IMG/VR virus record: IMGVR_UViG_3300029448_000072
Span: 1-47,255 of that record
DNA length: 47,255 nucleotides
Source of the DNA: a virus
Reading direction: 5' to 3' (one strand)
The notes beneath the pieces are model-generated. The model made no database searches and was not told the origin of the DNA. It saw nothing but the letters and a program-made list of their open reading frames with translations. Below, in pieces: positions 1 through 47,255 of the stretch. Within the stretch, counting starts at the first letter, position 1. Each line of letters begins with the position of its first letter. A program made the position numbers and the translations under genes.

Positions 1-167
1 ATAGCTGCAATATGCTCTTCGTTTATTTTTACTTGGTATTCAAGAAAAGATATACGACCATTTAACTCGCCATATCCCCAGACCATAGCACCAATAATTC
101 CTACAGCTTGAAAAAGCATAGGAAGTGATATGTTTAAACTTGAATCTTGTCCTATGGGCTTAGTCAT
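1..167 (-). CDS. small single-pass membrane protein, 3' end at window edge
   Basis: An ATG at 167 opens a frame that stays open to position 1 (55 full codons). It begins MTKPIGQDSSLNISLPMLFQ and has one hydrophobic segment at about residues 14-32 (LPMLFQAVGIIGAMVWGY), followed by a charged, helix-prone tail. The start overlaps the stop of the upstream cysteine micro-gene as ATGA, which suggests translational coupling. A short protein with one membrane helix and a coiled C-terminus near the end of the late operon could be a holin or a spanin partner, but nothing in the sequence proves this. If the window ends are joined, the frame reads one more Ile codon and then TAA, giving a 56-residue protein. 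Existence is well supported; function is unknown. Confidence 0.75.
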   Translation of the reverse strand, partial: MTKPIGQDSSLNISLPMLFQAVGIIGAMVWGYGELNGRISFLEYQVKINEEHIAA

Positions 168-208
168 TTCTTACATCCACAGCAACAACAACAGCAATCA
201 TTCTTCAT
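164..208 (-). CDS. 14-residue polycysteine micro-protein
   Basis: The frame reads MKNDCCCCCCGCKK and then TGA, so seven of fourteen residues are cysteine. An AGGA about seven bases before the ATG serves as a ribosome site. The start lies inside the last codons of the 96-residue gene, and the stop overlaps the next start codon as ATGA. Such stop-start overlap on both sides is the usual sign of a translated gene in a packed phage operon. Six adjacent cysteines could bind metal or form disulfides, or the peptide may matter only for coupled translation. No family is recognised. Confidence 0.5.
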   Translation of the reverse strand: MKNDCCCCCCGCKK

Positions 209-488
209 CTTTTATCCTAGGTCTAGGTTTAGGTTTTCTATTAATTATAATACTTTTAGTTAAAACAGGTGTATCTATATGTCTAGTATCCCAATAACGA
301 TAGTCATGTGTATTCCAACCTACTGCATACGCATTAGGCATATAACGATATTTAAAAGCTGAGCTATTATAAATTTTAACTACACTGTTACTATCTGAGT
401 AAGTAATAGTTTGATAAGGCACAGGATCTCCTAAGTCTTCCATGCCAATAAAAATACCTACTACTAATCCAACCATAAACCCAATCAT
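198..488 (-). CDS. membrane-anchored hypothetical protein (96 aa)
   Basis: The protein opens with a hydrophobic stretch (residues 2-16, IGFMVGLVVGIFIGM) and continues as a soluble, tyrosine-rich domain with a basic, proline-containing tail (KPKPRPR). This fits an N-terminal membrane anchor with a soluble C-terminal domain. Its start overlaps the stop of the upstream 70-residue gene by four bases (ATGA). It belongs to a cluster of small membrane proteins at the end of the fibre block, where podoviruses often keep lysis genes. A lysis or spanin role is only suggested by position. Confidence 0.7.
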   Translation of the reverse strand: MIGFMVGLVVGIFIGMEDLGDPVPYQTITYSDSNSVVKIYNSSAFKYRYMPNAYAVGWNTHDYRYWDTRHIDTPVLTKSIIINRKPKPRPRIKDEE

Positions 489-697
489 CTTACACCTAAA
501 CTATCTGCTGTCCATACAACTTTACGCATCAAGCTATCTAGCTCAAACATTTCTTTAACTAACTCTTCTTCAGACTTGCCTATGTAATACTCTTGACAAC
601 TAAAGATGCTTATCATAAATGCTATTATAAAACCACCAATAACTATTGTGTGAATAGCTTTATCAGCATCTGCCCATTGATTTAGTTTTTTACGCAT
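485..697 (-). CDS. small membrane or lipoprotein-like protein (70 aa)
   Basis: The N-terminus is basic (MRKKLNQW). A hydrophobic segment at about residues 18-33 ends in IFSC followed by QE, which resembles a lipobox with Cys34 as the lipidated residue. The C-terminal half is charged and probably helical. A small lipoprotein next to other membrane proteins downstream of a fibre gene could be an outer-membrane spanin, but the N-terminal leader is longer than usual and the box is imperfect. It overlaps the end of the large fibre gene by eight bases. Real gene likely; role inferred only from context. Confidence 0.65.
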   Translation of the reverse strand: MRKKLNQWADADKAIHTIVIGGFIIAFMISIFSCQEYYIGKSEEELVKEMFELDSLMRKVVWTADSLGVR

Positions 698-3215
698 TTT
701 CTAACGCTTCTACTTTTGATTCAAGAGTTTCTATTTTAGCAATAGCTTCTTTTAATGCTCCTGCAAGTAATGGTGTAATTTTTCCATAATCTACATTCTG
801 TGGCTTTATTTCATTATCTTCCATAGCATCTTTTTCACCAGTTACAGCTTCAGGGATATGTTCTGCTAATTCGTGTGCAAAAAATCCATCTTGAGTTTGG
901 TCAGGTGCGCTTATAAAATTAAATCTATATGGTTTCAGTTTTTTAATTCTTTCTATACCGTCAGAAATAATTTCTTCATTTTCTTTTAATCTGTAATCAG
1001 ATGAAGTTCCAAAAGATGTTGTGTTAGCACTTGCATCTGAATTTATAGCACCACAATTATGACCATTACCATCTCTAAATAACATTTGGTCAACTGTTCC
1101 TGAACTTGGGCCAACAGCCATTAATATTCCTTTGGTTGCAGAACTTGCAAGACCATTTATATATAAATTGTAAGAAGAATCTCCATAGTTTGTTTCTATT
1201 TGACCAGAAGATTTAACGGTCATTCTTGTACTTCCATTAGTTCTAATTTCAAAAGGATAATTTGTATTAGTTCCAATAAAACCTAATTCATTTGCACCAT
1301 CAGAAAGAAAAAAGCAATCTACATTGTTACTTCCGTCAACACGACCTCTTGTTTTAAAACCTGCGTAAGAATTGCCAGTAGCATTTCCATTTTCTGTAAA
1401 AATAACAGGATAGACTCCATCATCAGTAGAATCTGTACTTGCAGCTACATGTAAAGCAGTATTTGGTGAGGACTCGCCTATACCAACCCTATCATTATCT
1501 GTTATGTAAAGTGTTCTTACATTATTAGAGCCAAGTGCTAAACTTGCAGATGTTCTTGTAACGATTGCAGATGTGCCAGATGATACAAATTCCATTTGAC
1601 CTATTAATGAGCCAGAGCTTTCAAGAGTTATATTTGTAGCTCCATTTGTAGAATTAAAATTAGCTGTATTTGCAGCTTCTCCACTTTTCACATCAAGAGG
1701 AGCGCCAGGGCTTGAATCACCTATACCAACTCGTCCATCAGCCTTAATAGTTAAATATTCTTGTACAGTACCACCTGAATCTCTGTTGTGAAATGACATT
1801 TTAGTAGCAGAAGTACTTGAACTACCATCTATTGTGCTTTTTATGTATGATTGATGTGTATTTCCACCATGTTCATCTTTAGATGAAAAATATATTTGTG
1901 ATGTTCCAGTAGTTGAACTACCTGTCCCTGAATGTATTTGTAGTATATTTTCTGCACCTGTATACCTATGAATAGTAGTACCTCCAGGATCAATTTCAAA
2001 TCTTGAAGAACTGTCTAAATCACCAACACCTGTACTAATTTTAAATCTATCAGAATCACTATTATCAACACCCATAGTAAACCCATAAGGACTATCTGGC
2101 ATTTGGAATGCTAATGAGGAATCACCCGCACCAAGTTGTCGTATCACAAGTCTTGGTGTATCAACTGTTGTATCATTAACTCTTAGCTCAGTTAAATATC
2201 CTGGACTTGAAACTCCTATACCAACATTTCCACCATTAAAATAACTTACATTATTTCCAGATATTTGAACATTAGCATTTCCACTTCCATCATATAAATA
2301 CAATTCAGCATCATCACTTGCATCTTTTGAAAGGGTAAGCAAAGCACCATCATCATCAGCGATTACTCTAAATATATCAGCAGCATCTGCATCAGTAGAT
2401 TTTATAGTCATAGCATAATTTGTAGCTGTAGTTACTGTAACTGCACCTGTAAAACTAGCATTTTGTGAGCTATTAATTGAAAGAGCTAAAGTTGATGATG
2501 CTCCATCTACTGCACCTGTATAAAACTCCATAGCTCCATTACTTCCACGAACTTCTAAATCGTTACCTGCAAGGCTTATATTTGCTTTATAGTCAGTACC
2601 ATTCGAGTGGTCATAAAACCATTCAAGTTTTGGCGTAGCATTTGTATATCCTATTTGAACAGGTAAACCTTCTCCTATTCTTACTACATCACTACTATGA
2701 ATTTTAATTAATTCTTTAGCACCCCCACTTGAATTATAACCAATTAATGCTTTATCATTTGTTTTAAGATATACGTTGCCATAAATAAATTCAACAGATT
2801 GTGTACCACCTGTATATAAAGAAAGAGCATTATCAGCAAACGAAAGATAAGTATCAGTGTCTCCTGAGTGTACAATTTTTTGAGGTAAAGTTAAGTCACC
2901 ACTAAGCGTTAATGAGCTAAGAGTACCTACGGATGTAATGTTTCCTTGAGATGCTGTGGCGAGTGTCCCAGTAATGTCCCCACTGAATGTGGCAGTACCA
3001 CCTACAGTAAGTTTGTGAGAACCTGATACGGCAGTACCAAGTCCAAGACTTCCCATTTGAAATCCTGTACCATCATCATCTAGTTTATTAGGAGTAACAG
3101 CATCATTACTTAAGTCAGCAGTAGTAATACTAGCATCTTCAATATGACTAGCATCAATTACCCCTTGACCTACAGTTACTGCAACTTGTGAAGGTTCAAA
3201 CCCTAAATAAGCCAC
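690..3215 (-). CDS. tail fibre/spike with C-terminal S74 intramolecular chaperone
   Basis: This 841-residue protein is rich in Gly, Ser, Thr and Asn and carries many short beta-repeats (IGIGESSPNTALHV-like units), typical of trimeric fibres decorated with 'GNVGIG' motifs. The last ~103 residues form a peptidase S74 (endosialidase-type) chaperone that begins SDYRLKENEEI near residue 739, continues through a GFFAHELAEHIPEAV core, and ends in a coiled coil. In this family the domain drives trimer folding and cleaves itself off just after the Ser of the SD pair. The start is GTG, overlapping the TAG of the preceding gene as TAGTG. It is the longest fibre protein in the window and the best candidate for receptor contact. 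Confidence 0.88.
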   Translation of the reverse strand: MAYLGFEPSQVAVTVGQGVIDASHIEDASITTADLSNDAVTPNKLDDDGTGFQMGSLGLGTAVSGSHKLTVGGTATFSGDITGTLATASQGNITSVGTLSSLTLSGDLTLPQKIVHSGDTDTYLSFADNALSLYTGGTQSVEFIYGNVYLKTNDKALIGYNSSGGAKELIKIHSSDVVRIGEGLPVQIGYTNATPKLEWFYDHSNGTDYKANISLAGNDLEVRGSNGAMEFYTGAVDGASSTLALSINSSQNASFTGAVTVTTATNYAMTIKSTDADAADIFRVIADDDGALLTLSKDASDDAELYLYDGSGNANVQISGNNVSYFNGGNVGIGVSSPGYLTELRVNDTTVDTPRLVIRQLGAGDSSLAFQMPDSPYGFTMGVDNSDSDRFKISTGVGDLDSSSRFEIDPGGTTIHRYTGAENILQIHSGTGSSTTGTSQIYFSSKDEHGGNTHQSYIKSTIDGSSSTSATKMSFHNRDSGGTVQEYLTIKADGRVGIGDSSPGAPLDVKSGEAANTANFNSTNGATNITLESSGSLIGQMEFVSSGTSAIVTRTSASLALGSNNVRTLYITDNDRVGIGESSPNTALHVAASTDSTDDGVYPVIFTENGNATGNSYAGFKTRGRVDGSNNVDCFFLSDGANELGFIGTNTNYPFEIRTNGSTRMTVKSSGQIETNYGDSSYNLYINGLASSATKGILMAVGPSSGTVDQMLFRDGNGHNCGAINSDASANTTSFGTSSDYRLKENEEIISDGIERIKKLKPYRFNFISAPDQTQDGFFAHELAEHIPEAVTGEKDAMEDNEIKPQNVDYGKITPLLAGALKEAIAKIETLESKVEALENA

Positions 3216-3559
3216 TAAACATCCATTTCCATAAGTGAAATTATAACGTCTACTGCGCTACCTGCACTTGCTTTAGCTTTTATAATATCAGTTGTTTGTA
3301 AAACTAATTTATTTCCTTGCATAACTTCGAGAGTACCTCCACTTGGAATTGGAGCAGTGCTTAGTAAATATACATCTGCATTTGTTTCTGTGTCACTTGT
3401 ATCTGAACTTACCTGAAGACTTCCTGTAACTGAGTTTCCTGTTTTATTAGCTAAAGATATAGACAAGATAATTGCAGTCTTACTTGAAGGTACTGTGTAT
3501 ACTGCAGCTAAACTAGTAGTCAAACTAGCTTTTGTTTTTAGTTTAAATGTATTTGCCAT
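3215..3559 (-). CDS. small virion-associated beta protein (114 aa)
   Basis: The 114-residue product starts MANTFKLKTKASLTTSLAAV and is mostly predicted beta, with alternating hydrophobic and Ser/Thr residues. It contains VYTVPSSKTAIILSISLAN near the N-terminus, a pattern seen in small fibre-tip or capsid-decoration proteins of marine phages. It lies inside the fibre gene block, tightly packed (stop overlapping the large fibre's GTG start). A minor tail-fibre component or receptor-binding accessory is likely; no enzymatic motif is visible. Confidence 0.7.
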   Translation of the reverse strand: MANTFKLKTKASLTTSLAAVYTVPSSKTAIILSISLANKTGNSVTGSLQVSSDTSDTETNADVYLLSTAPIPSGGTLEVMQGNKLVLQTTDIIKAKASAGSAVDVIISLMEMDV

Positions 3560-3562
3560 AGA

Positions 3563-3772
3563 CTACCCTAACGCAATCGCAAGAGCAGTCGCTTGGTCAT
3601 CAACTCCCTGAGAATCTAAAACTTCACGAATAGTGTTTCCTGAATCTTTAAAATAAAGTTTTCTTACACTTTCATGATAGTTAATAGCAACTTCTCCACT
3701 AGATAAATCACTAGTACTTGGAGCAGGACTACTTGTGTTACTTCTATTTTTTAATACTATGGTATTTGCCAT
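3563..3772 (-). CDS. short fibre N-domain-like protein (69 aa)
   Basis: It begins MANTIVLKNRSNTSSPAP and contains LSSGEVAINYHESVRKLYFKD. The same layout (polar head, LSSGE, then a short 'tag' strand) opens the 309-residue gene just upstream, and resembles the N-terminal domain found in Mtd-type and other virion-attached fibres. Here it is almost the whole protein. It may be an adaptor that trimerises, or the remnant of a longer fibre whose distal part has been lost or moved. A ribosome site (AGGAGG) precedes the start. Confidence 0.65.
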   Translation of the reverse strand: MANTIVLKNRSNTSSPAPSTSDLSSGEVAINYHESVRKLYFKDSGNTIREVLDSQGVDDQATALAIALG

Positions 3773-3784
3773 TATTTCCTCCTA

Positions 3785-4714
3785 TTAGAATGTTCCACCA
3801 TTAATTGTACATCCATCTAATGAAGTTCCTGTGATTGTTCCAAATGCTACATTACCTGCAGAGCCACTAATTACTTCACTAGAATTACTTGCATCAGCTA
3901 CAAATGTAAACTTACTTGCTGAGTCATCCCAACCAAAAAATCCCATTTTAGCTGCTGAGCCATTATGATACCTAAATATCATACCTCTATCTTTGTTATC
4001 ATCTGAACCAGGAGCACTATCTCCACCTACAGTGAAAATTGGGTCATCAACTGTTATTGATGTACTATTTACAGTTGTAGTAGTTCCATCAACTTGTAAA
4101 TTACCTGCGATAATAACATCTCCACCTGAAGCATTTAAAGTTAAGTCACCACTTGATGTGTGAATTGTATTATCAGTAGAAACACCTACAGTTACATTAC
4201 CTGCAGTTACTCCTGCAAATTGAGGGCTACTACTTGTTGCTACTGCTTGTCCAATTGCAACAGTTGGAGTTGCCCCTTCTCCTGAATTATTTGAAAGAGT
4301 TACTCCTGTCCCTGCAACAAGGCTTTCTACATAGTCACCTGTTGTTTCAGTTCCTAAAGCAATTCCATTGTCTTTAACAGTTACAACACCACTAGATACT
4401 GCAAAATTATCAGAACTAAAACTTGCAATACCTTTTGCACTTGTTGACGCAAAAATATTTGAATCAGTTAAGTCAAGAGCTAATGTTCTTGCTCTATTTG
4501 AAGCACTTGATGCAGCTGAAGCTGTTATTCCGTTGCCTCCTGTTAAGTCGTCTAATGTAGCAAGTTGAAATACTTCTACTGAAGAGTTATTATGTCTTCC
4601 AATAAATAACTTCTTACCTGCTTGGTCTAATGCCATTTCTCCAGACGATAGAGAACCTGGCGTTGAGCTTGAACCATTGTTCGCTGCTCTTTTTATTTGT
4701 ATGACGTTAGCCAT
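3785..4714 (-). CDS. tail fibre/structural repeat protein (309 aa)
   Basis: The N-terminus (MANVIQIKRAANNGSSSTPG then LSSGEMALDQAGKKLFIGR) matches the virion-attachment pattern shared with the 69-residue neighbour. The rest is low-complexity beta sequence rich in Gly, Ser, Thr, Asn and Val, with LTGGNGITAS and GNVTVG-like units, as in phage side fibres. It lacks an S74 domain, ending GTSLDGCTINGGTF; that C-terminus resembles the end of the next gene's product (STLDGGTFT), suggesting a common interaction motif. Probably a fibre subunit or shaft. Confidence 0.75.
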   Translation of the reverse strand: MANVIQIKRAANNGSSSTPGSLSSGEMALDQAGKKLFIGRHNNSSVEVFQLATLDDLTGGNGITASAASSASNRARTLALDLTDSNIFASTSAKGIASFSSDNFAVSSGVVTVKDNGIALGTETTGDYVESLVAGTGVTLSNNSGEGATPTVAIGQAVATSSSPQFAGVTAGNVTVGVSTDNTIHTSSGDLTLNASGGDVIIAGNLQVDGTTTTVNSTSITVDDPIFTVGGDSAPGSDDNKDRGMIFRYHNGSAAKMGFFGWDDSASKFTFVADASNSSEVISGSAGNVAFGTITGTSLDGCTINGGTF

Positions 4715-4729
4715 AGTATTCTCCTATTG

Positions 4730-5083
4730 TTAAGTGAATGTTCCACCGTCTAGAGTAGAACGACCTTTGACATGGATTTCATTCCATGAATCTTCATCTC
4801 TGATGTACATTACATCATCATCTGTATCATACCAAATATTACCTTCTACAGGATTACTTGGTGCTGAAGCAGATTTTGCTTGAAAAGTAGACACTTCTTC
4901 TAAAGCGTCTTTTAAATTTTTTGAAAGTATATTAGTAGAAGTATGTGAAATTTTACCTGTGTCTAAGCTAAATGCCTCTGAAGACTTAGCTGCGGTTTGC
5001 CCACCAACAGCTTTACTAGCAGCTTGAGTTGTTTCTGAACTCTTAGCTGTTGCTCCTGTTGTTACTTTTACAGTTGTAGCCAT
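4730..5083 (-). CDS. fibre-associated protein (117 aa)
   Basis: The first half is Ala/Ser/Thr-rich and helix-prone, followed by KNLKDALEEVSTFQAK. The second half holds NPVEGNIWYDTDDDVMYIRDE, a beta-hairpin signature common in phage tail-fibre proteins just before a trimer tip. The final residues (LDGGTFT) echo the end of the neighbouring 309-residue protein. It lies two bases from the gene before it. A short fibre or connector role is likely. Confidence 0.65.
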   Translation of the reverse strand: MATTVKVTTGATAKSSETTQAASKAVGGQTAAKSSEAFSLDTGKISHTSTNILSKNLKDALEEVSTFQAKSASAPSNPVEGNIWYDTDDDVMYIRDEDSWNEIHVKGRSTLDGGTFT

Positions 5084-5085
5084 AA

Positions 5086-5529
5086 TTAAGTCGTTAATGT
5101 TGTTGTACTAGCATATCTACTAGCTGATTTATTAACATAAATTTCACCTTGTGCTATTCTTTTGTATTGATAAGATGTTTGACCTGCTGTTGATGGGTCT
5201 TTTTCTACCATTTCCCAAAAACCATCAAATCCATCATCTAAAGTTTCAGTCCAAGCTGCGTTCAATTTTAATTGAACAGTTTTAGTTCCATTAGAAGTAA
5301 CTAATTCACCAACTGTATTTGCTGTTTCTGTTACTTCAACTCTATATGGTTGAGATGAACTACCATCTCCTTGCAAACTTCCACCAAAATCAGTAGAACC
5401 TGTGTAATCTTTAACAATAGTAACCATATAACTTTTAGTATCGGTATTACCATCAAGAGTCACAGTTATCTCATAATCTGCACCTTGCAATATTTCTATA
5501 TTTGCATATGTCTTTGTTGTTTCAGGCAT
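5086..5529 (-). CDS. putative tail/baseplate beta protein (147 aa)
   Basis: A soluble beta-rich protein with the N-terminal sequence MPETTKTYANIEILQGADYE. The 'ILQGADYEITVTL' pattern recalls Ig-like or baseplate-tip proteins that occur in front of fibre genes in marine phages. No catalytic residues are visible. Position between connector and fibre genes suggests a structural role at the tail tip. Start chosen at the only ATG after the upstream stop. Confidence 0.6.
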   Translation of the reverse strand: MPETTKTYANIEILQGADYEITVTLDGNTDTKSYMVTIVKDYTGSTDFGGSLQGDGSSSQPYRVEVTETANTVGELVTSNGTKTVQLKLNAAWTETLDDGFDGFWEMVEKDPSTAGQTSYQYKRIAQGEIYVNKSASRYASTTTLTT

Positions 5530-5537
5530 TTTTTACC

Positions 5538-5774
5538 CTAATACAACATTATTACGTCAGCTGAACTTGACTTTGTAGCACAAATTGGGTATGTATGCCC
5601 TTTTAAAAGATGAAATACTACATCAGAACCATCAACGGTTAATGTAACATTTGCTGCTGTGCCTTTCATATGAACTGCTCTTGTAGCGTCTTGAGCGTTT
5701 GTTGTAGCTACAACTGCTTTCACATAAGGTGCAACACCTTCTTGTACTGAAAAGTCTTGTAAACCTTTACTCAT
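5538..5774 (-). CDS. small structural protein (78 aa)
   Basis: This 78-residue product (MSKGLQDFSVQEGVAPYVKA) is beta-rich with a C-terminal HLLKGHTYPICATKSSSADVIMLY stretch, a pattern often seen in small marine-phage tail proteins. AGGAG precedes the ATG. It sits between two other small virion genes with only 8-10 base gaps. No function can be assigned beyond likely virion association. Confidence 0.6.
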   Translation of the reverse strand: MSKGLQDFSVQEGVAPYVKAVVATTNAQDATRAVHMKGTAANVTLTVDGSDVVFHLLKGHTYPICATKSSSADVIMLY

Positions 5775-5784
5775 AATTTACTCC

Positions 5785-6279
5785 TTATCTTAATTCTGCG
5801 TATTCGACAGCAACAGCTTGACCTGCTGCATCATCGGTTAAAACCCAAGTTGCTGCTCCAGGTGTTGGCAAAAATATTGCTTGACCTGATTCTAATTTAG
5901 CTATTGCTATATTTGTAGTGCCACTAGCACCAGAACCACTTCCAGCATTAAATTCAGTATGTGTAATACTTCTTGAAATCGTAACTTTTGTAGTTGTTTC
6001 AGCAGTAGTAGTTAATCCACTATTATATTTAAAACCTGTATGCTTAATCCATAAACCATCTGTTCCTGCAACTGTTGCTATAGTGTTACTACTACTTCTA
6101 CTTTGCAGATGTCCTGCGTCATTAGAACTCCAATTGGTAGTTCCTCCCCAAGTAGAATCTGATTTTGCTGCAGTTAAAGCTCTTCCAATATCAGCCTCTA
6201 TTGCTTCTTGAATAATTCCTTCAAATTCAGTATTAGCTTGTATTGGTGTTACACTTATTGCATAGTCTAATCTTGCCAT
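5785..6279 (-). CDS. hypothetical virion protein (164 aa)
   Basis: It starts MARLDYAISVTPIQANTEFE, followed by an acidic helix (IIQEAIEADIGRALTAAKSD) and a Gly/Ser/Thr-rich beta region containing SGSGASGTTN. No recognisable enzyme motif. The mix of one helix and a beta C-terminus, with neighbours on both sides in the tail block, suggests a tail or fibre-base component. Confidence 0.6.
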   Translation of the reverse strand: MARLDYAISVTPIQANTEFEGIIQEAIEADIGRALTAAKSDSTWGGTTNWSSNDAGHLQSRSSSNTIATVAGTDGLWIKHTGFKYNSGLTTTAETTTKVTISRSITHTEFNAGSGSGASGTTNIAIAKLESGQAIFLPTPGAATWVLTDDAAGQAVAVEYAELR

Positions 6280-6288
6280 AATTTTTCC

Positions 6289-6993
6289 TTACTTAACAGA
6301 AAAAGAAGTTGATTGAATTTGATACTTCTTATTCTTATTACTTTCATTATCTGATATTTTTTTATAAAATGTTCTCATATAATATTCTTTTCTTTCTATA
6401 TCTCCATTTCTTTCTGCAAACATAGCTCTTAAATAATCAACGATTGCTAAAGATAGCATCCTATTTAAATTTATATGACTTGTTTCACTAGGAGAAGTTA
6501 CTTCAACAGGAATTTGGGTAATAGAAATCAATTGACCTTTTGCTTCAGTTGTAAAACTAGTAGCTTTTTGCAAAGCTGTATTAGAAGCACTACCTGTTAA
6601 AACATAATCACCATCATTACTAGTAGAACCCTGTATTCTTATTTTATCACCAGGTCTAAAAGAACCAAATCCACCTACATTAGCACCGCTATCATCTACT
6701 TCTGATATAGTACTACCTGAAAAAGATATGAGTTTAGATGAATATTTTAAATTAACATCTTCAAGAGCTTCAGATATAAATGGTTCTTGTAAAGAAGTGT
6801 ATTCAATTCTAATTCCATTTTCTATATCTTCATCAGGATATTCAATTCCTGAAGTTCCTCCACTTGTAGGAGATATAACTTTATGCCCATAGTAATCATG
6901 AACAGTTCCATCTATTCTAGTAGTAACTCTGTAAATTTCAATATTTCTACCTTCGTAAAAAAAGGTAAATGTTTTATTTGTTGAAAAACTCAT
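6289..6993 (-). CDS. putative tail/neck component (234 aa)
   Basis: The N-terminal half is beta-rich and holds a Gly/Ser-rich loop near residue 110 (GGFGSFRPGDKIRIQG). The C-terminal ~70 residues are helical, with SHINLNRMLSLAIVDYLRAM and many charged residues, resembling the C-terminal segment of tail-completion/neck proteins. Its start overlaps the stop of the 92-residue adaptor-like gene by one base (TAATG). It likely joins head-to-tail assembly, by position rather than by recognised homology. Confidence 0.6.
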   Translation of the reverse strand: MSFSTNKTFTFFYEGRNIEIYRVTTRIDGTVHDYYGHKVISPTSGGTSGIEYPDEDIENGIRIEYTSLQEPFISEALEDVNLKYSSKLISFSGSTISEVDDSGANVGGFGSFRPGDKIRIQGSTSNDGDYVLTGSASNTALQKATSFTTEAKGQLISITQIPVEVTSPSETSHINLNRMLSLAIVDYLRAMFAERNGDIERKEYYMRTFYKKISDNESNKNKKYQIQSTSFSVK

Positions 6994-7271
6994 TATGGGC
7001 TTGTATCCTCTACTACATTAGGTTTAGATGTCATTCTTCTAATTTTTTTATATTTACTATCATCAGTAGTATCTAATATACTAATACTAATAAGAGAAAT
7101 CATGTCAGAAGGAACACTATACTCATTGACTCCCTTTATTAATGATTGCTTTTCGGTTTTTGTAGAAATATCAGTTGTAGATTGTATTTGAGTTATAGCA
7201 TCTTTTATAAAAGCAGTAGCAAGATTTGTATCTCTTACATTAGCTCTTTCCATAAGTTCTAATATTGTCAT
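6993..7271 (-). CDS. putative head-tail adaptor (92 aa)
   Basis: The sequence MTILELMERANVRDTNLATA with an alpha-helical start, then a central NEYSVPSDMISLISISI motif and a SKYKKIRRM tail, follows the layout of short podoviral adaptor (gp4-like) proteins, in which 'YSLPSD' links helices to a beta extension that contacts the portal. The 4-base overlap with the next gene (ATGA) suggests coupled expression. Identification rests on pattern only. Confidence 0.5.
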   Translation of the reverse strand: MTILELMERANVRDTNLATAFIKDAITQIQSTTDISTKTEKQSLIKGVNEYSVPSDMISLISISILDTTDDSKYKKIRRMTSKPNVVEDTSP

Positions 7272-8875
7272 GAAGTAGCTCCTTGCTCTTTTCTTTGACT
7301 AGCTTGTTGTTGTTCAGGAGCAGTTATTGCACCTGTAATAGCACTAAGCTCATTTACAGCTCTTTGATAATACATACCACTTGTTTGTATAGATTGTTGA
7401 CTTTTTTGCGTATAAGCACTTGCTGATTGCATATTTATATTTTGTTGCTGAATTTGTTTTTCAAGATTTTTACTTTCTTTACCAATTTCTGCTGTATATA
7501 TTTGCAATTCAGTTGAAGCACTTTGTACAGCTTTAGCAAGAGCTGCTTGGTACGATGCTAATTTTGTTTCTATTCTTGATTTTTCTTTTGTCAATTCTGA
7601 ATTATACCTAGACACATCAACATTAGAACTAGCACTTTTTTCAGCAATTTCTTGTTGGTATTTAGATAAATCAGATTGAAATATTTTAATTTTTTTATCT
7701 ACTTCTGCTTGCATTTTTCCTAACTGAGAAGTCATTCTTGTTGCTTCCGCAGATACTTTAGATGCATAGTTTTGAACATCATTTTGATATTTACTAATAT
7801 CTTGATTTACTTTTGCTATAGAAGCTTGTGCTCTATTTATTTCAAGATTAGCTACACCAATAGTAGAAGCAACCATTTCAGCATCTTCATCAGCTAACCA
7901 TCCTTCAGCTGTTGTTGTATAAGCTCCACCTGAAACATTATCTACTAAACTTTGAGCTTTAGTTAAAGCATCTGTAATTAATGGTATATCTAAAGCAATT
8001 TCTGATATATCTAAAGGAGAACTAAAATCACTTGGTAAACTAGAAGTTATACCTTCAAGAGTTGGTAAAGAAGTATTTATACTAAAGTTTGAAGGAAGTT
8101 TAGATGTTATAGCTATATCAGAAGGTAATGTTTCATTAAAACTAAAAGTTGGTAAAGCAGTTACCAAGTTAAATGTTAATACTTTAGAAGCTGCTTCATC
8201 AATTTGAGCTTTGCATAAATCTCTATAAACAGAGCCTAATCTAAAATGGTCTAATGAAGCTGCGTAAAATAACACAATATTTTCATATTCTGTAAGTATC
8301 CAATTTTCGCTATTTTCATCAACTATTGGAGGGGCTGAATATACTATTACTCCTTTATCTCCATGTTTTGGAGTTACAGTTGTAACGCCGCTAGCCCCTA
8401 ATTCTGTATATGTTTTATTAGAATCTGTAGCATTATAATCAGGGTCAGGTTTAATAAATATTTTACCTGATAATTTATAATACTTAGGAAACATCTTTGT
8501 TGCTTTAAGTAAACTAGATGGTTCATCAAATATATGTATGTTTTTATCAGGAGCTTCTACTGCTATTCTTTTCTTTCCTTTATAATAATCAACATCATCA
8601 GGAGATGAACCTTCAGTATGAGTATCACCATCTTCATAGCGATAAACTGCTAATATTTTATCGTAAGATATAGCAGAACCTTGACCTAAAGATTGTTCAT
8701 TTATAGTATCATTGGTATCCCAACCATTGATTTCAGTTTCAGTAGCAATAGTCCATAAAAACTTTTCAGGTAAAGCTGATAGCAAAAACTTTGAACCTGC
8801 ATTAATATAAGGAATCAAATATCTAGACTTGCTATCGTTTCCTGTAATGTTATTTACTTTTTCCCAAATTTTCAT
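7268..8875 (-). CDS. connector/tail protein with long coiled coil (535 aa)
   Basis: Residues 1-240 look like a folded connector domain: YINAGSKFLLSALPEKFLW near the N-terminus, then a beta region and a helix ENIVLFYAASLDHFRLG. Residues about 245-300 contain spaced 'LPS/LPT' repeats (LPTFSFNETLPSDIAI). From about residue 340 to the end is a long Gln/Ala/Ser/Lys-rich coiled coil. This could be a neck or tail-tube protein with an extended helical spike. It is the first large gene after the capsid-associated gene. No homologue is named with confidence. Confidence 0.65.
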   Translation of the reverse strand: MKIWEKVNNITGNDSKSRYLIPYINAGSKFLLSALPEKFLWTIATETEINGWDTNDTINEQSLGQGSAISYDKILAVYRYEDGDTHTEGSSPDDVDYYKGKKRIAVEAPDKNIHIFDEPSSLLKATKMFPKYYKLSGKIFIKPDPDYNATDSNKTYTELGASGVTTVTPKHGDKGVIVYSAPPIVDENSENWILTEYENIVLFYAASLDHFRLGSVYRDLCKAQIDEAASKVLTFNLVTALPTFSFNETLPSDIAITSKLPSNFSINTSLPTLEGITSSLPSDFSSPLDISEIALDIPLITDALTKAQSLVDNVSGGAYTTTAEGWLADEDAEMVASTIGVANLEINRAQASIAKVNQDISKYQNDVQNYASKVSAEATRMTSQLGKMQAEVDKKIKIFQSDLSKYQQEIAEKSASSNVDVSRYNSELTKEKSRIETKLASYQAALAKAVQSASTELQIYTAEIGKESKNLEKQIQQQNINMQSASAYTQKSQQSIQTSGMYYQRAVNELSAITGAITAPEQQQASQRKEQGATS

Positions 8876-8893
8876 TTATATCTCTATAATCTA

Positions 8894-8915
8894 TGGGGGG
8901 AAATAAATCCCCCCA
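8894..8915 (-). terminator. G/C-run hairpin between capsid-associated and connector genes
   Basis: A perfect 7-bp stem (TGGGGGG at 8894-8900 pairs with CCCCCCA at 8909-8915) encloses an 8-base AT loop. It lies in the 54-base gap after the 132-residue gene in the leftward operon. No U-run follows in the leftward direction, so it is more likely a partial terminator or mRNA-end stabiliser than a full stop. Confidence 0.55.
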
Positions 8916-8929
8916 CATTATTGATTATT

Positions 8930-9328
8930 TTAGTAGCCAACAGCTTGTACAAATTGTACAACCATGTCGCCTGCACCTGCACCTGAAGCACCATCAAACT
9001 CGATTTCAATTACATCACCTGCGTTTAAAGCAGAATCTGCATCTTTTTCAAGTCCTTGTGCAACAAGAGCACCTGCATACTGAGCAAGAACAGGTACTGT
9101 GCCTGTACCGATTGTATCTCCTGCACCATCTTTAACTAAAATAGCTGATGCTGCGGAAGTTACTGCGGTAGTAGCCACGAATGACATAGAGGAAACTCTA
9201 GCACCATCCATTGGGCATACACAATATCTATTTCCTGAAGAACCCATTCCAGTCAAACCAACAGTAACGAAGGCACTTCCTGAAAGGGCATCTGATTTGT
9301 TTTGTCCGTACATTGGATTTTTAGGCAT
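8930..9328 (-). CDS. putative capsid decoration/head-fibre protein (132 aa)
   Basis: It begins MPKNPMYGQNKSDALSGSAF and is Gly/Ala/Val/Ser-rich with a predicted beta fold (ILVKDGAGDTIGTGTVPVLAQ). It has no catalytic motif. The gene directly follows the major capsid gene with 13 bases between and has a good ribosome site, and its codon use is richer in GC than its neighbours, as is the capsid gene's. Small beta proteins in this place commonly decorate the capsid surface in other phages. That role is inferred from position and size. Confidence 0.6.
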   Translation of the reverse strand: MPKNPMYGQNKSDALSGSAFVTVGLTGMGSSGNRYCVCPMDGARVSSMSFVATTAVTSAASAILVKDGAGDTIGTGTVPVLAQYAGALVAQGLEKDADSALNAGDVIEIEFDGASGAGAGDMVVQFVQAVGY

Positions 9329-9341
9329 TATCTATACTCCT

Positions 9342-10814
9342 TTACACTGTCCAGATAGCGTGGGATTCAGGCATATGAATCTCCATACCAGCTTCTGTTT
9401 GGATTAAGTCAACTCTACGGTCAACACCACTGTTCTCAAGAGTTTGAACACCAACGTAGATTGATGTATCACGATTTTGTCCATTACCGACTAAAGGTCT
9501 GTAAGCACAATATTTCATGTTAACACCCATCATACCAATGTTAGTACCATCAAGGTGGATGTTTCTAACAACATTCATATCACCATAAGGTGTTCCAATT
9601 GTTGTAACATCAACACCAAACGCTTTTTTCTTAGCGACTGCAGTCATATCAGCACGACCATAAGAAGTACCATCAGTAGCAGGAGTTTGATTTCCTACAC
9701 CTACAATACCTACATTGTTGCTGAAGTAACCACTTATCTTATGTAACCAGTTATAAATAGCTGTACTACAGAAGAAAACAGTTGCATTTGCGTTGTTGTA
9801 ACGAGGGTCTAAGAAGGCACTTAAGTCATCAAGAAAATCATCTTGTGTCTTATTTGCTGTAGCTAAAGCGAATTGATTACCAAAACCACTAATGTAGCTG
9901 ATAACACCATCGGTATACCAAGCATCTTGAGCTGTTGAACCTGCACCATTAAATAATAATGATTGCTCAATATCAAACTTATGCTCAATTAACTTCTCTT
10001 TCCATACTCTTGCCCACTCACTAGCATCATACTTAAGAACGGTTGCTCTTGCAGTATTATCCATAGCACAAGCAGTCTTCCAAATCTGAGTATTTCCAAA
10101 CCCAGTTTTAAAAGGTTGGTCTTTCCATGTTTCAGGATAACCACTACCTTGTTCATGAGCAGTACCAATAACGAAACTTCTCTTTGGAGCTAATGACTCT
10201 TGTGAGCCTGTTACGTTATCTTTGTCATCATCATGCTTGTAAGTAGATGCTAAAGCACTAGGTGTTTTAATTAATGCACCTTCAAGCAATTTCATATTAG
10301 AAATAGCTGAATCGGTTACTTTATCTACTCTAAATACAGCATAACCTGTACTAGCGGCATCACCTAATGATGCACCAGTAGGGATTTTAACTAACTGACC
10401 AGGCATAAAGAACTCAGGCTTAGTGCCACTAGTTCCAATGTCAAATTTGTTAGTTGTGTTGCCATAAACATTACCTTCATTACCTGCAGATTTGTAATCT
10501 CCTGCCATAATAACTTTAGTAGTGTTGGCGTGTAGTGCAGCGTGTTTTGTAACAGCTGCTGCTGCGTTACCATTTGTACCATATAGGTAAGCATACCTTT
10601 TATGGAAAGATGGTCTTCTCTCAGTAAATTTGAACTGAGGGTCATCTGTTGGTTTCTTAGATAGTTTTGAAACTAAACGGAAGAAAGGGTCTTGAGCTAT
10701 AGCAAGTTCACTTACCCTACTTCCGAAGTTATATTTCCGTCTAAGGTCACCAGTCGAAAGACTGCTATTATCATCGGCGACACCAAGTCCGCCAAGATTA
10801 AATAAATCAGACAT
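9342..10814 (-). CDS. major capsid protein (SU10/DUF5309-like)
   Basis: The 490-residue product has an N-arm with LGGLGVADDNSSLSTGDLRR, a central region with KYDASEWARVWKEKLIEHKF (capsid spine-helix pattern), a FDIEQSLLFNG segment, and ends GMEIHMPESHAIWTV. The last pattern is characteristic of the DUF5309/SU10 major-capsid family of the HK97 fold. It lies directly after the scaffold gene, as in most podoviruses. It is present once, has a strong ribosome site (GGAG upstream of the ATG), and its base composition is higher in GC, consistent with high expression. About 420 copies per head would be usual for this family size; that figure is general knowledge and not read here. Confidence 0.85.
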   Translation of the reverse strand: MSDLFNLGGLGVADDNSSLSTGDLRRKYNFGSRVSELAIAQDPFFRLVSKLSKKPTDDPQFKFTERRPSFHKRYAYLYGTNGNAAAAVTKHAALHANTTKVIMAGDYKSAGNEGNVYGNTTNKFDIGTSGTKPEFFMPGQLVKIPTGASLGDAASTGYAVFRVDKVTDSAISNMKLLEGALIKTPSALASTYKHDDDKDNVTGSQESLAPKRSFVIGTAHEQGSGYPETWKDQPFKTGFGNTQIWKTACAMDNTARATVLKYDASEWARVWKEKLIEHKFDIEQSLLFNGAGSTAQDAWYTDGVISYISGFGNQFALATANKTQDDFLDDLSAFLDPRYNNANATVFFCSTAIYNWLHKISGYFSNNVGIVGVGNQTPATDGTSYGRADMTAVAKKKAFGVDVTTIGTPYGDMNVVRNIHLDGTNIGMMGVNMKYCAYRPLVGNGQNRDTSIYVGVQTLENSGVDRRVDLIQTEAGMEIHMPESHAIWTV

Positions 10815-10850
10815 TTGACTTATCTCCTATTCTATTAAGGGTTAGCAAAT

Positions 10851-10882
10851 GGCTGATAATCTAGTTCATCTAGTTATTAGCC
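10851..10882 (-). other. strong hairpin between scaffold and capsid genes
   Basis: GGCTGATAATCTAG at 10851-10864 pairs with CTAGTTATTAGCC at 10870-10882 (13 pairs with one G-U and one bulged T) around a 5-base loop. It covers the scaffold stop codon and lies about 40 bases before the capsid start in the leftward mRNA. It could set the scaffold-to-capsid ratio by processing or stability. No U-run follows, so it is not a canonical terminator. Confidence 0.55.
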
Positions 10883-11740
10883 AAATGCGTTTTCTAGTTC
10901 CTTATCAATCCCCATAATAGTATCAAAAAGTTGTCCTTCTTCTGAAGTTTCTACTTTAGTAGAACCTTTAGTTGCGAGAGATTTAGGTCGTTGTTGCGTG
11001 TCTTTAATCTTCTTAACAACTGACTCACTAGCATTTCTTGCTATGTTGTCTTCTCTTTGACCTCTGTTTTTAAGATAGTAAATATCATCCAATGATAGTT
11101 TTTGATTGTCAGCAAACTGTTTAAAGTCATGCCATTCAGATTCGTTCATATCATGCTTTTGACGAAAATCACTAATTTTCCTATCAACACTAAATTGTTG
11201 TTTTTGTTTAGCCATTTCGTTACTTAGCCTTTTTTGTACGACACCATCAATAGTTGCACCTAAAACTTTTGCAGAATCACTATTAGGATTACCTACAGCT
11301 TCGTCAGGGTCAAAAACAAAATCTTCACCAAGATTCATTTTCTCTACCATACTTTTTGGGGTTTGACCACCACCCTCAAAATAGCCTTTCACATGAGAGA
11401 CTAATTGTGGGTCTTTACGCATTTCATCAAGTATAGGTAAGTATGGTTCGAGTTCAGAAAGTTGTTGGTTAAGACGTTTTCCTTCTGCACTGGAATCTGA
11501 GTACCTTTTTTTAAGAGTCTCAATGTCCTCTTGCTGAGCTTCTTCTGCACTTTCTTCTACTACTTGTGTGTTATCACTTTGGTTTACTTTGGCTTCTGAA
11601 GTTTCATTTAAATCATCGTCAACAATACCGCCATTGACTTCTTGCTCTAATTGACCAAAAAAGTCCTCCGCTGAATCATCTGAAATAAAACTTTCGGGGA
11701 TAGACTGTTTGTCTACGTTGCCTACTTGTGTTTCTTCCAT
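10877..11740 (-). CDS. scaffolding protein (putative)
   Basis: A 287-residue acidic, highly charged and mostly helical protein. It begins MEETQVGNVDKQSIPESFIS, has acidic patches around residues 20-75, then a coiled coil (DIETLKKRYSDSSAEGKRLN) and a C-terminal basic segment (KKIKDTQQRPKSLATKG) before an acidic end. This acidic-helical protein with a basic C-terminus, directly between portal and capsid genes, is the typical profile of podoviral scaffolding proteins, whose C-terminus binds the capsid protein. No sequence family is claimed. Confidence 0.75.
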   Translation of the reverse strand: MEETQVGNVDKQSIPESFISDDSAEDFFGQLEQEVNGGIVDDDLNETSEAKVNQSDNTQVVEESAEEAQQEDIETLKKRYSDSSAEGKRLNQQLSELEPYLPILDEMRKDPQLVSHVKGYFEGGGQTPKSMVEKMNLGEDFVFDPDEAVGNPNSDSAKVLGATIDGVVQKRLSNEMAKQKQQFSVDRKISDFRQKHDMNESEWHDFKQFADNQKLSLDDIYYLKNRGQREDNIARNASESVVKKIKDTQQRPKSLATKGSTKVETSEEGQLFDTIMGIDKELENAFG

Positions 11741-11774
11741 ATTTTATATTGCCTTTATTTTAATTAACAATTTA

Positions 11775-13982
11775 TTATTTTTCTTTGCTTTCTTGCAAAT
11801 TCTTTTTTCTGTCATCATCAAGCACTTTTCTGTAGTATTTTTGTTGAGCTTTTGTTTCTAATACATCTTTCTTTACTTCCATAGACCCAACATTAACTTT
11901 ATCTTTAATTCCTGCTTGAACTAACTGACGTTGTAAGGTTTCAATAGTTCCATCTCTGTCTTTCATAGCTTTATCCATCTGTTCTAATTGTTTTTTCAAT
12001 TGAGCGTATAATGATTTTCTTTCCATTATTTTTTCTTTGCCTCTGACATCAGTTTCAGATAGCATAGCTATATCATCAATTAGTCCTGCTTGATACCATT
12101 TAAAATATTCCTCAATTAATGCCCAACGATTAACAGGCATTGAAGCACCTGCAACAATTCTTATGTCAAATCGTGAACTTGAGTAATCATTCCATTTATT
12201 TATTTCATCACCATAATCATTATAAATAGGAATATTAATTCTTGTTTCTTTTTCCATATAGTCACCACCTGCGTTAGGTTGAACTATTCTAAAAACTTTA
12301 TCTACATTGTAATGACTTTGAGCAACTTCTTTAAACACAATTCCTAAGTGTTCAAGCGATGGTTCTAGTAAAGAGCCCATCCATGCTTTAATTCTTCTTG
12401 TACCAAATTCATCATTAGCAAGTAAACCTCTATATGTTTCAGGTTGTTGTGTAGTAAAACCCATCATAGAGCTTGGTATACCTGCTATATATTCCATATC
12501 TGATTTACCTTCTTGCGTAATAGTATAAAACGCATTATTTATAGCTGCAGGTAAAACAGGTGTAGGAGCATTAAATCCTTGTCTATATTTTAACAAAGCA
12601 CCAGGAGCAGAAGAGTATTGTTCCCATTCTTGTTCAGGAACAGAGCCTTCTTCATAAATCCATCTAAGATTAGAAGCTAAATTTGCATTATGAATCATAA
12701 CTTGATGAGCTTTATTAATCTCTTGTTGTTTTCCAATCATAGGTGCAATTGCAGACATTGGAAAAGGTGTGTTTGTATATAAATAAGGTACAGGTATTAT
12801 TGGATAATTTCTATAAGGCAATAAATACTCATAAAGAGTAACATCTGAACCTAAAGTACAAGTTAGTTTTATTCTTGTTTCAAAATAATCACTAGCGTCA
12901 ACAATAGATTCTACAACTTCAGGGTTTTCTATTAAAACTTCATACTCTTCTTTACTAACAATTTGTTCTTCTACTTTATTTAGTCTTTCTTGTGTAGCAT
13001 AATCTATTTCAGCTCTTTTTTGTTCAATAGAACTTATAAGATTTTCTTGAGCTTTTTTAATTTCTAGTTCAGCTCTGTCTTGTATTATTTCACCTGAATT
13101 TAAAGCATTTTCAATTTGAATAATTTTTTCTTTTGTAGACACAGCTAGTTCTTCTTCAAATTGTTTTAATTTTTTAGCAGCAATCTTTTTTACATTATCT
13201 ATGTCTTCTTTAGTAGGATAAACTTTAATTCTTAAGTTAACATAGGGTACACGAACTTTTTCGTAGCATTCATAATATGAAAGTATATCATCTTTTTCTC
13301 CATCAGGAGCTACACTTGTAATAATATCTTCAGGAATAATTGCATCAGATTCATTTCTATCTGCTTGTGAATATGCCTCTACAGTACTTTGCTCACTAGC
13401 TTTAGCAACTTTTCTTGATTGTTCAGGAAACATATTTTTTAATTGTTCCCTAGCCATAGTTTTTCTAACAATTACAAAAGAAGCATCTCGTAATAAAAAG
13501 TCACGACTCATTGGGTCAGGATAAACATCGTAAGGGTCTATTTTACTATATACTACATCACCTTTACCATTATCTAAATCAGAATCAATATCAACAAAAA
13601 AATAACCCATACCTTTAGTAAGGGAATCTAAAATAACATTTCCATATACTGCTTTTCCATTAGATAATGACCAACAGTATTCAGATATATCACTATGAAC
13701 TTGTGCAATATTAGTATCTGTTCCTTCTACAGCAACTGCTTTCCACTTAGGGTCATTAGCAGTTACAAAATATTTCATAGTTTCAATAATAGGAGTTATT
13801 CTATTAACTTGAAAAGATGGCATACCTGATTCTTTTAAAGTATCAAGCTCTTCTTTCGTAAGTTGTTCATTAAGATAAAAATCGTATCCTTTTTGACTTT
13901 CAGATTGCCATTTTATTCTCTCTTCAGAGTTAGCAGATTTCCACATTTGATATATGCGGTCAGCTTTGTTTTTTCTAGCCAT
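11775..13982 (-). CDS. portal protein (P22-like)
   Basis: This 735-residue protein has the classic P22/SU10 portal markers: an N-terminal helical clip with YLNEQLTKEE, a 'KSKIDPYDVYPDP'-type motif at residues 147-157, the QKEINKAHQVMIHNANLASN helix and a long C-terminal barrel-like helix region ending in a coiled coil (residues ~650-735). A distinctive ~100-residue charged coiled-coil insertion lies at about residues 250-350. The portal forms the dodecameric ring at the DNA-entry vertex and docks the terminase. It begins one base inside the stop of the upstream 53-residue gene (TAATG) and lies next to the packaging cassette, as expected. Confidence 0.87.
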   Translation of the reverse strand: MARKNKADRIYQMWKSANSEERIKWQSESQKGYDFYLNEQLTKEELDTLKESGMPSFQVNRITPIIETMKYFVTANDPKWKAVAVEGTDTNIAQVHSDISEYCWSLSNGKAVYGNVILDSLTKGMGYFFVDIDSDLDNGKGDVVYSKIDPYDVYPDPMSRDFLLRDASFVIVRKTMAREQLKNMFPEQSRKVAKASEQSTVEAYSQADRNESDAIIPEDIITSVAPDGEKDDILSYYECYEKVRVPYVNLRIKVYPTKEDIDNVKKIAAKKLKQFEEELAVSTKEKIIQIENALNSGEIIQDRAELEIKKAQENLISSIEQKRAEIDYATQERLNKVEEQIVSKEEYEVLIENPEVVESIVDASDYFETRIKLTCTLGSDVTLYEYLLPYRNYPIIPVPYLYTNTPFPMSAIAPMIGKQQEINKAHQVMIHNANLASNLRWIYEEGSVPEQEWEQYSSAPGALLKYRQGFNAPTPVLPAAINNAFYTITQEGKSDMEYIAGIPSSMMGFTTQQPETYRGLLANDEFGTRRIKAWMGSLLEPSLEHLGIVFKEVAQSHYNVDKVFRIVQPNAGGDYMEKETRINIPIYNDYGDEINKWNDYSSSRFDIRIVAGASMPVNRWALIEEYFKWYQAGLIDDIAMLSETDVRGKEKIMERKSLYAQLKKQLEQMDKAMKDRDGTIETLQRQLVQAGIKDKVNVGSMEVKKDVLETKAQQKYYRKVLDDDRKKNLQESKEK

Positions 13983-14143
13983 TAAGCCATATTCCTTTTA
14001 GCTTTACTTTCTTTGCGTTCATTCTTTTTATTCCAATCTCCACGTTTCATTTCAGCATAGTTTTTATCACTTACAGTGCTATTTGCTTTACTACGACTTC
14101 TACCTTCTCTTTGTGCTTTTCTAATATTTTCTACTAAACTCAT
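13982..14143 (-). CDS. small basic protein (53 aa)
   Basis: The frame reads MSLVENIRKAQREGRSRSKA and continues as a highly basic, hydrophilic peptide (net positive). Its start overlaps the stop of the previous 31-residue gene (TAATG), and its stop overlaps the portal start (TAATG). Such tandem stop-start coupling strongly supports translation. It may be a minor packaging or nucleic-acid-binding protein; no family is recognised. Confidence 0.6.
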   Translation of the reverse strand: MSLVENIRKAQREGRSRSKANSTVSDKNYAEMKRGDWNKKNERKESKAKRNMA

Positions 14144-14238
14144 TACTTCTTTTTCTTTTTTGAGGTTGACTTTTTCTTTTTCTTTTTACCTTTAGGTCTT
14201 CCTCTTTTACTTCCGTATGTTCCCATTCCACTTGGCAT
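14143..14238 (-). CDS. tiny lysine-rich protein (31 aa)
   Basis: Starts MPSGMGTYGSKRGRPKGKKK and continues with lysine runs. It has an AGGAG ribosome site six bases before the ATG and couples to the next gene through TAATG. The 'GRPKGKKK' part resembles an AT-hook. Small basic proteins of this kind occur beside terminase and portal genes in many marine phages and may bind DNA, but no function has been shown here. Confidence 0.55.
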   Translation of the reverse strand: MPSGMGTYGSKRGRPKGKKKKKKSTSKKKKK

Positions 14239-14247
14239 ATTTGCTCC

Positions 14248-15816
14248 TTATGATATTATCCAGCTTTTAGCTTTCTTTTTTGGTGTATACCACTCTCTTG
14301 TTTTTCCTTCTTTTTTCATATTAGGAGGAAAAGCGTGCAAAAGTGCATAAAATAGTGTCTCAATTGTGTCATCATGAGCCATTCTTGCACCGAATGTAAC
14401 AATTTCGTGCTCTAAATCAAACATATTTTCCCGTAAATATATAGTTCCTGTACTAAAACGACCTGAAAGACCCGAATATATTTTATTTCTCTTTTCTCTA
14501 CCTCCAGGTTTTTCAGATATTACACTAATATCATATTTATTTTCTATTCTACGTCTTTCATTTAAAGATTGAAATACTGACCTATTCATAGCAACATCTT
14601 CAACGGTAGAAGATATACAATGATATTTTTGATGTAAATCCATAATCCAATCAACAACTCCCTTTTTACCTACTATAGTATCATCACTATCACGACCTGC
14701 TAACGTAGGTATTGACCTATGACGCTCATACTCTAAAACATAAACTTGATTTTCAGGAGTTATAGCAATAGCCATGATAACTGAGAAGTCAGAAGTTTTA
14801 GTATTAATATCAGTTGCAGGGTCGCAACCAACAAACGTATTAACGGGTATTTTTTCTCCATCAATAACAATAAAGTTAACACCCTCTTCATGAGAATAGT
14901 ATCCTTTCCAATATTTTATGTATTGCCTTCCCCATACAGCTTCATCTTCATTTTGTACTTCTAATTCATACTCTTGATAATAACCATGTATTCGACCTGC
15001 TTCTTCATATTCCTTTTTCATTAAGTTTAATCTTTTTCTAGGAAAATATGAGTTCCAAAGTACACCTCCTTCCATTTCAGGTTGTGTAGATTTATATGTA
15101 ATTACATCCCAAGTATAATCATCTTTATTATCAGCTTTAGCATAACTATCTAATATGTTCTGACATAAACTATCAAAATGAACAGGAGTTCCTGCAAATA
15201 TTAATCTACCTGTATGTAAATCAAGGGCAGGTTTTACACCATTGTATACAATATTCTTAATCTTTTCTCTTGCATCATGCGTAACAGTATTACTTTCACT
15301 TTCTGTATCATCCAATGCTACTATATCATAACGCTTACCTAAGTAGTTTTCACCTCTGACACTTGATAAGTTAGAACGGCTTATTAGTTTAGCCCCGGTC
15401 TTAGTCACAATGTCTGTTTCAGTCCATTTATCTCCTACGATGTTACCGAAATAATAATGTATAATCTCATTAGAAGAAAAATGTTGTTTAATATATTGTA
15501 AGTTAAGAATAGATTTACGATGATTATCAGAAACCCATGCTATAAACATTAAATCGTCTTTTGGCTTAAACAATATCTTATGCATTAAGAATGTTTTAAA
15601 TAATTGTGTCTTACCACTACCTCGTGGCAAAATTAAGGCTAGTGCTTTAGTAGTGTTTTCTAATAACGAATCACCAATCTCATAATGGAATAATGGAGAC
15701 TCAGATTTACCAAAATCTCCAGGTAAAAAAAGTTTACCAAATGCTATTAAGTCAGTTCGTGCTAGTTCTAATACTTTTTCAGATTTATTAACATCCCTAG
15801 TATTAATATTAGCCAT
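14248..15816 (-). CDS. terL: terminase large subunit
   Basis: With the ATG at 15816 the 522-residue protein shows the packaging-ATPase motifs: Walker A LPRGSGKT (residues 63-70) and Walker B IVALDD followed by TE (residues 165-172, catalytic Glu at 172). The C-terminal nuclease domain has VGCDPATD (Asp332), TVEDV (Glu406) and AHDDT (Asp482-483), the RNase H-like acidic set. This start is chosen because GAGGAAAG precedes it and it overlaps the upstream stop by eight bases; an upstream ATG would add 15 residues without a better ribosome site. The protein cuts the concatemer and pumps DNA through the portal encoded directly downstream. Confidence 0.9.
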   Translation of the reverse strand: MANINTRDVNKSEKVLELARTDLIAFGKLFLPGDFGKSESPLFHYEIGDSLLENTTKALALILPRGSGKTQLFKTFLMHKILFKPKDDLMFIAWVSDNHRKSILNLQYIKQHFSSNEIIHYYFGNIVGDKWTETDIVTKTGAKLISRSNLSSVRGENYLGKRYDIVALDDTESESNTVTHDAREKIKNIVYNGVKPALDLHTGRLIFAGTPVHFDSLCQNILDSYAKADNKDDYTWDVITYKSTQPEMEGGVLWNSYFPRKRLNLMKKEYEEAGRIHGYYQEYELEVQNEDEAVWGRQYIKYWKGYYSHEEGVNFIVIDGEKIPVNTFVGCDPATDINTKTSDFSVIMAIAITPENQVYVLEYERHRSIPTLAGRDSDDTIVGKKGVVDWIMDLHQKYHCISSTVEDVAMNRSVFQSLNERRRIENKYDISVISEKPGGREKRNKIYSGLSGRFSTGTIYLRENMFDLEHEIVTFGARMAHDDTIETLFYALLHAFPPNMKKEGKTREWYTPKKKAKSWIIS

Positions 15817-17077
15817 TATACTGCTTTCCTCTATAAATAGACTTTCCTTCGTAAATACCAACAGTATCTATTTGAAAATGTTCATCTGTATATTCTACAA
15901 TCCCTACACCTTGTTGCCAATTGTATCTAGTTCCACCACCAGGAACAATTCCATCTATTCTACAAAGAGTTCCACAAGATATTGCTTGATATATTTTAGG
16001 CTTTCCATGTGTCCATACAGTTTTATGAGCCATTTCTAATCTGTGTACATGCCCTTGAATTATACTAATTCTTGGAGAGTTTAATAGCTTCATAACACTT
16101 TGACCACTCTGTGCACCTACCTTAATACCATGTATACAAACCAAATTATTGTTTATATAAAATTCACCATGAGGATAATTGCCTACATATTGTACATCTA
16201 ATTTATCTAAACCTAATAGATAGGGTACTGATATTAACGGAGCAGACTTAGGTTCATTAGCAGGTTTTATACCATACGCTTGAATTGTATTTTGCACAAT
16301 ACTATCAATCATTCTTTTTTCATGATTTCCTTCTATATACACTAATTCTTTACAATATGGTCTTAATTCAGTAATCCAAGATGCTACATAATCCAAACTA
16401 GGTTGTGTAGTAAAATAAAACTCAGGTGAACGTACAAAATGCGTAGACCAATCAGGTAAATCAAGCATATCACCCAACATTATTACTCTATCAGGATTTA
16501 TATCTTTTATTATTTGAGTAGCAATTGAAATTGCTTTTAAATCATGTAGTGGAGTCAATTCTCCTGTTTCTAAGTTTCTTTTATACCCACATTGAGAATC
16601 AGGAAGTATAACATCTACTTTTAATTTTCTTTTTGGTGTTTTTACGCTAAATTTTAATGGAGATACGTTTGCTCCTTGTACAGTTGGAAAATCACAGATA
16701 ACAGGTATCTTTCGTACTAGTGTTGCATTAGCTTGATAGTTAGTATGGGTATTCCAAACTATTTTACCATCAATTTCTTCTTTAGCAGATACATCCCATT
16801 GGTTTACTTTAAAATTAGTTACCTTCCACTCTTCCTCAGATACATCAAACTTTTCTAATAGACTTTTTAGTGTAGGTGGTTTTTTAGCTACTACATTATC
16901 AGTTATATATTTATAGTTAAGTTCTTCTGTAGCTGTACTAGAGTTTATATTACTTAATGGTTCTTGACCACGAGCTTCAGACCACTCTCTATTACATTTA
17001 TTACATTTATATCTCTGAAGCCCTCTACGATGACCATTTTTTTTATATTTAGTAGAACCACAATTAGGACACATCAT
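15809..17077 (-). CDS. zinc-ribbon metallophosphoesterase
   Basis: The N-terminus is a zinc ribbon (Cys3-x2-Cys6 and Cys25-x2-Cys28). Residues ~150-400 are a calcineurin-like metallophosphoesterase with PDSQ (Asp160, usual DxH here DxQ at Gln162), GDMLD (Asp203), GNHE (residues 250-253), CIHG (His316) and GHVH (342-345). Metals would be bound by Asp160, Asp203, Asn251, His316, His343 and His345; the first motif's histidine is replaced by glutamine, which could alter metal preference. It is encoded between the two terminase subunits and could process DNA ends during packaging or act on nucleotides, but its substrate is not visible. Homologues in this spot are known in other marine phages. Confidence 0.75.
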   Translation of the reverse strand: MMCPNCGSTKYKKNGHRRGLQRYKCNKCNREWSEARGQEPLSNINSSTATEELNYKYITDNVVAKKPPTLKSLLEKFDVSEEEWKVTNFKVNQWDVSAKEEIDGKIVWNTHTNYQANATLVRKIPVICDFPTVQGANVSPLKFSVKTPKRKLKVDVILPDSQCGYKRNLETGELTPLHDLKAISIATQIIKDINPDRVIMLGDMLDLPDWSTHFVRSPEFYFTTQPSLDYVASWITELRPYCKELVYIEGNHEKRMIDSIVQNTIQAYGIKPANEPKSAPLISVPYLLGLDKLDVQYVGNYPHGEFYINNNLVCIHGIKVGAQSGQSVMKLLNSPRISIIQGHVHRLEMAHKTVWTHGKPKIYQAISCGTLCRIDGIVPGGGTRYNWQQGVGIVEYTDEHFQIDTVGIYEGKSIYRGKQYNG

Positions 17078-17843
17078 TTGTTTCTTCCTTTACTTCTTTT
17101 AACTGAGGTCTTTCAGCTTTTTCTAGTTGTTTTGGAGAAAATCCTTGAAATAACCCAACTACACCAACGTCTTTTTTAGTCATAGGAGTTGATGTCCCAA
17201 TAATCTTACCTAATTCTTTTAGCGACTGAAGAACTACATTGTCATCTTCACCTGTGTCTGCTAACATTTTAAGTCTTCGTAATACATATTCGTGGTTTAT
17301 ACCTAATCCTTTTGCTATATCCACGACTCCTTTTTCTATTTCACTCATAATTCTTTCCTGTTTTAATAATAACACAGCTTTCTTTTTAGCTTTATTATGG
17401 TCATCTTCTTTATAGACATTCTTAACTGCTGATATTGCATCTTTACCTACTATTACTTCAGTAGTAAATAGCTTTTCTTTTTTTGTAATATTTTTACGTT
17501 TTTTAAAATTTTCGTTAGCTTGTTTTACATTTTTTGAAAAAGTATATCTATTTGGATGTAAATCAAAGTTAGTATCCATTTTAGATTTATCATTTAATAA
17601 AAATGTCCCAACAACAGTACGAACATAACCTCTATTAAGCTTCCAATTCTTTCTATCGTTTGGATGACTAATACCGCTACGTTTTAGTATCTGAACAATA
17701 CCACCATCATCAGATATTACCCAATCGCCTTCTTGAGGATTATCTTTCCAATGTTTTGGCTTAATCCCTTTGTTTTGATTTTGAAACTCCTCTACAGTAT
17801 CATAAACGTAGTGCTTAACGTTCTTAATTTCTCTAAAGTCCAT
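17064..17843 (-). CDS. putative terminase small subunit
   Basis: The ATG at 17843 gives a 259-residue protein; a GTG two codons upstream is also possible. Residues ~1-90 are a beta-rich domain, and a charged helical region follows (ITKKEKLFTTEVIVGKDA). The C-terminal part has a helical KQERIMSEIEKGVVDIAKGL region and a helix-turn-helix-like GINHEYVLRRLKMLADTGED, then LKELGKIIGTSTP, resembling the DNA-recognition and oligomerisation core of small terminases in marine phages. It lies two genes before the terminase large subunit. It would recognise viral DNA and start packaging. Assignment rests on position and pattern. Confidence 0.55.
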   Translation of the reverse strand: MDFREIKNVKHYVYDTVEEFQNQNKGIKPKHWKDNPQEGDWVISDDGGIVQILKRSGISHPNDRKNWKLNRGYVRTVVGTFLLNDKSKMDTNFDLHPNRYTFSKNVKQANENFKKRKNITKKEKLFTTEVIVGKDAISAVKNVYKEDDHNKAKKKAVLLLKQERIMSEIEKGVVDIAKGLGINHEYVLRRLKMLADTGEDDNVVLQSLKELGKIIGTSTPMTKKDVGVVGLFQGFSPKQLEKAERPQLKEVKEETNDVS

Positions 17844-18033
17844 CCTCACTCTTCAATTTTGAATTTTCAGTATATAACATATCAATAAGTTCAAGTACTT
17901 TCTTTGGGATTAAGTACTCTGAGCCATCTATATCTATAAATCCTATATCATCACCTTCTCTTGACATTTTATTTAAAGCTCTTACTTGTTGTAAATAAGT
18001 TTTATTTAACAAGTTTTCTAGTAATTCAGCCAT
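17833..18033 (-). CDS. small helical protein (66 aa)
   Basis: It begins MAELLENLLNKTYLQQVRAL and is mostly helix with one short beta motif (DIDGSEYLIPKKV). It overlaps the downstream terminase-small-like gene by 11 bases. The ribosome site is weak (no clear AGG), so translation may be coupled. Function unknown; as an early member of the late operon it could aid packaging or transcription. Confidence 0.55.
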   Translation of the reverse strand: MAELLENLLNKTYLQQVRALNKMSREGDDIGFIDIDGSEYLIPKKVLELIDMLYTENSKLKSEDGL

Positions 18034-18087
18034 ATAGGAATGTATATATGCCCATGTTATATTTCAAAATAAAAAAATAAAAAAATT

Positions 18088-18252
18088 TTAGGTATGAAAT
18101 GTGGCAATCTTATCTAAGCACGCTTGGAGATTTTCAAGAGTAATTTTATTAGAACAAAAAGCTTCCATGACTTTAGTCTTCTTTTCCATCGGTAAACCCT
18201 CCATTTCCATTTCCAATAAAACTTTGATAAACGCTTTTTCACTATCATTCAT
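18088..18252 (-). CDS. small hypothetical protein, first gene of the late arm (54 aa)
   Basis: The frame starts at the ATG at 18252, has a strong AGGAGG upstream, and reads MNDSEKAFIKVLLEMEMEGL onward to a TAA at 18088. It is an acidic-basic mixed helical protein (KVLLEMEMEGLPMEKKTKVM, then a cysteine-containing C-terminus ITLENLQACLDKIATF). It is the first gene transcribed leftward from the divergent control region, so it could be a regulator of the late genes. No family is recognised. Confidence 0.65.
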   Translation of the reverse strand: MNDSEKAFIKVLLEMEMEGLPMEKKTKVMEAFCSNKITLENLQACLDKIATFHT

Positions 18253-18276
18253 CTCCTGCTCCTCCTGTACTAATAC

Positions 18277-18289
18277 TACTAATATATAC
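18277..18289 (-). promoter_or_regulatory. candidate late promoter element (shared 13-mer)
   Basis: On the plus strand this reads TACTAATATATAC; leftward it is GTATATATTAGTA, ~25 bases before the ATG at 18252. The identical 13 bases recur at 45995-46007, ~32 bases before another leftward gene. A TATATT core suggests a -10 element. No fixed -35 box is clear, so this may be an extended -10 or a phage activator-dependent site. Confidence 0.4.
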
Positions 18290-18344
18290 TAGTACTCTTT
18301 TCTTCTTTCTCTTCTTTTCCCACCACCACACCCTCAAAGTTAAG

Positions 18345-18357
18345 AACTTGTCAAGTT
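18345..18357. promoter_or_regulatory. palindrome in divergent control region (possible operator)
   Basis: AACTTG-T-CAAGTT is a perfect 13-base dyad between the leftward and rightward genes. TAGAAT, a 5/6 match to a -10, begins one base beyond it on the plus strand (18358-18363), so a bound protein could affect early transcription. It is short and could arise by chance. Confidence 0.3.
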
Positions 18358-18411
18358 TAGAATCAAGGGAAAAAGTCTGAAAAATAAAATTTCCGAAAAA
18401 ATAGGAGGTAA

Positions 18412-18471
18412 ATGCAGAGCATAGATATTCACACGTGGATACCCCTTGCATTTGGCTTTTCCATTTGCTGA
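18412..18471 (+). CDS. 19-residue leader peptide candidate
   Basis: ATG at 18412 follows a perfect AGGAGG with three bases between and reads MQSIDIHTWIPLAFGFSIC, then TGA. This is the best ribosome site in the area and lies just before the first early gene at 18518. It could be a leader peptide that tunes translation, or a very small membrane-active product (its second half is hydrophobic). No family. Confidence 0.4.
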   Translation: MQSIDIHTWIPLAFGFSIC

Positions 18472-18517
18472 TTTTCGTTGGAAATCAAATCACATTCAAA
18501 ACAAAAAGGATATTGTT

Positions 18518-18880
18518 ATGAAATCACTCACTTATTCAGGTCGCATCTCATCTTCAGGTAGCGGTCTATTCTTTTCAGCAGGCGAAACCGTTGGTAGTAT
18601 TTCTTTGCTCCCAACAGCTCTCACCGAGAACTTTCAAAATGTTTTCGTTGGCACATCTGACCCTGTCTCAGCTCTAGAAAAGTTTCCTCGTTTGACGGTC
18701 ACTCTTCAAGCTGATGGCACAGTCAAATCTCTTGAGACTGATGTTATCGCTATCGATTCCAATGGCGAGCAACACACAGTTCACGAGATGGCTGCTCAGA
18801 TTGCTCCTCCAAAACAAAAGGCAGTAGCTCAGACTCAGCCTCAGGCAACAAATCAAACTGAGGAGAAAGAACCTGCTTAG
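18518..18880 (+). CDS. first early protein (120 aa), compositionally distinct
   Basis: The ATG at 18518 has AAAGGA seven bases upstream and yields MKSLTYSGRISSSGSGLFFS onward, with a beta-like first half, a middle acidic region and a Gln/Ala/Pro/Glu-rich disordered tail (residues ~97-120). Codon use is clearly richer in C-ending codons than the surrounding AT-rich genes, suggesting recent acquisition or selection for high expression. It is followed by a terminator-like hairpin and so forms a separate transcription unit at the start of the early arm. The function is unknown; an early single-gene unit of this kind may bind host factors. Confidence 0.7.
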   Translation: MKSLTYSGRISSSGSGLFFSAGETVGSISLLPTALTENFQNVFVGTSDPVSALEKFPRLTVTLQADGTVKSLETDVIAIDSNGEQHTVHEMAAQIAPPKQKAVAQTQPQATNQTEEKEPA

Positions 18881-18899
18881 TACCTTTATGACTTTGACG

Positions 18900-18939
18900 G
18901 GCTCTATCGAAAGGTAGAGCCTTAGTCTTAGTTTTTTTT
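18900..18939 (+). terminator. terminator-like hairpin with GAAA loop
   Basis: GGCTCTATC (18900-18908) pairs with GGTAGAGCC (18913-18921) as a 9-bp stem with one G-U and a GAAA tetraloop. A run of eight Ts lies at 18932-18939, ten bases downstream, so the spacing is longer than in a classic Rho-independent terminator. It ends the transcription unit of the 120-residue gene or attenuates it. Confidence 0.55.
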
Positions 18940-18941
18940 CA

Positions 18942-18960
18942 GGTATTGGCAAGCCAATCC
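18942..18960 (+). other. short hairpin after the T-run
   Basis: ATTGG (18945-18949) pairs with CCAAT (18954-18958) around a CAAG loop, extended by GG/CC across a bulged T. The core TTGGCAAG recurs at 19611-19617 (TGGCAAG), inside the large structured noncoding region. It may be a processing site or the 5' edge of the next transcript. Confidence 0.35.
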
Positions 18961-19031
18961 ATTTCTATGTTTCACTTCGTTCCACATCATTTCCTAATAA
19001 ATCAAGCAATAAACCTCGGAGGATTACCATT

Positions 19032-19157
19032 ATGAGCTTACATTTTGACATCTACACTAAAGTTTGGGTAGTATTATTAAAGGGTACTGAACACTTAATG
19101 TACTACTCTGCCTCCCGTGCACAATGTATAGATTATATGCATAACATGGGCGGATAA
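19032..19157 (+). CDS. micro-protein (41 aa)
   Basis: The frame starts after GGAGG and the 13-base motif GATTACCATTATG, reads MSLHFDIYTKVWVVLLKGTE and ends MHNMGG. It is short, mixed hydrophobic/polar with two tyrosines and one cysteine, and no domain is recognisable. The same 13-base initiation context appears before the next micro-gene at 19250, which supports both as real genes. Role unknown. Confidence 0.5.
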   Translation: MSLHFDIYTKVWVVLLKGTEHLMYYSASRAQCIDYMHNMGG

Positions 19158-19165
19158 CAGTAATT

Positions 19166-19216
19166 AGAGCTAAGTCTTTAAACTATCTTACTATGACCGC
19201 AAGTAAGTACAGCTCT
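19166..19216 (+). ncRNA. two-tier hairpin before micro-gene
   Basis: AGAGCT (19166-19171) pairs with AGCTCT (19211-19216), and nested inside CTTACT (19187-19192) pairs with AGTAAG (19202-19207) around a 9-base loop. Both stems are perfect. The element fills the 92-base gap between two micro-genes and is followed by TTTT and then AAGGAG, so it could act as a 5'UTR control element, an attenuator or a processed RNA. Confidence 0.45.
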
Positions 19217-19249
19217 TTTCATCATTAATTAAACAAGGAGATTACCATT

Positions 19250-19411
19250 ATGGATAAACTAAGGTCTATTAATCGAAGTATCGAAAAGTTCTTTGCTATA
19301 ATACTTGAGTGTATAGTATTTACTATGTTCTCAATGATAGGTATTATGGGAATAGCTGCACTTATATTATTAATTAGTATAGCTGTTCAGACAACTATAG
19401 ATTTATTATAA
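19250..19411 (+). CDS. single-pass membrane micro-protein (53 aa)
   Basis: Start at 19250 follows AAGGAG and the shared GATTACCATTATG context. It reads MDKLRSINRSIEKFFAIILE, then a hydrophobic segment (about residues 14-46; ILECIVFTMFSMIGIMGIAA, ILLISIAV) and ends TTIDLL. Basic head plus membrane helix fits an inner-membrane micro-protein, perhaps a host-takeover or superinfection factor. No homology is claimed. Confidence 0.55.
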   Translation: MDKLRSINRSIEKFFAIILECIVFTMFSMIGIMGIAALILLISIAVQTTIDLL

Positions 19412-19904
19412 TCTGTACATCACCTAAAGGGAAGATAAAAGGACACGAACCTGCAAATGTAATGATAATATGTAGGTCTTCTCAAAATTTCGTTCCAACG
19501 AGATGTCTTAAATGGTAATCAAGACAGAGCGGGTGTTAGTAAAAATAGTATACTCTCTCCTTTAGTTGTATATATACATCCGCTCAAATTTTATATTTTG
19601 AGACAAGGCTTGGCAAGTCTTAAGTGATTAATATATAATGGATGCTGTGTACAAAGCGAGCAGAGCGCTCTCCATTGCATAATTGTTCTAGCCTATAAAG
19701 ATGCTGAATAGTATAGACCTACGGAGAACAAAGGTGTTGGTATTTAAATGAAATGATATTATGTATTAATTACAGTCTCAATTAATTGTGATTTTCTTTG
19801 AGAATGCGTATACATGTTGATAGTTAGATTCTATCTTTAAAGACGTGTAGTGGAGTTAGGTAGGTGTAGTGCACTGCAAGTCCTAATAAATCACAATATT
19901 ATAT
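19412..19904 (+). ncRNA. ~490-nt noncoding region with many inverted repeats; candidate large structured RNA
   Basis: No reading frame is supported here, but complementary segments are abundant: ACCTGCA/TGTAGGT (19449-19455, 19471-19477), TGTCTT/AAGACA (19504-19509, 19521-19526), GAGCGGGTGT/ACATCCGCTC (19527-19536, 19576-19585, one G-U), AATGGA/TCCATT (19637-19642, 19671-19676) with GAGC/GCTC nested inside, TTGTTCT/AGAACAA (19683-19689, 19725-19731) enclosing CTATA/TATAG, ATTAATT/AATTAAT (19765-19771, 19780-19786), and a perfect 10-bp long-range helix ATTGTGATTT/AAATCACAAT (19785-19794, 19888-19897) enclosing AGAT/ATCT and TTAGG/CCTAA. Two pairs of these overlap and so compete. The region ends directly at the tRNA. 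Its size and tRNA adjacency recall GOLLD and ROOL RNAs; identity is not shown. Part of it could instead be an origin of replication. Confidence 0.6.
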
Positions 19905-19977
19905 TGCAGGGTAGAGCAGAGGTCAGCTCATCAGGCTCATAACCTGAAGGTCGGTGGTTCGAATCCACCCCCTGCGA
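19905..19977 (+). tRNA. tRNA with CAU anticodon (Met elongator or Ile2)
   Basis: A full cloverleaf can be drawn: acceptor TGCAGGG/CCCTGCG (first pair U-G), D stem GAGC/GCTC, anticodon stem TCAGG/CCTGA with loop CTCATAA (anticodon CAT at 19938-19940), T stem GGTGG/CCACC with loop TTCGAAT, discriminator A at 19977. The 3' CCA is not encoded. The anticodon stem lacks the three G-C pairs of an initiator, so it is an elongator tRNA-Met or an AUA-reading tRNA-Ile2 whose C34 becomes lysidine. The phage uses ATA codons very often, which favours Ile2 on usage grounds, but sequence alone does not settle it. Confidence 0.92.
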
Positions 19978-20014
19978 CAAAATTTCAACAATAATAAAAG
20001 AGGAGTAAAACATA

Positions 20015-20473
20015 ATGATTGCTATAGTAGAAGAATCAACATATAAAGTACCTGCTGTAATATGTGATTTAGATGGAACGTTGGCGTTAAAGCATAACGA
20101 TAGAACTTGGTACGATGCTAGTACCTGTGATAGAGATGTAATAAATACGCCTATTAAAACTTTAATAGATTTAATGTGGGATTCTCACCATATTATATTT
20201 TGTTCAGGTCGTGAAGAAAAGTTTAGAGAACCAACAATGACATTTTTAGATAAATGTTTTAATGGTAAGCTAGATAATCACGACTTTGATTTATTTATGC
20301 GTCAGACTAATGATTATCGTAAAGATTCAATAGTAAAGCATGAAATATACTTAAATCAAATTAAACCTAATTGGAATGTTAATTTTGTGCTAGATGACAG
20401 ACGACAAGTTGTTGATATGTGGCGTAATGCACTTGGACTAACAACGCTACAAGTAGCAGAAGGGAACTTTTAA
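20015..20473 (+). CDS. polynucleotide 3'-phosphatase (T4 Pnkp phosphatase-domain homologue)
   Basis: A 152-residue HAD-family protein closely matching the C-terminal phosphatase domain of T4 polynucleotide kinase: DLDGT (Asp18, Asp20), SGR (Ser64-Arg66), TNDYRKDSIVKHEI (Lys103 region), FVLDDRRQVVDMWR (Asp127-Asp128) and the ending LQVAEGNF. It would remove 3'-phosphate or 2',3'-cyclic phosphate from nucleic-acid ends. The kinase half is absent and no RNA ligase is visible. It lies 38 bases after the tRNA and the structured noncoding region with AGAGGAG as ribosome site, suggesting RNA or DNA end repair. Strong family match. Confidence 0.82.
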   Translation: MIAIVEESTYKVPAVICDLDGTLALKHNDRTWYDASTCDRDVINTPIKTLIDLMWDSHHIIFCSGREEKFREPTMTFLDKCFNGKLDNHDFDLFMRQTNDYRKDSIVKHEIYLNQIKPNWNVNFVLDDRRQVVDMWRNALGLTTLQVAEGNF

Positions 20474-20661
20474 TGCCTGATATATATGATATGCAATTAG
20501 ATGCTTACCCTAGTATATCTGAAATTAATAAGCTGTTATGTAAACATGATAATGTTACATTTAATCGTATTCGTAATACCTTATTAGATTCAGATATGTA
20601 TTTTTATAAAGTATGTGCTGATTGTGGCGTAGAGATTGAGAGCGATTCAGATGAAGCGTAA
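20473..20661 (+). CDS. small zinc-finger-like protein (62 aa)
   Basis: Contains a Cys-Lys-His near residue 23 and CADC near residues 48-51 (KVCADCGVEIES), which could form a zinc knuckle with a 24-residue spacer. It overlaps the end of the phosphatase gene by one base (TAATG), so it is likely cotranslated. Residues 10-45 are mainly helical. Possibly a nucleic-acid-binding partner of the phosphatase; no family name is assigned. Confidence 0.6.
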   Translation: MPDIYDMQLDAYPSISEINKLLCKHDNVTFNRIRNTLLDSDMYFYKVCADCGVEIESDSDEA

Positions 20662-20740
20662 AAAATATGAACGTAATCGTAAACTAATTCAAGGGAATGT
20701 AAATCAAATTCCTAAAATGAAAACCTTAAGGAGAAAAAGT

Positions 20741-20929
20741 ATGTCAATTGATATAACTAAATCTAAATTTGATGAATATAAAACTGTTCAAAAAAGTGGT
20801 ATGTTTAATATGTTTGACCCAAAAGCTAGAGAAATGACTTCACTAACTAAAGATGAGTGGGTAACTATTATGCAAGATTATGAAAAATTAGATAATGCTT
20901 GGAGCGATAATGAAGAAAATGAAGAATGA
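20741..20929 (+). CDS. hypothetical protein (62 aa)
   Basis: An AAGGAG lies about eight bases before this ATG and favours it over the in-frame ATG at 20651, which would add 30 basic residues (MKRKKYERNRKLIQGNVN) and overlap the previous gene. The chosen product is MSIDITKSKFDEYKTVQKSG onward, ending in an acidic tail (NAWSDNEENEE). Function unknown. Confidence 0.55.
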   Translation: MSIDITKSKFDEYKTVQKSGMFNMFDPKAREMTSLTKDEWVTIMQDYEKLDNAWSDNEENEE

Positions 20930-21119
20930 AAAAGTAACTATTGAAAGGTTACACGAGATTTCATTTAAAGAAATCAAAGCTAAATATCCTGACAAAGTTG
21001 TTGATGCCTATAATGAAAAAGGTAGGTTAGTAATTGTTATGGATAACTGTCGTATTAAATTTGATGAAAGAGTGCCACAAAAAGGTAGCAATATCTATGG
21101 TACTCTTCATCGTAAATAA
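20910..21119 (+). CDS. hypothetical protein (69 aa)
   Basis: ATG at 20910 follows GGAG by five bases and overlaps the preceding gene by 20 bases. The product begins MKKMKNEKVTIERLHEISFK and has a mixed helix/strand profile with VVDAYNEKGRLVIVMDNCRI, as in small nucleic-acid-binding proteins. No family is recognised. Confidence 0.55.
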   Translation: MKKMKNEKVTIERLHEISFKEIKAKYPDKVVDAYNEKGRLVIVMDNCRIKFDERVPQKGSNIYGTLHRK

Positions 21120-21128
21120 GGAGTAAAT

Positions 21129-21770
21129 ATGGGTTTTGATATTTATGGAATGAATCCAAAAGTAAATACTTATAATTCTCAAGAGTATGATGACATAATG
21201 ATGAAATATGGTGATGGTCAAGGTTGGATTGATTGGTCTAAAGATATACCTCAAGCTACTAAAGACAGATATTTTGAGTTAAAAGACCAACATTATGAAG
21301 ATAATCCAGGTCAATACTTTAGAAACAATGTATGGTTTTGGCGACCTCTATGGGATTTTGTTTGTAATGCTTGTGATGATTTCTTAACAGATAAAGATAT
21401 GGATGGTGGTCATTCAAATGGTGGACATAAAATATCTAAAACTAAAGCTAATAGGATAGCAAAACGATTGAATAAACATCTTAAAAGTGGTCTTGTTGAT
21501 GAATTACAAAAAGAAGCTGAAAAAAGAAAGCTTAAAGCTATAAAGCATAATGCTAAAATTGAAGCAAAGCTTGAACAGATTAAACTTGATGTTAAAGAGT
21601 TAACAGGTAAAGATGATTTAGTACCAAGAGATTATCCTGAAAAGATGTATGCAAAATGGACTAGAATATATAATACTAAAGATTGGAATGATTCTTATCC
21701 ATTCTCTAAAGAAAACATTGAGAATTTTGCTAAGTTTTGTGAGCAAAGTGGTGGATTTGAAATTTGTTAA
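21129..21770 (+). CDS. conserved phage hypothetical protein, 'MGFDIYGxNP' family
   Basis: The 213-residue protein opens MGFDIYGMNPKVNTYNSQEY and contains NNVWFWRPLWDFVCNACDDF, a pattern I recognise from many unrelated phages and of unknown function. The C-terminal half is a long charged helix (KSGLVDELQKEAEKRKLKAI) ending FEIC. AAGGAG precedes the start. The conserved aromatic block (YFRNNVWFWRPLWDF) suggests a ligand or protein-binding pocket. It is followed by a structured noncoding stretch. Confidence 0.72.
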   Translation: MGFDIYGMNPKVNTYNSQEYDDIMMKYGDGQGWIDWSKDIPQATKDRYFELKDQHYEDNPGQYFRNNVWFWRPLWDFVCNACDDFLTDKDMDGGHSNGGHKISKTKANRIAKRLNKHLKSGLVDELQKEAEKRKLKAIKHNAKIEAKLEQIKLDVKELTGKDDLVPRDYPEKMYAKWTRIYNTKDWNDSYPFSKENIENFAKFCEQSGGFEIC

Positions 21771-21775
21771 TAAAA

Positions 21776-21934
21776 TAGGGTTGAGCAGAAACGATTTATT
21801 TAATTGTTAATTATATAATAAAACAAAACCGCTTGACCCTAGTATTTTTATTGGCTGTCATGTTCACGGCCAAACCTTCATCCGTTAATACTGTGCGTAA
21901 TATAGCAGTTAAGCAAGGTTTAGACAGCCAATAA
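21776..21934 (+). ncRNA. tandem structured RNA candidate (two long-stem arms)
   Basis: This 187-base gap holds two consecutive stem-loops. Arm 1: TAGGGTTGAGC (21776-21786) pairs with GCTTGACCCTA (21831-21841), 11 bp with two G-U, enclosing TTTATT/AATAAA (21795-21800, 21817-21822). Arm 2: TTATTGGCTGTC (21848-21859) pairs perfectly with GACAGCCAATAA (21923-21934), 12 bp, enclosing AAACCTT/AAGGTTT (21872-21878, 21915-21921) and a bulged TTAA..CTG/CAGTTAA stem. Wobble pairs that preserve pairing suggest RNA. A ribosome site and ATG follow at 21958, so it may be a 5'UTR element or an independent RNA. No known family is recognised. Confidence 0.6.
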
Positions 21935-21957
21935 TTAAACAATCTAAAGGAATAAGT

Positions 21958-22293
21958 ATGGCAAAATTAATGCAACAAAAAATAAAAAAACTATTATCTG
22001 AAGATATGAAATATCGTATTTCTGATACATCTCTTATGGCTAGAATATGGTATGATGATTTAATAGCACAAGGTAAGCTTATATCTGAAATGACTGCTGT
22101 TGATTTATTATTACAACTAAAAAATGGCAATTTAACTAATTGGGAAACAGCTACAAGAGTAAGACGTAAATTACAAGCAAAGCATAAAGAATTACGTGAA
22201 GAAGGTGTATATAAAGGTAGAATAGAAGAAGCAGATAAATGGCGTAAAAGGTTTTCACCTAAGAATAATTACGTATTTGAAGAAACAACTTGA
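21958..22293 (+). CDS. small helical phage protein (111 aa)
   Basis: Begins MAKLMQQKIKKLLSEDMKYR and is nearly all helix, with DLLLQLKNGNLTNWETATRV and RRKLQAKHKELREEGVYKG. The layout of a short helix, turn and basic helix is common in small DNA-binding proteins in phage early regions. It is preceded by AAAGGA, and a structured element sits just upstream. It may regulate DNA metabolism, but no family is certain. Confidence 0.6.
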   Translation: MAKLMQQKIKKLLSEDMKYRISDTSLMARIWYDDLIAQGKLISEMTAVDLLLQLKNGNLTNWETATRVRRKLQAKHKELREEGVYKGRIEEADKWRKRFSPKNNYVFEETT

Positions 22294-22343
22294 CTCTAAA
22301 TGTAGATATTGTTATATTTAGAGACTTATTTCGTGGAGGAAAT

Positions 22344-23093
22344 ATGAAAAAACTCAGTAACATTGTTGATGAAGTTTACGGCGATTGGTTGAGATTCCAA
22401 AATGACGAAAATAGAAAAAAGTACAAACAGCATAAAGGTATGTTTAGTGCATCATCTGCAGGTACTTGTTTTCGTAAGCAACATTTAAAAAGACAAAATC
22501 TTGATGAACCACCTCTAGATAATAGAGTTATGCGTTTATTACGTCTTGGCACTATTGTCCATGAAGACATACAACAAAGCTTAACAGATTACTTTAAGTT
22601 AAATAAAGAAACACTTAAAGAAAAACTTTTCATTGAACAAAAAATTTTAATTCCTGAGTTAAATGTTGTTGGACATTTAGATATTGCATTACATAATGAA
22701 GAAAAAGATAATGTTCATGTGTATGATATAAAAACATCTGCAGCATATAAATGGAAAATGAAATTTGGTCGTAATCGTGAAAGAAATGGCAGTGTAAATT
22801 ACAATCTACAGGTTGGAACATATGCATTTGGAATAGGTGAACAGCTACAAACTGCTGATGTAACTATGTCATTGTTGTGGTACAATAAAGATAATAGTCA
22901 GTTAAGAGAAGAACCTATTTCTAACGAGTGGATTGGTAATGCTATAGAATATTGGGAAGAAGTTAATGAAACACTTGAAGGAGTAACTTCTGAAAATGGA
23001 GAAGAATTAGTTCCAGGAAGCTATGGTGTTCCTATGATGAATTGGGAATGTCGTTACTGTGGCTTTAGAGATATACATTGCGCAGGAATATAA
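22344..23093 (+). CDS. Cas4-like Fe-S PD-(D/E)XK exonuclease
   Basis: With the ATG at 22344 (GTGGAGGA upstream) the 249-residue protein has all RecB-type nuclease landmarks: His73, Asp113 (VVGHLD), DIK at Asp128-Lys130, and LQVGTY (Gln156, Tyr160). Four cysteines at 42, 236, 239 and 246 are placed as in Cas4/AddB enzymes that bind a [4Fe-4S] cluster. Such enzymes degrade one DNA strand to make 3' tails for annealing. It lies two genes before the Rad52-like annealing protein, forming a recombination pair. An upstream GTT/ATG extension exists but lacks a good ribosome site. Confidence 0.85.
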   Translation: MKKLSNIVDEVYGDWLRFQNDENRKKYKQHKGMFSASSAGTCFRKQHLKRQNLDEPPLDNRVMRLLRLGTIVHEDIQQSLTDYFKLNKETLKEKLFIEQKILIPELNVVGHLDIALHNEEKDNVHVYDIKTSAAYKWKMKFGRNRERNGSVNYNLQVGTYAFGIGEQLQTADVTMSLLWYNKDNSQLREEPISNEWIGNAIEYWEEVNETLEGVTSENGEELVPGSYGVPMMNWECRYCGFRDIHCAGI

Positions 23094-23094
23094 T

Positions 23095-23340
23095 ATGTCA
23101 AAAATAACTATGAAGCAAGCTTCTGAATTTGTATTTCATCAAACAGAAGATAAAACAGTAAACAATCTTATGGTAAAGTTTTCAAACAGAGCTATAGTTT
23201 CTAATAAAAAGCATGGTGACAAAATACATGAAGTTGAAAAGTCAACTAAACAATGGGTCACAGAAGCTTTAGAAGAATCTATGGATATGTGTGTATACTT
23301 ACAAAGATTGTTAGAAAAATTAGAAAAAAAGGAAAAATAA
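23095..23340 (+). CDS. hypothetical protein between exonuclease and annealase (81 aa)
   Basis: Starts MSKITMKQASEFVFHQTEDK, is mostly helical (KQWVTEALEESMDMCVYLQR) and ends in a charged LEKLEKKEK tail. It lies one base after the exonuclease stop and overlaps the annealase start (TAATG), so it is translated in the recombination operon. It may help assemble the exonuclease-annealase pair, though no family is identified. Confidence 0.62.
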   Translation: MSKITMKQASEFVFHQTEDKTVNNLMVKFSNRAIVSNKKHGDKIHEVEKSTKQWVTEALEESMDMCVYLQRLLEKLEKKEK

Positions 23341-23945
23341 TGGATAATGAATTAGCAATAGCTGATATGGGATTAGACGTAATTACAAACTCTTTAAAAG
23401 AAATAACTAAACATCAAAGTAAAGTTGGTAAAATAAAAACACCAAAAGGTTTAGTAAAGCAAAAAATGGGTTTTGATTATGTTGAGTTATCTTATATGAA
23501 AAAGATAGCAAATGAACAGTATCCAGGTTGGTCTTGGACTATTATAAACTCAGAAGCATTAGGCACAGCAGCTTATGTAGTTCATGGCAGACTTAAATGG
23601 TTTGATAATGGAATATGGCGAGAAGGTGACATGGTAGCAGCTCATAGAATACAAGTTAAAAAAGGTACAACAGATTTTGTAGAAATTGGTAATGATATTA
23701 AATCTGCTAATACAGATTGTATGAAAAAAGCATTAAATGTTTATATGAATATAGCTGCAGATGTATATCGTTCTGAAGACCCTGAACTTAGCGATAAGCA
23801 AATAGATACATTAAGAGAACTAGCTGATAAAGCAGATATTTATGATGAGATAAATGATAAAATGATTGATGGTGTTATAAATAATCTTAATTATAAAGCA
23901 AGTAAATCCAAACTAGAGAGGTTAGCAAAAGAAAATGCAAAATAA
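23340..23945 (+). CDS. Rad52-like single-strand annealing protein
   Basis: The 201-residue product has the Rad52/22-type N-terminal core: MGFDYVELSYMKKIANEQYP, then a beta-rich WSWTIINSEALGTAAYVVHG, VVHGRLKW, GDMVAAHRIQVKK and IGNDIKSANTDCMKKALNVY. After it comes a C-terminal helical tail (DKQIDTLRELADKADI and KASKSKLERL) typical of phage annealases. It would load onto ssDNA and pair complementary strands for recombination-dependent replication. The start is the ATG overlapping the previous TAA; an upstream in-frame ATG would extend into that gene. Family match by pattern is strong; Erf/Sak relatives are possible. Confidence 0.72.
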   Translation: MDNELAIADMGLDVITNSLKEITKHQSKVGKIKTPKGLVKQKMGFDYVELSYMKKIANEQYPGWSWTIINSEALGTAAYVVHGRLKWFDNGIWREGDMVAAHRIQVKKGTTDFVEIGNDIKSANTDCMKKALNVYMNIAADVYRSEDPELSDKQIDTLRELADKADIYDEINDKMIDGVINNLNYKASKSKLERLAKENAK

Positions 23946-24198
23946 ATTCATATCATTAGACGATGAAGTCTTAAAAATAAATACTGAATATTCTGTTGGC
24001 ACTAACGATGGTAAGATATTCAATAGAGTAACGTACAAAGGCACTAAATACTTTGCAGGAAAAAACATTATGTGTTTTGAGACAGAAAATCATTCTCAAG
24101 TTCACATAAATCCTAGCTACTATTCATTTAGTGTAGAAGAAGAAGGACAATATCCTAAACCTGAAGATTTTAATATAAAGGAAAATCAAAATGGCTAA
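23935..24198 (+). CDS. hypothetical protein (87 aa)
   Basis: Begins MQNKFISLDDEVLKINTEYS and overlaps the annealase end by 11 bases. It is beta-rich (NRVTYKGTKYFAGKNIMCFE) with an acidic C-terminus. No recognisable domain. Position within the recombination module suggests an accessory function. Confidence 0.58.
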   Translation: MQNKFISLDDEVLKINTEYSVGTNDGKIFNRVTYKGTKYFAGKNIMCFETENHSQVHINPSYYSFSVEEEGQYPKPEDFNIKENQNG

Positions 24199-24469
24199 AT
24201 TAACAATAGCAGAGGCTGAATCTTTGCATAAAGAAGGTGTACTTAGTACAGCTGCATTAAAAGAAATGCAAGATAAAGGTCTTGTTTCAACAAGAACAAG
24301 AAACGAAAAAAGAGTAATGAAAACTGCAGAAGGTGGTTTTGTTACTCCGCAATTTTACTTTCAAGGACTACATGGTCATAAGTATAGTAAAAAAATGCAA
24401 GACTTAAGAAGTAAAATTCAAACATTAATTAACGATTTTACAACAATACAAAAAACAAATAAGAAATAG
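24191..24469 (+). CDS. hypothetical protein (92 aa)
   Basis: Starts MAKLTIAEAESLHKEGVLST with AAAGGAAAAT upstream. N-terminal helices (IAEAESLHKEG, ALKEMQDKG) look like a small HTH; a beta segment VTPQFYFQGLHG and a basic C-terminus (KYSKKMQDLRSKIQTLINDF) follow. It overlaps the previous gene by eight bases. Possibly a DNA-binding partner of the recombination genes; no family name. Confidence 0.55.
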   Translation: MAKLTIAEAESLHKEGVLSTAALKEMQDKGLVSTRTRNEKRVMKTAEGGFVTPQFYFQGLHGHKYSKKMQDLRSKIQTLINDFTTIQKTNKK

Positions 24470-24476
24470 GTGAAAA

Positions 24477-25058
24477 ATGATTACAATGGAAAATACATAT
24501 TTCGATTCATCAGCAGATGGAATAATCCCAATAGTTCCAGGAACTTATCCTGCTAACGTTTGTGGATTTGAAGGAAGAGAAGTCTCAACAAAATTAGGTA
24601 CACAAAAAGTATTTAATATTGAGTTTCAAATAGCTGATGAAGTTGATAAAATGGAATTAGTAAAACATCAGTACGTAGATGACGAATTAGTTCCTGTTAT
24701 GGTAGATGGTAAAGAAGAAAAAATATCAGCATCTTACATGAAAGGTAAAAGGTTTAAATCTGTTGGCATATGGCTAACTGAAAAACCTGCTGAAGGTGAA
24801 GGGTGGCGTAACAGAAACTATGTTCAATTCTTTGAAAACTTAGGAGTAAAATTTCCTAAAGCAGATAATGGTAAAACACAATTAGCAGAAGTTGAAGAAG
24901 AAGATATTATTGGTTTACCTGCTTTTATAAAGTTAGATAAAGAATACTATGAAAAAGATGGAGAACAACGCTCATCGTGGAAAGCATTTTCTGCTACAAC
25001 ATGGGTTGATGGTAAAAAATTAGATGCAGATGAAGTTGGTGAGGATTTACCATTTTAA
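24477..25058 (+). CDS. DUF669-like single-stranded DNA-binding protein
   Basis: A 193-residue protein with an OB-like N-terminal region (NVCGFEGREVSTKLGTQKVF) and an acidic C-terminal tip GEDLPF, which mimics the host-binding tail of bacterial SSB (typically DDDIPF). DUF669 phage proteins with this tip are considered SSB substitutes. ATG at 24477 is chosen for AGGTGA upstream; MENT (24486) is an alternative. It fits with the exonuclease and annealase to protect ssDNA and recruit host enzymes. Confidence 0.66.
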   Translation: MITMENTYFDSSADGIIPIVPGTYPANVCGFEGREVSTKLGTQKVFNIEFQIADEVDKMELVKHQYVDDELVPVMVDGKEEKISASYMKGKRFKSVGIWLTEKPAEGEGWRNRNYVQFFENLGVKFPKADNGKTQLAEVEEEDIIGLPAFIKLDKEYYEKDGEQRSSWKAFSATTWVDGKKLDADEVGEDLPF

Positions 25059-25231
25059 ATAGGAATGATTCCTATTAAAAGAAATAAGATTAGGTAAATC
25101 TAGCAGTGTCAAATAGCTGAATAGAAATCACAGGTTATTTGATTATAATACAGTTCTAATCTTATTAAATTATGAGGCTAGGTATTGCCAATAGGTAAGC
25201 GGAGTTATCTATGCTATGGCTCTAGCCTCAT
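25058..25231 (+). ncRNA. structured RNA candidate after the SSB-like gene
   Basis: Three consecutive elements fill this gap. First, AATAGGAA (25058-25065) pairs with TTCCTATT (25069-25076). Second, AATAAGATTAG (25083-25093) pairs perfectly with CTAATCTTATT (25156-25166), 11 bp, enclosing TCAAATAGCT/GGTTATTTGA (25109-25118, 25133-25142; G-U pairs included). Third, ATGAGGCTAG (25172-25181) pairs perfectly with CTAGCCTCAT (25222-25231), enclosing GCCA/TGGC (25187-25190, 25217-25220) and ATAGGTAA/TTATCTAT (25191-25198, 25205-25212) around a GCGGAG loop. The last stem ends six bases before the ribosome site of the next gene. Riboswitch, sRNA or processed RNA are all possible; no family is recognised. 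Confidence 0.62.
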
Positions 25232-25247
25232 TAACTTTGGAGTAATT

Positions 25248-25499
25248 ATGAAAGCATCAACATTAGCTAAAAGAGCATTAAAAAATGGATGGAAAAATAA
25301 ACCTGCTAAAGGTTATAAATTTTTAAAAGATTTACCTATAGGTAGTTTATTTAAAACAGCTAGCGGAACAAAAGGTATTTTATTAGATTGTAATGTAAAT
25401 GCAAGAGTAATAATAACAGAAACTCAATCAAGAGAAAAATCTGATTATTATTTAGGTAAAAAAATAATAGCTAGTGAAACAGAAGTAAAGGAGTTATAG
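25248..25499 (+). CDS. small basic protein (83 aa)
   Basis: ATG at 25248 is chosen because GGAG lies six bases before it; a frame reaching upstream would run through the structured element. The product begins MKASTLAKRALKNGWKNKPA and has a compact basic beta fold with LPIGSLFKTASGTKGILLDC and VNARVIITET, then a lysine-rich tail. It could bind nucleic acid. Family unknown. Confidence 0.6.
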   Translation: MKASTLAKRALKNGWKNKPAKGYKFLKDLPIGSLFKTASGTKGILLDCNVNARVIITETQSREKSDYYLGKKIIASETEVKEL

Positions 25500-25500
25500 T

Positions 25501-25629
25501 ATGGATTTTATTATTTCATTAACAGGTTCTTTAATTTGGATAGCATTATCATTAGCAGTAATATTCTTTAGTGTTGTAGGCATAGTAACAATAGTAGAGA
25601 ATTGGATAGAGAATGGAAAAAAATGGTAA
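25501..25629 (+). CDS. single-pass membrane micro-protein (42 aa)
   Basis: Starts MDFIISLTGSLIWIALSLAV and has one long hydrophobic helix (about residues 4-32), then a charged tail ENWIENGKKW. It follows the previous stop by one base, with AAAGGAG upstream, and overlaps the next gene's start. Likely an inner-membrane micro-protein; role unknown. Confidence 0.55.
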   Translation: MDFIISLTGSLIWIALSLAVIFFSVVGIVTIVENWIENGKKW

Positions 25630-25813
25630 AAGATTTAAAACGAATTTAGAAAACGGTGAAGAACCATTTGATGATAGAATTATTAAAGCACATAAAATGT
25701 TAAAAGATATGTATACTTACAATTATAATACAGATTTTAATGATGAAACTAGTTTAAAAACACCTGCTACAATACAAAAATTAATAGATAGAAATAATGA
25801 GTACAAACCTTAA
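25613..25813 (+). CDS. hypothetical protein (66 aa)
   Basis: Starts MEKNGKRFKTNLENGEEPFD, overlapping the membrane micro-gene by 17 bases. It is charged and helical (DDRIIKAHKMLKDMYTYNYN). The end overlaps the next gene by 17 bases. No domain recognised. Confidence 0.55.
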   Translation: MEKNGKRFKTNLENGEEPFDDRIIKAHKMLKDMYTYNYNTDFNDETSLKTPATIQKLIDRNNEYKP

Positions 25814-25961
25814 TTACTGTTTTGATTGTGATAAGCCTATTAAAAATACAGGATACATTTGTAAATCTTGTACTCAAGCTTTTATTGAAAATAAAATTTT
25901 AATAGATAGGGCTAAATATAGCTCTAAAAAGAAAGAGGCTGTCAAAGAAAAAGTGATTTAG
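25797..25961 (+). CDS. zinc-ribbon micro-protein (54 aa)
   Basis: The frame reads MSTNLNYCFDCDKPIKNTGY and has paired cysteines at 8/11 and 22/25 (CxxC-x10-CxxC), the standard zinc-ribbon spacing. A basic, helical tail follows (KYSSKKKEAVKEKVI). It overlaps the previous gene by 17 bases. Small zinc ribbons in phage early regions often bind host RNA polymerase or nucleic acid, but no target is visible. Confidence 0.58.
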   Translation: MSTNLNYCFDCDKPIKNTGYICKSCTQAFIENKILIDRAKYSSKKKEAVKEKVI

Positions 25962-25991
25962 GTTGGCGTTTAAATAACTAACTTTGAAGAA

Positions 25992-26027
25992 AAGGCATAA
26001 GAAAACATGGTATGTAACTTGTGCCTT
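25992..26027 (+). ncRNA. 10-bp hairpin upstream of a GTG-start gene
   Basis: AAGGCATAAG (25992-26001) pairs with CTTGTGCCTT (26018-26027), one G-U wobble, around a 16-base loop containing ACAT/ATGT (26005-26008, 26012-26015). It lies directly before the AGGAG and GTG at 26047. The wobble pair preserves the stem. It is a likely translation or processing element. Confidence 0.45.
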
Positions 26028-26046
26028 CTCTTTCTTTAGGAGAAAA

Positions 26047-26229
26047 GTGAAGAATAAATTAAAATACCCTTATAGGGATAATGATAGTAAAAAATATTTA
26101 AAAGATAGAGCTGAGCTGTTTGCTAAAAGTGGTAATGGTTGGTGGAGATGGCAAGGTACATCTTTAGCTAAAGAAATAACAGGAGAACTGAGTGCCAAAA
26201 AAAGAAGCAAAACAGAAAAAAAGAGCTAA
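26047..26229 (+). CDS. small basic protein (60 aa, GTG start)
   Basis: GTG at 26047 is chosen over an upstream TTG because AGGAG (26038-26042) precedes it and the region before it forms a hairpin. The product begins MKNKLKYPYRDNDSKKYLKD, includes GNGWWRWQGTSLAKEITGEL, and ends with a lysine-rich tail. The aromatic-Gly cluster could bind nucleic acid. No family. Confidence 0.5.
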   Translation: MKNKLKYPYRDNDSKKYLKDRAELFAKSGNGWWRWQGTSLAKEITGELSAKKRSKTEKKS

Positions 26230-26323
26230 AAGATTATTAAACATTAAACTTAATAGAGAAGGTAGAACTTCTAAACAAGTCGCTAGATTAAAGCGAAAGA
26301 AAGAAAGGAAATTAAATGGGTAA
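26192..26323 (+). CDS. very basic micro-protein (43 aa, GTG start)
   Basis: GTG at 26192 follows AGGAG (26181-26185), overlaps the 3' end of the previous gene, and reads MPKKEAKQKKRAKRLLNIKL onward to TAA at 26323. It is one of the most basic proteins here (Lys/Arg-rich, NREGRTSKQVARLKRKKER). It may bind nucleic acid or ribosomes; no homologue known to me. The start is also supported by the overlap with the next gene. Confidence 0.5.
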   Translation: MPKKEAKQKKRAKRLLNIKLNREGRTSKQVARLKRKKERKLNG

Positions 26324-26516
26324 AATGAAAGAATTGTATACATTAGCTATGGAAGATAATGAAGAAAAGTTATACGATTTATTATCAACTAAAATGAGTA
26401 AAGGTGCAGCTAGAATAGGTGCAAGTGAATTTATTAAAGCAGCTGATGAATTAAAACAAGATAAGAAAAAACCATTATTTACACATATAGAAGAAAGTGA
26501 CAGTACTGAATTATAA
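26316..26516 (+). CDS. hypothetical protein (66 aa)
   Basis: Starts MGKMKELYTLAMEDNEEKLY and overlaps the previous gene by eight bases; AAAGGA precedes it. Mostly helical, with DLLSTKMSKGAARIGASEFI and an acidic end (FTHIEESDSTEL). No domain recognised. Its end overlaps the next GTG start. Confidence 0.55.
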   Translation: MGKMKELYTLAMEDNEEKLYDLLSTKMSKGAARIGASEFIKAADELKQDKKKPLFTHIEESDSTEL

Positions 26517-26892
26517 GTGTCCATGTTGTGGATACAGTAAGCAAACAAAATACAATCCCTCAAGAGAAATAGCAAAGCTACGTAGAGAGCGTACAAAATC
26601 TACAAGAAAAATACTTCGAGAAGTTGTTAACAAGATAGCAACAAACATACCAAGCGAAAATAATATTACAAAAGAGTTTTACTTTTACCAAAGCATATCA
26701 CAGATTAGTGACGCTGAAGTAAAGTATGGTTTAAACATATATAACAGTAGTAACTCTTTTTACAAAGGCAAAGGATTTAAATATCTTACACAGATAATAT
26801 TAAATCATAACACTAACAAATCTAAAATGAAAGAGTTTGAGCGAAAGATGATTGGTAAACCACCATCTATTGTAAAACTAGAGGAGGATTAA
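26497..26892 (+). CDS. Cys-motif protein (131 aa, GTG start)
   Basis: The GTG at 26497 opens MTVLNYKCPCCGYSKQTKYN, a CPCCG motif (Cys8, 10 and 11) that resembles half of a zinc ribbon without a clear second pair. A basic helical part follows (IAKLRRERTKSTRKILREVV), then a mixed segment. It overlaps the preceding gene by 20 bases. It could be a small nucleic-acid-binding protein; the missing second cysteine pair makes a full zinc finger uncertain. Confidence 0.55.
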   Translation: MTVLNYKCPCCGYSKQTKYNPSREIAKLRRERTKSTRKILREVVNKIATNIPSENNITKEFYFYQSISQISDAEVKYGLNIYNSSNSFYKGKGFKYLTQIILNHNTNKSKMKEFERKMIGKPPSIVKLEED

Positions 26893-26894
26893 AT

Positions 26895-27647
26895 ATGTCA
26901 TTAATAGACAGCACATTATTTCCTGTAAAGGAAGACCCAATATATTTAAGAGATGGTAAAGAGAGTGGGTATAAATTCATAATGAGAGAAGACACAGGTC
27001 AAGTACTTAGTTGCATGACAAATGATTATAGATTGGTAACAAATAAAGAATTAGTAAAAGCAGCTGAGCCAACATTAAAACAGCATGGTGCTACACTTCG
27101 TGAAGCTGTGTCATTAGGTGATGGTCAGAAAACTGTATACAAATGGAATATGGAAAAGCAATTAATTAAAATTGACAAAGGCGATACAATGAATCCTGAA
27201 ATAATAATTAAAAATAGCTATGATGGTAGCTTACAAGTACATATATTGTCAGGTGCTTTTCGATTAGTTTGTAGTAATGGTATGATTATCGGAACTACAA
27301 TTGATAAACATAACTTTAAACATAATGTCGGAAATGCAAGACTAGATAATCTTGAAGAGGTCATCGTAAATGTAATCAATAAAACGAAAGCTGAAGGCGA
27401 AAAGCTTCCGTTACTAAAAACTACAAAATTAAGAGAAAAACATTTACTTAAACTTATAGAACTATTCCCTTCCACAATGTCTGAGTTTCTAACGCAATAC
27501 TTAATTGCTAACAAGCCAAAAACATATTGGGATTTATATAACGTAGCAACTTATATATTAACTCATAGAATGAGCAGAAAATATAACACTACTCATCAAT
27601 TAGAATCTAAGATATACCCATCAGTATATAGATGGGCAACAGCATAA
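26895..27647 (+). CDS. DUF932-family protein
   Basis: The 250-residue product shows the DUF932 signature SGAFRLVCSNGMIIGTTIDK near its middle and beta-rich N-terminal half (DYRLVTNKELVKAAEPTLKQ). The family is widespread in phages and plasmids and often sits beside recombination genes; its biochemical role is not settled. AGAGGAGG precedes the ATG. It lies directly before the adenine methylase. Confidence 0.75.
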   Translation: MSLIDSTLFPVKEDPIYLRDGKESGYKFIMREDTGQVLSCMTNDYRLVTNKELVKAAEPTLKQHGATLREAVSLGDGQKTVYKWNMEKQLIKIDKGDTMNPEIIIKNSYDGSLQVHILSGAFRLVCSNGMIIGTTIDKHNFKHNVGNARLDNLEEVIVNVINKTKAEGEKLPLLKTTKLREKHLLKLIELFPSTMSEFLTQYLIANKPKTYWDLYNVATYILTHRMSRKYNTTHQLESKIYPSVYRWATA

Positions 27648-28475
27648 ATGAGTTCTTTTAAATGGGCAGATTGTCCTGTTATAATACCTTACTATGGAGG
27701 AAAGTATCAGTTGAGTAAAGTTTTAATACCTATGCTTCCAAAACACGAAAGATATATTGAGGTATTTGCAGGAGGTCTGTCCATGTATATGCGTAAAGTA
27801 AATTCTAAATTAAGCATTGTAAATGATTTTGATAACGATATAGCAAATCTGTATCATGTAATATGTGAAGACTATGATAGTTTTATAGACTACTGTAGAA
27901 TGATTCCTAAGTCTAGACATTTATTTACAAACTTTAAATTAGAATTACAGCATAAACATCACACAGATATACCTGACTATAAAAGAGCTGTTAAGTATTA
28001 TTATTGTATAATGAATGCATTTAATAATAATTATAATAATCCAATGAGTAAAGAAAATGATTGGGACACAGGTGCTTTAGATTTTTTACATTATGGTAGA
28101 ACAAAATTATTAAGAACGGTTATAGAAAACTTTGATTTTAGAGAGTTACACACAAGATACCCTTCTAAAGAAGGCGACTTTTGGTACTATGACCCTCCAT
28201 ATGTAAGAGCAGGAGAAAGAAAAGATTATTACTTTTTTGATTTTAATGAACAAGACCACATAGAATTAGCTGAATTAGTTAAAGATATAGATAAATCAGG
28301 AGCAAAGTTTATGGTAAGTTATGATGACAGAGAAATAGTTATGGAACTGTACAAAGATTTTATTATAAACAAAATTCCTGTTAAATATGCAGGTCAACGC
28401 ACAGGAGAAGATTATAAAAACGAAATTGTAATAACTAATTATGAACCAAATAACCAACAGGTAAGTTTATTATGA
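27648..28475 (+). CDS. Dam-like N6-adenine DNA methyltransferase
   Basis: A 275-residue D12-class N6-adenine methyltransferase: YYGGK (residues 15-19), EVFAGG (38-43, AdoMet site) and the catalytic DPPY (182-185). The arrangement (GG motif before DPPY) is as in Dam. It may protect viral DNA from host restriction or tag replicated DNA. The end overlaps the radical-SAM gene start as ATGA, implying coupled translation. The target site cannot be read from the sequence. Confidence 0.87.
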   Translation: MSSFKWADCPVIIPYYGGKYQLSKVLIPMLPKHERYIEVFAGGLSMYMRKVNSKLSIVNDFDNDIANLYHVICEDYDSFIDYCRMIPKSRHLFTNFKLELQHKHHTDIPDYKRAVKYYYCIMNAFNNNYNNPMSKENDWDTGALDFLHYGRTKLLRTVIENFDFRELHTRYPSKEGDFWYYDPPYVRAGERKDYYFFDFNEQDHIELAELVKDIDKSGAKFMVSYDDREIVMELYKDFIINKIPVKYAGQRTGEDYKNEIVITNYEPNNQQVSLL

Positions 28476-29332
28476 GCTTAGTAAAACCTGTAACAAGAAA
28501 AACATTTAAAATTAGACCATCAGGTAGAAGTAGTGATTTTATATCACCTAGTTTTGGCTATGGTTGTTTACTTGAATGTGCATATTGTTATATGAAAAGA
28601 CACAAACCTAAAGGATTAGATTATTCTACAAATATTAATCAAATACTTGACGAGATAAATGCTCATGTTATGTTTGCTGTTATAGATAAACCAAATCAAA
28701 CAGACCCTAAATACATAACTTATGATATTGCTTGTAATGAAGATTTTGCTTTTCATAGTAAGTTTTATGATTGGCAAAAAATATTTGAGTTTTTTGTAGA
28801 GCATCCAAAAGCAAAAGCTACATTTGCAACTAAAGTTATACCTGAAGAATTTCTAGAATTTAATCCACAAGAAAAAGTTAGAATTAGATTTAGCTTAATG
28901 CCACAACAAATTGCATCAATATTAGAACCAAACACACCTGATATTAAAGACAGAATAAAAGCAATCAATAAGTTTAAAAAAGCAGGGTATGATGTACATA
29001 TTAACTACTCTCCTGTTGTATACTATGACAATTGGATTCAAGATTACATAGATTTATTTAATTTAGTAGATGCTATTGTTGATGACCAAGAAAATGTATT
29101 ATCAGAAGTAATATTTCTTACTCATAATAAAAATAAACACAAATATAATTTAGAGAATCACACAGAAGCAGAAAAATTACTATGGAGACCATCAATACAA
29201 GAAGTTAAAACATCAAATTATGGTGGTATGAATATTAGATATCAAAGAGAACTAAAATACCGATTAATTGATGATTTTAAACATTATCATAAACAAATTG
29301 TTCCGTGGAACAAAATAAGATACATATTTTAA
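28472..29332 (+). CDS. spore photoproduct lyase-like radical SAM protein
   Basis: A 286-residue protein aligns along its whole length with spore photoproduct lyases. The [4Fe-4S] motif is CLLECAYC (Cys32, 36, 39) in SFGYGCLLECAYCYM. Cys88 in IACNED corresponds to the hydrogen-donor cysteine of the Bacillus enzyme (ASCTSD), and ATFATKV, RIRFSLMPQQI and HINYSPVVYYDNW match further conserved blocks. It could repair a UV thymine lesion such as 5-thyminyl-5,6-dihydrothymine by hydrogen abstraction, or modify DNA in another way. It is translationally coupled to the adenine methylase. Spores are not expected in an AT-rich marine-type host, so a different role is possible. Confidence 0.8.
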   Translation: MSLVKPVTRKTFKIRPSGRSSDFISPSFGYGCLLECAYCYMKRHKPKGLDYSTNINQILDEINAHVMFAVIDKPNQTDPKYITYDIACNEDFAFHSKFYDWQKIFEFFVEHPKAKATFATKVIPEEFLEFNPQEKVRIRFSLMPQQIASILEPNTPDIKDRIKAINKFKKAGYDVHINYSPVVYYDNWIQDYIDLFNLVDAIVDDQENVLSEVIFLTHNKNKHKYNLENHTEAEKLLWRPSIQEVKTSNYGGMNIRYQRELKYRLIDDFKHYHKQIVPWNKIRYIF

Positions 29333-29342
29333 AGGAGGATGT

Positions 29343-30731
29343 ATGGCAGTAAACACTTTTCCACATTCATTAGAAGCAGAAGAAGCTGTAATTGGCTCAA
29401 TATTACTTAAAGGTAATGATGTTTATTCTAAATGTAATGGTTGGATAAGAGATAGTGATGCTTTTTATAATGGCGATTTAAAAGCTATTTGGAATGCATT
29501 TACAATTATGCATAGAGATGGAGAAAGTATTGATACAATAACATTATCACAGCATTTAAAAGATAAAAACTTAATTAACAATGATACAAACTTATCAATA
29601 TACTATATTACAGGTTTATCAGAAAAAATACCATCAATTTCAAACGTAGAAAGTTATGCTAGAATAATATGGGAAAAATATATTAAGCGTGAAACAATTA
29701 AATCAGCTCATAAATTATACAGCGAAGGTTTAGATAATCAAGAAGACAAAGCAGAAGAATTACTATATGAACATTCTAGGTTGATTAATGAATTGCAAGA
29801 AATAGCTCCAAGTAAAAAGAGAGATATTAATGAAATTGTTAACGATACTGTAGATACATTAAAAACAGGTAGCAACATTATACCATTTGGCTATAAACCA
29901 CTTGACAATATTGCAGGTGGTATGACTAGAAAAGAAATTACGGTCATTGGTGGTAGGCCAGGTCATGGTAAGACCACTTTAACAACGAACTTAACCTTGA
30001 GTTTATTAAAGCAGGGTTACAAAGTTATGCTGTTTAATCGTGAGATGAGTAACAGCGAGATGATGAAGAAGTTCTTTGTTATGAGTAGCGATGGATTATC
30101 GTATCAAGACTTGCGTGTTGGCGATATGGATGAAGGTAGAATGGAAAACATTGAAATAATTGCTGATGAAGTTAAAAAGATGTTAGGTAATTTAATTATG
30201 TATGATGACATTAGAACTCTTGGTGATGCAATTAGAGAAATTGAAAGAGAAAAACCTGACGTAGTTATTGACGATTATATACAGCTTGTTAAAGTTAAGA
30301 ATAAAACAAACAAAGACAGACGTTTTGAGATTGAAGACATACTTACAGAATACAAATGGGTTTGCAAGAAACAAGATTGTAGTGCAATACTAGTATCACA
30401 GCTTAATCGTGAGATTGAGAAACGATTAGAACCTAGACCTAAAATGTCAGACTTTTCAGAAAGTGGTGCTATCGAGCAAACTGCTGAAACAGCTTTATTT
30501 GTATTTTATGGATATAATTTTGATGATGAAAAATATGATAAAAATGAAATTGAAGTTATTTGCGATAAAGCTCGTTATGGTAAAGTCGGAACATATGTTA
30601 TGGGTTTTAATGGCAGTAAGTGTAAATTCTACAATAATGGAGATGAAGCTAGAAATCATGCTAAATCTTTACAAGCAAAACATATTTCTAAAATAAGCAA
30701 AGAAAGAGCAATAGGAAAGGGGATGTTTTAA
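29343..30731 (+). CDS. replicative DNA helicase, DnaB-like
   Basis: A 462-residue DnaB-family protein: an N-terminal helical domain starting MAVNTFPHSLEAEEAVIGSI, then the RecA-like core with Walker A GGRPGHGKTT (residues 203-212) and Walker B DVVIDD (306-311, catalytic acid 310/311), followed by ILVSQLNREIEK and a GAIEQTAETALFVFY segment typical of the C-terminal motor. It would unwind the viral fork and load onto ssDNA. No helicase loader or primase gene is seen nearby, so host enzymes likely load it. AAAGGAGG precedes the start. Confidence 0.9.
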   Translation: MAVNTFPHSLEAEEAVIGSILLKGNDVYSKCNGWIRDSDAFYNGDLKAIWNAFTIMHRDGESIDTITLSQHLKDKNLINNDTNLSIYYITGLSEKIPSISNVESYARIIWEKYIKRETIKSAHKLYSEGLDNQEDKAEELLYEHSRLINELQEIAPSKKRDINEIVNDTVDTLKTGSNIIPFGYKPLDNIAGGMTRKEITVIGGRPGHGKTTLTTNLTLSLLKQGYKVMLFNREMSNSEMMKKFFVMSSDGLSYQDLRVGDMDEGRMENIEIIADEVKKMLGNLIMYDDIRTLGDAIREIEREKPDVVIDDYIQLVKVKNKTNKDRRFEIEDILTEYKWVCKKQDCSAILVSQLNREIEKRLEPRPKMSDFSESGAIEQTAETALFVFYGYNFDDEKYDKNEIEVICDKARYGKVGTYVMGFNGSKCKFYNNGDEARNHAKSLQAKHISKISKERAIGKGMF

Positions 30732-30928
30732 TGGATACAACTTCAACAGCAACAGTTAAATTTACAAGAGAAGAAATAGAAGTAATTCTTAATTCATTAA
30801 AATTGATTCTTAATACTGATTTGCCAATAGATGAGGATTTTCTAAAACCTTATTATGTTCTTAAATTAGATTTAGAAGAAATTAGAAAAAGTCTTGTAGA
30901 TGGTGAACAACAAGTGAATAACGTATGA
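30731..30928 (+). CDS. hypothetical acidic protein (65 aa)
   Basis: ATG at 30731 overlaps the helicase stop by one base (TAATG). The product is MDTTSTATVKFTREEIEVIL onward with acidic helices (LDLEEIRKSLVDGEQQ). Its end overlaps the RuvC-like start by four bases. It may be a small helicase or resolvase partner; no family is known to me. Confidence 0.58.
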   Translation: MDTTSTATVKFTREEIEVILNSLKLILNTDLPIDEDFLKPYYVLKLDLEEIRKSLVDGEQQVNNV

Positions 30929-31398
30929 CAGTTTTTAAAGGAACAAATCATGTTATAGGTATTGACCCTGGTAAAAGCGGAGGAATTGCTAGGGTCATAC
31001 AAATCAACGATGAAGAATTAATTTGGACTGCTCACAAATGCCCTGAAAATATTAAAGAAATGGACAATTTAGTTAAAATATTTAAGAAATTTCTTATTAA
31101 ACCTAAAGTTTTTATAGAAAGCGTACATGCATTCCCTACTGATGGTAGAAGCAGTGCATTTAAGTTTGGTATGAATTATGGTATATGGCAAGGAATTATA
31201 GCTGCAAACAATTTAGAACTAGAATTTGTTACTCCACAAAAATGGCAAAAACATTTTGGAAAACTACCTAAAGACAAAAAAGAAAGAAAAAATATTCTTA
31301 AAAAACTAGCTACAGATAAAACAAATATAAAAGCAACACTAAGCACAGCAGACGCAATATTAATAGCAGTTTATGGATATGAATATGAAGGAAATTAA
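30925..31398 (+). CDS. RuvC-like Holliday junction resolvase
   Basis: The 157-residue protein has an RNase H-like fold with acidic triad HVIGIDPGKSGG (Asp14), FIESVHAF (Glu65) and STADAILIA (Asp143). RuvC-like phage resolvases of this size cut four-way junctions and concatemer branches before packaging. It lies directly after the helicase, with a 4-base overlap with the 65-residue gene. A plausible functional link exists with the annealase and exonuclease upstream. Confidence 0.82.
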   Translation: MTVFKGTNHVIGIDPGKSGGIARVIQINDEELIWTAHKCPENIKEMDNLVKIFKKFLIKPKVFIESVHAFPTDGRSSAFKFGMNYGIWQGIIAANNLELEFVTPQKWQKHFGKLPKDKKERKNILKKLATDKTNIKATLSTADAILIAVYGYEYEGN

Positions 31399-31495
31399 AG
31401 AGTTTTTATCATTTGCATCAATTATACTGCCATTTATATTAATTATAACAGTAATTATGTATGCACTAGTTTGGTTATTCTATAATCTCTTCTAA
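31379..31495 (+). CDS. single-pass membrane micro-protein at convergent junction (38 aa)
   Basis: Frame MNMKEIKEFLSFASIILPFI (start at 31379 or 31385) is hydrophobic over about residues 12-34 and ends WLFYNLF. It overlaps the resolvase end and, by 21 bases, the 3' end of the leftward 1184-residue gene. No strong ribosome site is visible, so it may be coupled. A chance frame is possible, but a membrane-helix product is consistent with the other micro-genes here. Confidence 0.4.
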   Translation: MNMKEIKEFLSFASIILPFILIITVIMYALVWLFYNLF

Positions 31496-34400
31496 TTTTT
31501 CATCGATAAATTCACTAACAAATGGAGTTCTTGTAATTTCACGTGGAAGAACAGGGGAAAGAGCGTTTTTAATATCCTTCGCTTTTTCCTCTGAATCTGC
31601 GTCACTTAGTAAAGACATTAATGCCATAAATGTATCATATGTTAAAGTCCAGCCATAACCTGCTGGTGTTCTACGCATATAGTATTCAAATGTATCTTTA
31701 ACATCCTCTTCATCTTCTCCCCAATCTCCTAAACTCATAGCTATTAATATATTTGGTATAATCATAGAAAGTGATATTAAATCAGATGTCATACCACCTA
31801 TTGTTTTCATTCCAGGAGTCATATATACTGCTTTTTTAACTCCAGGTAAATGTCTAGCTACAGCAAAAGGTCCAAATATAAAAAGGTCTACAAATGGAGT
31901 TAACACACCTTGTATCGCAATAAAATTTCTTAAAGAAGCGACAGATGGTCTAGTTGTTCTTAATACTTTTTGTGGTGCACCTCTTAAATTAAACAGTTCT
32001 TTTAATAAAGAAGAAATTGTTTTAAACCTACCCTTATCTGCATAATCTTGCATTTCATAATAAGCATCTTTAAACTTGTCAACGTCTGCACCAAATTTTT
32101 GTATAGCATAATATTTAAATTTTGTTAAAAATCCACCTACTTCTCCTCTGCTAATCTCACCTATATTTTCTCTACCTACACTAAAAGCAGATATTTGAAC
32201 ATATAGTCTTCCTATGTTAATAGCAGCTTCTAGATTTTCACCTTTTAATTCATCTAAAGGAACATTTGGTATTAATTTAGATTCCATAGCTGAATTTATA
32301 GCTGCAACAAATTGCCAAGTTCTTAATGTTTTTTCTGTCTCACCCATCGTAAGTTTATGTCTTTGTAAAAATTCACCCCAATTTGATATTACAGAACCAA
32401 AAGCTCTATAAGGAACATTCTTTATAGTTTTCTTTACATCAAATTGTTTTTCAATAGCCCAGTTTGCAAAAACATTTACCATTCTTCTTCGTTTATCACT
32501 TTTTCTTTGAGAAATTCTTCTTTTTGTACGCTCTTCACTAGGTACATTTTCAATACTAACTATTAATTTTTCTCTAAGTTTTCTTAATGATTTATTTTTA
32601 TTTTTACCACTATTAACATCTTTCCAATAAAGCATAACAGCAGTTGTAATTTCATTAGCTTGATTAATTGTTAAATCCATATCAACAGCTTTTTGAACAA
32701 GACCTCGCTGTATAAAATCACTAAAGTCTACAATGCCTGAAATCTTAACTAAGTTTTGTACTGCATCTTTTTGTTTTCTCATAACAGCAAGAGCTTTTGT
32801 CATATTTCTTATACCAAGATGAAAAAACCCCTCTTGTATAGCAGTAGAGTTTAAAACAGCTGAAGATGTACCTCTTAAATGCATACCTGTAATCCAACTA
32901 TTAAATGCTCTTATTCTGCCTGATAAAATTTCAGTTGTTACTCCTACTAATGGTATTTTATTTAAAAATGTTTGGACAGTTTCTAAATCAGTTGGTATAC
33001 CCATAAAGCTTGAACGAGCACTTGGGTCGTTATTAATACCCTTGTATTGAGATACAATAGAATCTTTAGCAGCAATACTTTCTGCATCTCGTAAAGACTT
33101 TAATAATCTAATAGAAAGTCTATTTCTTTCTAACCCACTAAATAATCTATTTAAATATTCACCATAAACAAGTTTGTCAGCTCTTTGATTTCTAACATCA
33201 AAAGAGTTTGTAATTGTTTTTAATACAGATACATCTCTAGCTATTGGCATTGTATTTCCATAAACATCTGTTGGGTAACCATCTAGTCTGTTTCTTATAA
33301 GCTCCATTCTTGCTACTTCAGCACTAAGACTTTTGTATGTATCCATACTTTTATTATACACATTTTTATATTCCAAATTACTTTTATCTGACATATATAA
33401 ATTTCTAGAAGCAACTAATTCGTTAGCTGCTTTTTTCATATTTTCTTTAGCTTCGTTTAAAGCTTCTTCCCACATTACAGTTTTAAAATAATCTTGCTCG
33501 TATAAAATAGGGAACGTACCTTTTCTTTCAGCAAATTCTTGTGAACCAAATATATAAGGGTCAAGTAAAGAATAACTACCAAATGCATCTATAATATAAG
33601 TTAAGTCATCTTGCTCTTTTTCTGTTAAAAGTTTAAATGCATCTTCTTGTGTTGCATCAGCAGATTTTAATAAAGCTTCTATTTGTTCATTATTAAGATT
33701 TGGAAAATATTGTTTTAATTCAATCATTAATTGATTGTGAGCTTGTTCAAACATTTTAGAAGCATATTTAAATACTTCTGAGTGTATACCTCTAGCTTGT
33801 TCTTCATATTTTGTTAACTGTTTGTTTTGATTAGTTAACTGTTTTACCATTTTTACATAATTATTATCAACACCAAAAGACCTATGGTATCTTTCTGTTT
33901 TCTTTTGCTCGTTTCTAGGTAGGTTTTTAACACTAGACCTTATTTTGACATATTCATCAAATGTTACAAAATTTTGATATTCATAAATAGGGTCACCTGT
34001 AGATTCATATCTTCTAACATTACCATCATCATCAAGAGATACATCATAAGTACTAGCTATTTTATATTGAGCTCCATCCCATTTAACCCAACCTGCAAGT
34101 ATTCTCTGAAAAAAGTCTATAACATATTCATCGTTAAAATCTAATGCCTCTCTTAACTCTAAATCTAAAACTCTATCGCCAAGAGATTGCACATTTTCAT
34201 ATATTTTATCTATACCATAAGTACGTTTTTTTGATAATTTATCAAAAGATGTATCTGCAAATGCATTTTTTTCTGTAAATCTATTAATATGTCTAGTAAT
34301 ATTTTGTGTATAGTTAATAACACCTTCTGCCATGTTAGCAATTGCACCTGTGTAATCATATTTACCTAAACCTCTAGCAGTTTTTAATTCTACTCTTAGC

Positions 34401-35029
34401 TTACCAATAACTCCTCTACCTAATTTATTTCCATTACCATTTTCGACAATATCTTGTGCTTTACCTAATAATAATCTTAAAGAACCAATAGACAAGTCAG
34501 AATAATTTACACCTGCATATTGTAATTGTATTTTTTGTAAAATTAATTTAGCAGGTTCGTATGGTTTATATTGTATTTTATTTTTATCTGCAAAATTTTT
34601 AATTATTTTAGTTTCTTTTGCATTATAAGAATCTTTTAATTTAGGTAATTTAGATACTTCAGCTTTTCTACTTTCAACGCCTCTAGCAATAGCAGTTTTT
34701 CTTTCAGTTTTTAGCATAGCAAGAGCTGCTTCCTCTTGTATCATCTTTCTTATTCCAGGATTAGCATCTAAAATAGCTGTTAAATTTGTTAATAAATAAT
34801 TTCTTTCAGCTTCTTTACCTTTATAATCTTGATTTATTTTTCTTTGTAAAGTTTTATCGCTTATAACTTTTCTACCTGTAAGTTTATCAAGAAAATATCC
34901 CTTTATGCCTGTAAGCATTTCTCTATCTTCTCTAGACAATTCAACATCTCTAAAAAATAGTTCATCCTGTAGATTGTCATTATTTTTTAAACTCTCTACA
35001 GTTGATTTTTTTACATCACAAGATTTCAT
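31475..35029 (-). CDS. large internal virion protein (1184 aa)
   Basis: A very long, mostly helical and charged protein. Residues ~1-250 are strongly helical (ELSREDREMLTGIKGYFLDK), the middle is mixed, and near the C-terminus are hydrophobic runs: about residues 1036-1062 (IAIQGVLTPFVDLFIFGPFA) and 1077-1103 (DLISLSMIIPNILIAMSLGD). Large helical proteins with late hydrophobic parts next to another giant protein at the end of a podoviral late operon resemble T7-type ejected core proteins that cross the membrane with the DNA. ATG directly follows the stop of the 2673-residue gene. No enzyme motif is recognised; assignment rests on architecture. Confidence 0.65.
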   Translation of the reverse strand: MKSCDVKKSTVESLKNNDNLQDELFFRDVELSREDREMLTGIKGYFLDKLTGRKVISDKTLQRKINQDYKGKEAERNYLLTNLTAILDANPGIRKMIQEEAALAMLKTERKTAIARGVESRKAEVSKLPKLKDSYNAKETKIIKNFADKNKIQYKPYEPAKLILQKIQLQYAGVNYSDLSIGSLRLLLGKAQDIVENGNGNKLGRGVIGKLRVELKTARGLGKYDYTGAIANMAEGVINYTQNITRHINRFTEKNAFADTSFDKLSKKRTYGIDKIYENVQSLGDRVLDLELREALDFNDEYVIDFFQRILAGWVKWDGAQYKIASTYDVSLDDDGNVRRYESTGDPIYEYQNFVTFDEYVKIRSSVKNLPRNEQKKTERYHRSFGVDNNYVKMVKQLTNQNKQLTKYEEQARGIHSEVFKYASKMFEQAHNQLMIELKQYFPNLNNEQIEALLKSADATQEDAFKLLTEKEQDDLTYIIDAFGSYSLLDPYIFGSQEFAERKGTFPILYEQDYFKTVMWEEALNEAKENMKKAANELVASRNLYMSDKSNLEYKNVYNKSMDTYKSLSAEVARMELIRNRLDGYPTDVYGNTMPIARDVSVLKTITNSFDVRNQRADKLVYGEYLNRLFSGLERNRLSIRLLKSLRDAESIAAKDSIVSQYKGINNDPSARSSFMGIPTDLETVQTFLNKIPLVGVTTEILSGRIRAFNSWITGMHLRGTSSAVLNSTAIQEGFFHLGIRNMTKALAVMRKQKDAVQNLVKISGIVDFSDFIQRGLVQKAVDMDLTINQANEITTAVMLYWKDVNSGKNKNKSLRKLREKLIVSIENVPSEERTKRRISQRKSDKRRRMVNVFANWAIEKQFDVKKTIKNVPYRAFGSVISNWGEFLQRHKLTMGETEKTLRTWQFVAAINSAMESKLIPNVPLDELKGENLEAAINIGRLYVQISAFSVGRENIGEISRGEVGGFLTKFKYYAIQKFGADVDKFKDAYYEMQDYADKGRFKTISSLLKELFNLRGAPQKVLRTTRPSVASLRNFIAIQGVLTPFVDLFIFGPFAVARHLPGVKKAVYMTPGMKTIGGMTSDLISLSMIIPNILIAMSLGDWGEDEEDVKDTFEYYMRRTPAGYGWTLTYDTFMALMSLLSDADSEEKAKDIKNALSPVLPREITRTPFVSEFIDEKLEEIIE

Positions 35030-38000
35030 TTAACAATTCCTCTTTATATCATTAATAGAAGAGTTAGGATTGGGTGTTCCTGACATTATTGTACTATCTT
35101 TTGCTCTACTTAATTTATTTTCATCTAAAGTATAATCTATTTCTGAATCAATTAATTCTTTTACAGCACTATTATAAAAATTAATATATTCTTTAAAAGT
35201 ATCTGCGTCTAATAAACTTAAATCTTTAGGACTATCACCAACAGGTGGTATAGTTCCTGATTCTGCAATTAAACTAATTCTTCCACTATCTGCCATTCTC
35301 ATTCCTTGATTAAAGTATGCTAGTGTAGCAGCTCTTCTTTCAGTTAGATTTAAATCATGGAATCTTCCTGCAAAATCATTAATAATTTTATTCATATCAT
35401 CATCTGTATTCCAACCATCAATTTCTCTACTACCATTAGCAAACAATGTTGATATTCTATAACTTAATGCAGATGCATAATCAACGCCTCTCTTTCCTTC
35501 TTTACTAGCTTCCATTTCTACAATAGCATCTTGCAATTTATTAAGAGCTTTTATATGTGCATTATAATAAATATTTTCATGCAAAGAAACAGGACTTCCA
35601 TCATGATATGGTTTTATATAAACATCTTCATATTTTTTACCAAGAGATATTGCAATATCTTCGTGTATGCTTGTTGTATTAGAACCATCTTCATTTGTTT
35701 TAAAATTAGGAACAACATTCATGCCTGAAAAAAGAGGGCTAGCAGATAATTCCCAATACATATTAGTTTCTTTAGCTTCTGTAAATTTAGAATATCCACG
35801 AGATTTTTCTATTGTCTTTTTTAAACTATAAGAACCTTCATCGTAATCTCTACCATATTTTATTTCAGATACAGTCTTATGTTTAGTATAAAGTTTATTT
35901 ATTATTTGAATATCTACATCAGTTAGTGGATTACCATCTGTTCTTTCAAATAGTAAACTTAATAAATTGTTTTTACTGTAATTCCATTGTCTTAATAATA
36001 AAAACTCTACATTGTCAACAGAGGCTTGTAAATATATTCTTAATATATTGTCTACAGTATCAGATATATTACTAAAAGGGTCAGTAATTTTATTATTGCC
36101 TTGTTTTAATTGTAAACCGTATTGTTCATTTTTTCCTGATACAGTAACTGAGTCTAGTGTTTCTTGCAGTATGCCATAAACCATCTGAATATTTGCTATT
36201 TCTGCAACAGCATTTTGTCCTGATGTAATTGCGTATGTTAATTCAAATAAATCATTTTTATTAGATAAATCATATTTTTTAGATTTATTTACATATTTAT
36301 TTAAATCAATAGGTTTTGCATCACCAATCTCTTTATACATTCTTATCATTTCTTTTTCTAGTTTTGGTGGCAGTTTTTCTAATGTAACAGAATCACCATC
36401 ACTATCACCTTCTAAATCAACAAACAATAATTCTTCATTAACAATAACTACTCCTGTTTGATTATGCAAACTATGAACTTTTACCATAGCACCACCATTA
36501 ATATGAGGCACAGGAGAACGAGTTATAAGCATTTGATAATCAGCAGTTTTAAGCCATTCATTAACTTCTTCAATTGTTGGTTTATATGTACCTGTTATAT
36601 TTTCAGCTTTTTTATAAGCAGCTATTACAGATGAAGCATCATTTTTAGAAATAGACACCTCTTTATAACCTAAAGTTTTTGTGTAATCAACAAAAGTATC
36701 TCCTCTCAATCCTTCCATTTGACCAAATTGCATAGCATCTTCTACATACTGACTTTGTATTAATTTTTCTAATAAATTACGACCAAATTTGTGCAAACCT
36801 AATCCTAGCTGAAACATTTTAAATGTATAATCAGGCAAGTTATTGTCGTTGTTATATAATACTTTAAAAAAGTCTGCAATCTTTTTCTGTGGACTGCCTT
36901 GTTTATCAAACCTTGTAATTGCAAATACATACTTACTTAATCTTCTATTAAGAATAGGAAGCATTTCTTCTTTCCAAGCTTTTAATACACCTTCATCATG
37001 TATATAATTAAATAGCTGTTGAGAAGAGCGTGCACTATCATTTCTTTTATCAGGCATTTTAATCATACCAAAAGAACTTCCAGGAATAGTAAACTCAATC
37101 CCTCTTTCCATAGATTCTTTAAATTGTCCTGTTACAATTTTTGCTTCATCTTCTGTCATTAAAATATCAATAGGAACATTTTTATTATCAGTAATAATAC
37201 CATTTTCATCAATAGTTGCTATTAATCTTTCTTTATCTGTACCATAATCTTCATAAATAGAAACAGGTTGTAATGGTAAAAAATGTTGGTGCTTTACAAA
37301 CATAAAGCTACCATCTTCTTTTACTGCGTGTATAACTGTTTTGGCTTTAAAAGAATCATCTTTCATTCCAAAGTATTTTCTAAAGTTTTTAAATAATTCT
37401 AAAGAACCTAAACTAGAACCATCTAGTATATAAGTTTTCTTACCACCTCTTGTTACAATTGCATTTACAACTTTATCTCCTTGTACAAAACTAGCTTTAT
37501 CTTTATTAAATATTTTAGCAGTAGCAGATGGCATTTCATTAGAGTGAACAGCAGGAGTCAAAGGTATTTTAGCTCTTTTAAATATTGTTGCTCCATCATA
37601 GGTTAAATAACTAGGAAATACTTTTTCAGTCATTCTGTCTCTAGCTATTTCACCCGCTTGCCATCGCTGTAATGCTTCTTTTGATGCATCAGGAAATCTT
37701 TTTTCTCCTAAAAAGTTTTCAATTACTTTATTTGTATAAATATCAGGTTCTAATTCTTGTTTAGACTCCCAATAAGCTCTTGCATTTTTTGCTTGTACCT
37801 TATCTTGAGGTTGTATTTTAGTAAAGAAAAACTTTTCTTTTTCTCCTCTGTTTAAAAATAATACATAATCTTGCTTTAATAAATCTCTTTGTAAAATTTT
37901 TAGCTCTTCAACAGTTAAAGGGTTATATCTATTTTTATACTCAGATTTATTTTCTCCTATATTATTTATCATCATTTCAATGTCAGTACCTTTTAATACG

Positions 38001-41000
38001 ACTAAATCAGATAAATCAACTCCTTGAGCCTCTGCAATAAGTTGTCTTTCCGTGCTTGGGTTTTTCTTACCAATCGAATTAACATCTGTCTTTTCACTAA
38101 TCTCAAAGCCCACAAATGAAGTTTTGCCATCTAAATCTGTTTCAAATTTTTGTAAAACTGTAAGATTTACTTGTTGATTAAATCTTTTATCTTTTTGATT
38201 AACTCTTTTACTAGACTGAGCACTATCATAATATCTTGTTAACAGCTTATCTTCTTTTTTAGTTAAGTCTTCAAACTTCTTTTTCATATAACCTTCAGCC
38301 ATAGACTCTTTAAATCCTTGAAGGTCTATTAGACCTGAAGCTATAGCAAATATTCTTTGTATATCTTTTTCAGAAAAAACACCTAATCCTTTAAGAACTC
38401 TTGCATTAGACTTGTTTAACTCTTTTAAATTTTCATCTGTTCTAGAAATGCTTGATATAGATTTATTAAGTTCTTCTGCAAAATCATCATAAAAATCTTT
38501 AGCATCATCTGTAATTGATTGTATTAAGCTAGCAGTATCTTCTGTAAACTTTTTATCGCTTAGCCATTGTTGCATTACAGGTTCAAATATAGCATTGTAA
38601 TCCATTTTATTAATATATGTAGCAATTAAATCTTTTTCTTCATGACCTCTAAGTTTTCTTTTGCTAAAAAATCCTTGACCTACTAACTCATTTTTAAAAG
38701 TTTTAAAACCATTATTAATTGTTTTATACGCTTCTTGATATACTTTTGAATTAGGAGATATATATTGGTATCTAGTAATACCTGTTTTTGTAATAGTCTG
38801 CTTCATCATACTGTCTTGATAAAACTTTTCAGCAAGGTATGAACTAATTTCATCTTTACTTAGATTAGCAAATGATTTTTTAACAGAAAGCCAAAACTGC
38901 TTAAGCCATATACCTACTTTTTTCTTTAAAGACTCTACTTGTATTCTATCTGCATAATACTCACCTATATATTGTACAAGTTTTTCTTCTGCTCTATCTA
39001 ATGTATCGCCTTCTTCTCTAAATCTTTGTATACCTTGTTTAATAATAGGCATATCTCTTAACAAGTCTACATATATATGTGCATATTCATGAGGTATTGT
39101 ATCTAAAGTGCCTTTAGTTAAACTCCACTCAACCATTCCATCAATAGCTCTTCCTGCGACTTCTCTACCAAATCTATTATATACTTTTTCTACACCTTCT
39201 GCATTAATAAAAGGAAATTGTTTTTTAAGTCTTGCTGCTATCTTGGCAGCTAATTCTTTATTAGTTTCAATTTTAGCCCCTTTAGATACTTCTTGTAGCT
39301 TTTCATTAACATCATCATTGTTTACTTGACCTGTTACATTCATAGCATCTGCAATTCTTGACCAACTTACTCTATTAGCACCAATTGCTTGTGATAAAAA
39401 TAGTTTATTACTAGCTCTAGTAACTGCAGTATATAACCATCTAGCTTGTAATTCACTATTGCCAAAAAAACCTGTTCCTATATATACACTATCCCATTGA
39501 CTCCCTTGTGATTTATGACCTGTTATAGCATAGCCATAAGTATTTACATTTGTGTTATTATGTGGAATTGTTTGTCCTTTATCATTTTCTTGAAATGCAT
39601 CAGGATAAACATCAGCTAACATAGACAAACTATCATCAGTTAATTGTCTAATATGAAAACTTGCACCATAAAGAGTTGGTGCTAAAAATTGATTTGCGTT
39701 AGATTCAGTTACAAAATGATATATAGGGATTGTATCTATTTTATCAGGATTATTTAGATTAGGTTTCATTTGTACATTAATAGGACCAGATAAACTATTT
39801 GCCATTTTTTCTGTAATTACAAAAGATTCACCATTTTTTCTAACATTACTATTGCTTACTGCTATTAATCTGTCTCCTTCTAGCAAAGGAGTGTCAGCAA
39901 ATAATCCAAACTTAACACGCCTAGCTTGAGAATTTAATGCTTTTCTCATTTTATTAGCACCTACAAGCATTACAGAATCTTTATTTTCTTTTACATCATT
40001 AAAAAACAAAGAATTTATTTCTGTTGGAGACAAAACTTCTACATCTCCTTCTGACAACTCAGGAACAATAGGAACTCTAGCAACCCTTAATGCTGTTGCT
40101 AATTTAATTATAGAACTATCAGCAGCTTGCCTAACAACATTTAATAATTGAGAACCTTTTTGACTGTGCTGCTCCATTAATCTAGGGTCAGAACCAACAG
40201 GAGGTAATTGAAAACCATCTCCTATTAAAATTACTTTAACGCCTTGACTAATAACATCTCTTTGTATATCTTTCCAGACACTATCATCAATCATAGAAGC
40301 TTCGTCAACTACTAATACATCTTTATCAGGGTCTAAATCTATTTTAGAAACCCATTTTCCTGTTAAAGGGTCAGGTTCTCCATATAATATTTGATGTAGA
40401 GTGCTAAAACTAGCATCATATTTATCTTTTGCTACTTCTGAAAGCCTAGCAACAGCTTTGTTAGTAGGAGCTGCTATAAATGCTTTTTTCTTATTTGATT
40501 TTAAATAATTAGATATATTTTCTACAATAGTAGTTTTACCTGTGCCTGCGTAACCTGCAAAAACATAATAATCTTGTTTTTTCTTGTCTAAAAAATCAGC
40601 TATCTTAGTTAAAGTTTTCTTTTGACCATCTGTATACTCAAAAGTATCTTTATCTTGTCTAGATTGAAAAATCTTATGACTAGTATCTATTTTATCAGCT
40701 GATTCATCACCTTGTTTTTGGTCTTGCTGTTCTTGTTGTTTTACAACAGCTCTTTTAGATTCTTCTTCTTTTATAACTTTTGGTGCAATATTTTCAGTTT
40801 TTATTTCATTTTCAACTTCTTTATTAAGAGCTTTTTTAGATTCTACTTTTTGTTGTTCAATTACAGTTTCATTTTGTACTTCAGGTTCAGGAGGTTCAAA
40901 TACTTCAGGCGTTTCTGCTTTAGTTTTTTCTTCAACAGCATCTAAGACTCTTAGTTCTTCCAATAAGTCTGCTTTTTTCTTCTTTGTTACATTTTCTATG

Positions 41001-43051
41001 CCTGCTTCTTTAGCTCTTTTTCTAAGCTGAGTAATGTTTTCTTTTTTATTAAGCTCAGCAATTATATCTATTGCACTTGTTTCATCAGGTTCATCCTGAA
41101 GTACATCTTGCACAGGCTTTTCTTGGTCAACAGGTTCATCAACTCTATTAACAATATCAAGACCTATTTTATCTAATCCTTGACTATCGCCTTGATTAAC
41201 AGAAGCTATTCCTGATTGTAAACTTTCTAATTCTTCTTTTGTAATATCAACTTTTTTATCATCAACTTTTACGTCAAATTGACCATCTTCATATGTTATG
41301 TCTACTCTATCTAAATCTTTTTTGTCTTCTTTTGTAATTTTTTTCTTAGTTTTTGCTAATTCTTCATTAACATCTAAGGCATCTTCCTCAACAGGTGAAT
41401 CTATTTGTGGCTCATCAACCACAGGTTCTTCTTTAACAGGAGAATCTTTAACCTCTGTTTCAGGTTTTTTTATAGTTTGTTCAGGCTCTGTTTGTGGCTC
41501 AATAAGCTGTTCAAGTTCATCAGCTTCAAAAGATGGGTCTTGCATTTGTATTGCATTGTAAAAATCAAAGCGTTCTTCTTCTGACATATCTTGAATAATT
41601 TTAGGCTCATCTTTTACAGCTTCTACAACTTCTTGTGCACCTTTCTTAGGGTCTTTTTTATATTCATCAGATAATTCAACTGCTACATTTTTTTCTTCAG
41701 TTGATAAATCAGAATAGTTTGTAGTAAAAGCACCAATAGTTATTTTTGCAGAGTTAGGAGATTCCTCTTTTATTTCACTAACTACTTTAGCGACTCTCTC
41801 TTCAGTTTCTTCAGCAGACAATCCTTGTTCTCTAGCTTCTTGTCTAACTTCTTCTAATCTTGCTTTAGTAGATGAAGAAGCAACTCCTGCACCTATTCCC
41901 ATAGCAAAACCCATAACACCACCCGAATAAGAAGATTCTATTGCTTCGGGAGATTTTATAGCATCTTTTAATTCTTGTAAAGCTTCACCAGGAACTTCAT
42001 CATAACCTCTTTTAACGTAATAGTCTACAAGAGATGATGTCATAAATTGTGAATACTCAGTTCCTGCTTCTAATGCAGATTGTTGTATCATATTTTTAGT
42101 AATGACTTTACCTTTAGCACCTGCTCCATTTTTAAGCAAAGCTTGAGCCATTTTTCTTTCAAACATATTTCCATCAAGCTTACCAATACCTACAACATTT
42201 TTAAATCTACCATAAGGAATATACTCTAACACACCTGCAGCAGCTCCATAGGTAAGACCTGCGATGCTTGCAATCTTATTTGCTTGTTCTACATCAACTC
42301 CTTGTTCTCCAACAAGATAATCCATTGTAGAATTATATTGCTCAGAGCCTTCCATAGCTCCCATCATAGCCATACTACCTGCTCTTCTAACTTTTTCAGC
42401 AGCACTAGCATATTTCATAGCACCTGTGCGGTCTGCTTTTGCTATTGGAGTTCCTGCCTTTTTAGCAGCTCTCATAAATCTGCTTGCTTCTCTTATACCT
42501 TTGTAAGCAAGTCTTCCTTTTGTTAGTATGGGAGCAACTCCTCCTGTTGCTACACCTAATGCTATATCAGTTAATATAAGAGTTGTAATAGATGGCATAG
42601 CTTGAGCTAAGCCTCTTTGGAACATATCTCCTTGATAAAAATTCTTTAAAGATACAGGTTCATCTTCTATCCAAGACAAGTATCCCTGTATTTCAGGGTC
42701 AAGTATTCTATCTCTTGACTTTGCTTGTTGTTCTTTTCTTAGCTGTTCACTATAATCAATTATATTTTTGCTTTTTGTAACAGCACCTATGCCTCCAACG
42801 ATTGCAGAAGGCATACCTGAAAGCATTTCTGCACCTTGAAATAAAGAAAATTTTGCATCACCACCCCTTGCTTCTCTTCCAATCGAGTACAATTCATCAA
42901 GAGATTTAGGGTCTATTTGTTGACGATGGTCAGGATTAGCTCTTAAATACCTTTTAGCTAAAACATTATCGTCTAAATCCTGTATTTGAGGATAAAGTGC
43001 TTTTAACCTATTAGCATATTCATTATATGTAATCTTTTTTGGTTGTTGCAT
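35030..43051 (-). CDS. giant virion protein with SF1 helicase and HExxH metallopeptidase
   Basis: This 2673-residue protein has: an N-terminal basic domain (MQQPKKITYNEYANRLKALY); hydrophobic runs at about 150-175 and 375-392; an acidic, Pro/Glu-rich segment (about 450-650) followed by a SAP-like helix pair (about 665-705); a full superfamily-1 helicase (about 800-1215) with GYAGTGKTT (833-841, Walker A), VVDEASMIDD (about 914-923, Walker B), GDGFQLPPVG (about 941-950) and RWLYTAVTRASNKLFL (about 1200-1215), closest to RecD2/Dda; then HEYAH (1321-1325) of a metallopeptidase with a downstream EEKLVQYIGEYY (possible third ligand). The remaining ~1300 residues match nothing I know. As it lies in the ejected-protein block, it may enter the cell with the DNA, unwinding it and cutting host proteins or itself. 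Confidence 0.82.
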   Translation of the reverse strand: MQQPKKITYNEYANRLKALYPQIQDLDDNVLAKRYLRANPDHRQQIDPKSLDELYSIGREARGGDAKFSLFQGAEMLSGMPSAIVGGIGAVTKSKNIIDYSEQLRKEQQAKSRDRILDPEIQGYLSWIEDEPVSLKNFYQGDMFQRGLAQAMPSITTLILTDIALGVATGGVAPILTKGRLAYKGIREASRFMRAAKKAGTPIAKADRTGAMKYASAAEKVRRAGSMAMMGAMEGSEQYNSTMDYLVGEQGVDVEQANKIASIAGLTYGAAAGVLEYIPYGRFKNVVGIGKLDGNMFERKMAQALLKNGAGAKGKVITKNMIQQSALEAGTEYSQFMTSSLVDYYVKRGYDEVPGEALQELKDAIKSPEAIESSYSGGVMGFAMGIGAGVASSSTKARLEEVRQEAREQGLSAEETEERVAKVVSEIKEESPNSAKITIGAFTTNYSDLSTEEKNVAVELSDEYKKDPKKGAQEVVEAVKDEPKIIQDMSEEERFDFYNAIQMQDPSFEADELEQLIEPQTEPEQTIKKPETEVKDSPVKEEPVVDEPQIDSPVEEDALDVNEELAKTKKKITKEDKKDLDRVDITYEDGQFDVKVDDKKVDITKEELESLQSGIASVNQGDSQGLDKIGLDIVNRVDEPVDQEKPVQDVLQDEPDETSAIDIIAELNKKENITQLRKRAKEAGIENVTKKKKADLLEELRVLDAVEEKTKAETPEVFEPPEPEVQNETVIEQQKVESKKALNKEVENEIKTENIAPKVIKEEESKRAVVKQQEQQDQKQGDESADKIDTSHKIFQSRQDKDTFEYTDGQKKTLTKIADFLDKKKQDYYVFAGYAGTGKTTIVENISNYLKSNKKKAFIAAPTNKAVARLSEVAKDKYDASFSTLHQILYGEPDPLTGKWVSKIDLDPDKDVLVVDEASMIDDSVWKDIQRDVISQGVKVILIGDGFQLPPVGSDPRLMEQHSQKGSQLLNVVRQAADSSIIKLATALRVARVPIVPELSEGDVEVLSPTEINSLFFNDVKENKDSVMLVGANKMRKALNSQARRVKFGLFADTPLLEGDRLIAVSNSNVRKNGESFVITEKMANSLSGPINVQMKPNLNNPDKIDTIPIYHFVTESNANQFLAPTLYGASFHIRQLTDDSLSMLADVYPDAFQENDKGQTIPHNNTNVNTYGYAITGHKSQGSQWDSVYIGTGFFGNSELQARWLYTAVTRASNKLFLSQAIGANRVSWSRIADAMNVTGQVNNDDVNEKLQEVSKGAKIETNKELAAKIAARLKKQFPFINAEGVEKVYNRFGREVAGRAIDGMVEWSLTKGTLDTIPHEYAHIYVDLLRDMPIIKQGIQRFREEGDTLDRAEEKLVQYIGEYYADRIQVESLKKKVGIWLKQFWLSVKKSFANLSKDEISSYLAEKFYQDSMMKQTITKTGITRYQYISPNSKVYQEAYKTINNGFKTFKNELVGQGFFSKRKLRGHEEKDLIATYINKMDYNAIFEPVMQQWLSDKKFTEDTASLIQSITDDAKDFYDDFAEELNKSISSISRTDENLKELNKSNARVLKGLGVFSEKDIQRIFAIASGLIDLQGFKESMAEGYMKKKFEDLTKKEDKLLTRYYDSAQSSKRVNQKDKRFNQQVNLTVLQKFETDLDGKTSFVGFEISEKTDVNSIGKKNPSTERQLIAEAQGVDLSDLVVLKGTDIEMMINNIGENKSEYKNRYNPLTVEELKILQRDLLKQDYVLFLNRGEKEKFFFTKIQPQDKVQAKNARAYWESKQELEPDIYTNKVIENFLGEKRFPDASKEALQRWQAGEIARDRMTEKVFPSYLTYDGATIFKRAKIPLTPAVHSNEMPSATAKIFNKDKASFVQGDKVVNAIVTRGGKKTYILDGSSLGSLELFKNFRKYFGMKDDSFKAKTVIHAVKEDGSFMFVKHQHFLPLQPVSIYEDYGTDKERLIATIDENGIITDNKNVPIDILMTEDEAKIVTGQFKESMERGIEFTIPGSSFGMIKMPDKRNDSARSSQQLFNYIHDEGVLKAWKEEMLPILNRRLSKYVFAITRFDKQGSPQKKIADFFKVLYNNDNNLPDYTFKMFQLGLGLHKFGRNLLEKLIQSQYVEDAMQFGQMEGLRGDTFVDYTKTLGYKEVSISKNDASSVIAAYKKAENITGTYKPTIEEVNEWLKTADYQMLITRSPVPHINGGAMVKVHSLHNQTGVVIVNEELLFVDLEGDSDGDSVTLEKLPPKLEKEMIRMYKEIGDAKPIDLNKYVNKSKKYDLSNKNDLFELTYAITSGQNAVAEIANIQMVYGILQETLDSVTVSGKNEQYGLQLKQGNNKITDPFSNISDTVDNILRIYLQASVDNVEFLLLRQWNYSKNNLLSLLFERTDGNPLTDVDIQIINKLYTKHKTVSEIKYGRDYDEGSYSLKKTIEKSRGYSKFTEAKETNMYWELSASPLFSGMNVVPNFKTNEDGSNTTSIHEDIAISLGKKYEDVYIKPYHDGSPVSLHENIYYNAHIKALNKLQDAIVEMEASKEGKRGVDYASALSYRISTLFANGSREIDGWNTDDDMNKIINDFAGRFHDLNLTERRAATLAYFNQGMRMADSGRISLIAESGTIPPVGDSPKDLSLLDADTFKEYINFYNSAVKELIDSEIDYTLDENKLSRAKDSTIMSGTPNPNSSINDIKRNC

Positions 43052-43053
43052 AT

Positions 43054-44538
43054 TTATTTTAAATCAGGGTCAAGCATATCAGGAATACCATCACCATCTC
43101 TATCAGATGCTCCACCTGCGTCTGCTTCAAGTTCAGGGAATGATACTTTACTAGGTTCACCATATCTACCTCTTATAAGCTCAATTGCTTTTAACATTCC
43201 ATCAATAACTTGTATTGCATTTTCTTTTTTAAGACCATTACCACTTTTTATGTTATGAAGTCTAGCTTGTCCATACGTTTTAATTCTAACATCATCGCTA
43301 AGTTCTTTTATAAACTTTTTAGGTAAAGGTGTTGAATCGGTAAAATAATCGTATATTGTTTCAAAATCATTTCTTTTAACAGCTTCTTTAATATCAAACT
43401 CTTTATCTGCATCGTACTTATTTACGACTTTAACTCCTTTTTCAAAAATTATAGTTAATCTATTTGCAAATTGATTTTCATACAGTTTTGCTGTGTCTTT
43501 ATCTAACAATTCATTTGCTTTTATAGTAGGTAATCCTTGCATAGCATTTTTTAAATCTTTATTTATAGATGCATCAGATAGATAAACTGCTCTAGATTGA
43601 TTTAAAGCTGCTGTAACTCGAGATTCAAAACCTTTATCAGATTTTTCATCTTCAATTTTTACGTCTGCATCTCTTTTATCTCTAGCGTCTTTTAAATTAG
43701 TTTGTGCTGATACACCTAACTCTGTAGGTATTTTATCTAATAATTTTGATATTTCAGTTATATCTTCTTCACCTTTTGTGTTAAACAATCTTAATGCTTC
43801 ATTAAAAGCAGCTTGTGCTTTAGGAGATGTAGCTAACATTTGTTGAGCTTCAGGAGATTGGTAATAATCCATATCTTCAAATACTCCAAACTTTTTATTA
43901 AGCTCATCTTCAAATGGAGCAAATAAATCATTTACTTTATCGCCTTCTGTTTGTCTATAGTTATCTGATAATACTTTTATGTTGTTTAAAACTTTTTTAT
44001 ATCCAGTTTGAAAAGAAGAAAAATCATCTCCTCTTGATGAATACAAACCATCCTCTGTTTGTACAGGGTCACCTAAATCTTTAATTTGTTGGTCAATTAC
44101 TCCTAATCTATTTTCTATTTTATTAGCTTCCACCATACCATCAAGAGTATTAATTAATTGAGTAAATTGACTATTAGTATAATTTTCTAACTCAAAATTT
44201 CCTTCACGATTATATAATCTTTCTGATGATTTTTTTAGTGGGTCAATATGAGTTTTTAATTCTTCAATTTCTTTATTAGTTAAATCATTTCTAACATTTT
44301 TTTTATTATCTAAAATAAAACTAGACACTTGTCCAACCATTTCATCAATACCTGACTTAGATTTTTTTAATTCTTTATCTTGTATAGTTAAATCTCTAGA
44401 GTAATCAACTGCAGTATTTGGTTGATTAGACATAACTCTTTTAAGCATAGATAAATCATCATAATCTTCATATTCTTGAAGCCTTTGTCTTCTTTTAAAT
44501 GCTTTAGCTGCTTCGCTACCTAATGATTGTTGTGCCAT
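43054..44538 (-). CDS. internal virion protein with Ca-binding-like C-terminus (494 aa)
   Basis: The helical 494-residue protein begins MAQQSLGSEAAKAFKRRQRL and includes long coiled segments (KSKSGIDEMVGQVSSFILDN). It ends SDRDGDGIPDMLDPDLK, a DxDxDGxxD motif typical of thrombospondin type-3 or dockerin-like Ca2+ loops. It lies two bases before the giant helicase-protease gene, as in podoviral core-protein operons. Its size and position resemble T7 gp15-type proteins, though sequence homology is not shown. Confidence 0.6.
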   Translation of the reverse strand: MAQQSLGSEAAKAFKRRQRLQEYEDYDDLSMLKRVMSNQPNTAVDYSRDLTIQDKELKKSKSGIDEMVGQVSSFILDNKKNVRNDLTNKEIEELKTHIDPLKKSSERLYNREGNFELENYTNSQFTQLINTLDGMVEANKIENRLGVIDQQIKDLGDPVQTEDGLYSSRGDDFSSFQTGYKKVLNNIKVLSDNYRQTEGDKVNDLFAPFEDELNKKFGVFEDMDYYQSPEAQQMLATSPKAQAAFNEALRLFNTKGEEDITEISKLLDKIPTELGVSAQTNLKDARDKRDADVKIEDEKSDKGFESRVTAALNQSRAVYLSDASINKDLKNAMQGLPTIKANELLDKDTAKLYENQFANRLTIIFEKGVKVVNKYDADKEFDIKEAVKRNDFETIYDYFTDSTPLPKKFIKELSDDVRIKTYGQARLHNIKSGNGLKKENAIQVIDGMLKAIELIRGRYGEPSKVSFPELEADAGGASDRDGDGIPDMLDPDLK

Positions 44539-44539
44539 A

Positions 44540-45079
44540 TTAGTATCCTACTTCATAATTAGAAACACCTGAAAATCTTTCAATAAAGCTATCAGGTCCA
44601 GCAACAGCACCTGAAATATTTGCATCTAACTCCATAGATATTGAATCAAGTTTCTTTTTAGTATTTAAATCTAATTGTGTAATTTGAGATGAACTATCTT
44701 TCATTATATCGTCAACGCTACTAGAGTAAGAATCGTAAATATTAGCTCTTGTATTATCTACAGAAGCAGTTGCTAACTCATTAGATGCAAAGTCTGTATT
44801 TATAGATTCAGATTGTGTAGCTAACTTCATTAAAGATGTTTGCCCTTCTGAAGTAGCAGCACTTAAAAGCCTTTTAGTTGTATCTGCTATTTTTTCTTGA
44901 CCAATTTCATACTCTTGAGCAGTATCTCTTGTTTCAGCAAATGAAACTTCTTTAGCTGCGTTTATATTAGCTCTAGTATCATCAGCATCAGAACCAAACA
45001 AAGAGCCTACAGCTTTAGCTCCAGTAGTTATTAAAAAAGTAGCTGTTACGGGGTCTATAAATGCTAATTGTTCAAACAT
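44540..45079 (-). CDS. internal virion protein (179 aa), gp14-like
   Basis: Starts MFEQLAFIDPVTATFLITTG, then AKAVGSLFGSDAD, a hydrophobic-Gly pattern near the N-terminus reminiscent of small ejected core proteins, followed by helical Ala/Ser/Thr-rich sequence (DTRANINAAKEVSFAETRDT). The start overlaps the end of the 294-residue gene as TAATG. It is placed as T7 gp14-like proteins are, upstream of the larger core genes. Identity is based on layout and N-terminal pattern only. Confidence 0.58.
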   Translation of the reverse strand: MFEQLAFIDPVTATFLITTGAKAVGSLFGSDADDTRANINAAKEVSFAETRDTAQEYEIGQEKIADTTKRLLSAATSEGQTSLMKLATQSESINTDFASNELATASVDNTRANIYDSYSSSVDDIMKDSSSQITQLDLNTKKKLDSISMELDANISGAVAGPDSFIERFSGVSNYEVGY

Positions 45080-45963
45080 TATTCTATTCCTTTATCATTT
45101 GTCATTTCCATCTCATCTAATCCTATTTTTTTCCACTCATCACTTCCAGGAACTACTACTTTAGCATTTCCGTTTTTATTTAAATAGTATATTTGACCTT
45201 TACTATTTGCTTTTAATTCTGCACCATCAGGACCAGTAAAAGTTTTTATAGCTTCTCTTTGTCCTTCATCAAGTTTAAGAGCTTCATTAAAAATATTTCC
45301 TTGAGGTATTGGATTTTCTTTTGTAAAATCAAAATTTAATTTATCAAAAAAGCCTTTTGTATTTGTACTCATTGACGATTCAATTCCTGAAAGCTGACTA
45401 AGTGTTCCTGTTCCTGAGTCCATACTTGCTATACTTTGTTTATTATTTCTCATTCCTCTTCTTTTTATAGATTCATTTGCTTTAAATTGCATATCTAATT
45501 CAGACATTCCACCTTCAAAATCTTCACCTAGATTTAATGACTCACTTAAACTACTTCCTTTTTCCATATTGTTTCTTAACATCATTTGAACTTGAGGGTC
45601 TTTAGAATTTCTCATTCTACCTGCAAAAGAAATATCTGCTCCTGTGTATGTTCTATTATCTTCAGAATAAAATTCTTTTGTAGCCATATCATTAGCATTT
45701 GTAAAATTTTTATTCATAAAGTTTTTTATACCACTAAACATACCTTTATCTGCGGGCATATTAGTATCTATACCAAGCTCTGCTTTTCCCGCTTCAAAAT
45801 CTTTATTAGAATCTCTATTGTCTTGAGTTGCTGTTATTGCAAACTCAGCTAAACCTGCTGCTTCATTAGCAGCGAACTGAGCAAATTTCCCTTTTGCTTC
45901 ATTTTGCTTTGTTTGTAATTGTGCTTTAGCTAGATTCCTTCTAGCCATTCTTGATGTAGCCAT
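45079..45963 (-). CDS. hypothetical internal virion protein (294 aa)
   Basis: A soluble, Lys/Glu/Gly-rich protein beginning MATSRMARRNLAKAQLQTKQ with a basic helix at the N-terminus, an Asn/Met-rich middle (SFAGRMRNSKDPQVQMMLRN) and a glycine/hydrophobic C-terminus (KQGNAKVVVPGSDEWKKI-like). It couples to the next gene via TAATG and is preceded by an 86-base intergenic segment carrying a candidate promoter. Likely the first gene of the core-protein block; function unknown. Confidence 0.6.
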   Translation of the reverse strand: MATSRMARRNLAKAQLQTKQNEAKGKFAQFAANEAAGLAEFAITATQDNRDSNKDFEAGKAELGIDTNMPADKGMFSGIKNFMNKNFTNANDMATKEFYSEDNRTYTGADISFAGRMRNSKDPQVQMMLRNNMEKGSSLSESLNLGEDFEGGMSELDMQFKANESIKRRGMRNNKQSIASMDSGTGTLSQLSGIESSMSTNTKGFFDKLNFDFTKENPIPQGNIFNEALKLDEGQREAIKTFTGPDGAELKANSKGQIYYLNKNGNAKVVVPGSDEWKKIGLDEMEMTNDKGIE

Positions 45964-45994
45964 ATTATTTAGCCCTTGACATTTGGTTATAATT

Positions 45995-46007
45995 TACTAA
46001 TATATAC
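45995..46007 (-). promoter_or_regulatory. candidate late promoter element (shared 13-mer)
   Basis: TACTAATATATAC on the plus strand, identical to 18277-18289. Leftward it reads GTATATATTAGTA, ~32 bases before the ATG at 45963, in the largest gap of the right-hand leftward block. Repeated placement before leftward genes supports a regulatory site, perhaps a -10-type box. Confidence 0.4.
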
Positions 46008-46049
46008 ATATCTTTTCAAAATGATTCTAATTGTGCATATTTATACTAA

Positions 46050-46553
46050 TTAAACTGCAGTCCAATTAAATTTATCTTTTGTAGTTTGTTGTACGATAGC
46101 CCAATCATAACCGTTTGTATTATTCATCCAATCAAATCCACCTTCGTAATCTATAGCATTATTAGAGTTACCTACTATTTTACTATAATAAGTTCCTGAA
46201 TTTGTTTCTGCTACATTCCAAACATACGGTGTAGATTCTGCTCCTTCAGCATTAATATTTACATCTAAGCTTGATATTACTTTTTCACCAGAAGATGTGC
46301 CACCCATATATTCTCCAACATCACCTTTTACTTTTATCCAAAATTGACCTCTTCCATCAAAACCGTTTCCTGGAGTTTGTGTATTATTTAATGCAACGCT
46401 GCTACCAATTTTAAAACTTGCCCACATAGCTGTATTTTCTTCATCTCCTTCTCCACATTGGTCGTCTAACTTTACCTCACTGCCTGCACTAATATTAGCA
46501 GTAATTAAACCTAGTTTACTTAAAGACAAATTAGATGCTGTTCCTAGTGCCAC
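46050..46553 (-). CDS. putative tail/fibre protein (167 aa)
   Basis: Begins MALGTASNLSLSKLGLITAN, is rich in Gly, Asn, Thr and Ser, and has a beta-prone profile with NGFDGRGQFWIKVKGDVGEY, then a Trp/Asn-rich C-terminus (FDWMNNTNGYDWAIVQQTTK). Residues resemble tail-fibre tips or small decoration proteins. It overlaps the next gene by one base. Function by context only. Confidence 0.6.
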   Translation of the reverse strand: MALGTASNLSLSKLGLITANISAGSEVKLDDQCGEGDEENTAMWASFKIGSSVALNNTQTPGNGFDGRGQFWIKVKGDVGEYMGGTSSGEKVISSLDVNINAEGAESTPYVWNVAETNSGTYYSKIVGNSNNAIDYEGGFDWMNNTNGYDWAIVQQTTKDKFNWTAV

Positions 46554-46798
46554 TATAATGCTTCTAAATCAGTCTTTAATTGCTCTAAATCTGCTTTTTC
46601 ATTAGTAAGTTCAGTAGATTGAGTAGATATAATTGATATTCTAGCATCTATATCAGCAATTATTACTCTAGAAATACTATCGTTTTCTTCAACTCCTGTA
46701 TCTGTATTGTAATTTTTCTTTGTTATGTAGTATAAATTGTCATTAGTTTTACTTAAAGACACTTTAGATGCTGATTTTAATGCTTTGTAATTTTTCAT
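46553..46798 (-). CDS. coiled-coil fibre-associated protein (81 aa)
   Basis: Short protein: an N-terminal basic beta segment (MKNYKALKSASKVSLSKTND) and a C-terminal coiled coil (RISIISTQSTELTNEKADLE). Coupled by a one-base overlap to the gene before and after. Such proteins often help trimerise the fibre encoded beside them, here the S74 fibre. Role inferred. Confidence 0.6.
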   Translation of the reverse strand: MKNYKALKSASKVSLSKTNDNLYYITKKNYNTDTGVEENDSISRVIIADIDARISIISTQSTELTNEKADLEQLKTDLEAL

Positions 46799-47255
46799 TA
46801 TAATCGTTCCTTAATTATTGTTAATTCTTTTTTTAATTCTTTAATTCCTTCTATTAATAATGGTACTAGCTTATCATATTTTACAGCTCTTATTCCGTTA
46901 CTTCTTACATTTACAAGCTCTGGAAATAAAGCTTGTACTTCATCTGCCATTACTCCATAATCTTTACCATTTAAATGGTCTCCAACCATATCTTTTGCTT
47001 CTTCTTTCCAATCAAATGAATATCCACCTAATTGAGATATTTTATCTAAAGGATTTTCTATTAATTTTTTATTTTCTTTTAAAATAGGGTCTGATGAATA
47101 ATACGCAACTACATCAGCTGAGCCTCTTATAGTAGATGCAAAAAGACATACTTGGCTAGAATCAATAGTTATAGCAGTTGTATTACTATTGCCTGTACCT
47201 ATAATTAAAGCTTGTCCTTCTGTTGCATAAATAACTCCTAAATCACCATTGTTAA
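46798..47255 (-). CDS. tail fibre/spike C-terminus with S74 chaperone, N-terminus beyond window
   Basis: The frame is open from 47253 to a stop at 46798 without any in-frame ATG before codon 89, so the 5' part lies outside the window or across a closed end. The last ~105 residues are an S74 (endosialidase-type) chaperone: SSDPILKENKKLIENPLDKI, then GGYSFDWKEEAKDMVGDHLN and YGVMADEVQALFPELV, followed by a coiled coil (LIEGIKELKKELTIIKERL). It is a second S74 domain in addition to that of the 841-residue fibre. It probably ends a fibre that is cut from its chaperone after trimerisation. Confidence 0.83.
   Translation of the reverse strand, partial: NNGDLGVIYATEGQALIIGTGNSNTTAITIDSSQVCLFASTIRGSADVVAYYSSDPILKENKKLIENPLDKISQLGGYSFDWKEEAKDMVGDHLNGKDYGVMADEVQALFPELVNVRSNGIRAVKYDKLVPLLIEGIKELKKELTIIKERL

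Follow-up and report, generated by a model that had tools for sequence, protein, structure and literature searches.

A very probable structured RNA at the GOLLD locus of a marine phage, with a hairpin loop complementary to the ribosome-binding sites of adjacent small genes

GOLLD, ROOL and OLE are RNAs that assemble into RNA-only complexes, which in the case of GOLLD and ROOL are cages, and phage tRNAs are found near the genes of both of these (PMC12286853). The expression of GOLLD goes up during lysis, its binding to ribosomes has been reported from pull-downs, and the functions of all three RNAs are unknown (PMC12286853). Nor is it known what GOLLD and other giant phage RNAs of this kind do in the cell. 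Some antisense RNAs, those of type I toxin-antitoxin systems among them, act by blocking ribosome-binding sites.

The RNA described here is encoded by a marine phage, in a window (the whole stretch of DNA that was analysed) of 47,255 nucleotides, which makes up most of an IMG/VR virus record of 47,574 bases. An initial annotation of the window had pointed to a gene-free stretch of almost 500 bases that ends exactly at a tRNA and is followed by an RNA-end phosphatase, and this layout was borne out. The locus, which lies entirely on the plus strand, is composed of the following features:

19032-19157, plus strand: gene A, a conserved 41-aa protein (16 of 41 columns invariant in 11 sequences)
19250-19411, plus strand: gene B, open reading frame for a 53-aa hydrophobic peptide with one membrane span (by inspection)
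19412-19904, plus strand (ends approximate): very probable structured RNA, without genes, with helices covarying in relatives and fold z scores
19905-19978, plus strand: tRNA-Met (CAT), directly 3' of the RNA region
20015-20473, plus strand: protein with a PNKP-type 3'-phosphatase domain (Pfam HAD_PNKP, E=4.7e-45; PHROG polynucleotide kinase)

The RNA region is thus bordered by gene B on its 5' side and by tRNA-Met on its 3' side. It holds no open reading frame of at least 40 aa, its longest run without a stop is 52 codons and no reading frame crosses it, which rules out a coding region. The protein of gene A is conserved and non-membrane, and no relatives of it were found in bacterial genomes; the peptide of gene B varies between phages and had no match in Pfam and PHROG searches.

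Taken alone, the window sequence gives weak evidence of structure, with stem number and fold energy both near chance. The two stems quoted in the initial annotation are present, namely GAGCGGGTGT (19527-19536) with ACATCCGCTC (19576-19585), 10 bp including one G-U, and ATTGTGATTT (19785-19794) with AAATCACAAT (19888-19897), a perfect 10 bp; its use of the number of stems as evidence does not stand, since stems of at least 8 bp number 4 in the region and 3.2 in shuffles. The comparison of fold energy with shuffled sequence, which it had proposed as a check, is likewise weak for the window RNA (MFE z = -1.64 to -1.85, with 3-6 of 100 shuffles equally good), and is clearer in four relatives (L002, L003, L053 and L061, introduced below), with plus-strand z scores of -2.4 to -4.0. 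The structure is therefore convincing only through relatives, by their z scores and compensatory changes.

Syntenic contigs of uncultured phages (L numbers below) were collected via terminase and phosphatase searches. The terminases of relatives with the syntenic region are 88-92% identical to that of the window phage, and a comparable RNA is present in L002, L061, L053 and L003, the first three of which retain it without any tRNA (L061 partly by inspection). The plus strand folds better than the minus strand in four of five phages, and in L003 the two strands score equally. At least four helices (H1, H2, H3 and the closing helix of D3) keep their pairing through compensatory changes among the relatives, as the initial annotation had proposed to check:

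19449-19477, plus strand: hairpin H1, ACCUGCA/UGUAGGU, changed to ACCAAU/AUUGGU in L002, L061 and L067
19504-19526, plus strand: hairpin H2, covarying stem UGUCUU/AAGACA, loop AAAUGGUAAUC (19510-19520) with retained UGGUAA
19527-19585, plus strand: hairpin H3, 10-bp stem covarying in six phages, loop including the anti-Shine-Dalgarno-like CUCUCUCCUUUAG (19553-19565)
19598-19781, plus strand: domain D3, covarying closing helix UUGAGAC/GUCUCAA
19785-19897, plus strand: domain D4, closed by the perfect 10-bp helix of the initial annotation, window sequence only

The stem of H3 reads GAGCGGGUGU/ACAUCCGCUC in the window and AGGGUAACUCG/UGAGUUACCCU in L003, GGCAGGUAUUU/AGAUACCUGCC in L002 and UGGGGUAGAACAGU/ACUGUUUUACCCCA in L087, and CCUUUA in its loop stays constant despite the changing stem. 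The closing helix of D3 becomes UGACUUG/CAAGUCA in L053 and UUUGGUUUG/CAAACCAAA in L002 and L061; that of D4 is without covariation support because no homologue was found. Chance inverted repeats, which the stem counts of the window would allow, are ruled out by these compensatory changes. The proposal of a structured noncoding RNA is well supported by the covarying helices, by the lack of a reading frame and by the retention of the RNA in tRNA-less relatives, and 19412-19904 very probably encodes one. Beyond the known relatives, pattern scans of IMG/VR DNA with the H3 stem and with the H2/H3 pair returned only chance-like matches, and in similarity searches against cultured-phage DNA the matches listed were confined to the query's tRNA end. 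The loops of H2 and H3 are predicted to be mostly unpaired in the RNA alone; a 7-nt complement of the H3 loop, CUAAAGG, lies at the 5' end of the RNA (within 19423-19430) and might mask that loop.

Other possible structured elements were seen around genes A and B. Beside gene A, a motif of about 45 nt recurs, GAUUCGGRGC..GGGN..GCYUGGCAACAGAA..NCCC, which resembles a small structured RNA; it occurs in L002, L053, L055, L058 (twice), L061, L063, L064 (twice), L067, L087 and L088, with no Rfam match in the loci scanned. Between genes A and B lies a hairpin, GAGCU..CUUACU..AGUAAG..AGCUC (19167-19215 in the window), whose outer stem is AAGCC/GGCUU in L003 and AAGUG/CACUU in L053 and seems to covary. 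The tRNA-Met copy of L003 (6832-6900) lacks five D-arm bases present in the window and may be decaying.

The initial annotation had likened the RNA to GOLLD or ROOL in size and position while giving it no name, and the Rfam search that it had suggested agrees with the latter, since no family matches. The 3' core of GOLLD (RF02032) is absent from the window both at the gathering threshold and at E<=10, no ROOL covariance model matches up to the same E value, and tmRNA is found neither by Rfam models (including E<=10) nor by ARAGORN, so that membership of all three is ruled out. The likeness holds for the place. A true GOLLD core (191-205 bits) lies between tRNA-Met and the phosphatase in L067, L087, L088 and L137, which belong to the same clade, and six distant relatives (L005, L026, L028, L031, L035, L036) have GOLLD near the same PNKP-type phosphatase. 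Hairpins of the window RNA recur there as well: in L087 the H2 and H3 pair lies in the interval from the tRNA to the GOLLD core, and the corresponding interval of L067 holds H1 and an H2-like hairpin. Given GOLLD in close relatives, no core in the window and hairpins in common, the window RNA is, as far as sequence comparison tells, distinct from GOLLD and no member of its family, although it occupies the GOLLD locus and has accessory modules in common with it. The tRNA/GOLLD locus can, on this comparison, host a different structured RNA assembled from common accessory hairpins.

The same common hairpins, together with GOLLD itself at this locus in four close relatives, could also mean that the window RNA is a shortened or diverged GOLLD-type RNA, acting as a self-assembling particle or scaffold, as would suit the RNA-only cages that GOLLD forms and its encoding near phage tRNAs (PMC12286853); the ribosome-site complementarity described below would then be secondary or incidental. 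We regard this as unlikely, given the missing core and the fact that no GOLLD 5' domain could be aligned to the window RNA by sensitive blastn.

At three of the distant GOLLD loci, the stretch from GOLLD to the phosphatase holds Rfam tmRNA matches of just 76-81 nt (L026 6648-6723, L028 4640-4720, L031 3802-3882), which correspond to a tRNA-like piece lacking the message part. Tiny genes for hydrophobic peptides adjoin GOLLD in several of these phages (L026 6509, L028 4502, L031 3659, L035 118, L036 4865).

A feature overlooked by the initial annotation, and new here, is the complementarity of the loops to ribosome-binding sites; in the mostly open-access literature that was searched, no report of it was found for GOLLD/ROOL-type RNAs. 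H2 carries in its loop AAUGGUAAUC, whose reverse complement, the 10-nt GAUUACCAUU, directly precedes the starts of gene A (19022-19031) and of the tiny hydrophobic gene B (19240-19249). This unusually long complement lies in a loop predicted to be exposed; the loop is not anti-Shine-Dalgarno and matches the spacer ahead of the two start codons. By length and duplex energy, the starts of genes A and B rank first and second for the H2 loop among the 62 Shine-Dalgarno-preceded starts of the window, ranks that are descriptive and not a pre-planned test, because the ranking was done after the pattern had been noticed. For the H3 loop, genes A and B are not singled out in the window.

Across the relatives, which are few and related, the best start for the H2 or H3 loop is usually one of these two genes: gene A for H2 in L003, L053, L088 and L055, and gene B for H3 in L061 and L002. 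In L087 the two best starts for H3 are gene A, matched over 16 nt, and gene B, matched over 11 nt. Dinucleotide shuffling of the entire RNA gave 0-15/500 in six phages and was not significant for L061, L088 and L002. The site base after GAUUACCA (AUACCA in L061) is U, C, A, U and C in the window, L003, L053, L061 and L067, and its loop partner is A, G, U, A and G, so that site and loop change in step, through three kinds of pair across the five phages. Swapping loops and sites between phages shortened the match of H2 to gene A (p=0.002) and marginally weakened its energy (p=0.05), in this small set of related phages; for H3 and gene B, the same test found no significant co-variation. In L002 the H2 motif is gone, and so is GAUUACC from the gene A site. 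In unconstrained joint folding H2 paired with the sites for three sequences (the window, L061 and L067), to some extent for L053 and not for L003; it was dropped as proof of long-range pairing, since shuffled RNA often pairs too and in most cases the result was no better. Ribosome-site antisense was not seen as a general property of GOLLD loci: in the six distant ones, the best genuine complement is 10 nt and adjacent tiny genes never exceed 8 nt.

From these matches, the RNA probably targets ribosome-binding sites. It might do so without any particular target, as a general anti-Shine-Dalgarno decoy whose CUCUCCUUUAG loop would bind a wide range of leaders, from phage or host, or sites associated with ribosomes; the CCUUUA of H3 is constant whatever the adjoining leader, the best starts for H3 in the window belong to several unrelated genes (8 nt), and GOLLD has been reported bound to ribosomes (PMC12286853). 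Such a decoy is quite improbable, however, as the H2 loop specifically fits the spacer of genes A and B, and the H3 loop in L087, L002 and L061 matches beyond the Shine-Dalgarno core, best at these same neighbours. That the region is only a tRNA leader, spacer or untranslated stretch without own function and with incidental hairpins, as its position against the tRNA and the near-chance stem number of the window could suggest, is very unlikely in view of its retention in the tRNA-less L002, L061 and L053, its covarying helices around conserved loops and the better folding of the plus strand in four of five phages (L003 equal).

The reading that we somewhat favour is that the region encodes a structured phage RNA of modular build, at the locus that holds GOLLD in close relatives, and that this RNA represses, either in cis or in trans, the translation of the tiny genes beside it. 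The RNA probably controls the translation of genes A and B, because a conserved hairpin loop exactly complements their ribosome-binding sites. Once folded, the RNA would offer the H2 loop, and in some phages the H3 loop too, to the leader sequences of both genes and base-pair with their ribosome-binding sites, and this pairing would block ribosome loading and so limit the output of protein A and of the membrane peptide B. The RNA may act as part of a single transcript, since both genes, the RNA, the tRNA and the phosphatase share the plus strand, or equally well as a separate molecule. A wider proposal, that in this phage clade the RNAs of the GOLLD locus regulate translation, as large modular RNAs with loops fitted to the ribosome-binding sites of neighbouring tiny genes, is possible but doubtful. 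If true, it would provide the first concrete cellular task for part of a GOLLD-linked RNA, and loops that vary with neighbouring ribosome-binding sites at this locus make a specific hypothesis that is cheaply testable.

Compared with known systems, the window RNA resembles type I toxin-antitoxin and other antisense RNAs in having a loop complementary to a ribosome-binding site and a tiny hydrophobic peptide gene next to it, and in these traits the peptide of gene B recalls those of type I toxin-antitoxin systems or lysis peptides. It differs from them in lying downstream on the same strand, in being much larger, in its position within the tRNA/GOLLD locus and in having the conserved, non-membrane gene A as a further putative target. 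With ROOL it shares the size class and the position near phage tRNAs (PMC12286853), but it lacks an Rfam match at a useful score. Unlike GOLLD, the window RNA has no GOLLD core, measures about 490 nt and lies upstream of the tRNA, GOLLD being downstream, and the six distant GOLLD loci have no comparable complement at their adjacent tiny genes. Like GOLLD, it is a large structured phage RNA beside tRNA-Met and a PNKP-type phosphatase, at a locus where close relatives have GOLLD and where, in L087, the GOLLD core adjoins the H2/H3 hairpins.
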